From positions 1-59,750 of the forward strand of contig JAHFCO010000011.1 of the NCBI GenBank assembly GCA_023249475.1: a stretch of 59,750 nt of DNA, given 5' to 3'. Origin of the DNA: Bacillota bacterium (GTDB lineage: Bacteria > Bacillota_I > Bacilli_A > Erysipelotrichales > Erysipelotrichaceae). Below, piece by piece: positions 1 to 59,750 of the stretch (positions are counted from its first letter, which is position 1; the number at the start of each line of letters is the position of its first letter). The position numbers and the translations under genes were made by a program. The notes under the pieces were generated by a model. It worked only from the letters and a program-made list of their open reading frames with translations, was not told the DNA's origin and did not search any database.

Positions 1-21
1 TTTTTGAATCGACGTGATTTC

Positions 22-41
22 CTATTTAGTTTTCAAAGATC
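22..41 (-). promoter_or_regulatory. rRNA leader antitermination motif (boxA-like)
   Basis: Read on the minus strand this stretch gives GATCTTTGAAAACTAAATAG, which matches the conserved motif found in the leader in front of 16S and in front of 23S rRNA in Firmicutes. It lies just downstream of a consensus promoter (91-119), and no coding frame is present. The inference is that a ribosomal RNA operon begins immediately left of the window and is transcribed leftward; the rRNA itself is not in the window. Confidence 0.8.
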
Positions 42-90
42 CGCTCGCTGCCCTTCGTTCTTCGTTTCCGTTTCCCGTGAGCGCTTATTT

Positions 91-119
91 ATAATACCAA
101 ACCGACCACCCTCTGTCAA
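91..119 (-). promoter_or_regulatory. Proximal promoter of the leftward rRNA operon
   Basis: On the minus strand a perfect -35 TTGACA (114-119) is separated by 17 bases from TATTAT (91-96). The predicted transcript starts near 84, runs through a GC-rich leader and reaches the boxA-like motif at 41-22. Strength, spacing and the downstream motif all fit a ribosomal RNA promoter. Confidence 0.85.
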
Positions 120-277
120 CAACTTTCGGTCGATTCCAAGCCACTTTTTCGCATTTCGCAATATCCGCCAATACTAATGTGGGATATCCCGTAAGACACA
201 AAAATCGGCTACTAAAACCATCCGTAAGTACGGCTCACGATAACATGAATCATCGTTTCCTTTTTAGAGGTATACCT

Positions 278-305
278 ATTATAACAGACTAAAAACGCAT
301 TACAA
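278..305 (-). promoter_or_regulatory. Distal promoter of the leftward rRNA operon
   Basis: Minus-strand TTGTAA (300-305), 16 bases, then TATAAT (278-283). Tandem promoters about 190 bases apart in front of an rRNA leader are common in Firmicutes. The remaining sequence from 120 to 402 has no convincing gene; it holds this promoter and AT-rich spacer only. Confidence 0.65.
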
Positions 306-402
306 GGAATGTGTTCCATTTTTCACCCTGCTTGTGTGAAAGTTGATGAGAGGTGGTTCATGTCTTGTTTCTATGCATCGGTGATCCGCTCGATCGTATC
401 GT

Positions 403-852
403 TTATCTCTCGCAGATCTCCTTGAGTTTCAGCAACGCTTTGCGCCAGTCTTCCTTGAAGTCTTCGAAGTAGGTTTCCGGCGTATCCACATCCACGATGA
501 AGAGCGTCTTGTCGTCATCGGCTTCGACCAGGGTGTACTCCTCATATCCGGGCGTCCATTCCTTTGCCTGTTCGCTCGTGTAGTCTTCGACCCCGTCGAC
601 GATCATCCCCAAATGGTTGATGACGATGTGGTTGGGGTAATCGCTGATGAGGATTTTCGAGAGGATGCCGGTTTCTTTGCCGTCGCTTCCCATCGTAACG
701 AATCGGATCGCATCCCCCTGTTTCCACCCTCCGACGAAGTAGGATCCTTCATGAAACAAGGCCGTCCACTCGTTGAATCGTTCGGCCGTCACGACCGCGC
801 CCCAAACGGAATGGATCGGCGCGTCGATTCGAATCTCCGTACGTAATTTCAT
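403..852 (-). CDS. SRPBCC (AHSA1-like START-domain) protein
   Basis: A 149-residue protein spanning a single SRPBCC helix-grip domain: it opens with the typical EIRIDAPIHSVW strand/helix start, has a central G-W-K-x-G-D-x-I-R-F strand pair, and ends with the long C-terminal helix (DFKEDWRKALLKLKEI). The family binds hydrophobic ligands or helps chaperones (Aha1-type); no ligand can be assigned here. The start at 852 is chosen because GGAGGA lies 7 bases upstream; the in-frame ATG eight codons earlier lacks a site. It is a single-gene unit between the rplA terminator and the rRNA promoters. Confidence 0.85.
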   Translation of the reverse strand: MKLRTEIRIDAPIHSVWGAVVTAERFNEWTALFHEGSYFVGGWKQGDAIRFVTMGSDGKETGILSKILISDYPNHIVINHLGMIVDGVEDYTSEQAKEWTPGYEEYTLVEADDDKTLFIVDVDTPETYFEDFKEDWRKALLKLKEICER

Positions 853-871
853 TTGTCTTCCTCCAATCCTT

Positions 872-913
872 CCCATGCCGACCTTACGGTATGGGGTATG
901 TATCTCTATTATA
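872..913 (-). promoter_or_regulatory. -10 element and 5' UTR hairpin of the SRPBCC gene
   Basis: A minus-strand TATAAT lies at 908-913, without a good -35. Between it and the start codon, CCCATGCCG (872-880) and CGGTATGGG (887-895) form a nine-pair stem with one G-U pair and a six-base loop. The hairpin ends about 10 bases before the ribosome binding site. Its role is unknown. Confidence 0.45.
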
Positions 914-965
914 TAGTTTTACCGTCGCCGCGCCATCGCTACGCCCGACGCCAAGGTTTAGGTAT

Positions 966-993
966 AAAAAAAACGCACCCTTGCGGATGCGTC
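966..993 (-). terminator. Intrinsic terminator of rplK-rplA
   Basis: Minus-strand stem ACGCATCC / GGGTGCGT closed by a GCAA tetraloop (973-992), followed by a run of eight T (966-972 and beyond), placed eight bases after the rplA stop codon. Confidence 0.9.
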
Positions 994-1000
994 GTTGGAT

Positions 1001-1690
1001 TTAGAATGTTGCGGTATCGACTTTGATGCCGGGACCCATGACGCCGGAGAGAACGACGTTCTTCATGAAGACGCCTTTGACAACGGCCGGACGGGCACGC
1101 AACAGCACATCGTAGATCGCTTTGAAGTTTTCGTGCAACTGTTCGTCGGTGAACGAGAGTTTCCCGATCAGGACGTTGATGTTGCCTTCTTTGTCGACAC
1201 GGTATTCGACTTTACCTTTTTTGATATCGTTGATCGCTTTGGTGACATCCATCGTGACGGTACCGGTCTTCGGGTTCGGCATCAAGCCTTTCGGGCCCAA
1301 CAGCTTACCTAATTTACCGAGTTCGCCCATCATGTCCGGGGTCGCGACGATGATATCGAATTCAAACCAGCCGCCTTTGATCTTTTCGAGGAGTTCTTTT
1401 CCCCCGACGACATCGGCACCGGCATCAAGCGCTTCTTTTTCTTTCGGTCCTTGCGTAATGACGCATACCTTTTGGGTACGGCCCGTTCCGTGAGGAAGAA
1501 CCATCGCTCCACGGATCTGTTGATCGGCGTGACGCGGGTCGACGTTCAAACGGAAAGAGACTTGGACGGATGCATTGAATTTGACGAAATTCGTTTCGCG
1601 AGTCAAGGTGATGGCTTCCGAAACGGGATACAGTTTGGTGCGGTCAACCAATTTGGCGGCCGCGAGATACTTCTTGCCTTGTTTTGCCAT
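1001..1690 (-). CDS. rplA: 50S ribosomal protein L1
   Basis: A 229-residue L1 protein of normal length. It starts MAKQGKKY and carries the family signature around residues 120-140 ([21 protein letters not shown]), which is the RNA-binding core. L1 binds helices 76-78 of 23S rRNA and forms the mobile L1 stalk; free L1 also represses its own mRNA. GGAGG lies nine bases before the ATG. It follows rplK by 12 bases and is the last gene of the L11 operon, ending in an intrinsic terminator. The candidate L1-binding hairpin at 2158-2190 fits autoregulation. Confidence 0.98.
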
Positions 1691-1702
1691 TTTAGTTGCC
1701 TC

Positions 1703-2125
1703 CTATTTGTTGTAGCCTTCGATGACGATACCCATGTTACGAGCGGTACCGGCGACGATGGCCATGGCGCCTTCAACATCGTTTGCGTTCAAGTCCGGCA
1801 TTTTGTACTCGGCGATCTTACGCAGGTCTTCGACGCTGATGGTTCCGACTTTGGTCGTTTTCGAACTGGCGGAGCCGCTCTTTACGTTGGCGGCTTTCTT
1901 CAGCATGACCGAAGCGGGGGTTGTCTTCAAGACGAATGTAAACGATTTGTCTTCGTACGCGGTGATGATTACCGGTACGATGTCGCCTGCGCGATCCTTG
2001 GTCGCATCGTTAAATGCGGAACAGAATTGCGGCATGTTGACGCTGGCGGATGCCAACGCAGGTCCCGGACGGCAAGCGCCTGCCGGAAACTGGAGTTTGA
2101 CGACTTTTGCAATTTTCTTACTCAC
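1703..2125 (-). CDS. rplK: 50S ribosomal protein L11
   Basis: A 140-residue L11 protein. The N-terminal domain shows KLQFPAGACRPGPALASASVN and the C-terminal rRNA-binding domain shows the K-T-P-P-A-type stretch KTTPASVMLKKAA; family length is about 141. L11 sits at the GTPase-associated centre of 23S rRNA. The start codon is GTG, preceded by AAGGAGGAAATTCT. The gene has its own consensus promoter and a structured leader, and is separated from nusG by a terminator, so rplK-rplA form their own transcription unit. The usual N-terminal GQANP-like segment reads CRPGPAL, so Ala/Asn at that loop differ slightly from the consensus. Confidence 0.97.
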   Translation of the reverse strand: MSKKIAKVVKLQFPAGACRPGPALASASVNMPQFCSAFNDATKDRAGDIVPVIITAYEDKSFTFVLKTTPASVMLKKAANVKSGSASSKTTKVGTISVEDLRKIAEYKMPDLNANDVEGAMAIVAGTARNMGIVIEGYNK

Positions 2126-2157
2126 AGAATTTCCTCCTTGTTTGGAAATTTCGTAGC

Positions 2158-2190
2158 CGTGGTTGACGGATGATTGCGCATCCTCCCACG
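2158..2190 (-). ncRNA. Ribosomal protein L1 leader (autoregulatory RNA hairpin)
   Basis: In the rplK 5' UTR the minus strand forms an outer stem CGTGG/CCACG and an inner stem GGATG/CATCC separated by an asymmetric internal loop (GA on one side, GTCAA on the other), closed by a CGCAAT loop. An asymmetric loop flanked by two short helices is the known L1 recognition shape, copied from 23S rRNA. It starts about 20 bases after the predicted transcription start and ends about 20 bases before the ribosome binding site. Assignment as an L1 target is inference from shape and position. Confidence 0.7.
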
Positions 2191-2217
2191 CTAGAAAGGC
2201 CGTAAATCGGCTTATTT

Positions 2218-2246
2218 ATTATAGGATACAAGCGTAATCTTGTCAA
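2218..2246 (-). promoter_or_regulatory. Promoter of rplK-rplA
   Basis: Perfect minus-strand TTGACA (2241-2246), 17-base spacer, TATAAT (2218-2223). This is full consensus for the housekeeping sigma factor and lies between the nusG terminator and the L1 leader. Confidence 0.93.
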
Positions 2247-2316
2247 CGTGTTCGTTTCCAGTGGAATCGAATCGAACATCTCTTGGCGAATATAGTACCA
2301 ACCCATCTATATTTCC

Positions 2317-2341
2317 TAAAAAAAGCGCTATTTCTAGCGCT
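2317..2341 (-). terminator. Intrinsic terminator after nusG
   Basis: Minus-strand AGCGCTA-GAAA-TAGCGCT stem-loop (2324-2341) followed by seven T. The stem begins at the base of the nusG stop codon. Confidence 0.92.
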
Positions 2342-2889
2342 TAGACTTCGACTTTGTTGAGATCGATGTAGGCGATTTCGGTCGGGGTTTCACGGCCGAA
2401 CAAGATGGTCAAGACGATCGCGGTCTGCGCATCGTCATGCATCTGGTCGATCGTCCCTTCGATTCCGCTGAACGGTCCGTTGAGGATCTTGACACGGTCG
2501 CCGACTTTGAAGTTGACGGTGACTTTGCGATCGCTCAGTCCCATACGACGCAGGATCGAATCGATTTCATCGGGGGATACGGGGAACGGCTTCGCGCCGC
2601 CGCCTGACGATCCGATGAATCCGGTGACGCCCGGTGTATTACGGACGATGTACCACGCTTCATCCGTCATGATCATTTCGACGAAGACATAGCCGGGGAA
2701 AAGATTACGCATCTTTTCGACTTTCTTGCCGTTCTTGAATTCGATTTCGGGTTCTTCCGCAACCAAAATGCGGAACAGGTTGTCTTCGATGCCCATCGTT
2801 TCGATACGACGTTGAAGGTTTTCCTTTACGCGGTTTTCATGCCCGGCGTATGTGTTGACCACATACCACTCTTTGTTGTTTTCTTCCAT
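2341..2889 (-). CDS. nusG: Transcription termination/antitermination factor NusG
   Basis: A 182-residue NusG with an N-terminal NGN domain (residues about 6-110; starts WYVVNTYAGHENRVK and contains the FPGYVFVEM strand) and a C-terminal KOW domain (about 128-165; FKVGDRVKILNGPFSGIEG). It binds RNA polymerase and couples it to Rho or ribosomes. It follows secE after one base, as in most bacteria. A second, specialised NusG paralogue is encoded at 44210-44731 beside the polysaccharide genes. Confidence 0.97.
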   Translation of the reverse strand: MEENNKEWYVVNTYAGHENRVKENLQRRIETMGIEDNLFRILVAEEPEIEFKNGKKVEKMRNLFPGYVFVEMIMTDEAWYIVRNTPGVTGFIGSSGGGAKPFPVSPDEIDSILRRMGLSDRKVTVNFKVGDRVKILNGPFSGIEGTIDQMHDDAQTAIVLTILFGRETPTEIAYIDLNKVEV

Positions 2890-2890
2890 G

Positions 2891-3076
2891 TTACGCCCCG
2901 ATTCCTAACAACTTGAGGAAAGCGGCGACGGCGATTTCGCAGACGACGAAGAAGACGCCGAATGCGAACGTGAACGAGACGACCGTGAGGCTGTCTCTTA
3001 CCATTTCTTTTTGCTTAGGCCAACGTACACGCTTGACCTCGGTCATAATGCCGGGAATACTGAACCATTTCAACAT
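2891..3076 (-). CDS. secE: Preprotein translocase subunit SecE
   Basis: A 61-residue protein with one C-terminal membrane segment (FTFAFGVFFVVCEIAVAAFL) and the SecE cytosolic helix motif T-E-V-K-R-V-R-W-P-K. It clamps SecY in the translocon. The start at 3076 follows GTAGGAGGAACCTCT; an upstream in-frame ATG would read back into rpmG and is rejected. Length and position between rpmG and nusG are standard. Confidence 0.95.
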   Translation of the reverse strand: MLKWFSIPGIMTEVKRVRWPKQKEMVRDSLTVVSFTFAFGVFFVVCEIAVAAFLKLLGIGA

Positions 3077-3087
3077 AGAGGTTCCTC

Positions 3088-3246
3088 CTACTTCGTTTCT
3101 TTGTGCAACGTGTGTTCGTTGCATTTTTTACAGAATTTCATCAATTGCAGACGTTCCGTCGCGTTTTTCTTATTGCGTCGCGTCGAATAGTTGCGCGATA
3201 GACAGACCGTACACGTCAAGATGACTCGTTCGCTCTTATCGGCCAA
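3088..3246 (-). CDS. rpmG: 50S ribosomal protein L33
   Basis: A 52-residue protein with two CxxC pairs (CTVC near residue 12 and CKKC near residue 40), the zinc-binding form of L33, and the ending N-E-H-T-L-H-K-E-T-K typical of the family. I chose the TTG start at 3246, which has AGGTGAT six bases upstream; a GTG at 3255, in the same frame, overlaps that ribosome binding site. The stop codon lies inside the ribosome binding site region of secE, suggesting tight coupling. Confidence 0.93.
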   Translation of the reverse strand: MADKSERVILTCTVCLSRNYSTRRNKKNATERLQLMKFCKKCNEHTLHKETK

Positions 3247-3275
3247 TTCGATCACCTGCTTTCATTTGCCATATT

Positions 3276-3304
3276 ACTTTATCATAACGCCCTGTCTTAG
3301 TCAA
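3276..3304 (-). promoter_or_regulatory. Promoter of rpmG-secE-nusG
   Basis: Minus-strand TTGACT (3299-3304), 17 bases, TAAAGT (3276-3281). The -35 overlaps the last codons of sigH. It would drive rpmG-secE-nusG up to the terminator at 2317-2341 independently of the cysS-sigH transcript. Confidence 0.6.
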
Positions 3305-3905
3305 ACATGGACGCCAGTTTCTTGCGGATTCTTTGAAGGTTGTTGTCGACGGTCTTGTCGCTCATCTGCAGCATGCTTCCGATTTCCTTGTAACTGTAGC
3401 CTTCGCTATGGCGGTTGAAGATGAACCAGCCGTCTTCCCCGAGCTCTTCCTTGATCTTGTCGATGCGCGAGAGGCAAAACCCCAGGTTCGCCATGTAGAT
3501 CGGATCGTAGTGGTTGTCGGTGTTGGCGATGGTGTCCATCAGTAGGACGTTCTCGTCTTCCGAGACGCTCATGGATAAAGAGAGCGAGTGGGAGAGCAGC
3601 GCATAGGAAGAACTGCGGTAACGGCGTAAGAGAGAACGGATTTCCCGTTCGATGCAGACGCGGGCGAAGTGTCCGAAGCTGACGCCGAGGTCTTCGCGGA
3701 AGTGATGCGCGCTTTCAAGTAGCGCGATGCATCCTTCTTGATAGAGGTCTTCCAGCGACGATTGATGCACGCTGGAGGGTTGACAGGAGTGGATGATCGC
3801 CCAAAGGGCCCTGTGGTATTTGCGCAGGATGGTGTTTTCACTCCATTCGCATTTTTGACGCAGGTAGTACACCAATTCGTCATCATGCGGAAACGACGGA
3901 TGCAT
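3297..3905 (-). CDS. sigH: RNA polymerase sigma factor of the SigH (Spo0H) type
   Basis: A 202-residue sigma-70 family protein. Region 2 lies at about residues 50-100 (SLEDLYQEGCIALLESAHHF ... FARVCIEREIRSLLRR) and region 4 is a C-terminal helix-turn-helix (GYSYKEIGSMLQMSDKTVDNN). There is no region 1.1 or 3, as in alternative sigma factors. Its place between rlmB and rpmG is the place of sigH in Bacilli, where SigH controls sporulation entry or competence; what it controls here is unknown. The start at 3905 has GGGGGAGGA six bases upstream; an ATG two codons earlier sits directly on that site. Confidence 0.85.
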   Translation of the reverse strand: MHPSFPHDDELVYYLRQKCEWSENTILRKYHRALWAIIHSCQPSSVHQSSLEDLYQEGCIALLESAHHFREDLGVSFGHFARVCIEREIRSLLRRYRSSSYALLSHSLSLSMSVSEDENVLLMDTIANTDNHYDPIYMANLGFCLSRIDKIKEELGEDGWFIFNRHSEGYSYKEIGSMLQMSDKTVDNNLQRIRKKLASMFD

Positions 3906-3923
3906 AGACATTCCTCCCCCGGT

Positions 3924-4646
3924 TTACTTGGCGGGGAATCGTTGGTTCAACACTTCGTAAAACAAAATCCCGGCGGCGACCGAAGCGTTCAAGGATTGGA
4001 CGCTTCCCATCATCGGCAGTTTGACGATGAAGTCGCAGTTCTCTTTCACAAGCCGTGAAATCCCCTCGCCTTCCGATCCGATGACCAGCGCGATTTTCCC
4101 TTTATAGTCGACCGTGCGGTAATCGCGCGCGTCTTTCCCCATGCCCGTCCCAAAGATCCAGAACCCTAATTTCTTAAGTTCAATGATGGTTTGGTTGAGG
4201 TTGGTGACTTCGGCGGTCTTGACCGTGTCGATCGCTCCGGTGGATACCTTGGCGACCGTCGGCGTCAAGGAGACGCTGCGGTGTTTGGGGATGACGATGC
4301 CGTCGATCCCGGCGGCATCCGCGCTGCGCAGGATGGCTCCTAGATTGTGCGGATCTTCCAATCCGTCAAGCAGGACGATGATCGCGTCTTCTTTGGCACC
4401 TTTCAGGATTTCCTGTAAAGTGTAGGTCTTGAAGTCGTCGATCTCGATCATGCATCCCTGATGGCTGCCTTGCGCCAACTGATCCATTTTCTTCAAATCG
4501 ATGTATTCGACGACGATCTTCCCGGCTTTCGCAAGGTCTTCGCCCTCTTTCCAAGGATTGGCTTTATTCAGGATCAGCTTCCGTACTCCCGTTTTTGTTT
4601 GTAGTCGTTGTTTCACCACGTTTTTCCCGTAGATATATTGTGCCAT
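3924..4646 (-). CDS. rlmB: 23S rRNA (guanosine-2'-O-)-methyltransferase RlmB (TrmH family)
   Basis: A 240-residue SpoU/TrmH-type SPOUT methyltransferase. It has an N-terminal substrate-binding domain (about 1-75) and the knotted catalytic domain with the three motifs N-L-G-A-I-L-R-S-A, L-V-I-G-S-E-G-E-G and S-L-N-A-S-V-A-A-G, including the catalytic Asn/Arg of motif 1. RlmB methylates G2251 in the P-loop of 23S rRNA using SAM. AGGAGG precedes the ATG. Its first 83 bases overlap the end of mrnC in another frame. Confidence 0.93.
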   Translation of the reverse strand: MAQYIYGKNVVKQRLQTKTGVRKLILNKANPWKEGEDLAKAGKIVVEYIDLKKMDQLAQGSHQGCMIEIDDFKTYTLQEILKGAKEDAIIVLLDGLEDPHNLGAILRSADAAGIDGIVIPKHRSVSLTPTVAKVSTGAIDTVKTAEVTNLNQTIIELKKLGFWIFGTGMGKDARDYRTVDYKGKIALVIGSEGEGISRLVKENCDFIVKLPMMGSVQSLNASVAAGILFYEVLNQRFPAK

Positions 4647-5034
4647 AGTCCTCCTGAACGCGGGTTTGCATTTGGTTCCAGATTTGTTCCAAGCGGTCTG
4701 TCATGTTTGAAAGATACCAATATCCCCACAACGCCTCGTATCCCGTGGCGCAGCGGTAGGTCGTGACATCGGTATTCTTGGGAACGCTGTCGCTTTTGAA
4801 GTTGCGGCCGCGTTTATAGATCAGTAGTTCTTCTTCGTTAAGCTCATTCTCTTCGATCAGCCGATGCACGAATTTCGCCTGCGCTTTCGCGCTGACATAG
4901 CGGACGGAGAGTTCCTGTAGATCCTTGGGCTTGGTATACCCTTTCTCCACAAGCAAGGTCCGCACCTTCAGACTTAGGATGGCATCCCCGACAAACGCCA
5001 GTACAGAACCGTTGAGTTCCTTTGGCTGTTTCAT
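4564..5034 (-). CDS. mrnC: Mini-ribonuclease 3 (23S rRNA maturation)
   Basis: A 156-residue RNase III catalytic domain without a double-stranded RNA-binding domain. The metal-binding motif is seen as F-V-G-D-A-I-L-S near residue 17 and the second acidic helix as G-Y-E-A-L-W-G-Y. Mini-III trims the ends of 23S precursor rRNA in Firmicutes. The ATG at 5034 overlaps the cysS TGA (TGATG); a TTG one codon earlier is also possible. The C-terminal 28 residues are Lys/Glu/Thr-rich, longer than the family usually has, and overlap rlmB by 83 bases. Confidence 0.9.
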   Translation of the reverse strand: MKQPKELNGSVLAFVGDAILSLKVRTLLVEKGYTKPKDLQELSVRYVSAKAQAKFVHRLIEENELNEEELLIYKRGRNFKSDSVPKNTDVTTYRCATGYEALWGYWYLSNMTDRLEQIWNQMQTRVQEDYGTIYLREKRGETTTTNKNGSTEADPE

Positions 5035-6365
5035 CAAAGTTTTCCCTTATCCGCCAGTTTCGCGCGGATGAGGTCGGATGTTGCGAAGTCTTTCTCCGCT
5101 TTCGCCTGATTGTAGGCTTCATAATCGTCCCGGTCTTCCTGGGTCAGTTCGACAACGGGGAAATCGATGCCGAAGACATCCAGTTGTCGGCGTAAGGCTT
5201 GATAATAGGATGCGACGATCGTCGCATCGGGTGTGCGGCTACGCAGTGCCTGATTCAACGGTTTCATCGTTTCAAAGAGGGCCATGAAGCCGTTGGGGGT
5301 GTTCAAATCGTCATCCATCGCATCGAAGAAGGCGGTCATGCTGGCTTGATCCGCCGGACCTTCCAGCGAAAACCCGCTGAGTTGCGCCTTGATTTCGGCT
5401 TGTTTCAGTACGGCCTCGACTTTCGCGAGTTCCGTCTGCGCCTGGACGACCGCTTCCTCGGAGATGTTGAGGGGGGCGCGGTAATGCGCCATCAACAGCA
5501 TCCACCGTGTCGCGTTGGCCCCGATCTTGGCGATGATGTCTTTCGCCAGCATCACGTTGCCCAAGGACTTGGACATTTTCTCCCCGTCGATGTTCAGCAT
5601 CCCGTTGTGCATCCAGGTATTGGCGATCCCGTGACCGAAGAGGGCTTTGGATTGGGCGACTTCGTTGTCATGGTGGGGGAACTTCAAGTCCATCCCGCCG
5701 CCATGGATGTCGATCATGTCGTGGAAGCGGTCGTTGATCATGACGACGCACTCGGTGTGCCATCCCGGACGACCTCTTCCCCAGGGGGAATCCCATTGGA
5801 TCCCTTCCTGCGTCTTCTTCCACAATGCGAAATCCAAGGGGCTTTCTTTCTCGGTTTCTTCTTCGATCCGTGCTCCGACCAACAGGTCGTCGACGTTCTG
5901 TTTCGAGATTTCCCCATAGTTATCCACTTTATTGACCCGGAAATACACATTCCCGTCGACGTTGTAGGCGAACCCTTTGTCTTCCAGCGCCTTGATGAAG
6001 GCGATGATCGCATCCATCGTGTCCGTGACTTTCGGGGCGTAGGTCAACGGGCGGGTATGCAGGCTGTCCCGGACGGCGTTGTAGGCGTCGATGTAACGTC
6101 GGGTGATGACCTTCTCGTCCACGTTCTCAGCGATCGCCTTCTGGATGATCTTGTCATCCACGTCGGTGAAATTACTGGCGTAAACCACGTTCATTCCATG
6201 CGCTTCGAAAAGCCGACGCAGGGTGTCGAACACGATGATCGGACGTGCATTCCCGATATGCGCTTCGTTGTACACCGTCGGTCCGCAGACATACATATGG
6301 ACTTCCCCCGCATGACGCGGGACAAATTCTTCATTCTTGTTGGTTTTTGAGTTAAAGAGTTTCAT
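5034..6365 (-). CDS. cysS: Cysteinyl-tRNA synthetase
   Basis: A 443-residue class I synthetase. Visible motifs are the zinc ligand Cys27 (Y-V-C-G-P-T), HIGN at 36-39 (HIGH motif), the zinc-binding G-W-H-T-E-C and H-H-D-N-E stretches, and the KMSKS loop near residue 262. It charges tRNA-Cys. The start at 6365 has GAGGTGG upstream; an ATG ten codons earlier has none. The protein ends at the typical C-terminal helix (DLIRAKLADKGKL) that is slightly shorter than in B. subtilis (466). It is the first gene of cysS-mrnC-rlmB-sigH. Confidence 0.97.
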   Translation of the reverse strand: MKLFNSKTNKNEEFVPRHAGEVHMYVCGPTVYNEAHIGNARPIIVFDTLRRLFEAHGMNVVYASNFTDVDDKIIQKAIAENVDEKVITRRYIDAYNAVRDSLHTRPLTYAPKVTDTMDAIIAFIKALEDKGFAYNVDGNVYFRVNKVDNYGEISKQNVDDLLVGARIEEETEKESPLDFALWKKTQEGIQWDSPWGRGRPGWHTECVVMINDRFHDMIDIHGGGMDLKFPHHDNEVAQSKALFGHGIANTWMHNGMLNIDGEKMSKSLGNVMLAKDIIAKIGANATRWMLLMAHYRAPLNISEEAVVQAQTELAKVEAVLKQAEIKAQLSGFSLEGPADQASMTAFFDAMDDDLNTPNGFMALFETMKPLNQALRSRTPDATIVASYYQALRRQLDVFGIDFPVVELTQEDRDDYEAYNQAKAEKDFATSDLIRAKLADKGKL

Positions 6366-6385
6366 GATGCCACCTCGATGACAAT

Positions 6386-6394
6386 AGTATACCA
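6386..6394 (-). promoter_or_regulatory. Extended -10 promoter of cysS operon
   Basis: Minus-strand TGGTATACT (extended -10; hexamer TATACT at 6386-6391), about 20 bases upstream of the cysS start codon's ribosome binding site. No good -35 is visible. No T-box leader precedes cysS: only about 20 bases of leader would exist. Confidence 0.5.
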
Positions 6395-6398
6395 TAAT

Positions 6399-6432
6399 GA
6401 AAGAAATCCTGAATCATTACAGGATTTCTTTC
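6399..6432. terminator. Hairpin between the GGDEF/EAL gene and cysS (weak terminator)
   Basis: GAAAGAAATCCTG (6399-6411) pairs with CAGGATTTCTTTC (6420-6432): 13 perfect pairs with an eight-base loop. It covers the stop codon of the GGDEF/EAL gene. The downstream U-tract is poor, so it may act as a weak terminator or as an mRNA 3' end stabiliser. Confidence 0.55.
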
Positions 6433-8813
6433 GAGTAATCGTCATTTTGTTTGAACGTCCGAATCAACGGTAGGATCTTCTCCAGTTCAAGGGGCCGGCT
6501 GTAGAGATACCCCTGCACAAAGTCGCAGGACATGGCGGCCAAAACGCTTCGTTCCCCTTCCGTTTCGACCCCTTCGGCCAAAGATTGAATCCCCAACTGA
6601 TTGACCAATGCGATGATTGTCTTCACCATCGCTTGTTTCTCAGAACTTTGATCAACCCCGCTGATGAAGGAGCGATCGATCTTCAGAAGATCGATCGGGA
6701 AGCGGCTGAGATAGGAGAGCGAGGAATACCCTGTCCCGAAGTCATCCATCGATATTTTGACGCCAATGTCTTTCAATGAGTGGATTTGAGCCAAAACGGA
6801 ATCATGCATCCCCATCGGGACGTTCTCAGTGATTTCCAACTCCAGCCATTCCGGTCGAAATCCGGTCGTCGCGCAAACTTCTTTTACGATGTGGAGGAAT
6901 TTGAGATCAAGAAACTCGACGGGAGAGATGTTCACCGCCATGATGAAGTTCGATTTCCACATCGTATTGATGTCTTTGATCGCCCGACTTGCTTCATTCA
7001 GCACCCAGGCTTCGATGTAGACGATGAGTTGTGCATCTTCGGCCAGCGGGATGAATTCGGCCGGTCCGACATTCCCCAATACCGGATGCGTCCAACGTAG
7101 CAAGGCTTCGAAGCCGCGCAAGGACTTCCCGTCGATCGCGTATTGCGGCTGATACACAAGATGAAACTCTTGGTTTTCCAATGCGGTGCGCAGATATTGT
7201 TCGACATGTAGCTTGCGGTCGACGCCTTCCGACATCAACTGATCGAAGATCTTCACGTTCCCGCGTCCATTGCGTTTGGCGTGATGCATCGCGATGTCCG
7301 CGTTTTTCATCAATGTATAGAGGTTGTCCCCTTGTTCGGGATAGTAACTCACGCCGATGCTCATCGTGATGAAGATGTCACGCAAGTTGCATGAGAAGGG
7401 GGTCCCCTGGATTCGATTCAGGGTCGATTTGATCCGGTCCATGGTGTTTTCTTCGGTTAGCGGGACGACCAGCGCGAACTCGTCGCCTCCAAGGCGCAAA
7501 ACATGCACGTCCGAAGGGAGATACTCCACCATTCTGCGGCTGATGGACGCCAACAATCCGTCTCCCGCCTCATGGCCGATGGTGTCGTTGATGATGTTGA
7601 AATTGTCGATGTCGATGATCATCAACGCGAATTTGGCTTCCGGTTGAGCGATCAAGCCCGGAATCAACCGGGAGAACAAGTAGTTGCGATTATACAAGGA
7701 AGTCAGTTCATCCTGAAACGCGATGGTTTGAAGCTGACTGTCGCGGGTTTGGATCGATTCAAGCATCCGGTTGAAGTTCCGTGTCAATTCTTGGAATTCA
7801 GAATACTTCGAAATCTCCGGAACGGAGGCATAATTGCCTTCGGATACCGACCGTGTGTGACCGATCAGCACGTTCACGTGATTCGAAAAGATGAAGGCGT
7901 TATTGCGGGCGATGATGCCGAAAACCACGATGGTGAGCAAGATGAAAAAGGAGAACCCGCCGAGGATCAAGAGCGCATCCCGGAACGCATTGACGACGGG
8001 GGTCTTGATGGTGATATGCCAACCCGAACCCACCACATGGGCGGACGAGACCAGCTGCCATTGGTCGTCGAGATACGTGATGCCTGTGAACTCATGATCA
8101 TCGCGCCCGCCATCAATCAAGCTAAACAACGAGTCGACACGATGCTCTTCCACTTTTCGGGGATCGGTGCTAAAGAGATATACGCCATAGCGATCCATCA
8201 ATTCGATGTTTCCAAGATTCTCGTTTTCCGCCAAGAACGTTTCGCAATACTCATCGATGAAGTCCACTTTCAAAGTGCCCGACAACATCACGTTCTTTGA
8301 ACGGATCGTCACACGCAAGGAAGGATGTTGGGTGATTTCCGAAACTTCCAAGTCTGACCAATGCGTGGTTGTCCAACGCGCCGATTTACGGAAGAAATCT
8401 TCGCCGGAGCGATCAAACCGGACCAAGTAGTCGTATTGGGGAAACGTGGATAGAATCTCACCGTCCAGATCGATCACTTCGATGTTCTCGAAGAATCGAT
8501 TCGTTTGATTGATGCGGTCCATCATGGCGCCGATTTTCGCATAATCCGCTTGGTCTGCGTTTTCGAGGATGAGCGCGGAGTCCAGCATCCGTAATAGTTG
8601 CACCGGTTTTTCCAATTGGTCTTGCAGCCGCATCGCGAAATTCTCCGACATCCGTGAATATTCTCTGGACACTTCTTGATAGGTATAGTTGACATAAAAC
8701 AGGGAACTGATGATCAACGCCACGATGACCGCCGAGAAGATGGCGGTGAATTGTCCTGAAACCATGCCGGAAAAGATCGTTTGGGTCTTTTTTCTTCTTG
8801 TCACGGTTGCCAT
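6417..8813 (-). CDS. Membrane dCache-GGDEF-EAL c-di-GMP enzyme
   Basis: A 798-residue protein: membrane segment about 20-42, extracytoplasmic dCache-like sensor about 43-277, second membrane segment about 280-303, a HAMP-like linker to about 355, GGDEF domain about 360-525 and EAL domain about 535-785. GGDEF is intact at 442-446 and EAL at 569-571, with DDFGTGYSS at 690-698, so both diguanylate cyclase and phosphodiesterase activity are possible; c-di-GMP turnover is the known family role. GGGAGG lies eight bases before the ATG. Its start overlaps the end of the upstream ligand-binding lipoprotein gene by 13 bases, pointing to a sensory pair. Confidence 0.93.
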   Translation of the reverse strand: MATVTRRKKTQTIFSGMVSGQFTAIFSAVIVALIISSLFYVNYTYQEVSREYSRMSENFAMRLQDQLEKPVQLLRMLDSALILENADQADYAKIGAMMDRINQTNRFFENIEVIDLDGEILSTFPQYDYLVRFDRSGEDFFRKSARWTTTHWSDLEVSEITQHPSLRVTIRSKNVMLSGTLKVDFIDEYCETFLAENENLGNIELMDRYGVYLFSTDPRKVEEHRVDSLFSLIDGGRDDHEFTGITYLDDQWQLVSSAHVVGSGWHITIKTPVVNAFRDALLILGGFSFFILLTIVVFGIIARNNAFIFSNHVNVLIGHTRSVSEGNYASVPEISKYSEFQELTRNFNRMLESIQTRDSQLQTIAFQDELTSLYNRNYLFSRLIPGLIAQPEAKFALMIIDIDNFNIINDTIGHEAGDGLLASISRRMVEYLPSDVHVLRLGGDEFALVVPLTEENTMDRIKSTLNRIQGTPFSCNLRDIFITMSIGVSYYPEQGDNLYTLMKNADIAMHHAKRNGRGNVKIFDQLMSEGVDRKLHVEQYLRTALENQEFHLVYQPQYAIDGKSLRGFEALLRWTHPVLGNVGPAEFIPLAEDAQLIVYIEAWVLNEASRAIKDINTMWKSNFIMAVNISPVEFLDLKFLHIVKEVCATTGFRPEWLELEITENVPMGMHDSVLAQIHSLKDIGVKISMDDFGTGYSSLSYLSRFPIDLLKIDRSFISGVDQSSEKQAMVKTIIALVNQLGIQSLAEGVETEGERSVLAAMSCDFVQGYLYSRPLELEKILPLIRTFKQNDDYSKEIL

Positions 8814-9910
8814 GGTTCAAACCTCCCGTCCCTTACGACGAAAATCCCGATAGCCCGCGTGGTATCCCCGAACGCATCGATCTCGAACACTCCGCCCAAA
8901 CCGGAATAACGTCGACCCCGTAGGATTTCCCGTTTGACTTTCTCCGGTTCGGTCGAGCCGCTTCCGTTCATCGCCTGAACGACCAATTGAACCGCATCAT
9001 ACGAGAGGATCGAGGCAAAGGTGGCCTCGTGCCCATAGCGCAGCGCATATTGTTCGATAAACAAGGTTTCATCGGGGCTGTCCGCTCCGAAATCCACATA
9101 ATTCACCGCGTAAAAACCTTCCACCGAGACGCCCCCGAGACGGTATAGTTCGCTGGTCATCGACCATGCCGGAAGGGCGACGGTCGGATGATAGTCGAAT
9201 TTCCGGAAGTATTGGGCATACTTCGAGACTTGTTCGGCGGGAAGCAACAACGCCACGCCGTCATAGCCCTGGTTGATGAGTTCGCGCGAAGTCGCGGAAA
9301 TCCCTTCTTCACCCCCCTGATGAAGCAAGGTATCGATGATGATGTCCCGGGATGAAGCCTCGCGGATGCGATCGGTGATCTGTTGGGCGAAAACATAATT
9401 GGTCGAAGACAAAACGATCGCGATTTTCTTCGATTGCTTATACTCGAACACTTTCCAAATGGAATCCGCCTGGGTGAGGTTGTCCGGTATGAGTCGGATC
9501 AATGCATCGTCGAGTTGATTGAGATGCGCCGCGGCGATCGTGGGGCTGACAAGTAGAACCCCGTTTTCATTCGCATAGCGGACCGAGGCATCCGCGACGC
9601 CGCTGGTCATGTGACCGATGATGATCTTGATCCCCTCGTCGACGAATTCTTGGTCGACTTTCAAGGCGCCTTCGGGCGTGTTCGCATCGTTCTTGAAGAT
9701 GATTTCGAGTTTACGTCCCAACACCCCGCCCTTTTCGTTGATATCCTCCACGGCCATCATGGCGCCGTACATCCCCGACACTCCGAGGTCGTAACTCGAT
9801 GCGCTAAGCCCGCCGGCGAATCCGATGACGAGGGTCGATTGTTGGGAACATGACGAAAACATCAAGGATAAGGCGATGAAGATCATTGAACGCTTGAGAA
9901 TTCGGTCCAT
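8801..9910 (-). CDS. Ligand-binding lipoprotein (Peripla_BP_6, LivJ-like) paired with GGDEF-EAL
   Basis: A 369-residue type I periplasmic-binding fold protein. A lipoprotein signal ends at F-S-S-C-S (Cys about 20), followed by L-V-I-G-F-A-G-G-L-S, the usual first strand of branched-chain amino acid binding proteins, with G-V-L-G-R-K-L-E and the G-H-M-T-S-G ligand-pocket loop. No permease or ATPase gene is adjacent; instead it is translationally coupled to the dCache-GGDEF-EAL gene. I infer it feeds ligand information to that protein rather than transport. The start at 9910 has AGGAAAG six bases upstream; an ATG six codons earlier lacks one. Confidence 0.88.
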   Translation of the reverse strand: MDRILKRSMIFIALSLMFSSCSQQSTLVIGFAGGLSASSYDLGVSGMYGAMMAVEDINEKGGVLGRKLEIIFKNDANTPEGALKVDQEFVDEGIKIIIGHMTSGVADASVRYANENGVLLVSPTIAAAHLNQLDDALIRLIPDNLTQADSIWKVFEYKQSKKIAIVLSSTNYVFAQQITDRIREASSRDIIIDTLLHQGGEEGISATSRELINQGYDGVALLLPAEQVSKYAQYFRKFDYHPTVALPAWSMTSELYRLGGVSVEGFYAVNYVDFGADSPDETLFIEQYALRYGHEATFASILSYDAVQLVVQAMNGSGSTEPEKVKREILRGRRYSGLGGVFEIDAFGDTTRAIGIFVVRDGRFEPWQP

Positions 9911-10232
9911 TTTGCTCTTTCCTGACATTACTGTGTCCGTCGTGTCACGTCTTCTGCCATACTCCTCCCCGGCCTAAGGTAGATTCCACTGTTGCATCCA
10001 TCGTCGCCAGCATGCTTCCACGCTTCTCTGACCAACTCTCCGTACTGATTTTCCGATACGATAAAACCAAAACAACCTCTTGAATACGCTCCGACGAGGT
10101 GGTCTGACGGATGCCCCGCCCCCACGCAGCGTCTTCGATCGCACGTTTCTGCCGAAGTTATGATCTATACCGTAAACCGAGTCATTTCGCTCCTTATCAA
10201 AAGCACACGAAGCGTTGATTGCCCTTGCTACC

Positions 10233-10261
10233 ATTGTATGCATGAAAGGGGTTGACTTCAA
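10233..10261 (-). promoter_or_regulatory. Candidate promoter of lipoprotein-GGDEF/EAL operon
   Basis: Minus-strand TTGAAG (10256-10261), 17 bases, TACAAT (10233-10238). It would give a leader of about 310 bases before the lipoprotein start, unusually long for this window. Confidence 0.5.
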
Positions 10262-10393
10262 GAAAAACATTGGTCCGAAACGGCGTAATCGTTTGCAAAA
10301 TCACGGAAAAACGCGAGATGCTACGCATTTGAAGCGATCATGCGGCGGATTCCTGGATCCCGCATGGACTTCATCGGGAAACATACGTTTTTT

Positions 10394-10438
10394 GGAAACG
10401 TCCACTACTGGTTTGGGTCGTTCCCGTCGGACGTTTCG
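10394..10438. repeat. Inverted repeat upstream of aldo/keto reductase gene
   Basis: GAAACGTCC (10395-10403) and GGACGTTTC (10429-10437) are perfect nine-base complements around a 25-base loop. The left arm also pairs with ACGTTT at 10385-10390. It lies about 70 bases before the reductase start. No T-run follows on either strand, so it is more likely a protein-binding site or leader structure than a terminator. Confidence 0.5.
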
Positions 10439-10506
10439 TCTGTCCGCTTCCCGAAAAGTCTCCGTTGAATCCGTGTCTTTGTGGTATGATAAATTCAGGT
10501 GATCCC

Positions 10507-11637
10507 ATGGAAAAAAGAGTCTTAGGTAAATCGAAAACGGAAATGTCCTTGTTGGGTTTCGGATGCATGCGTCTGCCGTGCGACGCCAAGGGGAAGATCG
10601 ATGAACGTGAAGCGTTCACCCTCTTCAACATGGCCCTTGCGGCCGGGGTGGATGTTTTCGACACGGCGTATCGGTATCATGACGGACAAAGCGAGATCGT
10701 CCTTGGAAAATGGTTGAAGACCATCGACCGTCGTAAAGTCAGGGTGGCGACCAAAAGCCCCGTCTGGCTGATCACAAGCAAGGAAGATTTCTTCACGTAT
10801 CTTCAGAAACAGCTTCAGAACCTGCAGGTCACGTACATCGACGACTATCTGCTGCATGCCTTGGATCAAGACCGCTTCGAGAAGATGAAGGACTTGGGTG
10901 TGTTCGACGCGATGAAACAGGCAAAGGATGTCGGACTGATCAAACGGATCGGCTTTTCCTTCCACGACGAGTTCGATGTTTTCGAAAGCATCCTCACCTA
11001 TCATCCCTGGGACTTCTGCCAGATCCAACTCAACTATATGGATACGCACTATCAAGCCGGTTTGAGAGGCTTGCATTTGGCCGAGTCGCTGGGGATCCCC
11101 GTACGCATCATGGAACCGATCAAAGGCGGAAGCCTGGCCCGATTACCCGCCGAACTCCGTTCGATCCTCAATGAACACCATCCCCACTGGTCGACCGCTT
11201 CGTTCGCCTTGCGTTGGGTCGCTTCCTTTTGGAACGTGGAGACCGTGCTTTCCGGGATGTCCACGCGGCTGCAGGTTTTGGATAATCTGAAGACCTTCAC
11301 GAACTTCGTCGCGATGGAAGAGGATGAAAGCAACATGATCCTGGAGATCGCCGACAAGATGAGGGAGCGCATCAAGGTCCCGTGCACGGGTTGCCGCTAC
11401 TGCATGCCTTGCCCCTACGGCATCGACATCCCGGTCAACTTCAGTTATTACAACGATTCCTACATCTACGATAATCTTGAACAGGGCAAGGACCGCTATT
11501 TGAATTGGATGGATGCGTCGGAGCGTGCTTCGGCGTGCGTCCGGTGCGGCGAATGCATCCCCAAATGCCCCCAACACATCCTCATACCCGATCGTCTGGT
11601 CGAAGTCGCCGACCGATTCAAGGAGGAACCGAAATGA
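10507..11637 (+). CDS. Aldo/keto reductase with C-terminal 4Fe-4S ferredoxin domain
   Basis: A 376-residue protein. The N-terminal TIM-barrel aldo/keto reductase domain shows the catalytic Asp/Tyr in F-D-T-A-Y-R-Y, Lys in V-A-T-K-S-P and His in Y-L-L-H-A-L. The C-terminal 70 residues carry two cysteine clusters, CTGCRYCMPC and CVRCGECIPKCP, able to bind two 4Fe-4S clusters. This matches the predicted iron-sulfur oxidoreductases of COG1453; the substrate is unknown. AGGTGAT lies before the ATG at 10507. Its stop overlaps the next start (ATGA), so the pair is translationally coupled with the MupG-like gene. Confidence 0.92.
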   Translation: MEKRVLGKSKTEMSLLGFGCMRLPCDAKGKIDEREAFTLFNMALAAGVDVFDTAYRYHDGQSEIVLGKWLKTIDRRKVRVATKSPVWLITSKEDFFTYLQKQLQNLQVTYIDDYLLHALDQDRFEKMKDLGVFDAMKQAKDVGLIKRIGFSFHDEFDVFESILTYHPWDFCQIQLNYMDTHYQAGLRGLHLAESLGIPVRIMEPIKGGSLARLPAELRSILNEHHPHWSTASFALRWVASFWNVETVLSGMSTRLQVLDNLKTFTNFVAMEEDESNMILEIADKMRERIKVPCTGCRYCMPCPYGIDIPVNFSYYNDSYIYDNLEQGKDRYLNWMDASERASACVRCGECIPKCPQHILIPDRLVEVADRFKEEPK

Positions 11638-12728
11638 CCAAACTCGCGATCACCATCGATTTGTTGTCGATGACCCAGGATCGAATCAACACCTACCTGC
11701 ATGATGCGAAAGCCTTGGCATACAGCGAGGTATATCTCGTCATGCATGTTTCCCTGTTTCATCGCGGGAAGGCGGAAGAGTCGCTGGCGAAACTCTGTGC
11801 GACGATCCGTCAATCCGGTTTCCGCCTCCATGCCTTGATCACCGAGGAAACCTTCAACGAGGTCGGATTCAACCGCAACGACCTGAAACCTTTGGCCGAC
11901 CTGGGGTTCCGTGCTTTACGTCTTGAAAGCGGGTTCGAACGTCACGATTATGTGGTCACCCTTACGCAGAACACCTATGGGATCCTGATCGAAGACAACG
12001 GGTTGGCGCTGGAGGATCCGATCGGTCGGATCAAGGCGATCCAAGCCAAGGGGAACCTCAAACAATACAGCGCCGTCCATCCCTATTACGTCCATCCGGA
12101 TACCGGATGTTCCTATGACAGTTGCGTCAACCGTACGCGCTTGTTTAAATCCACCGGCATCGAAGTCGGGGTGTGGGTCAATACGCTCGCTTCGAGTTCA
12201 CCGGCCTTCCCTTTGGCGAAGGGTTGTCCGACGATCGAAAGCCAACGCCACCTCTCGACCAACCTGAGCGCCAGCGAACTGGTCGCCATGAACCTCTTCG
12301 ATACCTTGGGCTTCGGGGTTAACCCCGCTTCACGGGAGGAAATGGAAGACTTGACCCGTGTCGTGAGCCGCAACGTGGTCGAAGTCCCGGTGTATTTCCA
12401 ACCCGAGCTCGAACCCCACCTCAAGGAAGCGCTCTTGCAGATGCGCTTCAAGGCGCGAAGCGACAGCGCGGCGCAGATCCTGCGCGCCGTGCAGTTCAGG
12501 CAACACGCCGCCATCCAACCCTTCAACACCATCAACCGGGATCGGCTTTCCCTCACCATCGACAACCATCTGGCCGGACCCTATGAAGGGGAAATGCAGA
12601 TCGCATTGAAGAACCTGCCATCCACCCCCTACACCAACGTCATCGGCCAAGTCGACCTGACGGCCGGGAAACTGGTCGATCTTCTGACAGCCGGTAAAAT
12701 CAACTTCGTTTTGGTCGAACAATCCTGA
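11634..12728 (+). CDS. DUF871 family protein, MupG-like 6-phospho-N-acetylmuramidase
   Basis: A 364-residue protein of the DUF871/MupG family. The N-terminal TIM-barrel part (about 1-235) has the family order A-I-T-I-D-L, L-R-L-E-S-G-F and the H-P-Y-Y-V-H-P-D-T-G-C-S stretch; the C-terminal domain (about 250-364) has T-I-D-N-H-L-A-G-P-Y-E-G-E-M-Q-I-A-L-K and V-N-V-I-G-like strand. Characterised MupG cleaves MurNAc-6-P-GlcNAc during wall recycling. No PTS or MurQ gene is adjacent, so the exact substrate is not settled. GGAGGAACCGAA precedes the ATG, which overlaps the reductase stop. Confidence 0.85.
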   Translation: MTKLAITIDLLSMTQDRINTYLHDAKALAYSEVYLVMHVSLFHRGKAEESLAKLCATIRQSGFRLHALITEETFNEVGFNRNDLKPLADLGFRALRLESGFERHDYVVTLTQNTYGILIEDNGLALEDPIGRIKAIQAKGNLKQYSAVHPYYVHPDTGCSYDSCVNRTRLFKSTGIEVGVWVNTLASSSPAFPLAKGCPTIESQRHLSTNLSASELVAMNLFDTLGFGVNPASREEMEDLTRVVSRNVVEVPVYFQPELEPHLKEALLQMRFKARSDSAAQILRAVQFRQHAAIQPFNTINRDRLSLTIDNHLAGPYEGEMQIALKNLPSTPYTNVIGQVDLTAGKLVDLLTAGKINFVLVEQS

Positions 12729-12760
12729 TCCCGCGCACTGCGGGATTTCTTCATTTTTGC
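12728..12760 (+). terminator. Intrinsic terminator after the MupG-like gene
   Basis: ATCCCGC (12728-12734), GCACT-type loop, GCGGGAT (12740-12746), then TTCTTCATTTTTG. The stem starts on the last base of the stop codon region. Confidence 0.85.
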
Positions 12761-12785
12761 TAACGCGGCGAAAGTAGATTATAAT
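12757..12785 (+). promoter_or_regulatory. Promoter of the PAS-GGDEF-EAL gene
   Basis: TTGCTA (12757-12762), 17 bases, TATAAT (12780-12785). It overlaps the tail of the preceding terminator and gives a leader of about 20 bases. Confidence 0.7.
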
Positions 12786-12811
12786 GAAAAAATAAGGATA
12801 CGTGTGCCACT

Positions 12812-14791
12812 ATGCGAAATCACGACGACACGCCACGTCTTTTCCATTTCAAACGAAGACTCACCCCCTACCGCTCCGCGATCCGGATCAGCCTCATCTA
12901 TTTGATGTACGGCGTCGTCTGGATTTTAACCACGGACCAACTGTTGGAGTTCATGTTCGGCGATGCCTCGTACTACCATTTCCTGCAGACCATCAAGGGA
13001 TGGATCTATGTCCTGATCACCGCGATCCTGCTTTACGTGTTGGTCGTATCGACCTTGGATTTGTATGAGGAAGCGAAGAAGAAGACCGAAGTCGCCAACC
13101 TCGACTTGCAGAAACAACTTGAAAAGACGCGCATCAGCGAACAACGCTTCGAACTGGCGGTCAAGGGATCCTTCGATTCGATCTGGGAATACGACGGGGT
13201 GACGAAGAAGTATTTCATGTCCCGGACCTTGCTTCGCAATCTGGGGTATTCCGAAGAAGAAGCGAAATTGACGGTGCTTGAAGATTGGCTGAAGTTCATC
13301 GTACCCCAGGACCGCGAAGGGTTCCTGCAGATGACCGAAACGTTCATCGCACACCCCACGGAGACCTTGGAGATGACCTATCGCGTCTTGCGTGCCGACG
13401 GGACGGTCGCTTGGATCCGCACCCACGGAACCTCCCGGATCGAGGACGGCAAACTCGTCAAAGTGGCCGGGTCGCACACCGACATCACCTTATCCAAGAA
13501 CTACGAAGAAGAATTGACAAAGTTGGCCTACTACCATTCGCTCACCGGACTATTGAACTGGCATGGCTTCGCGAAGAAGATCCAAGACAGGATCCATACG
13601 CAACCGCATACGCCTTTCACCTTGCTTTACCTGGACATCGACGATTTCAAAAACATCAACGACTTCCACGGATACTCGGTGGGGGACAGGATGTTGGTGG
13701 AAATCGCCAACGATCTGGTGCACTTGGTCGAAGCGCCGGAAGCGGTGGCGAACCTGGGCGGGGACGGATTCGGATTCCTCATCGAAACCGTCGATCCGAC
13801 CAAACTAACCAACCGAATCGCTTCGATCTATGCTTCCTTGCGCAAACTGAGAAGCATCGACGGGGAATGGTTGGATGTCTCCGCCTGCATCGGGGTCGCC
13901 CAATATCCCAAGGATGACCAAACCTTCGACGATTTGATGCAGAGTGCGGACGAAGCGATGTACGAGGCGAAAAGCAAAGGGAAGAACACCTACGTGTTCT
14001 TCAGCGACGCCCTGCATGATTCCCGCCTTCAATCGATCGCGCTGACCAACGAACTTCGCAAAGCGGTCGACAACGATGAACTCTACATGATGTATCAACC
14101 GATTTATGGATTGGACGATCGGCGTCTGGCGTCGATGGAAGCCTTGGTGCGATGGAAACCGACCGGACGCGACCATGTCCCGCCGGATACGTTCATCCCC
14201 CTGGCCGAGACCACCGGTTTGATCGGGAAGATCGAACTGTGGGTGTTCGAGAGCGTGTTCAAGCAAGTGATCGCCTGGCGCAGCGTCCGTCACCAAAGCG
14301 TCCCGATCGCGATCAACCTTTCCTCGCGGGGCATCGCCGACGACGAGTTCGTCCGCAAAATCATCGGCCTGTTGAAGAAATACGAAATCAAGAAAGGCGA
14401 GATCGAAATCGAAATCACCGAGACCGGACTGATCGAGAACTACGAGGCCGCCCTCCACAATCTGCGGATCCTGCGCTTTAACGGCGTGAAAATCCTCTTG
14501 GACGACTTCGGGAAAGGGTATTCCTCCCTGACCTATCTGGTCAGCCTCCCCATCGACCTGTTGAAGATCGACCGTGGGTTCACCAGCCGCATCCACAGTT
14601 CCAACGAAATCGACGCCGTCATCGCGACCATCGTCAGCCTCGCGCATTCCATCAACCTAGAAGTCATCGCCGAGGGGATCGAGTATGAGAATCAACTGGA
14701 CTACCTGGCGAAACTGAAAACCGACTACGGCCAGGGCTATCACCTGCATAAACCGGCTTTACCGGAAATCGTCGAGAAACTGCTAAAATAA
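12812..14791 (+). CDS. Membrane PAS-GGDEF-EAL protein, probable c-di-GMP phosphodiesterase
   Basis: A 659-residue protein: two membrane segments (about 25-42 and 62-84), a coiled linker, PAS domain (about 112-228, with PAC-like R-V-L-R-A-D-G-T-V-A-W-I), GGDEF domain (about 230-395) and EAL domain (about 405-655). The cyclase motif reads GGDGF at 316-320 instead of GGDEF, which removes a catalytic acid, while EAL (443-445) and DDFG (564-567) are intact. I infer a phosphodiesterase with a non-catalytic, possibly GTP-sensing GGDEF domain. AAGGAT lies 12 bases before the ATG, a rather wide spacing. Confidence 0.92.
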   Translation: MRNHDDTPRLFHFKRRLTPYRSAIRISLIYLMYGVVWILTTDQLLEFMFGDASYYHFLQTIKGWIYVLITAILLYVLVVSTLDLYEEAKKKTEVANLDLQKQLEKTRISEQRFELAVKGSFDSIWEYDGVTKKYFMSRTLLRNLGYSEEEAKLTVLEDWLKFIVPQDREGFLQMTETFIAHPTETLEMTYRVLRADGTVAWIRTHGTSRIEDGKLVKVAGSHTDITLSKNYEEELTKLAYYHSLTGLLNWHGFAKKIQDRIHTQPHTPFTLLYLDIDDFKNINDFHGYSVGDRMLVEIANDLVHLVEAPEAVANLGGDGFGFLIETVDPTKLTNRIASIYASLRKLRSIDGEWLDVSACIGVAQYPKDDQTFDDLMQSADEAMYEAKSKGKNTYVFFSDALHDSRLQSIALTNELRKAVDNDELYMMYQPIYGLDDRRLASMEALVRWKPTGRDHVPPDTFIPLAETTGLIGKIELWVFESVFKQVIAWRSVRHQSVPIAINLSSRGIADDEFVRKIIGLLKKYEIKKGEIEIEITETGLIENYEAALHNLRILRFNGVKILLDDFGKGYSSLTYLVSLPIDLLKIDRGFTSRIHSSNEIDAVIATIVSLAHSINLEVIAEGIEYENQLDYLAKLKTDYGQGYHLHKPALPEIVEKLLK

Positions 14792-14812
14792 AAAAGGTCG
14801 CGAGACCTTTTT
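14791..14812. terminator. Bidirectional terminator between convergent genes
   Basis: AAAAAGGTC-GCGA-GACCTTTTT: nine perfect pairs with a GCGA tetraloop, A-rich on one side and T-rich on the other, sitting exactly between the two stop codons of the convergent genes. Confidence 0.93.
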
Positions 14813-16047
14813 TATTTGACATAGAGATAGGTACGGACCATGTCCATCCAACACACGATTTCCAGTTTCCCGGTTTCTTCGGGGGTGAAGATGATCGGTT
14901 CGGGGTTCTTCTTGATATCGACCAGACGGTTGATGAAGGTCAGGTTGACCGGATTGGTACACCCCGTGATGCCTTCCCAGGAGAAGGTCAGCTTGACGGG
15001 GATCCCCGCCTTGACGGCCGCATAATCCAAGACGTAGGTCCCGCGGTCCAGATGGAGGTTGACGGTTTGATAGCCGTCGACGATCGGGGCCATGGTCTTC
15101 TGTCCGGTGAGGTTCATCACCAGGTCGTTCAACGGGGCGGCGACGATCGGCGAACGCAGGGTCATCTGGATGCCCATCAGCGCCACCAGGACGGCGGCGA
15201 CGATTTGGATGCGTCGTCCGTTGATCGCGTTGATGCGCGCCCCCAGCCATTGCATCGAGATCAAGGAAGGCGCGGTCATCAGACCGAACACCAGCATGAT
15301 CCCGCCACCCAACAAAGGATTGGCGCTTCCCAGCGCCATCACCTGCATGGTCTGCAGGGATCCGCAGGGCATCAGGGCGTTGAGTAAACCGATATAGAAC
15401 GGTCCGCGATCTTTCTTCCCTTTAATGAAGTTGAATTCGGGAAGATTGACTTTGATGAGTTTGACCATGGTCAACGAGAGGAAGATCATCCAGAGTCCGG
15501 CGACCAAAAGCAAGGCGTTGGTGAACATCGGGCTGATCGTAAAGACCCTCCCCATCATCCCCAAAACGATCCCGCTGATCGTATAGGAAAGGATGCGTCC
15601 GCTTTGGTATTGCCAGACGCGACGCATCGGGTTCTTGACTTGGGCGGATACCGAGGTGCTGAAGGCGATGCCGCCGCACATCCCGATGCAATGGAGCGAT
15701 GACACCAACCCGTAGGCGACCACCAAGCCCAGGGTGACCGTCGAATCCGTGGGGTCGAAGGTCAAAGATCCGTAGAGGGATTGCGTGGCGAAAAACACGA
15801 CGACCGCGCCCGACAGAAGACCGACGAACCCCCAGGGGAATTTCTCTTTCCGCATGGCGTAGCCGGCTTTTTCGATGGCTTGTTTAAGGGTTTTATCGCT
15901 CGGTAAGGTCTTGCCTTTGATGAACGCGGTCCCCGTCGCATGCGACACTTGCGCCGACTTTACACCCGGCACGCTTAAAAGCGCTTTTTTGACTTTGGCT
16001 TCGCAGGTGGAACAGGTCATCCCCGCGATATCGAGTTTGCGTTCCAT
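14812..16047 (-). CDS. HMA / TauE-SafE-like (COG2836) / cupredoxin-like fusion protein
   Basis: A 411-residue protein with three parts. Residues 1-68 form a heavy-metal-associated domain with the GMTCSTC copper site (Cys12, Cys15). Residues about 72-305 form a six- to seven-segment membrane domain of the UreH/COG2836 (TauE/SafE, DsbD-like) type with conserved Cys at H-C-I-G-M-C-G-G (120, 124) and M-P-C-G (228). Residues about 310-411 look like a cupredoxin-type domain with Cys363 and C-W-M-D-M (399-403) as possible copper ligands. It ends the copZ-copA-csoR operon, one base after csoR. Probable role: copper delivery or export at the membrane; not proven. Confidence 0.85.
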   Translation of the reverse strand: MERKLDIAGMTCSTCEAKVKKALLSVPGVKSAQVSHATGTAFIKGKTLPSDKTLKQAIEKAGYAMRKEKFPWGFVGLLSGAVVVFFATQSLYGSLTFDPTDSTVTLGLVVAYGLVSSLHCIGMCGGIAFSTSVSAQVKNPMRRVWQYQSGRILSYTISGIVLGMMGRVFTISPMFTNALLLVAGLWMIFLSLTMVKLIKVNLPEFNFIKGKKDRGPFYIGLLNALMPCGSLQTMQVMALGSANPLLGGGIMLVFGLMTAPSLISMQWLGARINAINGRRIQIVAAVLVALMGIQMTLRSPIVAAPLNDLVMNLTGQKTMAPIVDGYQTVNLHLDRGTYVLDYAAVKAGIPVKLTFSWEGITGCTNPVNLTFINRLVDIKKNPEPIIFTPEETGKLEIVCWMDMVRTYLYVK

Positions 16048-16048
16048 T

Positions 16049-16351
16049 TTAGCGTGTCAACCGTTTGATGGTCGTCAACACTTCGTCGATGATGGCCGGA
16101 TCGCCGGACTGCAGGTCGCGTACGACGCAGGTCCGCAGATGTTGGGCGAAGAGTTGGGACGAAAAGCTGTCCAGGCCGGATTTGACGGCCGCGACCTGGA
16201 CGAGGATGTCGTCGCAATAGACATCGTTTTCGACCATGGTCTTGAGTCCGCGGATCTGACCTTCCAGTCGGTTGAGACGGTTGGTCAGGTCCTGGATTTG
16301 TTTTTCATCGCGGTCGGTGTGTTTTTCGTGGTGCATTTCACAGTGTTTCAT
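16049..16351 (-). CDS. csoR: Copper-sensing transcriptional repressor CsoR
   Basis: A 100-residue all-helical CsoR/RcnR-family repressor. The Cu(I) ligand set Cys-His-Cys is intact: Cys46 (V-Y-C-D-D), His71 and Cys75 (Q-H-L-R-T-C). The N-terminus is His/Cys-rich (MKHCEMHHEKH). Apo-CsoR binds a GC-rich palindrome and releases DNA on Cu(I) binding. It is unusual in being third in the operon it controls, between copA and the fusion gene; a matching operator is at 19051-19065. Confidence 0.96.
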   Translation of the reverse strand: MKHCEMHHEKHTDRDEKQIQDLTNRLNRLEGQIRGLKTMVENDVYCDDILVQVAAVKSGLDSFSSQLFAQHLRTCVVRDLQSGDPAIIDEVLTTIKRLTR

Positions 16352-16355
16352 GGGG

Positions 16356-18809
16356 TTACCTCAGTTTGAAGAAGCGTAGGCGAAGCGCATTGGTAACGAC
16401 GGAGACCGAGCTCAACGCCATGGCGGCACCGGCGAAGACCGGATTGAGGAGCGGTCCGCCGAAGTAATAGAACACGCCGGCGGCGAAGGGAATCCCGACG
16501 ATGTTGTAGATGAAGGCCCAGAAGAGGTTTTCTTTGATGTTGGTGAGGGTGGCTTTGGAGAGTTTGAGGGCGCTGACCACATCCGAGAGGTCGCTGCGCA
16601 TCAGGACGATGTCCGCGGATTCCATGGCGACGTCCGTACCCGATCCGATCGCGATTCCCGTGTCCGCTTTCGCCAGTGCGACCGCATCGTTGATGCCGTC
16701 GCCGACCATCGCGACCACATAGCCTTGTTGTTTGAGTTTATCGACTTCATTGCCTTTATCCTGAGGCAACACTTCCGCCAAGACCCAGTCGATGCCGACC
16801 TGCTTGGCGATGGCGTTGGCCGTCTTTTGGTTGTCCCCCGTGATCATCGCGATCTTGATGCCCATTTTCTTGAGCTTGGCGACCGCGTCTTTCGAGGATT
16901 CCTTCACGACGTCCGCCACGGCGATCATCCCGGCGGCTTGCTTGTCGATGGCGGCCAAGAGGACGGTCTTCCCTTCCTCGGACCATTCGTCCAAGCGGGT
17001 GTTTCCCGGGAAATCGACGTCGTTTTCTTTCATCCAGGCCGGATTCCCGATCAAGACGTCATGCTTGTCCACGACCGCCTTCAAGCCTCTTCCGCTCACG
17101 GCGGTGAAGGTGTCGACGGCGGATAATTTCAGGTTCTTTTCTTTGGCGCTCGCCACGACGGCCAAGGCCAAGGGATGTTCGGAGACGGATTCCGCACTCG
17201 CTAGGATCCCGAGGAGTTCGTTCTCGTCCCATCCGAAGCTGACCATGTCGGTCAGGGTCGGCATGCCTTTGGTCAAGGTTCCGGTCTTGTCGAAGATGAC
17301 GGCGTTGACGTGGTGCGCGGTTTCCAACGCTTCCCCGCCTTTGAAGAGGACACCCAGTTGGGCCCCCCTTCCCGTCCCGACCATGATCGCGGTCGGTGTC
17401 GCCAGCCCGAGGGCGCAGGGACACGCGATGACCAGCACGGTCACGAAACTATTAAGGACGAAGGAGAATTCTTTGCCTTGCAGCGTCCAGAATCCGGCGG
17501 CTGCGAAGGCGATGACGATGACGACCGGGACGAAGTAGGCGGAAATGACATCCGCGAGCTTGGCGATCGGGGCTTTCTTGCCTTGCGCGTCTTCGACCAG
17601 TTTGATGATCTGGGCCAATGCGGTGGCTTCGCCGACCGCTTTCGCCCGCATCGTCAAGACGCTGTTGCGATTGAGCGATCCGCCGGTAACGCGGTCGCCC
17701 GGGTTCTTATCGATGGGTAGACTTTCCCCCGTCAGCATGCTTTCATCGACCGCGGATTGTCCGCGCTCGACGATGCCGTCGACCGGGATCCGTTCACCGG
17801 GTTTCACGAGAAGCAGGTCGCCGACGGCGACGTCTTCAAGGGAAACGTCCTGGGTCTCTTCACCCACCAGCAAATGCGCCGTCTTGGGGGCCAAGCCCAT
17901 CAGTTTCTTGATCGCCTGGCTGGTCTTCCCTTTGGAGCGCTCTTCAAGCCATTTCCCCAACAGGATCAGGGTGATGACGACGCCTGCGGATTCAAAGTAC
18001 AGGTCGTTGACCAAGGCCAAGTCGCCTCCGTAGATGAGGATCGTGTTGTAGACGCCGTACAGGAAAGCGGCGCCGGTACCGATCGCGACCAAGGTGTCCA
18101 TGTTCGGGGAACCCTTGAGTAAGGTTTTCAGTCCGATGGTGAAGAACTTACGACCTGCATACAGGATCGGAAGCGTCAGCAACAGCTGGACCATCGCGAA
18201 GGTTTCAGGGTATTTGTGATGGTTGAGGAATTCGGGAAGCCAAATCTTAAGCGACGGAAACATGTGCCCCATCGCGATGTAGAGTAAAGGGATGGCGAAA
18301 ACAGCGGCCAAACTGAGTCTGAAGGTCATCTCTTTCAGTGCCGCTTCACGTCGACGCGTGTCTTCGTCCACGTTGACCACGGATTGGGATTCGCTGGCTT
18401 TGTATCCGGCGTTTTCGACCGCTTTCTTCAACGCCTGCATCTTGATGATCGCAGGGTCGTAGGTCACGGTCGCTTTATTGGTCGCAAGGTTCACGCTGGC
18501 CAGCGTCACCCCGTTTTGTTTCTTCAATGCCCGCTCGACCGCGGCCGAGCAACTGGCGCAAGTCATGCCTTCGATGTCGAGACTGACGTTGCGGACGGAC
18601 GAGATTTCCTGTAAGCCATAGCCGGCCTTCTCGACCGCGAGCTTAAGGTCATTAAAAGGAAGGGTGCGCTCTGCGCGCACCGTTACCCTCTCCGTCGTCA
18701 AATTGACATCGGCCGCTTCGATCCCGTCGAGTTTCTTCAAGGATCTTGAAACCGCCGCCGAGCAGCTTGCACAGGTCATGCCTGTGACGATGTAGGTTTT
18801 TTCTTCCAT
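16356..18809 (-). CDS. copA: Copper-exporting P1B-type ATPase CopA
   Basis: An 817-residue Cu(I) ATPase with two N-terminal HMA domains (GMTCASC at about 10-16 and 81-87), eight membrane segments, the actuator TGES (360-363), the intramembrane CPC (463-465), the phosphorylated Asp507 in DKTGT, and the hinge G-D-G-I-N-D. All catalytic residues are present. It pumps Cu(I) out of the cytosol, receiving it from CopZ. It is four to seven bases from its neighbours on both sides and clearly co-transcribed. Confidence 0.98.
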
Positions 18810-18816
18810 CGACAGC

Positions 18817-19026
18817 CTACTTCGCAGCCAATTGGTAACCCGCGTCTTCGACAGCCGCTTTCAGGGCTTCGAAGCTGACGGATTCGTCCGCATTCACCAA
18901 CGCGGTTTTTTCAGCCAAGGACACCTTGACGTCGTTGACGCCTTGGACATCCTTCAATGCCATCGTGACATGATGGACACAGTGCATGCAGGACATGCCT
19001 TCTACAGAATACGTGGTTAGTTTCAT
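18817..19026 (-). CDS. copZ: Copper chaperone CopZ (HMA domain)
   Basis: A 69-residue single HMA-domain protein with MSCMHC near residues 11-16 followed by V-H-H, the CopZ-type copper site. It carries Cu(I) to CopA and CsoR. The start at 19026 has AGGTGAACGTT before the ATG; a longer in-frame reading would run into the operator and promoter and is rejected. First gene of the operon, directly behind the CsoR-controlled promoter. Confidence 0.96.
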
Positions 19027-19044
19027 AACGTTCACCTCGTAAGC

Positions 19045-19073
19045 ATTATATACCCCCCATGGGTATGTTTCAA
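19045..19073 (-). promoter_or_regulatory. Copper operon promoter with embedded CsoR operator
   Basis: Minus-strand TTGAAA (19068-19073), 17 bases, TATAAT (19045-19050). The whole spacer is a GC-rich palindrome TACCCATGGGGGGTA (19051-19065), the shape of known CsoR boxes. Repressor bound there would cover both hexamers. Confidence 0.9.
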
Positions 19074-19084
19074 GTGAAATGATA

Positions 19085-19116
19085 ATAAAAAAAAGCGTAC
19101 CCGTAAGGATACGCTT
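19085..19116 (-). terminator. Intrinsic terminator of gap
   Basis: Minus-strand AAGCGTATCC-TTAC-GGGTACGCTT (19093-19116; one G-U pair) followed by eight T. Confidence 0.92.
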
Positions 19117-19138
19117 CTCGTTGATAATCGAGGACTTA

Positions 19139-20233
<1,095 letters not shown>

Positions 20234-20236
20234 TCA

Positions 20237-21151
20237 TTATTGGCTATCGTGGATCCAGAGCGGTTTTCCGCTGAGCGCCATCGCTTGGCGCGCACTGCTT
20301 ACACGGGTATCGTAGAGTTTGTTGAACAGATCGAAATCATTGATCCGAACGCTCATATATTCTTCCAGATTCGCGCTGGATCCGGGCAGGATCCGCGTCA
20401 GTTCCTCGTGTTCGCTGACATGCAGGAAGACTTTTTCTTTTCCGTTAAGGAGCGTCGAAATCATCTTCAGGCAACTCAAGGCATCCACGTACAGGATTTC
20501 TTCGATGTCGATGCTCTTGGGTTGGATGCCGAACATGCAATAGCCTTTGACGATGCCGTCTTCTTTCAGGACCAACACCTTCTTGCCTTCGGCTTTCAAT
20601 TCACCGAAGCGTTTCTCATAGTACCCGTCTTCCCGGGTGAAGTACCCGGTGAAATGCTTGGTGAACTCTTTGTAGAACGCTTGGAATTCTTTCGGGTCGA
20701 CCGTATAGCTGATGCCCTGCGAACTAAGGACCGGGATCATGGTGTTATCGACCATGATTTTCTTGCGCCGGTAGATCTTTTCGAATCCGAAGGGTTCGTA
20801 GAGTTCCGGATTGTATCCCTGCAGCACCGTGACGAGGTCTTGATGGGAAAGCATGTCCAGCACTTCGTCCATCAGGTGTTTCATGTATCCTTTGCGGCGA
20901 TATTCCATCGGTGTGAGGACGCCGACGATGTAGGAAGCGCTGATGCGCTTCCCATGCAAGACCATCGTATGGCGATGGACTTGCAGGGAGGAGAGGATCG
21001 ACTCCCCTTCCTTTAGAAGATAACACTCCGTCGGGTCGTAGTACGTGTTGAAATAATAGTCGATCGACCCTCCGTCGTCATGGGCGAAAGCGTCTTTCCA
21101 CTGTTTATACAGGATTGCCTTATCGGTAGCCGATGCTCTGTAAAGTTTCAT
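20237..21151 (-). CDS. GNAT N-acetyltransferase, Eis-like
   Basis: A 304-residue protein with an N-terminal GNAT fold: the acetyl-CoA loop is seen as E-Y-R-R-K-G-Y-M-K-H-L-M near residue 85, preceded by the V-G-V-L-T strand. The overall length, the second GNAT-like half and the Y-x-P-F-G-F-E motif place it with Eis-type (COG4552) acetyltransferases that modify amines. Substrate unknown. Its start overlaps the end of the DUF2156 gene by 32 bases; GAGGGA lies before the ATG. Third gene of a three-gene unit. Confidence 0.85.
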   Translation of the reverse strand: MKLYRASATDKAILYKQWKDAFAHDDGGSIDYYFNTYYDPTECYLLKEGESILSSLQVHRHTMVLHGKRISASYIVGVLTPMEYRRKGYMKHLMDEVLDMLSHQDLVTVLQGYNPELYEPFGFEKIYRRKKIMVDNTMIPVLSSQGISYTVDPKEFQAFYKEFTKHFTGYFTREDGYYEKRFGELKAEGKKVLVLKEDGIVKGYCMFGIQPKSIDIEEILYVDALSCLKMISTLLNGKEKVFLHVSEHEELTRILPGSSANLEEYMSVRINDFDLFNKLYDTRVSSARQAMALSGKPLWIHDSQ

Positions 21152-22049
21152 GTTGTTCCCTCAAACGGTATTTCTCGATGAAATACGCCGGTGCCAGGGC
21201 CATTTTCGCAGCCCGTAGATGCTCGTTGCCCATGTCGTCTTCCCGGTTGACCAAGGTGGCTTGCGGGAAGTGATGGTTGAGGAATTCTTTCTCCACGACT
21301 TGATACAAACCACGGTAGGCATCGTCGGCTTTTTCGATGTTGATCTGCACCATGCGGGCGGATGTCATCGATCCGATGACGAAGGCGCGGACTTTCCCAT
21401 CGATGCGGATCAAACCGCCTTCCCAGGGGATTTTGGAATAACAATCCAGGATGTCCATCGCCCCTTGTTTTTCATACTTGAAATATTCGTCCTGCTCTTC
21501 GTCGTTTTTCCAGGAGTAGAGGAAGGTTCGTACTTCGTCGAGGTTCGTCGTGTCGATCGCTTCATAGGCGAAGCGTCCTTCATAGTCTTTATGGAACGCG
21601 TTGATGTGGTTGCGGCGTTTCTGCAGTTTCTTCCCGCTGAACGTCCTTAATTTCTCCGCTTCGTAGACGTAGTCGAAGGCATCGCGTTCTTCGACGAATT
21701 TCGTATCCGGCAAGACTTTCAATACTTTCTCGACCCCTTCTTTCGTGTAGCACGAAAGTTCGAAAGGGACATGGGCGGTTTCGAAGATCTCCTTGCCCTT
21801 CAGGATCGCGGCGCAGAATTTGTCGGGCGCACACAGGGGCATATACATGAACAGGGTTCCTTTATGGATCCCCAACAATAACAGATAGTCGTCGGTGGCA
21901 TACTTCCATAAGGGGTATTGACGTCGCCATTGGAACATGTTGACGATGTTGTGGTTGCTTTCTTCGATGCCGGAGCGATACAGATAATCCAGGATCTTGG
22001 GACAGTCCTCTTCGGTGACCGGCTCGAAATCCAAAGCGTTGGCGTCCAT
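21120..22049 (-). CDS. DUF2156 / phosphatidylglycerol lysyltransferase C-domain-like protein
   Basis: A 309-residue protein made of two GNAT-like folds, matching the DUF2156 (COG4866) group related to the catalytic domain of MprF-type aminoacyl-phosphatidylglycerol synthases. Seen are the L-Q-K-R-R-N-H-I-N-A-F substrate/tRNA loop near residue 145 and the late V-N-R-E-D-D-M-G stretch. It has no membrane domain. Whether it moves an amino acid from aminoacyl-tRNA to a lipid or another acceptor is not known. It starts five bases after the small membrane protein and overlaps the Eis-like gene. Confidence 0.83.
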   Translation of the reverse strand: MDANALDFEPVTEEDCPKILDYLYRSGIEESNHNIVNMFQWRRQYPLWKYATDDYLLLLGIHKGTLFMYMPLCAPDKFCAAILKGKEIFETAHVPFELSCYTKEGVEKVLKVLPDTKFVEERDAFDYVYEAEKLRTFSGKKLQKRRNHINAFHKDYEGRFAYEAIDTTNLDEVRTFLYSWKNDEEQDEYFKYEKQGAMDILDCYSKIPWEGGLIRIDGKVRAFVIGSMTSARMVQINIEKADDAYRGLYQVVEKEFLNHHFPQATLVNREDDMGNEHLRAAKMALAPAYFIEKYRLREQHETLQSIGYR

Positions 22050-22054
22050 GCGGA

Positions 22055-22300
22055 TTACTCTCTTTCTTTATATTCCGCGTCGAAAACCTCGCCGCGGACG
22101 GGTTGTTCGATGTCGTCGTCCTGCGAGAAGTCCCGTTGCGTCGGGGTCGGTTCGATGTCGCGTGCCGCTTTGCGGACGGCGAAAACCATGCGTAGAAGGA
22201 AGAAGCCGATCACCAGAATAAAAAAGAGGAAGAGCGGCCAGAGGTAGGTAAGCAAGATCATCCCGATGATGATCGTAAGGATCAGTTGGATCAGTTTCAA
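22055..22300 (-). CDS. Small membrane protein of unknown function
   Basis: An 81-residue protein with one or two N-terminal hydrophobic segments (about residues 6-40) and an acidic, charged C-terminal tail (residues 45-81). Not recognised as a family. The TTG at 22300 is preferred, with AGGTGATT just upstream; a GTG three codons earlier overlaps that site, the same arrangement as rpmG. It heads the operon with the DUF2156 and Eis-like genes and could anchor or recruit them to the membrane (inference). Confidence 0.7.
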   Translation of the reverse strand: MKLIQLILTIIIGMILLTYLWPLFLFFILVIGFFLLRMVFAVRKAARDIEPTPTQRDFSQDDDIEQPVRGEVFDAEYKERE

Positions 22301-22316
22301 TTGAATCACCTGTTTT

Positions 22317-22325
22317 ATTATACCA
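22317..22325 (-). promoter_or_regulatory. Extended -10 promoter of the small-membrane-protein operon
   Basis: Minus-strand TGGTATAAT (hexamer 22317-22322) directly after the XRE terminator. No clear -35, which extended -10 promoters can lack. Confidence 0.6.
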
Positions 22326-22328
22326 CAA

Positions 22329-22350
22329 ACAAAAAAGGCCGAAGCCTTTT
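22329..22350 (-). terminator. Intrinsic terminator of the XRE gene (22365-22637)
   Basis: Minus-strand AAAAGGC-TTCG-GCCTTTT (22333-22350) with a TTCG tetraloop and a T-rich tail. Confidence 0.9.
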
Positions 22351-22364
22351 CTGTCTTGCTTGAA

Positions 22365-22637
22365 TCAGAAGAGATCGCGCAACGCGATGCCCAAACCCTT
22401 CGCCAGTTTGTCGAGGGCTTTGAGGGAAATGTTGCGTCGACCGCGCTCGACGTCCGAAATGTAATTGCGATGCAGCCCGCTGCGGAAAGAGAGTTCTTCC
22501 TGCGAAAGGCTGACGCTGATGCGCAAATGCTTGATTCTTTCCCCGAACTGCTGTGTCAATTGGCTGTTTCCCCCACCGTCTTCGTCTTCATTTTGCGGAC
22601 GTACGACCGGTTGGGAACTTGTCGTTTCTTGTTCCAT
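22365..22637 (-). CDS. XRE-family helix-turn-helix regulator
   Basis: A 90-residue protein. A disordered acidic N-terminus (1-27) leads to a Cro/CI-type helix-turn-helix at about 30-88: F-G-E-R-I-K-H-L-R, S-L-S-Q-E-E-L-S, L-H-R-N-Y-I-S-D-V-E-R-G-R-R. The recognition helix and the following R-R-N-I-S-L resemble short bacteriophage/restriction-controller (C-protein-like) regulators. Target unknown; two palindromes lie upstream (22803-22841). GGGAG precedes the ATG by nine bases. Monocistronic with its own terminator. Confidence 0.88.
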   Translation of the reverse strand: MEQETTSSQPVVRPQNEDEDGGGNSQLTQQFGERIKHLRISVSLSQEELSFRSGLHRNYISDVERGRRNISLKALDKLAKGLGIALRDLF

Positions 22638-22802
22638 ATCCCCACACTCCCGTTTCTGACCCCTTGGTCATCCGATTTCTCGGCTCTGCATCGCCACTAG
22701 GCTCTCTCCCCTATGCTTTTGCCGATAAATCTCCCACATTTCACTAAAAAAGCATATTATGCGTTACTATCTACGTTTTACATGAATCAAGCAGGATTAA
22801 CT

Positions 22803-22841
22803 ATACACTATGAGTGTATATTATCACTTATTGGAATAAGT
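22803..22841. promoter_or_regulatory. Two adjacent palindromes, candidate operators
   Basis: ATACACT-ATG-AGTGTAT (22803-22819) and ACTTATT-GG-AATAAGT (22826-22841), each with seven-base perfect arms, sit six bases apart in the AT-rich gap between the aminopeptidase terminator and the XRE gene. TAATAT/GATAAT-like hexamers lie between them on the minus strand. They may be operators for the XRE protein; no T-run follows, so they are not terminators. Confidence 0.5.
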
Positions 22842-22857
22842 TTGTATCTTTTCTCGA

Positions 22858-22881
22858 TAAAAAAAGACCGGTTTCCCGGTC
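22858..22881 (-). terminator. Intrinsic terminator after the M29 aminopeptidase
   Basis: Minus-strand GACCGG-GAAA-CCGGTC (22866-22881) followed by seven T; the stem overlaps the stop codon. Confidence 0.93.
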
Positions 22882-24112
22882 AGTTCGCATAGTTGCCGTT
22901 TTCAAAGAGTTTGACGATCGTACCGTCCGCGCAGGCCGCGCTGATTTCAAGATCCGGGGTGCCGAACATGAAGTCGATGTGGATCGACGAAACGTTCAGA
23001 TTGGCTTTCGTCCAGGTCTCGTCGGGGGTCGCACGCGCCCCGTCGACGGCGCCGGCGAAGCCTTTGCCTAAGGCAAGATGACAGGCTGCGTTTTCGTCCA
23101 ATAAGGTATTGTAAAACAATAGTCCGCTACGGGAGATGCTGGAGGAATGTTCGACCAGCGCGACTTCGCCCAGGTAGCACGACCCTTCGTCCGTCGCGAT
23201 CAAGTCCTCCAATAGTTTCTTGTTTTTCTTGGCGTCGACTTTCACGACTTTCCCGTTCTTGAAGGTCAGGCTGAAGTCTTCGATCAGGCTGCCGGCCACG
23301 TAGAGGGGACGGCTGGCGACGACTTTCCCGTCGACCTTGAATTTATCCGGCGAGGTGAAGACTTCTTCGGTCGGGATGTTGGCGCTGAAGAAGACCTTCT
23401 TGTCGGACACGTCGCTTCCGCCGCTCCATTTGACCCGTTCGTTGAGTCCGACCGTAAGGTCGGTCCCCAGCGAATTCTTGAACCGGAGCTCGCGCAGATG
23501 CAGGGCGTTGAGTTTGTTGCGTTGCTGGCGTATTTTGTCTTGATGGGCGTTCCAGGTCGCCACGGGGTCGAGGTCCTTGCTCATGTAGGTCAAATCGAAC
23601 AAGGTCTTCCAGAACGTCTTCAAGGCTTCTTTCTCGTCCAGGTGCGGGAAGACGACCTTCGCCCATAAGCGGTTGGGGACGGGCGCGATGCACCATTGGA
23701 TGCCATGGGAAGACATGCGGTGACGGACGACGTTGCGAAGTTCGTTCACACGTTGTTGGTAGGCGCTGGCCTTGTCGCTTTCGATTTCATCCATCAAGCC
23801 GATGTAGGTCGAAGTTAAAAGCAAATGGCAGCCGTTGTCGCGCAGGTAGGCGTCGATCGACTCGCGTTCCCAATGTTCGACGGTGCGGATTTCCTCGACC
23901 GACTGGTTTTGGATCCGAAGCAGGTCCGCCCGGATGTCGGTGTAGCGTACGACGACGTTCTTCGCCCCCGCAAGATAGGCTTCCTCGACGACGCGTTTCG
24001 CGAACGATTCGTTTTCCACATCCACCTCGATGACCACGTTTTGTCCCGGATGGAGGTTGAGTCCGCTGCGGACCAACAACTTGGCGTAATTTTGTTTTTG
24101 TTTGCTTCCCAT
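22880..24112 (-). CDS. Aminopeptidase, peptidase family M29
   Basis: A 410-residue M29 (thermophilic aminopeptidase, AmpS/PepS) protein of normal length. The metal-binding region in the C-terminal half shows P-T-E-E-V-F-T-S-P, L-G-E-V-A-L-V, A-A-C-H-L-A-L-G and I-H-I-D-F-M-F-G, which supply the Glu/His/Asp ligands of the dinuclear site. It removes N-terminal amino acids from peptides in the cytosol. AAAGGA lies before the ATG. It follows the acyltransferase gene by 18 bases in the same direction. Confidence 0.93.
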   Translation of the reverse strand: MGSKQKQNYAKLLVRSGLNLHPGQNVVIEVDVENESFAKRVVEEAYLAGAKNVVVRYTDIRADLLRIQNQSVEEIRTVEHWERESIDAYLRDNGCHLLLTSTYIGLMDEIESDKASAYQQRVNELRNVVRHRMSSHGIQWCIAPVPNRLWAKVVFPHLDEKEALKTFWKTLFDLTYMSKDLDPVATWNAHQDKIRQQRNKLNALHLRELRFKNSLGTDLTVGLNERVKWSGGSDVSDKKVFFSANIPTEEVFTSPDKFKVDGKVVASRPLYVAGSLIEDFSLTFKNGKVVKVDAKKNKKLLEDLIATDEGSCYLGEVALVEHSSSISRSGLLFYNTLLDENAACHLALGKGFAGAVDGARATPDETWTKANLNVSSIHIDFMFGTPDLEISAACADGTIVKLFENGNYAN

Positions 24113-24130
24113 GATTCGATTCCTTTCGTG

Positions 24131-25165
24131 TTAATACAACAGATGCAGGACGGGCCATTTCTTGGTCAACGTCATCAAACCCCATGCGAAGGCGTAAGAG
24201 GCGGATGCGACGGCGAAGAATTGAACCAGGCTGTTTCGGTAGAGGCTCCCAAGTCCGACCGAGGCGAAAAGCATCGGGAGGACCATCATCAGAAGCGGGT
24301 GGACCAGATAGACGATCAAACTGCCGTCGCGTAGCCATTTGTAGATCTTGCGCTCATTCAACTGGATCTCAAGCATCCCCGAGAACAGGCAGACGCTGGC
24401 CGGGAGGGCGAAGATCATCATGTTGAAGTTGAGTGGTTGGCTATACGCCCTCAGCAGGAAGACTTCGAAGGTCATCGCGACCAGGAAGATGAAATACCCG
24501 ATGAAGGGTCGGCGGATGCGGAAGTCGTGTTTGATGAAATACGCGCCGGCACTGACGAAGAAGGTTCCGAAAAACAATCCGTCGCGGGTCGTATTGAAGA
24601 GGCTGAGATAGAGGTCGTAGGGCGCCGCGATCCCGGCATCGCGCGCGACGCCGTAGTACGCATCCCCGAAGACCCCGACCAGATAGAGGAGAGCGCCAAG
24701 GATCAAGACGGTCTTGAACGAGAAGCGCCGAAGCAGGAAGAACGTGACGACCATCCCGACCCCCAGGGCCAAGAGATACCAGAGATGCGATCCCGCCAGC
24801 AGGAACTTGTAGAAGATGTAGAACCCGTAGAGGTTGAATGGAACGGAGTTGGTGAAGAACACCAGGATGACCAAGGTATAGATCCCAAACCAGACCGAAT
24901 AGAGGATCAGGATCCGTTTGACATATTGATAGAGGATCGTTAGGTTTTGTTTGTTGTCTTTGATGGGAAAGGTGATTTTTCGAAACAGAAGATACCCGGC
25001 CGTCATGAAGAAGAACTGGATCGTGACGCGGGCAAGCACATGGATGACGAAAACGTCCAATTCGAGGGAATAGGAAAGCAACGGACGTACATGTCCGCTG
25101 ACCACGAGCATCGCCGCGATGAATTTCATCAGATCCAGACCGTAAAGATTGCGTTTTTCACCCAT
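24131..25165 (-). CDS. Membrane acyltransferase, Acyltransferase_3 family
   Basis: A 344-residue integral membrane protein with about ten hydrophobic segments. It starts N-L-Y-G-L-D-L-M-K-F-I-A-A-M-L-V-V-S-G-H, the family's first membrane helix with the conserved His, and has the F-F-M-T-A-G-Y-L-L-F-R-K motif. Such proteins O-acylate sugars, lipids or wall polymers. Substrate unknown. AAGGAAAA precedes the ATG and a TGGTACGAT extended -10 lies just upstream. Possibly co-transcribed with the aminopeptidase. Confidence 0.9.
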   Translation of the reverse strand: MGEKRNLYGLDLMKFIAAMLVVSGHVRPLLSYSLELDVFVIHVLARVTIQFFFMTAGYLLFRKITFPIKDNKQNLTILYQYVKRILILYSVWFGIYTLVILVFFTNSVPFNLYGFYIFYKFLLAGSHLWYLLALGVGMVVTFFLLRRFSFKTVLILGALLYLVGVFGDAYYGVARDAGIAAPYDLYLSLFNTTRDGLFFGTFFVSAGAYFIKHDFRIRRPFIGYFIFLVAMTFEVFLLRAYSQPLNFNMMIFALPASVCLFSGMLEIQLNERKIYKWLRDGSLIVYLVHPLLMMVLPMLFASVGLGSLYRNSLVQFFAVASASYAFAWGLMTLTKKWPVLHLLY

Positions 25166-25248
25166 GGCGTTTTTCCTTGGGGAAATCGTACCATAGATTA
25201 ATGCGTAATGGTAGTGCTCTTTTCACGGGTTGACCTACGATCGTCGCA

Positions 25249-25275
25249 TAAAAAAAGGTCAAAGAATCTTTGACC
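25249..25275 (-). terminator. Intrinsic terminator after the secreted peptide gene
   Basis: Minus-strand GGTCAAAG-ATT-CTTTGACC (25257-25275) followed by seven T. Confidence 0.92.
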
Positions 25276-25297
25276 CGGAATGCATGGTATGAATCGA

Positions 25298-25504
25298 TCA
25301 ATGCGGGGAGAAGCGGCCGAGGAAGACGTGCGGGGCGATGCCGTTGCTGTCTTGGATGTTTCCCCATGCGGTATGCAAGCCTCTGGCGGCATTGGGGCTG
25401 ACGTTACCGATGCTTTGGGTCGGAACGGCGGGATGCGCGAATGTCGTCAACGTGAAGGCCATAAGCAACACGAGGGTAAGAATAAGCGTCGTGAGTTTTT
25501 TCAT
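25298..25504 (-). CDS. Small secreted peptide, unknown function
   Basis: A 68-residue protein with a clear signal peptide (MKKLTT, hydrophobic core 7-18, likely cleavage after T-T-F-A). The predicted mature peptide is about 45 residues, has no cysteine, four or five histidines including the first and the last residue (starts H-P-A-V-P, ends R-F-S-P-H), and one Trp. No family recognised. AAGGAGGTGAATCA is a near-perfect ribosome binding site, suggesting strong expression. It has its own promoter and terminator. Candidate roles such as metal binding or signalling are speculation. Confidence 0.8.
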   Translation of the reverse strand: MKKLTTLILTLVLLMAFTLTTFAHPAVPTQSIGNVSPNAARGLHTAWGNIQDSNGIAPHVFLGRFSPH

Positions 25505-25597
25505 TGATTCACCTCCTTCTTTTTGGGTATCGAAAAAATCATACGGTAAGCCTTGAATGAGATTGAATCGGAAACGTAGTGCGGATTTGATGGTTGC

Positions 25598-25626
25598 ATC
25601 ATATCGTAAATATTGCGGACAATCAA
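25598..25626 (-). promoter_or_regulatory. Promoter of the secreted peptide gene
   Basis: Minus-strand TTGATT (25621-25626), 17 bases, TATGAT (25598-25603). The -35 overlaps the stop codon of the riboswitch-controlled gene. Leader of about 85 bases. Confidence 0.65.
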
Positions 25627-25985
25627 TTGATTTGACCGTCAAACCATATTCTTTTGCGGACGTTCTCGCGCACCAGGATTTTCGCTTCGATCAGGTTCAG
25701 CACGACGGTCCCCAGCTGCATGTTCCCCTTCTTCCCTTCTGCGCTTTGATTCAAGAACGCCATGTCCCCGATCCACTCGATAGGCAGGATCGACGTGCAA
25801 TGAAGCGGGCCAACAGCTTCCCACCCGTCACAGACGAACACCCCGTCTTCGATGCATCTTCGTAGGACGTTCCGCAACCCTTCTTCCTGATCCAAGTCGA
25901 TGGCGACCCCGCGATAGGTCGCCTCCCCCAAGCCGCGGTAGACTTTCAATACGTTCCATAGGTCAAAATTCGTGTAGATTCGCAT
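25623..25985 (-). CDS. Protein of unknown function controlled by a SAM riboswitch
   Basis: A 120-residue soluble protein that I do not recognise. It begins MRIYTNFDLW, has a G-V-F-V-C-D-G-W-E-A-V-G stretch in the middle and an I-L-V-R-E-N-V-R-K-R basic C-terminal part; no membrane segment or signal is seen. Two cysteines (about 63 and 73). AAAGGGAAATC precedes the ATG at 25985. Upstream is only a SAM-I-like riboswitch and its terminator, so expression should rise when S-adenosylmethionine is scarce, pointing to sulfur, methionine or methyl metabolism. Confidence 0.72.
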   Translation of the reverse strand: MRIYTNFDLWNVLKVYRGLGEATYRGVAIDLDQEEGLRNVLRRCIEDGVFVCDGWEAVGPLHCTSILPIEWIGDMAFLNQSAEGKKGNMQLGTVVLNLIEAKILVRENVRKRIWFDGQIN

Positions 25986-26001
25986 GATTTCCCTTTCCGA
26001 C

Positions 26002-26150
26002 CAAAATAAAATCCCCATCTGAAGACGGGGATAGAAAAAACGAACGTTCTTTCCCTATCTTCCGGGTTTCCCCGCAGGATTTCGCACCTTGCGTATGCAG
26101 GTTGCGGTACGGCGACGAGCCTGTCTCTTCCGTACTCTTCATAGGTCGAT
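26002..26150 (-). ncRNA. SAM-I-like (S-box) riboswitch with terminator/antiterminator
   Basis: On the minus strand: P1 CCTAT (26141-26145) pairs with ATAGG (26054-26058); after it come GAAGAG, a P2 arm UACGG/CCGUA, the S-box core CCGCAACC, P3 CCTGC/GCAAGG, the conserved GGTGC-AAATCC-TGC stretch, P4 CGGG-GAAA-CCCG and GGAAGATAGG. An antiterminator GATAGGGAAA (26059-26050) / TTTTTTCTATC (26040-26030) competes with P1 and with the base of the terminator ATCCCC...GGGGAT (26011-26032) that is followed by TTTATTTT. The P2 loop is shorter than the usual kink-turn form. SAM should cause termination before the 120-residue gene. Confidence 0.82.
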
Positions 26151-26184
26151 TTCAGTGTAGCATATTCTCCGCAAGTTTGCTTAC

Positions 26185-27108
26185 TCAGCGGATTCTCCAA
26201 TGCGTGGTGTCTGGTTTTTCGGACATCTTGTAGGGAAAGAAAGTGATCAGGATCGGACTCACCAAGAGGACGAAAGGCATCCAGTAGACGTCGATCACGC
26301 TGAACACAGTCTGCACGAAGAAGCGTAGCGGGTCGGTCGGGGCGTACCCGCCCACGTTCCCCACATAGAGGGAGACGAAAAGCAAGCCGAAGGTCTTGGC
26401 GGAGAAGTCGCTCATGACAAGATAGCCTTCCTTCCCCAACAGGAACCAGGCGGTGATGAAATTGACCGATTGCGAAAGGACGACGATCAAGAGCGGCAGT
26501 CCGATCATCAAAAGAAGCATGTGGAGGATCGGACCGAGATCCAACTTTTTCAGTAAAGCATCGAGGGTCAGCAAGGTGCCCGGGACCCAGAGGATGAAAG
26601 CGACGACCACCAGGACCACGGTTTTCGTGAAGGGTTCGTAGGCATCGCCGAAGAATTCATAATAGTACTTACTGTAAAGGAAGAAGAAGAGGAGGTTGAA
26701 GGCGAACGCGAAACCGAGCCAAAGCAAACCATGGCTAAGTTTCGCCTTGTCTTTTTTCAGGTACTCCCGGTCATGGAGCACGTCCTCGAGTTTGCGGGCG
26801 TTGGCGGCTTGGGTGCGCCCGACGATCCGGATCAGGTCGAGTAGCCACCAGATCCCGAATCCGCCCAGCGTGATCGCCTTGGCGATCCATGTCCGGTCCT
26901 CTTCCAGGATGTAGCGATCGACGCCGAAGAAACCGAGAAACAACGAGATCCAGATCATTTTCCGGGGCGGGTCGAATTCGATCTCCAAAAGACGTTTGAG
27001 GATGTATTCGTCCGCGGTTTCCAACTGTTCGCGATACGACGCCCGCAGTTTCGGCGGGAAGGTATCGGCGTTTTTCGTCAAGAACCAGCGGGTGTTGTCC
27101 GTGTTCAT
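26185..27108 (-). CDS. TM2-domain multi-pass membrane protein
   Basis: A 307-residue protein. A soluble N-terminus (1-48) is followed by a TM2 domain at about 50-105: I-S-L-F-L-G-F-F-G-V-D-R-Y-I (the TM2 hairpin with its D-R-F/Y motif) and G-G-F-G-I-W-W-L-L-D-L-I. Four or five more membrane segments follow to residue about 295. Function unknown; TM2 proteins of this layout occur with other small membrane genes in Firmicutes. AAGGGGG precedes the ATG. It follows the DUF2628 gene by 25 bases. Confidence 0.82.
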   Translation of the reverse strand: MNTDNTRWFLTKNADTFPPKLRASYREQLETADEYILKRLLEIEFDPPRKMIWISLFLGFFGVDRYILEEDRTWIAKAITLGGFGIWWLLDLIRIVGRTQAANARKLEDVLHDREYLKKDKAKLSHGLLWLGFAFAFNLLFFFLYSKYYYEFFGDAYEPFTKTVVLVVVAFILWVPGTLLTLDALLKKLDLGPILHMLLLMIGLPLLIVVLSQSVNFITAWFLLGKEGYLVMSDFSAKTFGLLFVSLYVGNVGGYAPTDPLRFFVQTVFSVIDVYWMPFVLLVSPILITFFPYKMSEKPDTTHWRIR

Positions 27109-27133
27109 CGTGAAACCCCCTTTACGTTGTTCG

Positions 27134-27583
27134 TCAAGCCAAGATCCGATAAAACAAATAGAGCGAAATCAATATATCCAGGCAAAACAGGACGTAGACG
27201 AAGGTCCAGGGTTTCCCTTTTTGTTTGACGATGGCCAGCCGGTTGACGTCGTCGAGCGTTTCGACCTCCGTCAACAGGTTTTCCAGGCGTTGGTAGTCCA
27301 TCGCGTTCCCCATGGATCCTGCGAAAAGCGAAATGCCGACCACGAGCACGTCCCTGACCATCGGATTGCCGATCGTCGCCACGATGAGGCGGATCAGGGT
27401 CAAGGTGAGCCCGACCCAAAAGTTCCGTTTGTAGAAGAACCACCAGCTTCCGATGAAGAACGCGGCCCAATTGAAGGGTGCGCCCCCCGTTTCACGCCAT
27501 CGTAGAAACGCTTCCTCATGATACGGCGAGTCCCTGAAATACGTTTGAATCAATGCGTTCTGTGCGTTTTCCCCTGTTTCCAT
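27134..27583 (-). CDS. DUF2628-like membrane protein
   Basis: A 149-residue membrane protein. F-N-W-A-A-F-F-I-G-S-W-W-F-F-Y-K-R near residue 37 is the DUF2628 signature (a tryptophan-rich loop before the first helix); two or three membrane segments follow, plus a C-terminal one. Function unknown. GGGGAAACG precedes the ATG. First gene of a pair with the TM2 protein, after the transporter operon terminator. Confidence 0.8.
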   Translation of the reverse strand: METGENAQNALIQTYFRDSPYHEEAFLRWRETGGAPFNWAAFFIGSWWFFYKRNFWVGLTLTLIRLIVATIGNPMVRDVLVVGISLFAGSMGNAMDYQRLENLLTEVETLDDVNRLAIVKQKGKPWTFVYVLFCLDILISLYLFYRILA

Positions 27584-27593
27584 CGTTTCCCCT

Positions 27594-27625
27594 TTTCAAA
27601 CAAAAAGGACACGAAAAATGTCCTT
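27594..27625 (-). terminator. Terminator of the osmolyte transporter operon
   Basis: Minus-strand AAGGACA-TTTTTCG-TGTCCTT (27605-27625) followed by TTTGTTTG. Confidence 0.8.
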
Positions 27626-27746
27626 GTCTTGTTGTGTTGCGACGAATGATTCCCCATGGTCATTCCCCCTTCGCTTGTTTTCAGTGTACCGAGTCGTGAG
27701 CGCGTTGTCAATCGCTCCGGGGATGGATTTTCGCAAGATTCACGAT

Positions 27747-28463
27747 TTAGCGGATCGCCCTTTCACTCAGTAAGGCAAGCAGGATGACGGCGATGGAGCC
27801 TTGTAGGACCAATAGGGGGTCGTAGGTACGGATGCCGGCGATGATGGGGACGCCCAACCCTCCGGCGCCGACCGTCGCACCGATGGTCGCCGCGGAGATG
27901 TTGATGACCAGGGCGGTCTTGATCCCGGCGAGGATCATGGGGCGGCTTAAAGGCATTCCGACCTTGAGTAGACGTTGCATCGGCGTCATCCCGACGCCTT
28001 TGGCGGCGTCTTGGATCGCGGGGATCACGCCGCGCAATCCGACCATGACGTTACGTGAGATCGGCAGGATCGCATAGAGCCATAATGCCAAGAGGACGGG
28101 GGCGTTGCCATAGCCCAACAGCGGGACGCTCAGCGCGATGATCGCCGCCGAGGGGATCGTTTCCAGGATGTTGGCCAAGCCCAGAACCAGCGACTCCAAT
28201 TCATCGCTCTGCGTCAAATGGACAAGCATACCCAGGATCAAAGAGACAAGGATGGCGGCTCCCGTGGAAATCAAGACGATTTGAAGGTGTTGGAGGGTGA
28301 GGACGGGGAGGGTCGTACGGGAGACCAAATCGATCCTGCCGGGGAACCAGATCGCCAAGGTTTCCTTGAAGGAATCGAAACCGAACACCCAGACCAAAAA
28401 CAAGACCAGGTAGATCAAGGTCATGAGATGGGGTTTCAAAGACTTGACAATGCTTGTCTTCAT
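27747..28463 (-). CDS. Osmoprotectant-type ABC transporter permease (YehW/OpuCB-like)
   Basis: A 238-residue permease with five to six membrane segments and the BPD_transp_1 EAA-like loop G-V-G-M-T-P-M-Q-R-L-L-K-V-G-M-P-L. It ends shortly after the last helix (L-S-E-R-A-I-R). Together with the ATPase, second permease and binding protein upstream it forms a YehWXYZ/OpuC-type importer for betaine-like quaternary amines. Its first four bases overlap the ATPase stop. Last gene of the operon. Confidence 0.9.
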   Translation of the reverse strand: MKTSIVKSLKPHLMTLIYLVLFLVWVFGFDSFKETLAIWFPGRIDLVSRTTLPVLTLQHLQIVLISTGAAILVSLILGMLVHLTQSDELESLVLGLANILETIPSAAIIALSVPLLGYGNAPVLLALWLYAILPISRNVMVGLRGVIPAIQDAAKGVGMTPMQRLLKVGMPLSRPMILAGIKTALVINISAATIGATVGAGGLGVPIIAGIRTYDPLLVLQGSIAVILLALLSERAIR

Positions 28464-29377
28464 CGTCTTTCTCCCTCGCGTAGATAACGGGTCAGATCCT
28501 CGAAGCGGATTTCGTGGATCTTGTTTTGCGTATCCGTCACTTCGACGACGCCGGTTTCGCTTTTCAATAAGCGTCCAAGGATTTCATGCAGGGTGGTCGC
28601 GGAATCCCCGTCTTGTTTCAGGTAGTCGTCGACCCCGTGTCGCTTCAACAGTTTGACCGGATAGTCTTCCCCCAGAAACAGTCGGACGAAATCTTCTTCC
28701 ATGTGTTTCGCAAAGGCTTCGGGGACGTCGTAGCCCAGGATCTTCCCCTCCTGCATGACCACGAGCTTGTCGGCCAAAAGGATCGCTTCCTCGACGTCGT
28801 GCGTCACGAAAACGACGGTCTTCTTCAGTTCTTTCTGGATGTTTTTGAAGGCGAGCTGGATCTTGATGCGGGTCATCGGATCCACCGCCCCGAAGGGTTC
28901 GTCCATGAGGAGGATGTCGGGATCGGCCGCCAAGGCGCGGCAGACGCCGACCCGTTGCGCTTCCCCGCCGGACAATTCATGGGGCTTTTTCGTTAGGTAA
29001 CTTAACGGAAGACCGGTGAGGTTCATGAGAAACTCGACCCGTTCCTTGATCCTCGTCTCGTCCCATTTTTCCAACCGCGGGACGACCGCGATGTTTTCAT
29101 AGACGGTGTAGTGCGGAAACAAGCCGACGTTTTGGATGCAATAGCCGATTTTGCGGCGGAGTTCCTGCGGCGGATACGACGCAATCTCTTTGCCCGCCAC
29201 GATGATCTTCCCTTCGTCGATGTCGATCATGCGGTTGATGCTGCGCAAGAGGCTGCTTTTCCCGCAGCCCGACGGTCCGATCAACACGACACACTCGCCG
29301 TCGTTGATGGTCAGGTCGACCTTGTCCAGCGCCAACGTCTCCCCGTAGTGTTTACTCAAGCCTGAGATTTCGATCAT
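28460..29377 (-). CDS. Osmoprotectant-type ABC transporter ATP-binding protein (YehX/OpuCA-like)
   Basis: A 305-residue ATPase: Walker A G-P-S-G-C-G-K-S-S near residue 34, Q-loop C-I-Q-N-V-G-L-F-P-H, signature LSGGEAQRVG near 136 (E in place of the usual Q), Walker B I-L-L-M-D-E-P, and H-loop V-T-H-D. After residue about 240 there is a short regulatory tail, with at most one CBS-like unit instead of the two CBS domains of OpuCA, so ionic-strength sensing may differ. It overlaps the YehY-like permease by 26 bases. Confidence 0.93.
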   Translation of the reverse strand: MIEISGLSKHYGETLALDKVDLTINDGECVVLIGPSGCGKSSLLRSINRMIDIDEGKIIVAGKEIASYPPQELRRKIGYCIQNVGLFPHYTVYENIAVVPRLEKWDETRIKERVEFLMNLTGLPLSYLTKKPHELSGGEAQRVGVCRALAADPDILLMDEPFGAVDPMTRIKIQLAFKNIQKELKKTVVFVTHDVEEAILLADKLVVMQEGKILGYDVPEAFAKHMEEDFVRLFLGEDYPVKLLKRHGVDDYLKQDGDSATTLHEILGRLLKSETGVVEVTDTQNKIHEIRFEDLTRYLREGERR

Positions 29378-30506
29378 AATCCACCCCCAACTTTCTTACC
29401 GTCGTTTCTTCGATGACTTCAAACACCGCATCCAGGATCAAGGCCATGACGACCACCGGGATCGTCCCCAAGAGCACCAGATCCAGGGCGGATTGCGAGA
29501 GACCCAAAAAGATCAGCGCACCCATTCCGCCGCCGCCGACCAGACCCGCCAGGATCGTGTTCCCGACGTTTTGTGTCATCGCGGTACGGATGCCCGCGAA
29601 GATCGAGGGCAAGGTGAGCGGGAACCATACTTTACGCAAGACTTGCTTGGGACTCATCCCCAAGGCGACGGCGTTTTCCAACACGGCCGGATCGGTCTGC
29701 TTCAAGCCTGCATAGGTGTTCGCCGTGATGGGGAGCAGGCTGTAGAGAAACAAGACGATGAAGGCCGGGGCGAAGCCGATGCCTTTGATGCCCAGGTCCG
29801 CCAAGAACGGGAACGCTTTGGCTAAGGCGGTCAAGGGGATCATCATCAAGGCCAGCAGCGATAACGTCGGTGCGACCTGGAAGACATGGACGAAGCCGAA
29901 GATCCATTCACGGGCTTTGGGATAGCGCATCGCGAGATAGCCCAATGAAATCCCCGGCGGGATCGCCGCCATGGCGGAAAAGAGCGCCAAGGTCAAGTGG
30001 CGCGTCAGTTCGCGTAGGAAGGTTTCCTCGATGTTTCTGTATTCACGCACCAAACCCAAGGCATCCATGTTTCCCGTGAAAGCGAGGATGAACACGAAGG
30101 ACAGAAAAATCTTCAGTTTGGGCTGTTTCGTTTTGGATAAAAGAAGCAGGATGCCGACATAGAAAAGATAGAAACCGATGCCCAGGGAAATGCGGGCGAC
30201 CTTCGGGTCGAAGTCGACCCCGTCGGGGATGAATCGGCTGAGCAGGATCAAGCTGAACGAAGGCAGAAGTAGGAAAACCCAACTTAACACCGCATTGAAA
30301 AAACGCGGTCTAAATCGGATCAGGGCGATGATGAAAAGGAGGGCGACGATCGAAGTCGTCCACATCGCCCATCCAAGAAACCCCATCGCGGGGATGGGGA
30401 TCCCCCGGGCGACCCGGTTGATTTTGAATTCTCCCCAGGGAAGCAGCGTCAACGCGAAAAGCGTAAGGAAACTACCGGCCGCGGTCGTGATGCGGCCGGG
30501 TTTCAT
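29352..30506 (-). CDS. Osmoprotectant-type ABC transporter permease with N-terminal extension (YehY-like)
   Basis: A 384-residue protein. The C-terminal two thirds (about 165-370) form the permease domain with the EAA loop A-L-G-M-S-P-K-Q-V-L-R-K-V-W-F-P; the N-terminal 150 residues add four extra membrane segments, as in YehY of enteric bacteria. Start overlaps the binding-protein stop by four bases. Such long permeases are typical of the YehWXYZ subtype, which has low-affinity betaine or unknown substrates. Confidence 0.9.
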   Translation of the reverse strand: MKPGRITTAAGSFLTLFALTLLPWGEFKINRVARGIPIPAMGFLGWAMWTTSIVALLFIIALIRFRPRFFNAVLSWVFLLLPSFSLILLSRFIPDGVDFDPKVARISLGIGFYLFYVGILLLLSKTKQPKLKIFLSFVFILAFTGNMDALGLVREYRNIEETFLRELTRHLTLALFSAMAAIPPGISLGYLAMRYPKAREWIFGFVHVFQVAPTLSLLALMMIPLTALAKAFPFLADLGIKGIGFAPAFIVLFLYSLLPITANTYAGLKQTDPAVLENAVALGMSPKQVLRKVWFPLTLPSIFAGIRTAMTQNVGNTILAGLVGGGGMGALIFLGLSQSALDLVLLGTIPVVVMALILDAVFEVIEETTVRKLGVDYDRNLRLE

Positions 30507-31438
30507 TCGTCGAGGAATCCGTTTTCGATCAGGTATTCGGAGGCGACTTCTTCCGCGTTGCGGCCGTCATAGGCCACCGCCGCGTTAAGGGTCTGAAGGG
30601 TTTCCAAGGTCAGGGATTCAAAAACCGGTTTCAGGATCTCGCGGATTTCCGGATAGACATCCAGGACGTCGCCGCGGATGACCGGGGCCGGAAGATAGAC
30701 GGGCGGGATGTGCTTGGGGTCGTCGACGACCAACAGGTTCATCTTGTCCAGGGCGCCGTCGGTGCCGTAGACCAAGGAAGCGTTGACGCCGTTGGTCCCG
30801 TTGCTTAATGCCAGCAGCATTTCCGCCGTGTTGCCCGATGAAAGGATGATGAGTTGGTCGTTGGTGAGCTTGAAGCCATAGGCTTCCTCATACCCCAGCA
30901 AACCCAATTGATTCTCCGCGAAACTGGCGGAGGTGATGAGTTTGAAATCCTTGCCGGCATTGATGTAGGCGGCGAGGTCTTCCATGTCGACGATCCCGTT
31001 GGCCTGCGCGAAGTCACGCGTGACGGCGATCGATTCGGTGTTGTTCGCGGCGGAGGGGGTCAACCAGTAGATGTTCTTCTTCTCACGGTCGAGTTTCTCG
31101 GTGAATTCATACCCTTTGACCGGATCGTTCCAGATCGTCGGATCGGTCGCGTCTTCCGGATGATAGTACTGTCCGGAGCCCGTGTAGTCGACCACCAGGT
31201 CGACTTCGTCGTTCTCCAGCGCGGCGCGCAGGATGTCCGGCGTCCCGAAGTTGAGTTTATTGACGGTTTCGATGTCGTTGTCTTCCAGCATCTGCAGGAT
31301 CATCTGGCCCAGGATCGACCCTTCCGAGTCCAACATGGTGGCAACGACGACCGGATCTTTCTGCGCGGGTTTCGCGCATCCGGCCAACAGGAGAAGCGTG
31401 GCGGTGATGACGAGTAAGCTACGTTTGAGTTGATTCAT
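30503..31438 (-). CDS. Osmoprotectant-type substrate-binding lipoprotein (YehZ/OpuCC-like)
   Basis: A 311-residue lipoprotein: signal MNQLKRSLLVITATLLLLAG with lipobox L-L-A-G-C (Cys21), then an OpuAC-type solute-binding fold with V-V-A-T-M-L-D-S-E-G-S-I-L-G-Q and D-L-V-V-D-Y-T-G-S-G. Aromatic residues for a quaternary ammonium cage (Y-W-L-T-P, Y-Y-H-P) are present. GGAGGATCGACT precedes the ATG. First gene of the four-gene operon, all joined by overlaps. Confidence 0.92.
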   Translation of the reverse strand: MNQLKRSLLVITATLLLLAGCAKPAQKDPVVVATMLDSEGSILGQMILQMLEDNDIETVNKLNFGTPDILRAALENDEVDLVVDYTGSGQYYHPEDATDPTIWNDPVKGYEFTEKLDREKKNIYWLTPSAANNTESIAVTRDFAQANGIVDMEDLAAYINAGKDFKLITSASFAENQLGLLGYEEAYGFKLTNDQLIILSSGNTAEMLLALSNGTNGVNASLVYGTDGALDKMNLLVVDDPKHIPPVYLPAPVIRGDVLDVYPEIREILKPVFESLTLETLQTLNAAVAYDGRNAEEVASEYLIENGFLDE

Positions 31439-31481
31439 AGTCGATCCTCCATCGTATTGAAGTTTCCTTCATGTCCATTTT

Positions 31482-31487
31482 ATTATA
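31482..31487 (-). promoter_or_regulatory. Candidate -10 of the osmolyte transporter operon
   Basis: Minus-strand TATAAT at 31482-31487, about 45 bases before the binding-protein start. No acceptable -35 at 16-18 bases, so activation by another factor or a different sigma factor is possible. Confidence 0.45.
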
Positions 31488-31529
31488 CATCAGGAAGACA
31501 CTCAAAGGGGCGGGTATACTTTGAATCGG

Positions 31530-31976
31530 CTACAGGATGCGCTGATAGACGAGTTTGGTGATCAGACGAAGGAAGACGATGAAGAGCACGACCCCCAAAA
31601 GGGTGAAGAAGACGGTGGTGCTGAAGAAGCCGGCGACCAGGGTCGCCAAGACCGAAACGATCAATTCGACCAAACTGGCGAAACCGCCGGATTTCAAAGC
31701 GATCAGCCGGTTGCGTTCGTCGGTTTCTTCGATGTGGAGTTTGCGGAGCTTCGTCTCGTTGCGTAATGCGGCGTTATAGACGAGGATACGGACGACGGTC
31801 GCGCCGACCATGGCCGAGAAGATGCCGAGTTGGAACCCGCGGATGAAATCGCTGGCGTCGCTTCCGTCCCCCATGCCGTACATTTGGTTCATGAAGTAAT
31901 ACGTTAAGACGAAAAGCAGGATCAATCCGGCGAATCCGTAGATCCGGCGTTGGATGTCGTGTTTGAATTTTTCCAT
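31530..31976 (-). CDS. Membrane protein of unknown function, partner of XRE regulator
   Basis: A 148-residue protein with four membrane segments in two pairs (about 13-30, 46-66, 98-118, 120-140) separated by a charged cytoplasmic loop R-N-E-T-K-L-R-K-L-H-I-E-E-T-D-E-R-N. That loop pattern is seen in small membrane proteins encoded next to HTH regulators in Firmicutes, whose function is unknown. AAGGGGAATAAC precedes the ATG; it starts one base after the regulator's stop. Confidence 0.75.
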   Translation of the reverse strand: MEKFKHDIQRRIYGFAGLILLFVLTYYFMNQMYGMGDGSDASDFIRGFQLGIFSAMVGATVVRILVYNAALRNETKLRKLHIEETDERNRLIALKSGGFASLVELIVSVLATLVAGFFSTTVFFTLLGVVLFIVFLRLITKLVYQRIL

Positions 31977-31977
31977 G

Positions 31978-32181
31978 TTATTCCCCTTCCGACGTAAAGT
32001 CGAAGACGTCTTCGATCGTCAACCCGAAATAGGTGGCGATCTTGTAGGCGAGGACCAGCGAAGCCGTGTACTTCCCGACTTCCAGCGATGTGATCGTCTG
32101 GCGCGTCACACCGACGGCCAGGGCCAGTTCTTCCTGGCTGATCTTGCGTTCTTTGCGTAACGCTTGGATTTTCGTTTTCAT
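31978..32181 (-). CDS. XRE-family regulator (Cro/CI HTH)
   Basis: A 67-residue minimal XRE protein, almost entirely the helix-turn-helix: [33 protein letters not shown], ending [10 protein letters not shown]. This is the YgzD/YozG-like group. The start at 32181 is preferred (CGAGGTAAC upstream) over an ATG six codons earlier. It is coupled to the membrane protein gene and probably represses its own promoter through the boxes at 32206-32259. Confidence 0.9.
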
Positions 32182-32205
32182 GTTACCTCGTTTATGCAAT
32201 GTTTA

Positions 32206-32259
32206 CTTTGCATTTATAGTATAGTTCGCTTTGCATAAAGTGTCAAGTAGACTTTGCAT
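32206..32259 (-). promoter_or_regulatory. XRE promoter with three phased ATGCAAAG boxes
   Basis: Minus-strand promoter TTGACA (32241-32246), 17 bases, TATACT (32218-32223). Three direct copies of ATGCAAAG lie at 32252-32259, 32229-32236 and 32206-32213, each exactly 23 bases apart: upstream of the -35, in the spacer, and just downstream of the -10. This regular placement is what a small repressor binding cooperatively on one DNA face at about two-turn intervals would need. Confidence 0.85.
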
Positions 32260-32264
32260 GAAAA

Positions 32265-32282
32265 AACCGGATTTCTCCGGTT
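32265..32282 (-). terminator. Intrinsic terminator after the DUF3048 gene
   Basis: Minus-strand AACCGGA-GAAA-TCCGGTT followed by TTTTC; it overlaps the stop codon. Confidence 0.9.
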
Positions 32283-33294
32283 AGTTTTTCGTGATCGCGA
32301 TGTCGGGATGGACGACCTGGATCCAGGTGTTCCCTGGCAGGAGTTTGATTTCCTCCCCCTTGTCATCATAGAAGGTCGTCGGTTCCCCTTCCTTGGGTTT
32401 CTTCCATGTCCCTTTGAGGTAGGTCCCGTCGATGAAGTATTCGGCTACGCCGCTGCCTTCGAACTCGACGATGACGTATTTCACGGCTTCCACCGCATGA
32501 TGCGGGGCGTGCTGGACGATGATGTTGGTGACCTTGACTTGTTGTTTGGTGTAGGCGTCCATCATCGGGGCTTCGTTGATGAAGCGCGCATAGCGGTGTT
32601 CTTGAGGCAGGTATTCGTAGCTTACAAGGTTGGTCGAGGAATACCGCAGGTCGAGTTTATGGACGCTCGTGCCCGCATAGTAGGCGTTCTTGTCGAAGGT
32701 GAAGTGTCTCTTCACTTCGATCTCGGGGATCATCTCAAGCGCCTCCTTGGCGTTCCAATACGCATTATGGGGCGCATTGCGGGAGGGGTCGCGGGAGAAG
32801 TATTGGTCGTTGAGTCCGGTATGACCGTCGAAGCGTACGGGGAAATACGTGTCCGCGATCAAAGGTCGGACATTGCCCAATCCGGCGGCACCTGATCCAT
32901 AATGCGTGAAGGCGATGTCCCATTCGCGGATGACCCGTACGAAGGGGAAACGTGCGCTGCGCACGGGTCCCACTTTGGTCGGGAATGTTGAAGAAAAAAT
33001 TCCTAAAAACCTGGAAATCGCCCAACCGTCGACCGAAATCTCATAGACCACGTCCGCCAGTGAAATCCCGGATTGGGGTCTGGCTTCCTTGGTGTTCTCA
33101 AACATCACGCCGACCGCTTCATAGGTGTTCCCATACTTCGTCTTCCCGGTGAACACCGAGGTCGTTTCCGCTTTTCCCGTACTCAAATACGCGATCGGAT
33201 CCACGGCCTTAAAGCCCGTGATCGGATCGTTCGGTTTGGCGCTACACCCCATCAGCAAGAAACAAACCAACAAAGACAATCCCCACTTGCGCAT
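32281..33294 (-). CDS. DUF3048 lipoprotein (YerB-like)
   Basis: A 337-residue lipoprotein: signal with lipobox L-L-M-G-C (Cys17), then the DUF3048 N-terminal domain (about 55-190; motifs A-R-P-Q-S-G-I-S-L-A-D-V-V-Y-E, V-G-P-V-R-S-A-R, D-I-A-F-T-H-Y-G-S) and the C-terminal domain (about 215-330; P-G-N-T-W-I-Q-V-V). YerB-type proteins are surface-exposed and of unknown biochemical role. Monocistronic. Confidence 0.92.
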   Translation of the reverse strand: MRKWGLSLLVCFLLMGCSAKPNDPITGFKAVDPIAYLSTGKAETTSVFTGKTKYGNTYEAVGVMFENTKEARPQSGISLADVVYEISVDGWAISRFLGIFSSTFPTKVGPVRSARFPFVRVIREWDIAFTHYGSGAAGLGNVRPLIADTYFPVRFDGHTGLNDQYFSRDPSRNAPHNAYWNAKEALEMIPEIEVKRHFTFDKNAYYAGTSVHKLDLRYSSTNLVSYEYLPQEHRYARFINEAPMMDAYTKQQVKVTNIIVQHAPHHAVEAVKYVIVEFEGSGVAEYFIDGTYLKGTWKKPKEGEPTTFYDDKGEEIKLLPGNTWIQVVHPDIAITKN

Positions 33295-33360
33295 GTCTTC
33301 ATCCTTCTTTCATTAGTTTCATTCTATCACACTTGCCAGGCGATACGAAAGTACGATTGA

Positions 33361-34764
<1,404 letters not shown>

Positions 34765-34803
34765 AAAGACTGCGGTACACGAACCTGTACCGCAGTCTTT
34801 CTT
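34765..34803. terminator. Bidirectional terminator between gdhA and lipoprotein gene
   Basis: AAAGACTGCGGTAC (34765-34778) pairs perfectly with GTACCGCAGTCTTT (34787-34800), eight-base loop, followed on plus by CTTTATT and on minus by TTTAT. Confidence 0.93.
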
Positions 34804-35429
34804 TATTCAGCCGGTTCTTCGACGAAGATCGGATTCTCTTCCGCGAACGTCAGGAAGTCCCCCGTCACCGCGTTGAACAACGCCTTATTCGCATTCGCGC
34901 CATCCATCAGCCACTTCCCGTCGACCAAGGTCAGTTTGACTTCGACCGTCTTCAGCAGGTCCATTTCGGACTTCTCGGCCAAGGTAAGGAAATCCTGGAT
35001 GAACATCGCTTCGATTTCTTCTTCCGTCGCACCGCTCATCGCCATTTCGAAGGCTTTGGTGAAGATGAGGGTTACCCATTCGGTAAACAATCCGCCCAAG
35101 TCATGGGTCTTCACTTCGACCACGACGACGGCTTTTTCTTTGTCGACCGTTTCCGAAACAATCTTATATTCGAACGCCTTCAGCATCTCCGTGAGTTTCG
35201 TCTGCAACTCAAGCGGCGTCTCCGGATTCTCTTCGATCTGGTTGAACGTATCGAAGGTCGTCACTTCTTCCGTAAAGTAAAGCGTGTCGTCGAATTCCGA
35301 ATTGATATCCGCCTTCAGCGCCGTCAAGAACGCTTCGATCGGTTCCGTGGGTTTGGGTTTCGCAGCGCAACCGCCAAGCGTCAGGATCAATGCGCTTACG
35401 ACCCCCAAAAGTACGATGATTTTTCTCAT
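34803..35429 (-). CDS. Lipoprotein of unknown function (DUF5105-like)
   Basis: A 208-residue lipoprotein: signal with lipobox T-L-G-G-C (Cys21) and an A-A-K-P-K-P-T-E-P linker. The remainder, with alternating helices and a C-terminal V-K-L-T-L-V-D-G-K-W-L-M-D, resembles NTF2-like/DUF5105 lipoproteins of Firmicutes. Acidic throughout. GGAGGGAAT precedes the ATG. It lies just outside the AT-rich cassette and has its own promoter. Confidence 0.75.
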   Translation of the reverse strand: MRKIIVLLGVVSALILTLGGCAAKPKPTEPIEAFLTALKADINSEFDDTLYFTEEVTTFDTFNQIEENPETPLELQTKLTEMLKAFEYKIVSETVDKEKAVVVVEVKTHDLGGLFTEWVTLIFTKAFEMAMSGATEEEIEAMFIQDFLTLAEKSEMDLLKTVEVKLTLVDGKWLMDGANANKALFNAVTGDFLTFAEENPIFVEEPAE

Positions 35430-35489
35430 ATTCCCTCCAAGCGGTTTCCCGTCCTTATAGATACTCAGTTCTCACAAGAGAACCCGTAA

Positions 35490-35517
35490 ATAATATTCTT
35501 ACACTAACTGTTGTTAA
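35490..35517 (-). promoter_or_regulatory. Promoter of the DUF5105-like lipoprotein gene
   Basis: Minus-strand TTAACA (35512-35517), 16 bases, TATTAT (35490-35495), within the edge of the AT-rich segment. The gap 35430-35631 holds nothing else recognised. Confidence 0.6.
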
Positions 35518-35631
35518 ACAAGCCTGACTAATTGATGGTTGCTAGAGATAAACACGAATCATATTAATTTTGACATATCGACTACTGTTAGTTTTAATGC
35601 AATATGGCCTAACTAATGAGAACTCATTGCA

Positions 35632-37020
35632 CTAATTTGAAACAACCATGAATGCTTTTATATTCTGCTTTACCTGAATCAATGAATCCGGATTCGGTAT
35701 CATGACATATAATAATCGACTACCCATACTATATGTGGGTTTCATCGCTCCGACACCAGATAAATTTGATGTCGTGATATCCCACGCTATGTTATTATCG
35801 ATTTGCTTTTTTATCAACTTTGATAAGTCATCGGTTGTGAAGTTCGTATCGATACTTTTTCCCACAGCCTTGATTATGCCTTCTATTTTGGTAAATGTTG
35901 AAGGAGAAAGAAGTTTGCCAATAATGCCCTTTATGACTTCCTGCTGATTTAGTCCACGTTGGATATCACCAGACTCAAACTGATGACGTGCACGAGCGAA
36001 AGTTAACGCCTCTGCAGAATTCAATGAATTCATTCCTGAAACGAAATGACTCCCATCTTCAGTTGTGAAACTATATTTTGAGTAAACATTGATATTGCCG
36101 ATAACATCTACCAATTTTGTAAGTGAAGTGAAATTTACACGAACATAGTAGTTTATATCAATATCAAGCAAGTTTTCAATTGTTTTTACAGTACAATTTA
36201 CACCATATATTCCAGAATGAGTGAGTTTATCATAATCACCTGTCTTGCATCCTAATTGCGTGTATGTGTCTCTAGGAATACTTATTGTCAAGATTTTGTT
36301 TGTTCCCGGGTTGACCACCATCAGAATATTGACATCACTTCTCGAACGCAAATTGATTGAACCCGCGATATCAATTCCACTTATCAATACAGTAAACGGT
36401 TTTTTTGAAATGTCGACTTCCTTAACTATGACTTCTTTGATAGTAGATTTTTCTACCGTCCAAATTATTCTTGTTTTTGATTCGAAGTCAGGGTCCATTT
36501 CCTTAAGGTAATCTCTCATTGAGTTATCAAGCACAAGAATGTCAATCTTACCATTGTAAAGCAACTCCATATTCGACTGATCATCAGTGACAGATTCCCA
36601 TGTATAGTCTCCGATTTTTGAGTTAAGTTGATCCACTAGAAACGTTTCAGTCAACTCGTCCATCGTTTGCGATGAGCCAAACGTCGCGCCTTTGGTGTCT
36701 TCTATTGTCATCAATTCACTATCTTTCACTACAACAAAAGTGATTATATTCTTTTCTGTCTCAGTGTAATTTATTACTCTTTCTGCAGAATATTGAGTAT
36801 AAAACAGAAAACTTGAACTTATTATAAACAATAAGGCAACAGTAATTTTTAGTGTTTTTGAAAACTTCGACACACCTACTGTCAATACTAGAAAAGAGAT
36901 TGCACCTAAAACGACCACCACAGTCGTAGGGACAAATGTGTTGTAAATTAAAGCCAGAATCAAATACAATGAAGAAAACGCTAGAATAATACTAAGTATA
37001 TTTTTACGTAAAAATTTCAT
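35632..37020 (-). CDS. LytR-CpsA-Psr (LCP) family glycopolymer ligase
   Basis: A 462-residue protein: three N-terminal membrane segments (to about residue 90), an extracytoplasmic region resembling a solute-binding fold (about 105-215), then the LCP domain (about 235-455) with R-S-R-S-D-V-N-I-L, I-S-I-P-R-D-T-Y and F-A-R-A-R-H-x-F-x-x-G-D-x-x-R. LCP enzymes transfer undecaprenyl-linked glycopolymers to peptidoglycan or other acceptors. The start at 37020 has AAAGG ten bases upstream. It is the last gene of the cassette, the expected place for the attachment step. Confidence 0.9.
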   Translation of the reverse strand: MKFLRKNILSIILAFSSLYLILALIYNTFVPTTVVVVLGAISFLVLTVGVSKFSKTLKITVALLFIISSSFLFYTQYSAERVINYTETEKNIITFVVVKDSELMTIEDTKGATFGSSQTMDELTETFLVDQLNSKIGDYTWESVTDDQSNMELLYNGKIDILVLDNSMRDYLKEMDPDFESKTRIIWTVEKSTIKEVIVKEVDISKKPFTVLISGIDIAGSINLRSRSDVNILMVVNPGTNKILTISIPRDTYTQLGCKTGDYDKLTHSGIYGVNCTVKTIENLLDIDINYYVRVNFTSLTKLVDVIGNINVYSKYSFTTEDGSHFVSGMNSLNSAEALTFARARHQFESGDIQRGLNQQEVIKGIIGKLLSPSTFTKIEGIIKAVGKSIDTNFTTDDLSKLIKKQIDNNIAWDITTSNLSGVGAMKPTYSMGSRLLYVMIPNPDSLIQVKQNIKAFMVVSN

Positions 37021-37172
37021 TTCATTAAAACCTTTCAATGTATATAATAACTTAAATTTGATTGAATGCATATATTTGTTATGAATTTCTGGTTCATGGC
37101 GTCAGAATTACATAACCTTATATCCGATTGCCAAGTTCTAGTTCTTGATTCCACCAAAGAACTGGAAATAAT

Positions 37173-37703
37173 CTATCCAATTTGAAAGTGTTTCTTAAGT
37201 GCTCTTTCCTTTTCTTTCTTTGATAAATTGCCAAATCCAAGAGACTCAATTTTAGCTTTTTCAAGATATTCATCAACTGACTTTATTACTTTCGCAGGAA
37301 CACCGGCAATAACTGAATTCTCTGGGAAGCTCCCTTTTACAATAGATCCCGCCCCGATAATGCTTCGATTGCCAATACTCGTACCAGGCAGAATAATCGA
37401 TCTTATCCCAATATATACATCATTGCCTATTGCAATCGGAGCGGTCAATTCTAGATCAGGCACTTCTTTCCTAAGAATGAGCGGCCCTCCGTCATGAGTG
37501 ACAAAAGTTACGTCTGCAGTGATGTACACATCATTCCAAATAGAGATGAGCCAGGGTTCGGTACTAAACATATTTGGCTTCATACCATAGAAATGAACAT
37601 TGTTTCCAAGCTTCACACCTAAATGCTTGGCGTAGTTTAGCGGTGCGACTTTTGACCAAACGAATCGAACCAAGTGGTCAATAATTTGAATGACTCTTCT
37701 CAT
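37173..37703 (-). CDS. Hexapeptide-repeat O-acetyltransferase (LbH)
   Basis: A 176-residue left-handed beta-helix acyltransferase. Imperfect hexapeptides run from I-G-N-D-V-Y-I-G to I-I-G-A-G-S-I-V; the catalytic-type His is in T-H-D-G-G and the ending V-I-A-G-V-P-A-K-V-I-K is the classic CatB/Maa/WbbJ motif. Probably O-acetylates the polymer or a sugar. GGAGGGTAAA sits before the ATG at 37703; the longer in-frame start is rejected. Confidence 0.9.
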   Translation of the reverse strand: MRRVIQIIDHLVRFVWSKVAPLNYAKHLGVKLGNNVHFYGMKPNMFSTEPWLISIWNDVYITADVTFVTHDGGPLILRKEVPDLELTAPIAIGNDVYIGIRSIILPGTSIGNRSIIGAGSIVKGSFPENSVIAGVPAKVIKSVDEYLEKAKIESLGFGNLSKKEKERALKKHFQIG

Positions 37704-37803
37704 TTTACCCTCCATAAGTGTTGATGGCACATTTTACTCTAGAAACAATTCATAATCTAACATATACTACCCTGTGAGTTTCAACAATATTCTTTACTCG
37801 CGA

Positions 37804-39180
37804 TTACTCGACTTTCTTCTTTAGTGCCTCTATGTTACTCCAGACGAGGTCAAGACTTGCAACTGATTCAGCTAGCATTATCCAGAAAAGAACATATACA
37901 ACAACCCCGTTTGTTAACATTGTGCCTAAAACAATCGACACTAATAATGTTGGATAAAGTGAATTAAGCGGAGACATTTTGCTTAGTTCTCTTGAGAACC
38001 TTTTCAATGTGTGTTGCGTAATGTGAATGAACGGGATTGATAAGGATATGCCTGCAATTACCCCATAGTAAGTCATTATTTTTAGTGGTAATATATGAGG
38101 AACCGGATTTTGGAAATCTATCGGTAAACCGAAAAATGGGTTAGAAAATATAGCTTCAAATGCATAAGCATACCCATCCAAACGTGATAAAATCGATATA
38201 TTTCCTAAATTCAAGAAGAAATGATTTAAAATTTCAAAAACCTTTTCTCTAAATATAAATGAAACTAAAAAGAAACAGACCAAGACTATAACCTTCGAGC
38301 GTGTCTTTAAGCAGAAAATCAATCTCATTGATATAGCAATGAACACCAAACCGATCATAAAGATTGGGCCTCTTGTCAGCGAATTAAACCATGTGATAAT
38401 TCCGATAAGAGTCAAAAACAAAGCTACGAGGACACTCGTCATCTTCGGTTTGGATTTTATTAACAAATATGTTCCTGTTGATATAAAGGCAGTTGCATAG
38501 ACTCCTAAAGAGTTAGGGTTATGGAATTGAGCGAATTTCATAACATCAAGACTCTGCTTATCGAAATTGCCAAATGATATTTTAGCTTGAACAATTATCG
38601 GACCAAGATTTTCCCATATATCCCCACCAAGAATGTATGAATAAGTTGCCCCGTTTATTTCTCTAGTAATCGGGCCAAGAATTAGTACAATGATCGATAT
38701 AGATGCTTGAATAACTAGTAGACGAATAAATGATTTTTCTGAATCAAAATTACGAGATCCAAAAACCCACAAGAAAAAAAACGGAGTACCCAACCAAATC
38801 AGTTCAGAAAGCGATAGAATTATTCCCTCTCCTCTGAACAAATTAACTAGTACTACTGTAGCGGATGTAAACAGTAACGGAACAAAGTAGAATACTATGA
38901 ATTCTTTCTTAATTTTCTTTGATTTGTATAGTTCATAAACTTTGAAAATTACATAGACAAACATAAATAAGGTTAACCCTCTGACAATAACCTTATAGAA
39001 AGGTATGAACCGAATAATCGAATTCATTACACCCGACGAGTCCGTATCTGAGCCGATAATTGCGATAGTTGCAACAAAACCAAGTGTTCTTTCTTTCCAA
39101 ATCATCAAACCACATACCAAAATAAGGATTAAGACTATAAATAATGAGATTATTTTGTCCACCTCCGATCTTGAGAACAC
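37804..39180 (-). CDS. Wzy-like O-antigen polymerase/ligase
   Basis: A 458-residue membrane protein with about eleven segments and the Wzy_C/O-antigen ligase motif near residues 325-350 (D-G-Y-A-Y-A-F-E-A-I-F-S-N-P-F-F-G-L-P), plus S-L-T-R-G-P-I-F-M. It would polymerise undecaprenyl-linked repeat units. The start is uncertain: GTG at 39180 lacks a ribosome binding site, while a perfect GGAGGTG lies inside the frame near 39163, followed only by non-standard start codons. A second Wzy-like gene is at 51757. Confidence 0.85.
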   Translation of the reverse strand: MFSRSEVDKIISLFIVLILILVCGLMIWKERTLGFVATIAIIGSDTDSSGVMNSIIRFIPFYKVIVRGLTLFMFVYVIFKVYELYKSKKIKKEFIVFYFVPLLFTSATVVLVNLFRGEGIILSLSELIWLGTPFFFLWVFGSRNFDSEKSFIRLLVIQASISIIVLILGPITREINGATYSYILGGDIWENLGPIIVQAKISFGNFDKQSLDVMKFAQFHNPNSLGVYATAFISTGTYLLIKSKPKMTSVLVALFLTLIGIITWFNSLTRGPIFMIGLVFIAISMRLIFCLKTRSKVIVLVCFFLVSFIFREKVFEILNHFFLNLGNISILSRLDGYAYAFEAIFSNPFFGLPIDFQNPVPHILPLKIMTYYGVIAGISLSIPFIHITQHTLKRFSRELSKMSPLNSLYPTLLVSIVLGTMLTNGVVVYVLFWIMLAESVASLDLVWSNIEALKKKVE

Positions 39181-39229
39181 TTCTGATTCTATAAACTTGA
39201 GTCAATATATACATCCATGAACAATGAGT

Positions 39230-40384
39230 TCATTGGAGTATATCAATCAATTTTTCAGCATAGTTCTTATAGAAAAAACTCTCCATAAAAGTCCTTCTTG
39301 CATTTTCCCGCATTTTTAGTCGAACTTCTGTATTTGTCTCTAAAACAATTGATAATGTTTTACTAATACAATTGCTTGAACAATCATCAACGACAAACCC
39401 GTTCTCTCCATCTTTAATATAATCACCTAGATCAGAAGTCAAATTCGATATGATCGGAGTCCCTACCATAAGACTCTCAACTATCTTAGTTGGAAATCCT
39501 GCTTTTGCATATCTCAGTTTTGATGGTCTGAGTAAAACCGAGAAGTCAGATTTAACTAAATTATCAAGAACAACATCCCTGGGAACTCTGCCAAGAACTC
39601 TTAATGATTTCATTATTCTAGATATATCACAATTTCGATTGGAGAGTAAATCCTCAATTTCAGAACTATTTACACCAATAATTGTAAACTCAATACGGTT
39701 TAGTTGATCATCGTTCAAACTACAGAATCCTTCCAAAATTACGCCCAAATAGTCTTTCTTACCAGGTGAACCCGCATAAATTATTCTCAACTTTCGTTCA
39801 TCCATCTTGGGAAATGAATGTATTTCAAATTCATCCAGAATCACTGGTATTCTAACAGTTTTAATGCCTTTTCTTGAATAGTAATCTTCAAGAAATTTGC
39901 TAATTGCAATAACGCGAAAGTTCTTGTTTATCAAAAAACGATTATTAATGTCTTTTCTAATATATGCAGGCGACAGGCAACCTAAACGAAATTGCTCTGG
40001 GGAATACCATTCGACACTATCATGCACTAGTCTTATGTTTCTTTTTTTAGCAAATGAAGCTAATTCAATTACTGCCGCTATTGGTAAGCTCACTATCCAA
40101 AGACAATCAACTTCGAATTCATCCGTGTATTTTTCAAGATATTTTAGTAATCGCCGGGTGTATGCCATATAATTCAAAACTCTTTCAACCTTATTCTTGC
40201 TAGCAATTCTGAGACTGGCGAATTGCGTCCCCTTGTAAACGTCAACGTTCTGACTTGGCGCTCCCATTCCAATTACGAAAACATCAAATCCGTTTTCCAT
40301 AAGTAATCTGGAAAAAGCAAATTCTCTAACTGCCCCGGCATCTCCATCAGGGAATCTATTGTATGTTACGATTACAACTCGCAC
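39230..40384 (-). CDS. Glycosyltransferase, GT4-like
   Basis: A 384-residue GT-B glycosyltransferase. The N-terminal half begins V-V-I-V-T-Y-N-R-F-P; the C-terminal nucleotide-sugar half has I-I-Y-A-G-S-P-G-K-K-D-Y and K-A-G-F-P-T-K-I-V-E-S-L-M-V-G-T-P-I, which keeps the second but not the first Glu of the EX7E motif. The start is GTG at 40384 with GGAGG five bases upstream. Substrate unknown. Confidence 0.87.
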   Translation of the reverse strand: MRVVIVTYNRFPDGDAGAVREFAFSRLLMENGFDVFVIGMGAPSQNVDVYKGTQFASLRIASKNKVERVLNYMAYTRRLLKYLEKYTDEFEVDCLWIVSLPIAAVIELASFAKKRNIRLVHDSVEWYSPEQFRLGCLSPAYIRKDINNRFLINKNFRVIAISKFLEDYYSRKGIKTVRIPVILDEFEIHSFPKMDERKLRIIYAGSPGKKDYLGVILEGFCSLNDDQLNRIEFTIIGVNSSEIEDLLSNRNCDISRIMKSLRVLGRVPRDVVLDNLVKSDFSVLLRPSKLRYAKAGFPTKIVESLMVGTPIISNLTSDLGDYIKDGENGFVVDDCSSNCISKTLSIVLETNTEVRLKMRENARRTFMESFFYKNYAEKLIDILQ

Positions 40385-40485
40385 GTTATCCTCCAATATT
40401 TTTCACCTTTAGCATTCAACTACATCGTCAAGTATTCTTGAAAAACGAAACAATGTCAAGTTTTCAATAACCGTTAACGCAATAT

Positions 40486-41460
40486 CTATAAATTCTCTTT
40501 ATACCATTCAATCACAGCTTTGATACCTTCGCTAAAACTCCAACTAGGATCATATCCTAAGTAGGTTCGCGCCTTAGTGATATCTGCAAAACTATGTTTT
40601 ATATCTCCACTTCTGTCCGAAACGTACAAAGGTTTGATATCAACATCTAGCGCTGAACAAAGCGAGTAATACACATCAATCAAGTACTCTCTTCCACCAT
40701 AAGCGATATTGAAGGCCTCACCAGCCATATCGCTGGAAGCCTTGCACGCCTTAAGATTCGCTTCAATAACGTTTTCAATGAACGTAAAATCTCTGCTTTG
40801 TTTACCGTCACCGTTTATGACTGGCTGCTCATTGTTCATAAGCAACTTTATAAATTTGGGGATTACTGCAGCATAGGCACCATTGGGATCCTGTCTTTTT
40901 CCAAATACATTGAAATACCTTAACCCATATGTGTCAAGTCCATACAAATTTGAGTAAAGCTTTGCATACATTTCGTCAACCATTTTAGTTACGGCATAAG
41001 GTGAAAGCAAGTTCCCTTCTCTTCCCTCACTTTTTGGAAGTTTTGGCTCATCTCCATAAACTGAAGAACTTGAAGCATATACGAATTTCTTTACGTGACT
41101 GTGGCGTGCTGCTTCAAGCATGTTTAGCGTTCCACGAATGTTTATTTCTTCATAAACTAAGGGCATTTCGATGCTACGGGGTACACTGCCCCATGCTGCT
41201 TGATGCAATACATAATCAACGCCAATACAAGCATCAATGCAAGTTTGTAAATCTCGAACGTCACCCAAAATAAACGTGTAATTTTCATGATTTAAGAATA
41301 AATCTACGTTCTCTTTGCTCCCATTTGATAAATTATCTAGACATCTTACTCTATATCCACGTTGAAGTAAAACTTCACACAAATTTGACCCAATAAATCC
41401 GGCGCCTCCGGTAACTAGGAATGTAGTATCTTTTGCAAACGTAACGTTTTCGTAACCCAT
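40486..41460 (-). CDS. wbpP: UDP-GlcNAc(A) 4-epimerase, WbpP/TviC-like
   Basis: A 324-residue extended SDR. NAD site G-G-A-G-F-I-G-S near residue 20, catalytic Ser in A-S-S-S-S-V-Y-G and Y-x3-K in Y-A-V-T-K. The spacing and R-N/D-F-T-F-I-E-N-V-I-E-A-N motif fit WbpP/TviC, which epimerise UDP-GlcNAc or UDP-GlcNAcA at C4. AAGGAGATTACTCT precedes the ATG. It follows the dehydrogenase gene by 15 bases; together they can make UDP-GalNAcA. Confidence 0.9.
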   Translation of the reverse strand: MGYENVTFAKDTTFLVTGGAGFIGSNLCEVLLQRGYRVRCLDNLSNGSKENVDLFLNHENYTFILGDVRDLQTCIDACIGVDYVLHQAAWGSVPRSIEMPLVYEEINIRGTLNMLEAARHSHVKKFVYASSSSVYGDEPKLPKSEGREGNLLSPYAVTKMVDEMYAKLYSNLYGLDTYGLRYFNVFGKRQDPNGAYAAVIPKFIKLLMNNEQPVINGDGKQSRDFTFIENVIEANLKACKASSDMAGEAFNIAYGGREYLIDVYYSLCSALDVDIKPLYVSDRSGDIKHSFADITKARTYLGYDPSWSFSEGIKAVIEWYKENL

Positions 41461-41475
41461 AGAGTAATCTCCTTT

Positions 41476-42795
41476 CTATAAACGCCAGTAATGATATCCC
41501 AATTCTTCATATTTTGTTCGATCGAGTATTCCCTTAACATCCATAATCACCCGTGATTCGTTCGCCGTTTTCCCAAACATCATATTAAAATCGGTCTGAC
41601 CAAGATTTAGGAACTCACGATGCGCTACCGCGATAATGATTGCATTCACATTTTCAATATCGCTTATCTGACTTAACGCTAATCCATATTCTTGTACAAC
41701 TTCTTTGTTGTTAGCCTCTGGATCATAAATTTTGGGTACCAATCCATATTCATTGAGTTCATTAACAATATCAATGACTCGTGTATTGCGTGTGTCGGGG
41801 CAATTTTCTTTGAATGTAAATCCTAGTATTGCAATTTTCGCGGATTTGACTGAAACATTCGCCTTGATCAGCTTTTTTATTAGGTTCTCGACAACATACT
41901 TGCCCATATCATCATTTATCCGTCTGCCTGCAAGTACTATTTGTGAATGATACCCTAACTGTTCAGCCTTATAAGTTAAATAATATGGATCAACACCTAT
42001 GCAATGGCCACCGACGAGTCCGGGATAAAAATGCAGAAAATTCCATTTTGTTCCTGCTGCTTTCAAAACTTCGCTTGTGTCTATTCCCATTTTATTGAAG
42101 ATAATGGAAAGTTCATTCATAAATGCAATATTTATGTCTCTCTGAGAATTTTCAATTACTTTAGCAGCTTCTGCAACTTTGATCGATTGTGCGCGATATA
42201 CCCCGGCCACAACTACCAATTCATACACGCTGGCAATAATTTCTAGTGATTCATGATCCATTCCTGAAACTACCTTGATGATGGATTCCAATCGATGAAC
42301 TTTATCCCCTGGATTGATTCTTTCTGGAGAGTACCCAACCTTAAACTCTGTTCCACATTTCATCCCAGATACCTTCTCCAATATCGGGATACATACTTCT
42401 TCAGTCACACCAGGATAAACAGTCGACTCAAAAACAACGATTGCACCTTTGACTAAATTTCTCCCAACAATCTGACTGGCTGATTCTATTGATCTTAAGT
42501 CAGGCGAATGATCCGGATTTACAGGAGTGGGTACGGAAACGATGTGAAACACCGATTTTTTTAGTTCGTTTTCGTCAGAAGTGAATTTTACGGTTGAATT
42601 CCTTATTGCATCATTCCCGACTTCGTTCGTAGGGTCAATCCCTCTCTTATACAAATCCACTTTTTCTTCGCTTATGTCAAACCCAATTACATCAGCAACC
42701 TTTGAAAACGCGACTGCAATCGGCATGCCGACATATCCAAGACCAATTACGGATATTTGTAGTTCTCTGTTACGAATTTTCTCGACGTAGCTCAA
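41476..42795 (-). CDS. tviB: UDP-N-acetylhexosamine 6-dehydrogenase, TviB/WbpO-like
   Basis: A 439-residue nucleotide-sugar dehydrogenase. NAD site G-L-G-Y-V-G-M-P near residue 18, active-site Cys in G-G-H-C-I-G-V-D-P-Y-Y, and the C-terminal UDP-binding domain. The F-E-S-T-V-Y-P-G and A-K-V-I-E-N-S-Q-R-D motifs are those of the TviB/WbpO group oxidising UDP-GlcNAc or UDP-GalNAc to the uronate. Start codon TTG at 42795 with GGGGGAG seven bases upstream. Overlaps the next glycosyltransferase by 26 bases. Confidence 0.92.
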   Translation of the reverse strand: MSYVEKIRNRELQISVIGLGYVGMPIAVAFSKVADVIGFDISEEKVDLYKRGIDPTNEVGNDAIRNSTVKFTSDENELKKSVFHIVSVPTPVNPDHSPDLRSIESASQIVGRNLVKGAIVVFESTVYPGVTEEVCIPILEKVSGMKCGTEFKVGYSPERINPGDKVHRLESIIKVVSGMDHESLEIIASVYELVVVAGVYRAQSIKVAEAAKVIENSQRDINIAFMNELSIIFNKMGIDTSEVLKAAGTKWNFLHFYPGLVGGHCIGVDPYYLTYKAEQLGYHSQIVLAGRRINDDMGKYVVENLIKKLIKANVSVKSAKIAILGFTFKENCPDTRNTRVIDIVNELNEYGLVPKIYDPEANNKEVVQEYGLALSQISDIENVNAIIIAVAHREFLNLGQTDFNMMFGKTANESRVIMDVKGILDRTKYEELGYHYWRL

Positions 42796-43885
42796 ATTTT
42801 TTCTCCCCCTGTTTTGTTCCCAAATTTCTGTAGATTTCTAGCAACTTCATGAAAATTTCGCTTGCCCTGTAGTCCCTTTTAACCTTCTCAACATTCCATC
42901 TCGAAATTTCAGTTCTCTTTTCTTTTGATTTGAGTGCAGTTATTGCTTCTACAAGAGCTTCTACTTCAGCCGAATTGAGTAATATACCGCCTTGGTCTTC
43001 GATCATTGACTGATTTGCTCCGACTGAAGTCGTAATAATTGGAACCCCTCTAGCCATTGCTTCCAGCAATGCATTTGAAAACCCTTCAGTGTGTGTTGGG
43101 AATAAAAAAACATCTGAATTGTCAAGCAATGACTTGACTTCGTCCTTGCTGATTATTCCAAGAAATTCGACATTTCTAGGACAATCTTGATTAATTGATC
43201 TGTCTGATATTGGGCCGGCCAAGCTATATTTAATATCGGGGGTCTTTCGTGCAACCTCAATTATTTCGAAAATACCTTTTGATTTCCTAACATGCCCTAT
43301 AAACGATACTCTGTGAATATCATCCGAGATGACTTTATCTTCGTTAATTAAAAAATCATCCTCAATGAAATTCGCGACAATTATGGATTCAAGCCCTGTT
43401 TGACTTTCCATAAAGTCTTTGGAATTTGAATTTAGCACCAAATTGACAGAAGCAGATTTTGCTAGTTTTCGAAAGGCTATGGATTGAAATTTCCTTTTCC
43501 CAATCTGGTCCTCAATGTTGCACCTATAATGGACAACAAGTTTTACTCTATTAATTCGTACGATTTGTGCAGATAAGTAATCTCTGAAAATGCCCATGCG
43601 CCCGCAAGGAGTGTTTAGATGAACTACTGTGGGCTTATAGGTTGAGATTTTCATTTGAAGCCTTCCAATTACACTTATTGTTCGAAGAATTTCGTCCAGA
43701 ATATTAGCTTTTGCATTTATGTTTTCTTTTCTTTTTCCAGTAACTGCAATATTTACGATATTGACGCTAACATCGAATTTCTTGGCTGATACTAAAAATT
43801 CTTTTGTCCAAGATGCTATTCCTCCTGCAGGAGGAGGTAATGGCGAAACCAGTAACACTCTTACATTTCTGTTTGACTCACTCAT
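42770..43885 (-). CDS. Glycosyltransferase family 4 protein
   Basis: A 371-residue GT4 enzyme: N-terminal V-L-L-V-S-P-L-P-P-P-A-G-G-I-A-S-W glycine loop; C-terminal H-T-E-G-F-S-N-A-L-L-E-A-M-A-R-G-V-P with an intact EX7E. It transfers a sugar to the growing lipid-linked repeat unit on the cytosolic face. GGAGGGAAATC precedes the ATG. First enzymatic gene after loaP. Confidence 0.92.
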   Translation of the reverse strand: MSESNRNVRVLLVSPLPPPAGGIASWTKEFLVSAKKFDVSVNIVNIAVTGKRKENINAKANILDEILRTISVIGRLQMKISTYKPTVVHLNTPCGRMGIFRDYLSAQIVRINRVKLVVHYRCNIEDQIGKRKFQSIAFRKLAKSASVNLVLNSNSKDFMESQTGLESIIVANFIEDDFLINEDKVISDDIHRVSFIGHVRKSKGIFEIIEVARKTPDIKYSLAGPISDRSINQDCPRNVEFLGIISKDEVKSLLDNSDVFLFPTHTEGFSNALLEAMARGVPIITTSVGANQSMIEDQGGILLNSAEVEALVEAITALKSKEKRTEISRWNVEKVKRDYRASEIFMKLLEIYRNLGTKQGEKKFELRRENS

Positions 43886-44209
43886 GATTTCCCTCCAATT
43901 GTTGAATCACATTTACTCCACCAATATAGCGATCTCCACTAATAAGCATTTAATTAAGTACTACAATATCCCAACAGCTATTAACTTAACTATAATAGCA
44001 CATACAACAGATTACTTTTTAGCTTTATTTCAAACAACGCAAACCGTGTTTGACTTTATCATATCTTGACATTTCACTATAAGCGATTTCGTAATGGTAG
44101 TAATTTCCATAACTGTTCATATTTTCAATTATATTATTCAAGAAATATAGGCAAATCTTATAACATAAATCTGCCGCAACGTGCCTTGACAACGATTGCG
44201 GGATTCATT
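43886..44209 (-). promoter_or_regulatory. 324-base gap with extended -10 promoter
   Basis: No gene is seen. It contains an extended -10 TGCTATTAT on the minus strand (43992-44000), which would start a leader of about 100 bases for the cassette, and the hairpin at 44174-44201. The rest is AT-rich spacer. Confidence 0.5.
44174..44201 (-). other. Hairpin after loaP, candidate antitermination signal
   Basis: CCGCAA (44174-44179) and TTGCGG (44196-44201) form a GC-rich stem, extended inward by CG/CG across a mismatch, in otherwise AT-rich DNA. There is no U-run after it on the minus strand, so it does not look like a terminator. LoaP proteins act through an RNA hairpin in the transcript they control; this is a candidate by position only. 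Confidence 0.4.
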
Positions 44210-44731
44210 TTAACTTGTTTTTGAGAGGATTTCACAAGCAACTTTTATTCTTTGAACTTCTCCGAACATATGCACGCATAATTCTGCTAATCGCTTATGC
44301 CGATCTATTCGGATGATTTCGCTTTCTCGTCCAGCAAGAGGTCCTTCCGTGATTCTCACCCTGTCACCATAGATTAATCCATATGACGGTTCGATGATTC
44401 TACCGGGACTTGTGTATTTCTCAATGAATGCACGCTCATGAGGTAAGATTGATTCAGTACCTAGGTGATCATGTTCCAACAAACGCAAGACACCTTCAAG
44501 TGGTTTGATGTATGCGTTGGCATATGACTTAAACTCAACATAATCCATATCTGTCTCAACAATGATATATCCTTTAAATAATGGTTCAACGACCCGCAAT
44601 GCACTCCCTTTCTTACGATGGAAGATGGCTCGTTTGGGTGTAAATGCATTAATCTTGGAGTCGCTGTTGATTTTTTGCAGGATCTTCTCTTCTCTTCCCA
44701 CAAGAACTTGAAATACATGCCAATTTTTGAT
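44210..44731 (-). CDS. loaP: LoaP-type NusG paralogue, processive antiterminator
   Basis: A protein of about 173 residues with NGN domain (about 3-110) and KOW domain (about 120-165; Y-G-D-R-V-R-I-T-E-G-P-L-A-G-R-E). The conserved first NGN strand (K-N-W-H-V-F-Q-V-L-V-G-R-E-E-K) is encoded upstream of the first standard start (GTG at 44701). Translation therefore probably begins at AUC, 44731, which has GGGGGTG five bases upstream and an in-frame stop five codons earlier. LoaP proteins load on RNA polymerase at long exopolysaccharide or antibiotic operons; here it heads the AT-rich cassette. Confidence 0.85.
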   Translation of the reverse strand: MKNWHVFQVLVGREEKILQKINSDSKINAFTPKRAIFHRKKGSALRVVEPLFKGYIIVETDMDYVEFKSYANAYIKPLEGVLRLLEHDHLGTESILPHERAFIEKYTSPGRIIEPSYGLIYGDRVRITEGPLAGRESEIIRIDRHKRLAELCVHMFGEVQRIKVACEILSKTS

Positions 44732-44764
44732 GGTAACACCCCCCTAATACGTGATAAATGGATT

Positions 44765-44890
44765 ATTCCCTATGAAAAATAAAAAACAGCATGCGCTGTT
44801 CATAAGCACAGCACACAAAGAGACCTCCGTGTGGTGCGTTGGCTATTTATGTTCCCCACACTTCGCTTCCCCACGAAGTTATTCCTATAA
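44765..44890 (-). promoter_or_regulatory. Attenuator-like leader of loaP
   Basis: Minus strand, 3' end: terminator AACAGC-GCAT-GCTGTT (44785-44800) followed by TTTTATTTTT. The same ACAGC arm (44795-44799) can instead pair with GCTGT (44808-44812), giving a mutually exclusive antiterminator. Further upstream are GCAC-CACAC / GTGTG-CTGTGC and ACTTCG-TGGGGAAG-CGAAGT stems. A weak TATTAT -10 lies near 44890. Overall this looks like conditional termination before loaP; no known riboswitch class was recognised. Confidence 0.55.
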
Positions 44891-44992
44891 TATGCAAAGA
44901 AGGATGCTAAATGAACATACAATAAGTGTGATAATTTGAAAACAAGAGTAATTATTGAAGTGGGTTGATTTTTGGACATTATTAAATGTTGC

Positions 44993-45022
44993 GAAATAAA
45001 ACCCAAGAGGATGTCTTGGGTT
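44993..45022 (-). terminator. Intrinsic terminator after the 45021 glycosyltransferase
   Basis: Minus-strand AACCCAAGA-CATCC-TCTTGGGTT (45000-45022) followed by TTATTT; overlaps the stop codon. It marks the junction between the GC-rich block and the AT-rich cassette. Confidence 0.88.
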
Positions 45023-46214
45023 ACTTGAAAGCTTCGAGTTGCTTGACGGAACGGCTGACGGTGAATTCCTGTTCGATGAGACGACGTCCGTTTTGGCCTT
45101 GGAATACGAGCGAATCGCTTTTGGCCATGGCTTCGATCTTCTTGAAGAATTCATCTTCGTTTGCGGAGGACACCCATTCCCCGAGATTGTTCGCCTGGAT
45201 GAGGTCTTTGAGGTCGGTGTTTTCATCCGTGGCGGCCAAGACCGGTTTGGCGTACTCCATGTAGGAAAGAATCCGCGAGGGATAGTTGGGGATGGTGAAG
45301 CATGGATCCAGGATGATGAGTCCCACATCGCATTCCTTGGTGATCTGTTCGTACTTGTCACGGGCGAGATTGTTGATGAGGAGTGCGTTTGTAATCTCGT
45401 TGTCTTTGATGGCGGTTTCAAGGATATGACGATCGGTTCCCCTTCCCACAAAGAGAAAGAAGATGTCCGGATTGTCTTTGAAACGAAGGATGGCTTTCTT
45501 CAGGAGTTGAACGTATTGGGGACGTCCCATGTTTCCACCGAAGAGAAAGACACGGGCGTTGGTGGGGATGTTTAGTTCCTTACGCATCGTAAATTCTTGG
45601 GTTTGGTACGCTTGGGTGATGTGTTTCGTGTTGGGGAAGATTTCAAGTTTCTTTGGATCCAGTTGAGGATTGTGTTTCAGGATGTAGTCGAGATTGGCTT
45701 GCGACATGACTCCGATCTTATCCGCGGTTTGGTAGAGGAATTTCTCTTGATGATGGAAGTAGGTATAGAGAAGTCCGTTCTTCCTCATCATGCCTAAATC
45801 CACCGCATTCTGGGGGAAGATGTCCTTCAGCATCAAATAGCTCTTCGTCTTGAATTGCTTCTTCGCCCAGGAGACAAGCTTCGCATTGGTGATGGGCGGG
45901 GCTTCGAAGAGGATCAGGTCGAAGGATTTGTTTGATAGATGCTCCTTGATCCCTTTCTTCATACGGGAAGGGATACGAAGCATCGTCAGCCCCTTTTCGA
46001 TCAAGTTGACATCGTAGTAGTTCCCCGTCACGATGCGCAGCACGTCGAAGCCACGCTCGTTTTGGAGGGTGGTGGAAGAGAGGTTGCGTTTCTGTTCGGA
46101 CACGGCGACGAGGATCTCATGACCGGCCTCATGGAGGGCGCTGGCGAGATCGGTGTAGATCGTCGCCCCTTTGTCGGGACTGGGGAAGGATGTGGCGATG
46201 TAGAGGATTCTCAT
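45021..46214 (-). CDS. Glycosyltransferase (GT4-like, WbuB/WcaI-type)
   Basis: A 397-residue GT-B enzyme. N-terminal I-L-Y-I-A-T-S-F-P-S-P-D-K-G; C-terminal F-L-F-G-G-N-M-G-R-P-Q-Y and P-S-R-I-L-S-Y-M-E-Y-A-K-P-V-L-A. The start at 46214 follows AGAGGATCGTGAA and overlaps the acetyltransferase stop by four bases. Last gene of the GC-rich block. Confidence 0.88.
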   Translation of the reverse strand: MRILYIATSFPSPDKGATIYTDLASALHEAGHEILVAVSEQKRNLSSTTLQNERGFDVLRIVTGNYYDVNLIEKGLTMLRIPSRMKKGIKEHLSNKSFDLILFEAPPITNAKLVSWAKKQFKTKSYLMLKDIFPQNAVDLGMMRKNGLLYTYFHHQEKFLYQTADKIGVMSQANLDYILKHNPQLDPKKLEIFPNTKHITQAYQTQEFTMRKELNIPTNARVFLFGGNMGRPQYVQLLKKAILRFKDNPDIFFLFVGRGTDRHILETAIKDNEITNALLINNLARDKYEQITKECDVGLIILDPCFTIPNYPSRILSYMEYAKPVLAATDENTDLKDLIQANNLGEWVSSANEDEFFKKIEAMAKSDSLVFQGQNGRRLIEQEFTVSRSVKQLEAFK

Positions 46215-46951
46215 TTCACGATCCTCTTGGGCCAGTAATGGTACACGGAGGCGCAACTCACCGGTTGAAAACCGACGCGGGTATAAAAGCGGATCCCGTC
46301 GATGTTGTCGGCTTGCGTGCCGACATGGATTTTTTGGAGTTGATGTTCTACGGCGAAACGGTTCAAGGCATCGACCATCGATTTCCCGACATGTTGCCCC
46401 TGGTAGTCCTTGGCGACGGCGATGAGTTCGATCGTCGCCTTCTTTTCCTTCTGGTCGATGGAAAACAAGGTGTATCCGGCGACGTGGGATTGACGCTTGG
46501 TGACGATGAAGAACTTGTCTTCCCGCTCAAACGCGTTCTTTGTCCAGTTCAGATAGATTTGACCGGCCTGGGGTTGGGGAAGATAGGGGTCGTTGAAAAA
46601 GCGGGAATAACGGAAGGAAGACGAAGCGATCGCGATGATTTCCTCATCGCGAGGAAGGGATGATGAAATCAGGGTGTCGGGATCCGAGTCTTGCGGAAGC
46701 GTGACGTTCATTTCGAACTGGAGGTTGACGTCGGTAAGGAAAGCGGTCGTCGCTTCACCCAACCACCGGTTATTCATCTTGTCATCGCTTTGGTTGGTGA
46801 TGGTTACGAATTCATAGGTGGATGCGAAATCGAGGAGGGTTCGGTACTCGGAAGAAGAGAGCGGGTGATGCAGGATCACACGTGCGCTGGGGACCTTGAA
46901 ATACTCCGTGTCCCAGTCCAGCGAAAGCAAGGTCACGTTGTTTTCGCTCAT
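46211..46951 (-). CDS. WecD-like GNAT sugar N-acetyltransferase
   Basis: A 246-residue protein. The N-terminal L-D-W-D-T-E-Y-F-K-V-P is the WecD-type L-x-W-D-S-x-F-F signature; the C-terminal GNAT domain has V-A-K-D-Y-Q-G-Q-H-V-G-K-S-M as acetyl-CoA loop and ends with F-Y-T-R-V-G-F. WecD acetylates the 4-amino group of dTDP-4-amino-4,6-dideoxygalactose; here the neighbours (DegT aminotransferase, CapD dehydratase) suggest a UDP-4-amino-4,6-dideoxy-GlcNAc substrate, the job PglD does elsewhere. Overlaps both neighbours by four bases. Confidence 0.85.
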   Translation of the reverse strand: MSENNVTLLSLDWDTEYFKVPSARVILHHPLSSSEYRTLLDFASTYEFVTITNQSDDKMNNRWLGEATTAFLTDVNLQFEMNVTLPQDSDPDTLISSSLPRDEEIIAIASSSFRYSRFFNDPYLPQPQAGQIYLNWTKNAFEREDKFFIVTKRQSHVAGYTLFSIDQKEKKATIELIAVAKDYQGQHVGKSMVDALNRFAVEHQLQKIHVGTQADNIDGIRFYTRVGFQPVSCASVYHYWPKRIVK

Positions 46952-47556
46952 CCCTGTTTCTCCTTTTGCTCTTCCACGAACACGCCCCGTTTCAAGACGA
47001 TCGTTTCAATCGTCTTGAAGAAGATCTTGACGTCGAGTGCGAAAGACAGATGGTCCACATAATAGACATCGTTCTTCAGGCGTTCTTTCCATGCGGCGGA
47101 ATTGCGGTAGTAGGCTTGGTTATATCCGGTGATACCGGGGAGGACATCCAATTTACGGATCTCGTCGCCCACGTACATCTTGATGTGTTCGGGAAGATCC
47201 GGACGGGGGCCGATGATGGACATGTCCCCTTTCAGGATGTTTAAAATCTGGGGGGTCTCGTCCAGGCTGGTCTTGCGGATGAATTTCCCGACTCTCGTCA
47301 ATCTTGGATCGTCTTCCGCATTGAAGGTGGATCCGTCTTCGTTGCGCAGGTCGGGCGCATTGGTTTTCATGGAACGGAACTTATACATCTTGTAGATTCT
47401 TCCCTTCTTGCCTAAGCGGGAAGCGTTGTAGAAGAGAGGGCCTTTGTCATCGAGGTAAAGGATCGGACCCAAAAGGACGAGGATGAGGAGAAAGAAAGGA
47501 AGACCGACCAATGCGATCCCCACATCCACCACGCGTTTAAAGAAGTTACGGTACAC
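46948..47556 (-). CDS. Initiating sugar-1-phosphate transferase (PglC/WcaJ family)
   Basis: A 202-residue monotopic phosphoglycosyl transferase of the short PglC type: one N-terminal hydrophobic re-entrant helix (about 10-35), then Y-K-M-Y-K-F-R-S-M, the D-E-x-P-Q-I-L-N (here D-E-T-P-Q) catalytic motif and S-I-I-G-P-R-P-D-L-P. It attaches the first sugar phosphate to undecaprenyl phosphate. GTG at 47556 with GGGGGTG six bases upstream is preferred over a GTG three codons earlier that lies in that site. Confidence 0.93.
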   Translation of the reverse strand: MYRNFFKRVVDVGIALVGLPFFLLILVLLGPILYLDDKGPLFYNASRLGKKGRIYKMYKFRSMKTNAPDLRNEDGSTFNAEDDPRLTRVGKFIRKTSLDETPQILNILKGDMSIIGPRPDLPEHIKMYVGDEIRKLDVLPGITGYNQAYYRNSAAWKERLKNDVYYVDHLSFALDVKIFFKTIETIVLKRGVFVEEQKEKQG

Positions 47557-47571
47557 CTTGTTCACCCCCGG

Positions 47572-48768
47572 TTAGTTCAGGATTTCGTGGAGGCAATCAC
47601 AGACGTAATCCACGTCTTCATCGCTCAATAAGGTGTGCAGCGGAAGCGTGATTTCATTTTTGTACAGGTTGAAGGCGTTGGGGAAATCCTTGATGTCGAA
47701 ACCCAGGTTCTTATAGGCGCTATGCATTGGAAGGGGTTTGTAATGGACGTTGGTGGAAACCCCCATCTCCGCCATCTTTTCGATGACTTCGTTGCGGAAG
47801 GCTTCGTCTTTACCATTGAGACGCATGAGATACAGATGCCCGCTAGAATTTGAATCATTACGATAATGATTGAGGACGGAAACATCCAGATCGGCTAACC
47901 GGCGGTCATAGTGTTCGATCAGTTCTTTCCTGCGCTCCAGGATGCCTTGATAGCGTTTGAATTGAACCAAGCCTAAGGAAGCGACGATATCCGTCATGTT
48001 GCACTTGAAATAGGGGGCGACGATATCGTATTCCCAGGAACCCGGTTTGGTCTTGGCCAGGGCGTCCTTGGATTGTCCATGCAAGGAAAGAAGCATGAAT
48101 TGCTTATAGACGTCCTCGTCGTCGATGCCTTGGATGGGACGCCACGTCACCATCCCGCCTTCCGCCGTCGTCAGATTCTTCACGGCGTGGAAGGAGAAGG
48201 ACGTAAAGTCCGCGACTTCCCCGCTCATCTTGCCTTTATAGGTCGCTCCGATGGAATGCGCCGCATCCGCGACGATGATCACGCGGTTGAATTTGGCTTG
48301 CAGTTCGTTGCTCGGGGTGAACAGATCCTTCTTGGATTCAAGGATCTCATAAATCCGGTCATAGTCGACCATGACCCCCCCGATATCCACCGGGATGATC
48401 GCTTTCGTCTTGTTTGTGATGGCGTTTGCGATCGCCGTGTAGTCGATGTCCACGGAATCCTTCTCGCAATCCACCAACACGATCTTCGCCCCGACATGGT
48501 CGATGACGCTGGCGGAAGCGGAATAGGTATAGGCGCTGGTGATGACTTCATCCCCCGGGCCGATCCCCAATAAGCGTAGTGTAAGCTCCATGCACGCCGT
48601 CGCCGAGTTCATCGCGACCGCCTTGCCCGTATGACAGTATTCCGCGATTTGACGCTCGAAGAGCTTGGTTTTCGGTCCGGTGGTGATCCAACCGGAGCGT
48701 AGCGTATCGACGACTTCGTCGATTTCTTCTTGCGTTACATCGGGGGGTGAGAATGGAATGTTTTTCAT
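47572..48768 (-). CDS. DegT/DnrJ/EryC1 sugar aminotransferase (PglE/PseC-like)
   Basis: A 398-residue PLP enzyme. The PLP lysine is in S-F-H-A-V-K-N-L-T-T-A-E-G-G, preceded by V-A-D-A-A-H-S-I-G-A. N-terminal I-P-F-S-P-P-D-V-T-Q-E-E-I-D and G-W-I-T-T-G-P match UDP-4-keto-6-deoxy-GlcNAc aminotransferases. An insert at about 155-170 (S-K-K-D-L-F-T-P-S-N) is longer than usual. AAGGAGACACC precedes the ATG. It begins the 48.8-45.0 kb transcription unit, behind an attenuator-like leader. Confidence 0.93.
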   Translation of the reverse strand: MKNIPFSPPDVTQEEIDEVVDTLRSGWITTGPKTKLFERQIAEYCHTGKAVAMNSATACMELTLRLLGIGPGDEVITSAYTYSASASVIDHVGAKIVLVDCEKDSVDIDYTAIANAITNKTKAIIPVDIGGVMVDYDRIYEILESKKDLFTPSNELQAKFNRVIIVADAAHSIGATYKGKMSGEVADFTSFSFHAVKNLTTAEGGMVTWRPIQGIDDEDVYKQFMLLSLHGQSKDALAKTKPGSWEYDIVAPYFKCNMTDIVASLGLVQFKRYQGILERRKELIEHYDRRLADLDVSVLNHYRNDSNSSGHLYLMRLNGKDEAFRNEVIEKMAEMGVSTNVHYKPLPMHSAYKNLGFDIKDFPNAFNLYKNEITLPLHTLLSDEDVDYVCDCLHEILN

Positions 48769-48881
48769 GGTGTCTCCTTCAAGTTCATAGGATCGCGAAA
48801 GATGCCTTCGATATCCTGTTCTATTTTATCACTCTTCTTACGATAATGCGAAAAATCAAGGCAGGTTGTGGAAAGCTTCCC

Positions 48882-48925
48882 TGAAAAAATAAATCCCACC
48901 TCAATGTGGGGGGGAGGTGGGATTT
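48882..48925 (-). terminator. Terminator/attenuator in the aminotransferase leader
   Basis: Minus-strand AAATCCCACCTC (48914-48925) pairs perfectly with GAGGTGGGATTT (48891-48902), C-rich loop, followed by ATTTTTTC. It lies between the flippase gene and the aminotransferase, downstream of the promoter at 49020-49048, so it terminates either the upstream operon or the leader itself. Confidence 0.85.
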
Positions 48926-48936
48926 CTCTTATGTTG

Positions 48937-48973
48937 TAGACCGGTCTATGGGTGGGGGGGAAGTACCGGTCTA
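48937..48973 (-). other. Second C-loop hairpin in the aminotransferase leader
   Basis: TAGACCGGT (48965-48973 read on minus) and ACCGGTCTA (48937-48945) form nine perfect pairs around a 19-base loop containing seven C. Its right arm is itself palindromic (TAGACCGGTCTA), so alternative folding or a DNA-binding dimer is possible. The loop resembles the C-rich loop of the neighbouring terminator. Confidence 0.6.
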
Positions 48974-49019
48974 GTCCGAAGATTATTGATCGGATTGTTC
49001 GAGACACAAGAGCATTTTC

Positions 49020-49048
49020 ATATTACACTAACCGATATTCCGTTTCAA
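49020..49048 (-). promoter_or_regulatory. Promoter in the flippase-aminotransferase gap
   Basis: Minus-strand TTGAAA (49043-49048), 17 bases, TAATAT (49020-49025). It would start a leader of about 240 bases holding the two hairpins above, before the aminotransferase. The remainder of the 48769-49091 gap has no gene. Confidence 0.6.
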
Positions 49049-49091
49049 GTAAAATCGCATACTTTCAGTTGGATTTAGTGAAAATTCGGGA

Positions 49092-50630
49092 TTACTCGAC
49101 TTCTTTTTTCTTGAAGAAACGGGCGAACGGTTTGAAGGTGCGGATACGGTGCCGTTCACTTGAATTCAGCATGAAGACAAAGCCGATGCCAAGACCGAAG
49201 ACGGCCATCGCCATGGCGCTGGCCCCGAGGGTAAGCCAGGAAGACGAAGGAAGGAAACGATGCAGGACCAAGAACGAAGCAATCAATAAAGCCATGTAGA
49301 CGAGGCTTTTGATGATGGAAGGATAAACCGTGGAAGGTTTTGTGTTAAGGCAATGGGAGGCGTACATCGGAACGAAGACAAGATAGCGCAAGACCTCCAA
49401 CACGCTGCTGACCCCGGCGATCGCAAACAAGCCAAGATCCGTCGTCTTCAATAGAACAAGCACCAAGAGGAGGTTCAGCGAACCGGTGATGAACACGGAG
49501 AAAGACGCCCACTTCAGCTTGTTGGTGATGGTGAAGACATAGAAGAGGGGCATCAGTCCGAAGCCGGCGATCATCTGACCCATGGTCAGGATCGCGAGGA
49601 GGTTCAGTTCGCTTCCGGCGACGGAGGGGACCCAGAGACGGAAGAACGCGGGCGCGAGCGCGATGAATCCCGCGATGGGGATGCCCGTGAGGACGGCCGT
49701 GATCTTGAGGGTATAGAGAAGTTCGCTCAGGAAGGCCTCGCGGCTCTCCTTCGCGAAAAGGATCGTCAGATGCGGGTTGAACGCCGTGGGGACGACGTTG
49801 ATGAGGACTTGCAAGGCTAGAGGAGCGGTCTTCGCCACCGCGAGGATGCCGGCGGCGGAAGCCCCCAACATGACGTTGGCGATCAAGAGATCCAGACCCG
49901 TCAACAAGACGCTGCTCAATTGACTGAATGAATTCCAGAAGCCCGAGATGAAGATTTCCTTGGCGTAGTCCCAACGGAAGTAGTGCCATTTGATTTTGAC
50001 TTGCGGAATCAGTTTGATGGCGGAGATGAAGTGCAGGATGTCCTGCACCAAGAGCGTCAGCATGACCGAGAGGCCGATGAAGGAGACGCGGGGGCTGGCC
50101 AGGGAGAAACACACGATGATGACCAAAACGCGGGTGATCGTCCCGGAGATGTTGATGGCGCTGTTGACATCCAGGCGGTTGGTGCTGAAGGAAGCCACGG
50201 AGAAGACGTTGGTGGAGACCCCCAGGATGAACCCGATGAAGATGAAGATGAACAGATAGCGGACGTCGGTCAGAATATTTCCCGGGACATCGATCAGACG
50301 GTCGATGTAGATGACCAGGAAGACGCAGATGATCGTACTGATCACGGCGAGCAGGATGTTGGTATAGAAGGCGGCACTATAGTACTTGCTGGCGGAATCC
50401 ACGTCGTTCTGATGGAGCTTGATCGTCACGAAACGCGAGGTCATCGCGGACATCGAGACCGTGAAGATCGACATGTACTGGACGAAGTTGTTGGAGAGCG
50501 GGACGAAGGCATAGGCTTCCTTCCCGATGCTTTCGACGATGTAGGGCGTGAGGAAGAAACTCACGAACAAGGAAACCGCGACGGAGAGGAAGTTGGCCGC
50601 GATGTTGAGGGCGACTTGGCGGCTTTTCAT
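49092..50630 (-). CDS. Wzx-type oligosaccharide flippase
   Basis: A 512-residue MOP-superfamily membrane protein with 12-14 segments. It starts S-R-Q-V-A-L-N-I-A-A-N-F-L-S-V and has the polysaccharide-synthase pattern A-A-G-I-L-A-V-A-K-T-A-P in the second half. It flips undecaprenyl-linked repeat units outward for Wzy polymerisation. The start at 50630 follows GGGGAAGCCCG and overlaps the next gene by four bases; longer in-frame readings run into that gene and are rejected. Only flippase in the window. Confidence 0.93.
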   Translation of the reverse strand: MKSRQVALNIAANFLSVAVSLFVSFFLTPYIVESIGKEAYAFVPLSNNFVQYMSIFTVSMSAMTSRFVTIKLHQNDVDSASKYYSAAFYTNILLAVISTIICVFLVIYIDRLIDVPGNILTDVRYLFIFIFIGFILGVSTNVFSVASFSTNRLDVNSAINISGTITRVLVIIVCFSLASPRVSFIGLSVMLTLLVQDILHFISAIKLIPQVKIKWHYFRWDYAKEIFISGFWNSFSQLSSVLLTGLDLLIANVMLGASAAGILAVAKTAPLALQVLINVVPTAFNPHLTILFAKESREAFLSELLYTLKITAVLTGIPIAGFIALAPAFFRLWVPSVAGSELNLLAILTMGQMIAGFGLMPLFYVFTITNKLKWASFSVFITGSLNLLLVLVLLKTTDLGLFAIAGVSSVLEVLRYLVFVPMYASHCLNTKPSTVYPSIIKSLVYMALLIASFLVLHRFLPSSSWLTLGASAMAMAVFGLGIGFVFMLNSSERHRIRTFKPFARFFKKKEVE

Positions 50631-51781
50631 CGGGCTTCCCCTTCCAATTCCTTGAGTAAGACCTCGACGACATGTTCCGGCGTGAAGATTTCGAATTTCT
50701 CGCGGATGAGGGTGAACGGGAGTTTTTGGTTGCGATGCGACAAGGCGAAGTCGCTGAAGCGAGCCGCGAGGTCGCGGGATGAGATCGGAAGGCATACCGA
50801 CAAAGGATAGTTCTTCAGATAACCGAGATAGGGATCCTTCTCGTCGTAGTAGAAGTGCACGATCGGATTGCCGGTGGAAATGCAATCGAACAGTTTACTG
50901 GGGACAAGGTCGGAATTCTTGTTGCCGATGGTCACGATGAGGCTCGCGCTCGAAAGGACGGATTGGGCGATGTCGCTGGAGACCGGTCCATGGGAAGTGA
51001 AGGATGGAATTTGTTTCGCAAATTCCGCCAAGATCCCTTGGCAATTCCCATACGAATAGAAATGCGTCGCCATGTTCGCTACGGGATGATCCCTCAGGAG
51101 TTCCAGGAAGAAAACGGGGTTGCGGATGGTGACGTCCAAGCCGCCGACATAGACGCAATCGAAGAGGTCCGGATTCGCGGGACGGGTGTTGTCCACCACC
51201 ATCGGGTGTTCCGTGACGACGACTTTGCTTGAGCCGTTGAAATAATCCTTGAGATAGGGCAGGACGAAAATCCGATGCGAGGAGTTGATCAAATCATTGA
51301 GAATCCGTTCTTTCTCCTGTCCCTGGACGAACACCGGGAACACTTCCAGCACATAGGGGATCAGTTTGATGCGGGGGAATTCCGCTTTCAGGGCGATCGA
51401 ATCGTGGATTTCGTCGAAGGTGAACGGAAGTACGATCGCATCGGGTGTCTGCGTTAGGAAGGTGCGTACTTCCTTCAGGTACTTCATCCCCGCTTTTTGG
51501 GAAACGAGGGATTTCAAGATTCTGTTTTTGATCCGGTTGACGACGCGGAAAACGAAGCGTTCCATCGCGGAACCATGGTTGATCTTTTCGAAGATGACGC
51601 GGTCGAAACTCTTGACGCGTACGATGTTTTTCTCGTTGGATGTACCTTCATCCTGGGCGTGGGTGATGACGGTCACGTCGTGCGTTTTCGCCAGCACATC
51701 CACGATCTTCTTCGCCAGGTTGCCGGAAGCGGTAATGTCGGGAGGATAGTTCTTGATTAAGACGACGATTTTTTGGTCCAT
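50627..51781 (-). CDS. Glycosyltransferase (GT-B fold)
   Basis: A 384-residue protein: N-terminal V-L-I-K-N-Y-P-P-D-I-T-A-S-G-N-L-A-K-K loop for acceptor binding and C-terminal V-P-S-K-L-F-D-C-I-S-T-G-N-P-I-V, a divergent form of the nucleotide-sugar motif. Start at 51781 preferred because GGAGGAGCG lies 11 bases upstream; an ATG six codons earlier overlaps that site. Overlaps the Wzy gene by 25 bases. Confidence 0.83.
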   Translation of the reverse strand: MDQKIVVLIKNYPPDITASGNLAKKIVDVLAKTHDVTVITHAQDEGTSNEKNIVRVKSFDRVIFEKINHGSAMERFVFRVVNRIKNRILKSLVSQKAGMKYLKEVRTFLTQTPDAIVLPFTFDEIHDSIALKAEFPRIKLIPYVLEVFPVFVQGQEKERILNDLINSSHRIFVLPYLKDYFNGSSKVVVTEHPMVVDNTRPANPDLFDCVYVGGLDVTIRNPVFFLELLRDHPVANMATHFYSYGNCQGILAEFAKQIPSFTSHGPVSSDIAQSVLSSASLIVTIGNKNSDLVPSKLFDCISTGNPIVHFYYDEKDPYLGYLKNYPLSVCLPISSRDLAARFSDFALSHRNQKLPFTLIREKFEIFTPEHVVEVLLKELEGEAR

Positions 51782-53127
51782 TTCAGGTCGCTCCTCCATT
51801 TCGTTTTATCCAGGTCGATGTTGTTGTAGAGGATGAAAAGGCCAAGGAAGGCGACGAAAGACACCGCCGTATAGGGGGTGGAAAGCACCACGTTGTTGGC
51901 GGGCAGGAAGAAAATCATCAATGTGATCAAGGGAAGCAGAAGGATCGCGATGAGTTTCCCCTTCAGCGATTCGTTGAGGATGATGTACGTCATCACGCCG
52001 ATGATAAAGAGGACCATGAGGACGCCCAGATGCGACACATCGTTCGCGAACCAGGTATAGGCGGTGTGCCAGGTGGAACGGGACGGCCAAAGATAGGTCA
52101 TCTTCGCCTGATAGGTCCACGGGAACGCATCGAAGTTGAAGAAACGTTTGATGTTTTCGATGAGGAAATACCCGCTCCCGATCCCAAACGTCGAGGTAAA
52201 AGGATAGCGGAAGGAGAGGGCCAACCCGTAATACCCCTGGATAAGATAGGTGGAAATCATCAGGAACGGCATCCAGAGCGATTGCGGCAGGATCTGCAGG
52301 ACCCAGGCGTCGTAATCGACGCGACGCAGACCGATGTAGGTCGGAAGGTTGTCGACACGGGCGGTGGTTCCGTTGACGAAATAGAAGACGAACCCCACAA
52401 ACAAAATCCCTGCAAACAATAAGACCCGTCGACGGCTCTTCGCTGTCGACTTCTTGTTGCCGAGTTTAAGTAAAATGATCGTCGCCAGGATCAACACGAT
52501 GCGGAAGATCCCGATGTTTTGTCCGCGGATGATGAAGGTGGAGGCTTCCATCAGAAGCACCAGGAAAAGAAGGATCTTGTTGAAGATCGTGAGTTGCTTG
52601 AACTTATAGATGCCCAACGGGGCGATCATGTAATAGAACGGGGCAAGCAGGGTCGACAACATCGTGACCGCGTCGCCGCCCAAGCCCATTTCGCTGATCT
52701 GGACGTTGGTATAATAGGCCGCGTCGGGATTCTTGATCGCCGCCATCAGGTCTTGGAAAATGTCGACCGGATTGACGGAGATGGAAAAGCGGACCAGGGA
52801 GTTGTATGAAAACATGAAGGAGAGGATGCATAGGAACCACATGTAGTCGTTGAGGTGGACTTGGTTGAAACGGACATGGACCTTATGGAGGAGGTCTTGA
52901 AGCGGCCGCATGAACTTGGGCAGATACATATGGTCGCGGTGGGAAACGACCAGATAACGATCCGCGAACAGATAGCCCCCCACGAACATCAACTGATAAA
53001 GCACAACGAAAATCGCCATCGTCGCATTGTGTTCGCTACGGTATTGGATGGGGGAAATCAGATACAGAAAGAGCGTACCGAGTTGGTACGCTTCAATCAA
53101 ACCGAGGATGACCCACTTCTTCTTCAT
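51757..53127 (-). CDS. Wzy-type repeat-unit polymerase
   Basis: A 456-residue membrane protein with about 12 segments and a long extracytoplasmic loop (about 275-345, containing T-A-R-V-D-N-L-P-T-Y and S-R-S-T-W-H-T-A-Y-T-W-F). This loop pattern is that of oligosaccharide repeat-unit polymerases. Sequence identity of such proteins is low, so the call rests on topology and the surrounding Wzx/glycosyltransferase genes. Start overlaps the pyruvyl transferase stop by four bases. Confidence 0.83.
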   Translation of the reverse strand: MKKKWVILGLIEAYQLGTLFLYLISPIQYRSEHNATMAIFVVLYQLMFVGGYLFADRYLVVSHRDHMYLPKFMRPLQDLLHKVHVRFNQVHLNDYMWFLCILSFMFSYNSLVRFSISVNPVDIFQDLMAAIKNPDAAYYTNVQISEMGLGGDAVTMLSTLLAPFYYMIAPLGIYKFKQLTIFNKILLFLVLLMEASTFIIRGQNIGIFRIVLILATIILLKLGNKKSTAKSRRRVLLFAGILFVGFVFYFVNGTTARVDNLPTYIGLRRVDYDAWVLQILPQSLWMPFLMISTYLIQGYYGLALSFRYPFTSTFGIGSGYFLIENIKRFFNFDAFPWTYQAKMTYLWPSRSTWHTAYTWFANDVSHLGVLMVLFIIGVMTYIILNESLKGKLIAILLLPLITLMIFFLPANNVVLSTPYTAVSFVAFLGLFILYNNIDLDKTKWRSDLKWTKKSSS

Positions 53128-54083
53128 GGTTTAAACTGATCCTTCCACCGTTGGATGGCGGCGAGAGGAAGATGGATTTCAGTCGAAAAAGGTTGAAGCA
53201 GAAGTTCGTCCAGTTTCGAACACTCTTCACGCAAGACGATCGGGATGTTGAAGTCCTTGTGCTTCTCGATCGCACGGTTGTCGATGGCGATGATGATCGT
53301 GCGTTTCTTCTTCTGAAGCGCACGGATCCCGCCATGCAGACGCGTCCCGACGAACTCGATGTCCTGTTCGCTCTCCAATAAGCGGTTGTATCCTTCCAAG
53401 GTCGGATCGACAATCGTGATGCGGGGATGGTCGATCGCCAAACTTTCGAAGTATTTCATATCGCCCGTGCCTTGCGGCCAGAAGAAGACGCGTTGGTAGT
53501 TGCGCAACAGGCTTTCGACCAACAGGGTGTCGTTGGGGATGTCTTTACGGTAATCGGTCAAGGTGAACACGACGTTGGCCGCTTTTTCCGTCGGAATCAA
53601 AGCGCAATGTTCGGGGGTCAAATCCCACATCGACGCACAGCCGGTATTGACGACGTTGGTGATTCCGATACTCTTCAAGATTTCTTCCGTGTATTGGTCG
53701 CGTACGCTATGGAGATGGTTCTTCGACAAGATCGCCTTCAATAAGCTACGGGTATAGAAATTGGGCTTGTTGTTGTAGTTCCACCACCCGACCCCCACCA
53801 GGATCGCCGGTCCGACGATGCTCTTCTGCCAGGGTTTGACGTTCCATTGCGACTTCAGTCCCAAAAACGAGGATTTCAAGAGGTTGCTTCCGCAGACGAA
53901 TTTATAGTCGAAATCGCGAAACAAACGTCCGTAATAGTAGTCGACGGGAAAATGGGTGGAAACCTCCACCACCATGTTCCCTTTCAAAATGAAGCCGAGT
54001 TGTTTCTTCACCCCGTCCGTGATGACCCCGTCCCCAAGGTTCAACGACCCCGCGGAAGGACTCCATAATACGATTTGTTTCAT
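53124..54083 (-). CDS. Polysaccharide pyruvyl transferase family protein
   Basis: A 319-residue GT-B-like protein: N-L-G-D-G-V-I-T-D-G near residue 15, G-V-G-W-W-N-Y-N, and the typical late motif G-T-R-L-H-G-G-I-R-A-L followed by I-I-A-I-D-N-R. The family adds a pyruvate ketal from PEP to sugars, giving the polymer negative charge. Overlaps both neighbours by four bases. Confidence 0.9.
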   Translation of the reverse strand: MKQIVLWSPSAGSLNLGDGVITDGVKKQLGFILKGNMVVEVSTHFPVDYYYGRLFRDFDYKFVCGSNLLKSSFLGLKSQWNVKPWQKSIVGPAILVGVGWWNYNNKPNFYTRSLLKAILSKNHLHSVRDQYTEEILKSIGITNVVNTGCASMWDLTPEHCALIPTEKAANVVFTLTDYRKDIPNDTLLVESLLRNYQRVFFWPQGTGDMKYFESLAIDHPRITIVDPTLEGYNRLLESEQDIEFVGTRLHGGIRALQKKKRTIIIAIDNRAIEKHKDFNIPIVLREECSKLDELLLQPFSTEIHLPLAAIQRWKDQFKP

Positions 54084-55279
54084 TCCCCATGCCTCTCTTT
54101 CGTAAGGATACGCGAATATAGATCCAAGATCGCCTGGGCTGAATTCGATCGTTCCATGAAGGAAGGGTCCAATTCCCAGGTGAAAGGGTTCGGTTGTCGG
54201 ATCGATTCAGCCATCGCCTCCACATCCCCTTTGTCGACGATCGTCAGGTAAGGTTTGTCCGCCATTTCGGGGATGCCTCCGGTACGATAGGCAACCACGG
54301 GGGTTTGGCAGGCCAAGGCCTCCAACACAACGGTCGGATAATTGTCTTCGTAACTGCTGACGGCCAAGACGTCCGCCATCGAATAATAGTCGCTCAACTC
54401 TTCGACGGACGACGTCCGTTTGATTCCCAAAACATGCTGCGGAAGTTGCTTGAGTTGCGCCTCGCTCACCCCGATCAGCAGGATGCGGTAGTCATCCCCA
54501 AGAAGATCCGCCAGTTTCAGCATATCCGCCAAGCCTTTGCGCGGGATCCAACTCATCGCGACCCCCAAGACCACTTTCTTGTCGCCAAGTCCGAGCTTCG
54601 TCCGAAGATCGGATTCCTTCGGCGAGAACTTCTGAAGGTCGATGCCGTTGGGGACAACCGTTACTTCATAAGATGACAGATAGGACGACTTGACGAGGTC
54701 CTTGAGCCAATGTGAGGGGGTGACGAAGGTCAATGAACCAAAACCGGAAAACCATTCCTTCTTTTCGACCAGGTTCTTGCGTGAGCGGTCCATCAGCCAA
54801 CTTTGGGGATAGTCCCCTTTGCGCGGACAGTTCCCGCACCCCGTTTTCCATTTGTCGCACTTTGGCGCGTCGAAATACGTACAGTGTCCGGTGAAACTCC
54901 AGCAGTCATGGAGCGTCCAAACCACCGGGATGTTCATTTCCTTTAGATGCTTCATCAACGTTTCCACATGCAGGTAATACCCGTGGATGTTGTGGAGATG
55001 GACGATGTCGGGCCGATATTGTTCGATGACACGACAGAAATCACGCGTCGCTTGCTTTCCTGCCGCACCGTGGCGATCGAGGATACGCGTCATGAAGACG
55101 TCGGTCAGGATGTTCTCGATCCGGCCGATTTTATACGTGGTGTCGCAGTTTTTCGCCTCGTTGCGCCCGAAAGCGATCATGGATTCATGACCGTCTTGGA
55201 TCAGTGCTTGATGGATGTCGGTGGCGATCCGGCCTGTCGAGCCGATCCCGCACACCACGTTGACCTGGAGGATGCGCAT
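54080..55279 (-). CDS. Glycosyltransferase family 4 protein
   Basis: A 399-residue GT4 enzyme: I-L-Q-V-N-V-V-C-G-I-G-S-T-G-R-I-A at the N-terminus, H-L-H-N-I-H-G-Y, a Cys-rich insert (C-T-Y-F-D-A-P-K-C ... C-G-N-C-P, residues about 132-153), and S-Y-E-D-N-Y-P-T-V-V-L-E-A-L with an intact EX7E motif. The Cys cluster is common in WcaK/WcaL-neighbour enzymes and may bind metal. Its start codon shares one base with the capG stop. A FucNAc transferase role is possible from position after CapEFG. Confidence 0.92.
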   Translation of the reverse strand: MRILQVNVVCGIGSTGRIATDIHQALIQDGHESMIAFGRNEAKNCDTTYKIGRIENILTDVFMTRILDRHGAAGKQATRDFCRVIEQYRPDIVHLHNIHGYYLHVETLMKHLKEMNIPVVWTLHDCWSFTGHCTYFDAPKCDKWKTGCGNCPRKGDYPQSWLMDRSRKNLVEKKEWFSGFGSLTFVTPSHWLKDLVKSSYLSSYEVTVVPNGIDLQKFSPKESDLRTKLGLGDKKVVLGVAMSWIPRKGLADMLKLADLLGDDYRILLIGVSEAQLKQLPQHVLGIKRTSSVEELSDYYSMADVLAVSSYEDNYPTVVLEALACQTPVVAYRTGGIPEMADKPYLTIVDKGDVEAMAESIRQPNPFTWELDPSFMERSNSAQAILDLYSRILTKERHGE

Positions 55280-56406
55280 TATTTACCCCAGACCACACGG
55301 TTGACGTAATCGGTGTAGGAGAGGATGATCCGTACGACTTTATCGGAAACATTGGGCATACTATAATCGGCGACGAGTCTGAAGGATGAAGGATCCTGTT
55401 GGTCAAGCAAGGCCAAGCCCTGCATGATCCGCTCTTTTTTCAGGCCGACCATCATGACCGTCCCCTCTTCCATCGCTTCCGGACGCTCGTGCGCCTGCCG
55501 TATGTTGAGGGATCTCAGTTTCAGGATGGACGTCTCTTCACTGATCGTCCCGCTGTCGCTCAAGACCGCCTTGCTGTCTTTCTGCAGTTTCACGTAATCG
55601 ATGAACCCCAAAGGTTTCAGTAAGGTGATCAAAGGATGGAAGGAGATCCCCTTCGCCTCGACCATCTTGCGTGTGCGCGGATGGGTGGAGACGATGACCG
55701 GGAGTTGATACTTTTCCGCGATCGTGTTCAGCGTGTCCACCAGATCCAGGAAGTTCTCTTCGCTGCTGATGTTTTCTTCGCGGTGGGCGGAAACGACGAA
55801 GTAGTTTCCTTCTTTCAATCCGAGTCTGGACACGATGTCCGATACGTCGATTTCACTCATCTTGGAATGCAGGACTTCATACATCGGCGACCCCGTCTTG
55901 ATGATCCGATCCGCAGGCAAGCCTTCGCGAAGCAGATATTCCCGTGCGATGTCGCTGTAGGTCAGGTTGATGTCGGAGATGTGGTCCACGATCTTACGGT
56001 TGGTTTCTTCCGGAACCCGTTGGTCGAAACAACGGTTCCCCGCTTCCATATGGAAAATCGGGATATGCTTGCGTTTCGCCGCGATCGCGCAAAGGCAACT
56101 GTTGGTATCGCCAAGGACCAGGATGCAGTCCGGTTTCACTTCATCGAGGACTTTGTCGATGGTGATCAGGATGTTCCCGATGGTTTCGATGGCGCTCCCG
56201 ACGGCGGCGTTGAGGAAATAGTCCGGTTTCCGTAGTCCGAAGTCCTTGAAAAAGACTTCGTTGAGTTCATAATCGTAGTTCTGCCCGGTATGGACCAGGA
56301 TATGGCGGATGGACACCGCTTCTTCGAGTTTCTTGATGACGGCGGACAGACGGATGATTTCCGGTCGTGTCCCGACGATCGTCATGACGGTCAATTGTGC
56401 TGCCAT
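55279..56406 (-). CDS. capG: UDP-2-acetamido-2,6-dideoxy-L-talose 2-epimerase, CapG/FnlC-like
   Basis: A 375-residue UDP-GlcNAc 2-epimerase-family protein (WecB fold): V-G-T-R-P-E-I-I-R near residue 10, H-T-G-Q-N-Y-D-Y, V-L-G-D-T-N-S, H-M-E-A-G-N-R, and S-A-H-R-E-E-N. Position directly after CapE and CapF marks it as the third enzyme of UDP-L-FucNAc synthesis rather than ManNAc synthesis. AGGAGGTGTAAC precedes the ATG; one base from capF. Confidence 0.92.
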   Translation of the reverse strand: MAAQLTVMTIVGTRPEIIRLSAVIKKLEEAVSIRHILVHTGQNYDYELNEVFFKDFGLRKPDYFLNAAVGSAIETIGNILITIDKVLDEVKPDCILVLGDTNSCLCAIAAKRKHIPIFHMEAGNRCFDQRVPEETNRKIVDHISDINLTYSDIAREYLLREGLPADRIIKTGSPMYEVLHSKMSEIDVSDIVSRLGLKEGNYFVVSAHREENISSEENFLDLVDTLNTIAEKYQLPVIVSTHPRTRKMVEAKGISFHPLITLLKPLGFIDYVKLQKDSKAVLSDSGTISEETSILKLRSLNIRQAHERPEAMEEGTVMMVGLKKERIMQGLALLDQQDPSSFRLVADYSMPNVSDKVVRIILSYTDYVNRVVWGK

Positions 56407-56407
56407 G

Positions 56408-57517
56408 TTACACCTCCTGGTAGATGGTATCGGGACGCGCGGGATCGAAGATCTCCGTCGCCCAGAATAGGGTGATCAAGTCCGTATCGGACGTATTGGT
56501 GATGCAATGGGTGTAGCCGGTCGGAATGTCCAACACCGTCGGGACTTCCCCGTCCACCGGATAGACGATCACGTCGTCGCTGAAGATGTTTCTGAATTTG
56601 ATTTCGCCCTTCCCTTGGATGACCAGGAACTTCTCGGCCTTGGTATGATGCCAATGGTTTCCGCGGGTGATGCCGGGGAAGGTTTTGGAGACGAAGACTT
56701 GCCCGAAATCCGGGGACTTGATGAACTCGGCCAACCAACCTCTCTGATCCGTGTTCTTTTTCAAGGGATAGGCGAAGTTGTCCGTTTCAAGGTAGGAGAG
56801 ATAGGTTCCGTAGAGTTGGCGGTCGAAGCGCGAGGTAAACACGGGTAAATGGAGATTTATCCGGGTTTGCCTGAAGGCGTTGAGTTTGTCCGCCAATTCC
56901 TGCAGGGTGACCTTCGTCGTCTCGGGGACGACGCAAAAGTTTCCGTCCTTGATGACGTTTCCGCTTAAGGCTTGGACGAATTCGTCGACGACATCGTCGA
57001 TGTGGCAAAGCTCCACGGTCGCCAAGGGATTGGAAAGTTGGATGGGGAGGTCGTGGCTGATGTTGTGGCAGAAGGTGGCGACGACCGAATTATAGTTGGG
57101 TCTGGACCATTTCCCGAACAGGTTGTAGAGACGATAGACGTAGACGGGGACCTGCTGTTTTTCGCCATACGAAAACATCAGGTCTTCCCCGGCTTTCTTG
57201 CTTTGTCCATACGGGTTATCCAGCGCGGCTTGGATCGAGGAGGTGATCAACACCGGGCTTTTGTTTTCATACTTCTCAAGGAGTCCGAGGAGAGTGCTCG
57301 TGAACCCGAAATTGCCCTTCATGAACTCTTCCGGATTCTCCGGACGGTTCACACCGGCCAGATGATAGACGAATTCGCAGGATTGGACGTACGTCTCCAA
57401 TGCTTCGCTTGTCGTATCCAAATCCACCTCGTAGATCGTGTGGGTCTTCAGTGTGTTCAGCGTGGAAATCAGGTTCTTCCCGACGAACCCTTTCGCACCG
57501 GTCACCAGGATCTTCAT
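56408..57517 (-). CDS. capF: UDP-4-keto-6-deoxy-L-AltNAc-type reductase, CapF/FnlB-like (SDR plus cupin)
   Basis: A 369-residue bifunctional protein: N-terminal SDR (G-A-K-G-F-V-G-K-N near residue 7, Y-G-Q-S-K-K catalytic pair) and C-terminal cupin (about 255-369; G-N-H-W-H-H-T-K-A-E-K-F metal site). The cupin half performs C3 epimerisation and the SDR half reduction in UDP-L-FucNAc synthesis. Start overlaps the capE stop by four bases. Confidence 0.95.
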   Translation of the reverse strand: MKILVTGAKGFVGKNLISTLNTLKTHTIYEVDLDTTSEALETYVQSCEFVYHLAGVNRPENPEEFMKGNFGFTSTLLGLLEKYENKSPVLITSSIQAALDNPYGQSKKAGEDLMFSYGEKQQVPVYVYRLYNLFGKWSRPNYNSVVATFCHNISHDLPIQLSNPLATVELCHIDDVVDEFVQALSGNVIKDGNFCVVPETTKVTLQELADKLNAFRQTRINLHLPVFTSRFDRQLYGTYLSYLETDNFAYPLKKNTDQRGWLAEFIKSPDFGQVFVSKTFPGITRGNHWHHTKAEKFLVIQGKGEIKFRNIFSDDVIVYPVDGEVPTVLDIPTGYTHCITNTSDTDLITLFWATEIFDPARPDTIYQEV

Positions 57518-58530
57518 CGTTTCTTCCAGCTTTCCAGCGCTTCGCGCACTTCTTCCAAGCCCAAAAGTTTCGCTTTGATTTCCTCGACCGTTAACCGGTG
57601 GGTATTGTGTGAATTGTATTCGTGGTCCTGGGAAAGTTGGACATCCCCTTCCACGAAGAACTTGTCATAGTTGAGGTCGCGCTTGTCGGCGGGGACGCGA
57701 TAGAACCCGCCCATGTCTTCGGCGACCAGGTACTCTTCCCGGGTCAAGAGCGTTTCGTAGAGTTTCTCCCCGTGGCGCGTCCCGATGACCTTGATGTCGA
57801 CATCGGATGCGAAGAGTTCCTTCACGGCCAAGGCGAGATCTCCGACGGTGGAGGCGGGGGATTTCTGGACCATGATGTCGCCGGCCTGGGCGTTCTCATA
57901 GGCGAAGAGGACCAGTTCGACCGCTTCGTCCAGACTCATCAGGAAACGGGTCATGCTGGGGTCGGTGACGGTCAAGGGATTCCCGGCTTTGATCTGGTCG
58001 ATGAACAAGGGGATGACCGATCCGCGGGAAGCCATGACGTTGCCGTAGCGCGTTCCGCAGATGACGGTCGTATCGCAGGTTTTCGCCTTGGCGACGAAGA
58101 CTTTCTCCATCATCGCCTTGGAGATCCCCATCGCGTTGATGGGATAGGCGGCCTTGTCGGTGGAAAGGCAAACGACCTTCTTGACCTTGGCTTCGATGGC
58201 CGCGGTCAAGACGTTGTCCGTCCCCAAGACGTTGGTTTTCACGGCTTCCATGGGAAAGAACTCGCAGGAAGGCACTTGTTTGAGGGCGGCCGCATGGAAG
58301 AGATAGTCGACCCCGTGCATCGCGTTCTTGATGCTGGGAAGATCACGGACATCCCCGATATAGAACTTCAAGCGGTCGTCATGGTAGAGTTTCCGCATGT
58401 CGTCCTGTTTCTTTTCATCGCGTGAAAAGATCCGGATTTCCTTCACGTCCGTATGCATGAATCGCTTCATGACCGCGTTCCCGAAGGAACCGGTCCCGCC
58501 GGTAATCAGTAGTGTTTTTCCGCTAAACAT
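57514..58530 (-). CDS. capE: UDP-GlcNAc 4,6-dehydratase (inverting), CapE/FnlA-like
   Basis: A 338-residue SDR: T-G-G-T-G-S-F-G-N-A near residue 11, S-T-D-K-A-A-Y-P-I-N-A-M-G-I-S-K with the Met/Lys pair of this dehydratase group, and H-G-E-K-L-Y-E-T-L. It starts UDP-L-FucNAc synthesis from UDP-GlcNAc. AAGGAGGTATACC lies before the ATG. 46 bases after the CapD-like gene. Confidence 0.95.
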   Translation of the reverse strand: MFSGKTLLITGGTGSFGNAVMKRFMHTDVKEIRIFSRDEKKQDDMRKLYHDDRLKFYIGDVRDLPSIKNAMHGVDYLFHAAALKQVPSCEFFPMEAVKTNVLGTDNVLTAAIEAKVKKVVCLSTDKAAYPINAMGISKAMMEKVFVAKAKTCDTTVICGTRYGNVMASRGSVIPLFIDQIKAGNPLTVTDPSMTRFLMSLDEAVELVLFAYENAQAGDIMVQKSPASTVGDLALAVKELFASDVDIKVIGTRHGEKLYETLLTREEYLVAEDMGGFYRVPADKRDLNYDKFFVEGDVQLSQDHEYNSHNTHRLTVEEIKAKLLGLEEVREALESWKKR

Positions 58531-58576
58531 GGTATACCTCCTTGAGACATCGTTGTGTGCCTTTTCAATGATTCTT

Positions 58577-59750
58577 TTAATCGATCTCTTCGACTTCGCT
58601 ACGGTTCTGCTTCATCGAGGAACGGTTGGGCGTGTAGTTATCGACGACACGGGTCAGGACATCGATGATTTCCTGGTCGTCGACCTGCGGTTTCCCGATC
58701 ACCTGCGCCAATTCATCCAACTCCCGCAGTACTTTTTCTTTGGGGATCGACATCGGTTTGGTGACGAAGATCAGCTTGTTGGGGGTCGAGACCACTTCTT
58801 CTTTGTTGAGGTGGAGTTCTTCATACAACTTTTCTCCGGGTCTCAGTCCGATTTCTTTGATCTGGATGTCCTGATAGGGCACATAGCCCGCCAGGCGGAT
58901 CATCTTCTCCGCCAAATCCAGGATCTTGACGGGTTGACCCATGTCCAGGACGAAGATCTCTCCGCCTTTCGCATAGGTCGCCGCTTGCAGGACCAAGGAA
59001 ACCGCTTCGGGGATCGTCATGAAGTAGCGGATGATCCGCTTGTCGGTCAATGTCAGCGGACCTCCGTTGGCGATTTGCTTCTTAAACAGTGGGATGATGG
59101 ATCCGTTGGATCCGAGTACGTTGCCGAAGCGAACCGCGACGAATTTCGTTTTCGATTGAGGGTCCATCGATTGGATCAACTTCTCCACGAACCGTTTGGT
59201 CGCCCCCATGACGTTGGTCGGATTGACGGCCTTGTCGGTGGAGATCGAGACAAACCGTTTCACTTCGTACTTCTCGGCGGTCATCAAGAGATTGTGCGTC
59301 CCGAAAATGTTGTTTTTGATCGCTTCGATCGGCATGTCTTCCATCAGGGGGACGTGCTTGTGCGCCGCCGCATGGAAAACGATGTCCGGCCGGTAGGTAT
59401 CGAACAACCGTTCAAGCGATGCCAGGTCGCGGATGCTTGTGATGAGCGGGAGATATTCGATCTGCTCGGAAAGCAGATGATCCCGTTGTTTCATGTTGAA
59501 TTCTTGTTGGAGATCGTACAATCCGTTCTCGTTGATGTCGATCATGATCAGGCGTTTCGGGCTGAGCTGGATGATCTGCCGGCAGAGTTCGCTCCCGATC
59601 GATCCGGCCGCCCCCGTCACCAAGACCGTACGGTCCTGGATCAGATCCTGGATGACGGCGTTATCCAACACGATCGACTGTCTTCCCAATAAGTCTTCGA
59701 TCCCGATTTCACGCAAGGAACGCTTGATGCCTTGCGAGGAAATCATGTCT
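58577..59750 (-). CDS. capD: CapD/PglF-like UDP-GlcNAc 4,6-dehydratase (5' end outside window)
   Basis: The visible 391 residues hold the SDR domain of a FlaA1/CapD protein: I-E-D-L-L-G-R linker, T-G-A-A-G-S-I-G-S-E, S-T-D-K-A-V-N-P-T-N-V-M-G-A-T-K and G-L-R-P-G-E-K-L-Y-E-E. The reading frame is open to the window edge (an Asp codon precedes the first Met), and the I-x-D-L-L-G-R linker normally follows an N-terminal four-helix membrane domain, so the protein is most likely the long membrane form, cut by the window. It provides UDP-4-keto-6-deoxy-GlcNAc for the aminotransferase at 47572. Confidence 0.93.
   Translation of the reverse strand, partial: DMISSQGIKRSLREIGIEDLLGRQSIVLDNAVIQDLIQDRTVLVTGAAGSIGSELCRQIIQLSPKRLIMIDINENGLYDLQQEFNMKQRDHLLSEQIEYLPLITSIRDLASLERLFDTYRPDIVFHAAAHKHVPLMEDMPIEAIKNNIFGTHNLLMTAEKYEVKRFVSISTDKAVNPTNVMGATKRFVEKLIQSMDPQSKTKFVAVRFGNVLGSNGSIIPLFKKQIANGGPLTLTDKRIIRYFMTIPEAVSLVLQAATYAKGGEIFVLDMGQPVKILDLAEKMIRLAGYVPYQDIQIKEIGLRPGEKLYEELHLNKEEVVSTPNKLIFVTKPMSIPKEKVLRELDELAQVIGKPQVDDQEIIDVLTRVVDNYTPNRSSMKQNRSEVEEID

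Follow-up and report, generated by a model that had tools for sequence, protein, structure and literature searches.

The window analysed here, a stretch of 59,750 nucleotides from an Erysipelotrichaceae genome (contig JAHFCO010000011.1, positions 1 to 59,750), carries on its minus strand an S-box leader followed by a gene for a 120-residue protein, P0001. S-boxes are classical regulators of methionine and SAM genes. In the direction of transcription, the features of the locus are:

26154..26172, minus strand: likely promoter of the extended -10 type, TATGCTACACT, immediately preceding the aptamer, from a reading of the sequence
26052..26147, minus strand: SAM-I (S-box) riboswitch aptamer (RF00162, 54.0 bits, E 1.1e-9)
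26025..26060, minus strand: predicted antiterminator, formed by the P1 3' strand GAAGAUAGGG and the terminator 5' arm CCCCGUCUUC, from truncated-leader folding
26011..26032, minus strand: intrinsic terminator, ATCCCCGTC TTCA GATGGGGAT and then the T-rich tail TTTATTTT (9 pairs, 5 GC)
25623..25985, minus strand: open reading frame of P0001, with an AAAGGGA-type ribosome-binding site

The S-box was the single above-threshold Rfam match when the whole window was searched with cmscan, and it covered the full length of the RF00162 model (1-108) with 54.0 bits against a gathering threshold of 44.4. In the Rfam alignment, the aptamer kept all eight positions that contact SAM in the known S-box structures (U7, G11, C44, A45, A46, U57, G58 and U88 in T. 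tengcongensis numbering). The pseudoknot between the P2 loop and J3-4 was completely paired (CAGG/CCTG), and in other leaders it displayed different pairings with the complementarity kept. The 3' strand of the P2 kink-turn read GUCG-CC versus the consensus uaUGAAg, and one tandem G.A pair seems to have been lost, to judge by the alignment; the same change was present in the leader of a homologue from another family (G519, see below). Folding of the window leader was better than that of its dinucleotide shuffles (z -3.9), none of 200 being as good. The window riboswitch is a normal member of the known class with one kink-turn deviation.

The terminator hairpin (26032..26011) had a folding energy of -13.5 kcal/mol. 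When its 3' arm was removed, GAAGAUAGGG of P1 paired with CCCCGUCUUC in the folded leaders of both the window and G001 (Erysipelotrichaceae bacterium UBA12416, of the same genus as the window genome). These predicted alternative structures point to an exchange between P1, antiterminator and terminator of the usual S-box kind. The preliminary description, which had called a SAM-I-like riboswitch from its core motifs together with a P1, a competing antiterminator and an intrinsic terminator, was right in all these respects: RF00162 scored above its threshold, every quoted motif was found at the correct coordinates, and folding recovered the three elements. The promoter motif TATGCTACACT was also kept in G001; since a consensus promoter scan gave no match at 26154..26172, we infer the promoter from the sequence itself. 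Compared with RF00162 S-boxes in general, the leader is therefore alike in its full-length match, SAM-contact positions, pseudoknot and structural exchange, and differs in its kink-turn and in its target, an unassigned protein instead of the usual methionine or sulfur gene.

The dN/dS pattern indicates that P0001 is a real but quickly evolving gene. Over the first 110 codons compared between the window and G001, dN/dS was 0.32 in frame, whereas the shifted frames gave 0.69 and 2.3; in the flanking genes it was 0.09-0.12, so that P0001 has evolved about three times faster than the genes adjoining it. An in-frame ATG further upstream, at 26018, is unlikely to be used because it falls inside the terminator. 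The gene stands alone, in an ordinary chromosomal site that is common to the sister species and is not part of a prophage, and it encodes a soluble protein in which we found no enzyme or membrane signature. We compared this protein, which the preliminary description had been unable to assign, with Pfam, NCBIfam and the PDB, without a match, and with the PADLOC models, again without a match up to E 0.5. Searches of PHROGs gave only sub-threshold matches to phrog_12028 (E 0.017 and 0.3), which were set aside, and tblastn against phages and plasmids found none. A profile of the nine family members described below returned only noise from Pfam and the PDB, a winged-helix match (E 0.012) being too weak to retain, and an AlphaFold model of P0001, made from its sequence with that of one homologue, was discarded (pLDDT 42).

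G001 carries a P0001 homologue with 73% identity and the same neighbours. The aptamers of the two species were identical over 96 of 96 nucleotides and the leaders over 145 of 148 (three differences), at a synonymous divergence of 0.39 in the flanking genes.

Profile and sequence searches yielded eight homologues of P0001 and thus a family of nine, distributed over seven genera (that of the window included), two families and one class. Besides the window and G001, the members are G301, G305, G306 and G308, all Erysipelotrichaceae, and G519, G668 and G381, from another family of the same class. The initial homology to the proteins of G301, G305, G306 and G308 was too weak (hhalign gave E 0.003 with a probability of 10%, and the HMM E 0.17), and it was accepted only after bridging through G519, G668 and G381 and after leave-one-clade-out tests against 2784 background frames. 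The latter gave E values of 2.5e-8 and 9.3e-10 for the window pair, 5e-13 or better for the members of the other family (f14), 2e-8 or better for the G301/G305 pair, and 0.034 and 2.7e-4 for the G306/G308 pair, whose weaker values make these two the least certain members. The G381 homologue carries an extra N-terminal zinc-ribbon extension. Wider searches disclosed no additional member, the gene being absent from nearly all the other genomes searched, and weak matches lying within long reading frames were judged to be due to chance. The genes of the family had no conserved metabolic neighbour, and their surroundings varied between genomes.

It had been proposed at the outset to see whether homologues also sit behind S-boxes, and an RF00162 match was present directly upstream of the gene in 9 of 9 members (leaders scoring 54 bits, 62-75, 48.7, and 50.9 and 55.8). 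Three of the genomes (G301, G305 and G306) were first located through their S-boxes. The other five of the eight homologues (G001, G308, G519, G668 and G381) were located by protein alone and the S-box was seen afterwards; since these finds had S-boxes in genomes with only one to three S-box matches each, the linkage is far beyond chance. P0001 and its relatives are a new protein family, coding and homologous across two bacterial families and strictly linked to a conserved S-box aptamer in the nine members found. Two tandem S-boxes preceded the homologue in G305 (contig C50; L101 / L177) and in G301 (contig C90; L142).

The S-box heading the P0001 homologue was the only one found in G519, G668, G381 and G308, and no S-box was detected in genus mates lacking the gene (three of G519 and one of G381); these calls of "only" and "absent" are provisional because several of the assemblies are incomplete (completeness 62 to 99%). 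The window genome has one other S-box, a sub-threshold match of 39.5 bits before metK (contig C24). Both are SAM-I aptamers before a single gene and presumably repressed by SAM, but the metK box has C43-G59 where that of the window has G43-C59, and its P1 is different, so that recent duplication of the metK box does not account for the window S-box. In our sample, the nearest relatives of the window aptamer outside its genus were the leaders of G668, G519 and G381, from the other family. Probably the gene and its S-box are passed on jointly, as a small unit that moves between genomes or is lost from them.

The majority of the S-boxes surveyed in Erysipelotrichaceae preceded metK, and the remainder stood mostly before genes of ECF-type transporters or of small soluble proteins without assignment. 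We considered a single family for all these small proteins and rejected it, as they fall into at least three unrelated sequence groups. In one genus, S-boxes headed an ECF-type S-component gene, mostly followed by an ABC ATPase gene (L055, L062, L063, L065, L068, L070, L072, L073, L075, L080, L082-L084), and these S components are candidates for a methionine-related transporter. Their leaders are of the same G43-C59 subtype as the window's and have the same spacing; their genes, however, encode membrane proteins, whereas P0001 is soluble and alone. A metN-type gene lay behind an S-box in a related family. Two leaders from G186 (contig C162, L057) and G189 (contig C27, L059) were 95% identical over the 218 nt before the start codon but led into unrelated genes, as if, from the sequences, the coding part had been exchanged behind a fixed leader. 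G190 had two leader copies (contigs C4 and C9; L060 and L061), the second without its gene and with only the start codon and a few codons left. A 55-bit S-box match spanning 119 nt preceded the gene of a sigma-70-family sigma factor in G299 (contig C242, L112).

Riboswitches have been described as rare in phages (PMC9004378). In contigs of gut Firmicutes phages we found 57 loci with the same S-box subtype, and the six that were sampled, including that of the complete Ruminococcus phage NatCom_28274, passed the Rfam threshold. A family of proteins of about 98 residues was the target in 23 of the 57 and metK in 17. A C5 DNA methyltransferase gene adjoined 12 of the 23 small-protein loci and metK was near 6 of them, with 0 of 30 control contigs in either case; because several of the phages are near-identical, the independent loci are fewer than these counts. 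In NatCom_28274 (PV036439.1, L299), the S-box occupies 5827-5950 and the gene 6001-6297, and the same arrangement was seen in L216, L219, L221, L223 and L218. As in the window, an S-box stands directly before a small soluble protein without assignment, but the phage family is unrelated to P0001 in sequence (hhalign E 0.24, probability 0.2%), often lies beside DNA methyltransferase genes and, as group II of the small proteins, has a confidently predicted structure (pLDDT 92). Foldseek and VIA-align searches with this model gave no significant solved relative, which does not by itself prove a new fold. It appears from these surveys that S-boxes may commonly head variable accessory genes in Erysipelotrichaceae and on phages. 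Among open papers we found nothing on unassigned S-box targets in Erysipelotrichaceae or on phage S-boxes; as only open papers were searched, this does not establish priority.

We believe that the probable explanation for these results is a SAM-OFF transcription attenuator controlling a stand-alone accessory gene for coping with SAM shortage. That SAM binds, that it turns the gene off and whatever P0001 does are inferences on our part. Against this explanation count the deviating kink-turn and the lack of a conserved neighbour, domain or fold (Pfam, NCBIfam, PADLOC, PDB, AlphaFold) that would tie P0001 to SAM chemistry. When SAM is plentiful, it would bind the aptamer, P1 would close, the terminator would form and the gene would be off; as SAM falls, the P1 3' strand would pair with the terminator 5' arm, and the polymerase would read through into the gene of the 120-residue soluble protein. 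P0001 would then probably help the cell to manage with little SAM; it might lower SAM consumption, for instance, or tune an enzyme that uses or makes SAM. A link to SAM economy is plausible because the pattern of an S-box before an unassigned protein reaches phages, where a different protein family lies beside DNA methyltransferases and SAM synthetase. The P0001 family thus offers an experimental handle on responses to low SAM other than making more of it.

The preliminary description had gone further and proposed P0001 as a candidate for the metabolism of methionine, SAM or sulfur, in the role of a transporter accessory, a methyl-recycling or a regulatory protein; an enzyme would be a further form of such direct participation. 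Its riboswitch with attenuator parts before a protein without assignment is real; the metabolic placement is still a proposal, given the lack of a conserved metabolic neighbour, the patchy distribution and the roughly threefold faster evolution. It is true that S-boxes whose targets have a known function nearly always control methionine, SAM or sulfur genes, that metK and ECF-type genes in Erysipelotrichaceae and a metN-type gene in a related family conform to this, and that the G668 homologue adjoins a rhodanese-like gene. Nevertheless, the gene is alone with varying neighbours, it is missing from nearly all other genomes searched, and its product is far more variable than those of the adjoining genes and bears no enzyme or membrane signature. 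We regard direct participation in this metabolism as rather unlikely, and P0001 is unlikely to be a transporter or one of the core enzymes for methionine; a part as an accessory factor or in conflicts deserves at least as much weight as a metabolic one.

The quick evolution and patchiness of the family also fit a conflict with phages or rivals. The S-box could serve as an alarm for SAM depletion, caused for instance by phage enzymes that degrade SAM or by intense methylation of viral DNA, and the protein would be a defence or counter-defence factor. Phage SAMases are known as a means of counter-defence (PMC7877911). Such an alarm would agree with leader and gene being inherited together but patchily, with the fast evolution of the family, with the replacement of a gene exactly at the start codon behind near-identical leaders in a related genus, and with the phage pairs of S-box and small protein, enriched over controls in neighbouring methyltransferase and metK genes. 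We nonetheless consider it improbable, since the phage family has no detectable relationship with P0001 and its loci include near-identical phages, P0001 matches no PADLOC model, and the window locus is chromosomal and shared by the sister species. On the broader view that S-boxes in Erysipelotrichaceae and gut Firmicutes phages were recruited as SAM-depletion sensors for fast-evolving, exchangeable small proteins in conflicts over SAM or DNA methylation, with P0001 as one such effector, we place little confidence; for the phages themselves, S-boxes before small proteins or metK next to DNA methyltransferases suggest that SAM sensing may also serve virus-host competition. S-boxes controlling antisense RNA are known in clostridia and one G190 leader copy has lost its gene, but a SAM-responsive RNA or leader as the functional product, with an incidental reading frame, is hardly credible in view of the in-frame purifying selection on P0001, its protein-level homologues across families, its ribosome-binding site and the lack of a gene on the opposite strand.

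Returning to the stand-alone attenuated gene that we favour, a short gene lies downstream of it at 25504..25298 on the same strand. It encodes a 68-residue putative secreted peptide and, between the two species, had a dS of 0.11 versus about 0.4 in its neighbours, a low value that may reflect RNA constraint or recent exchange.
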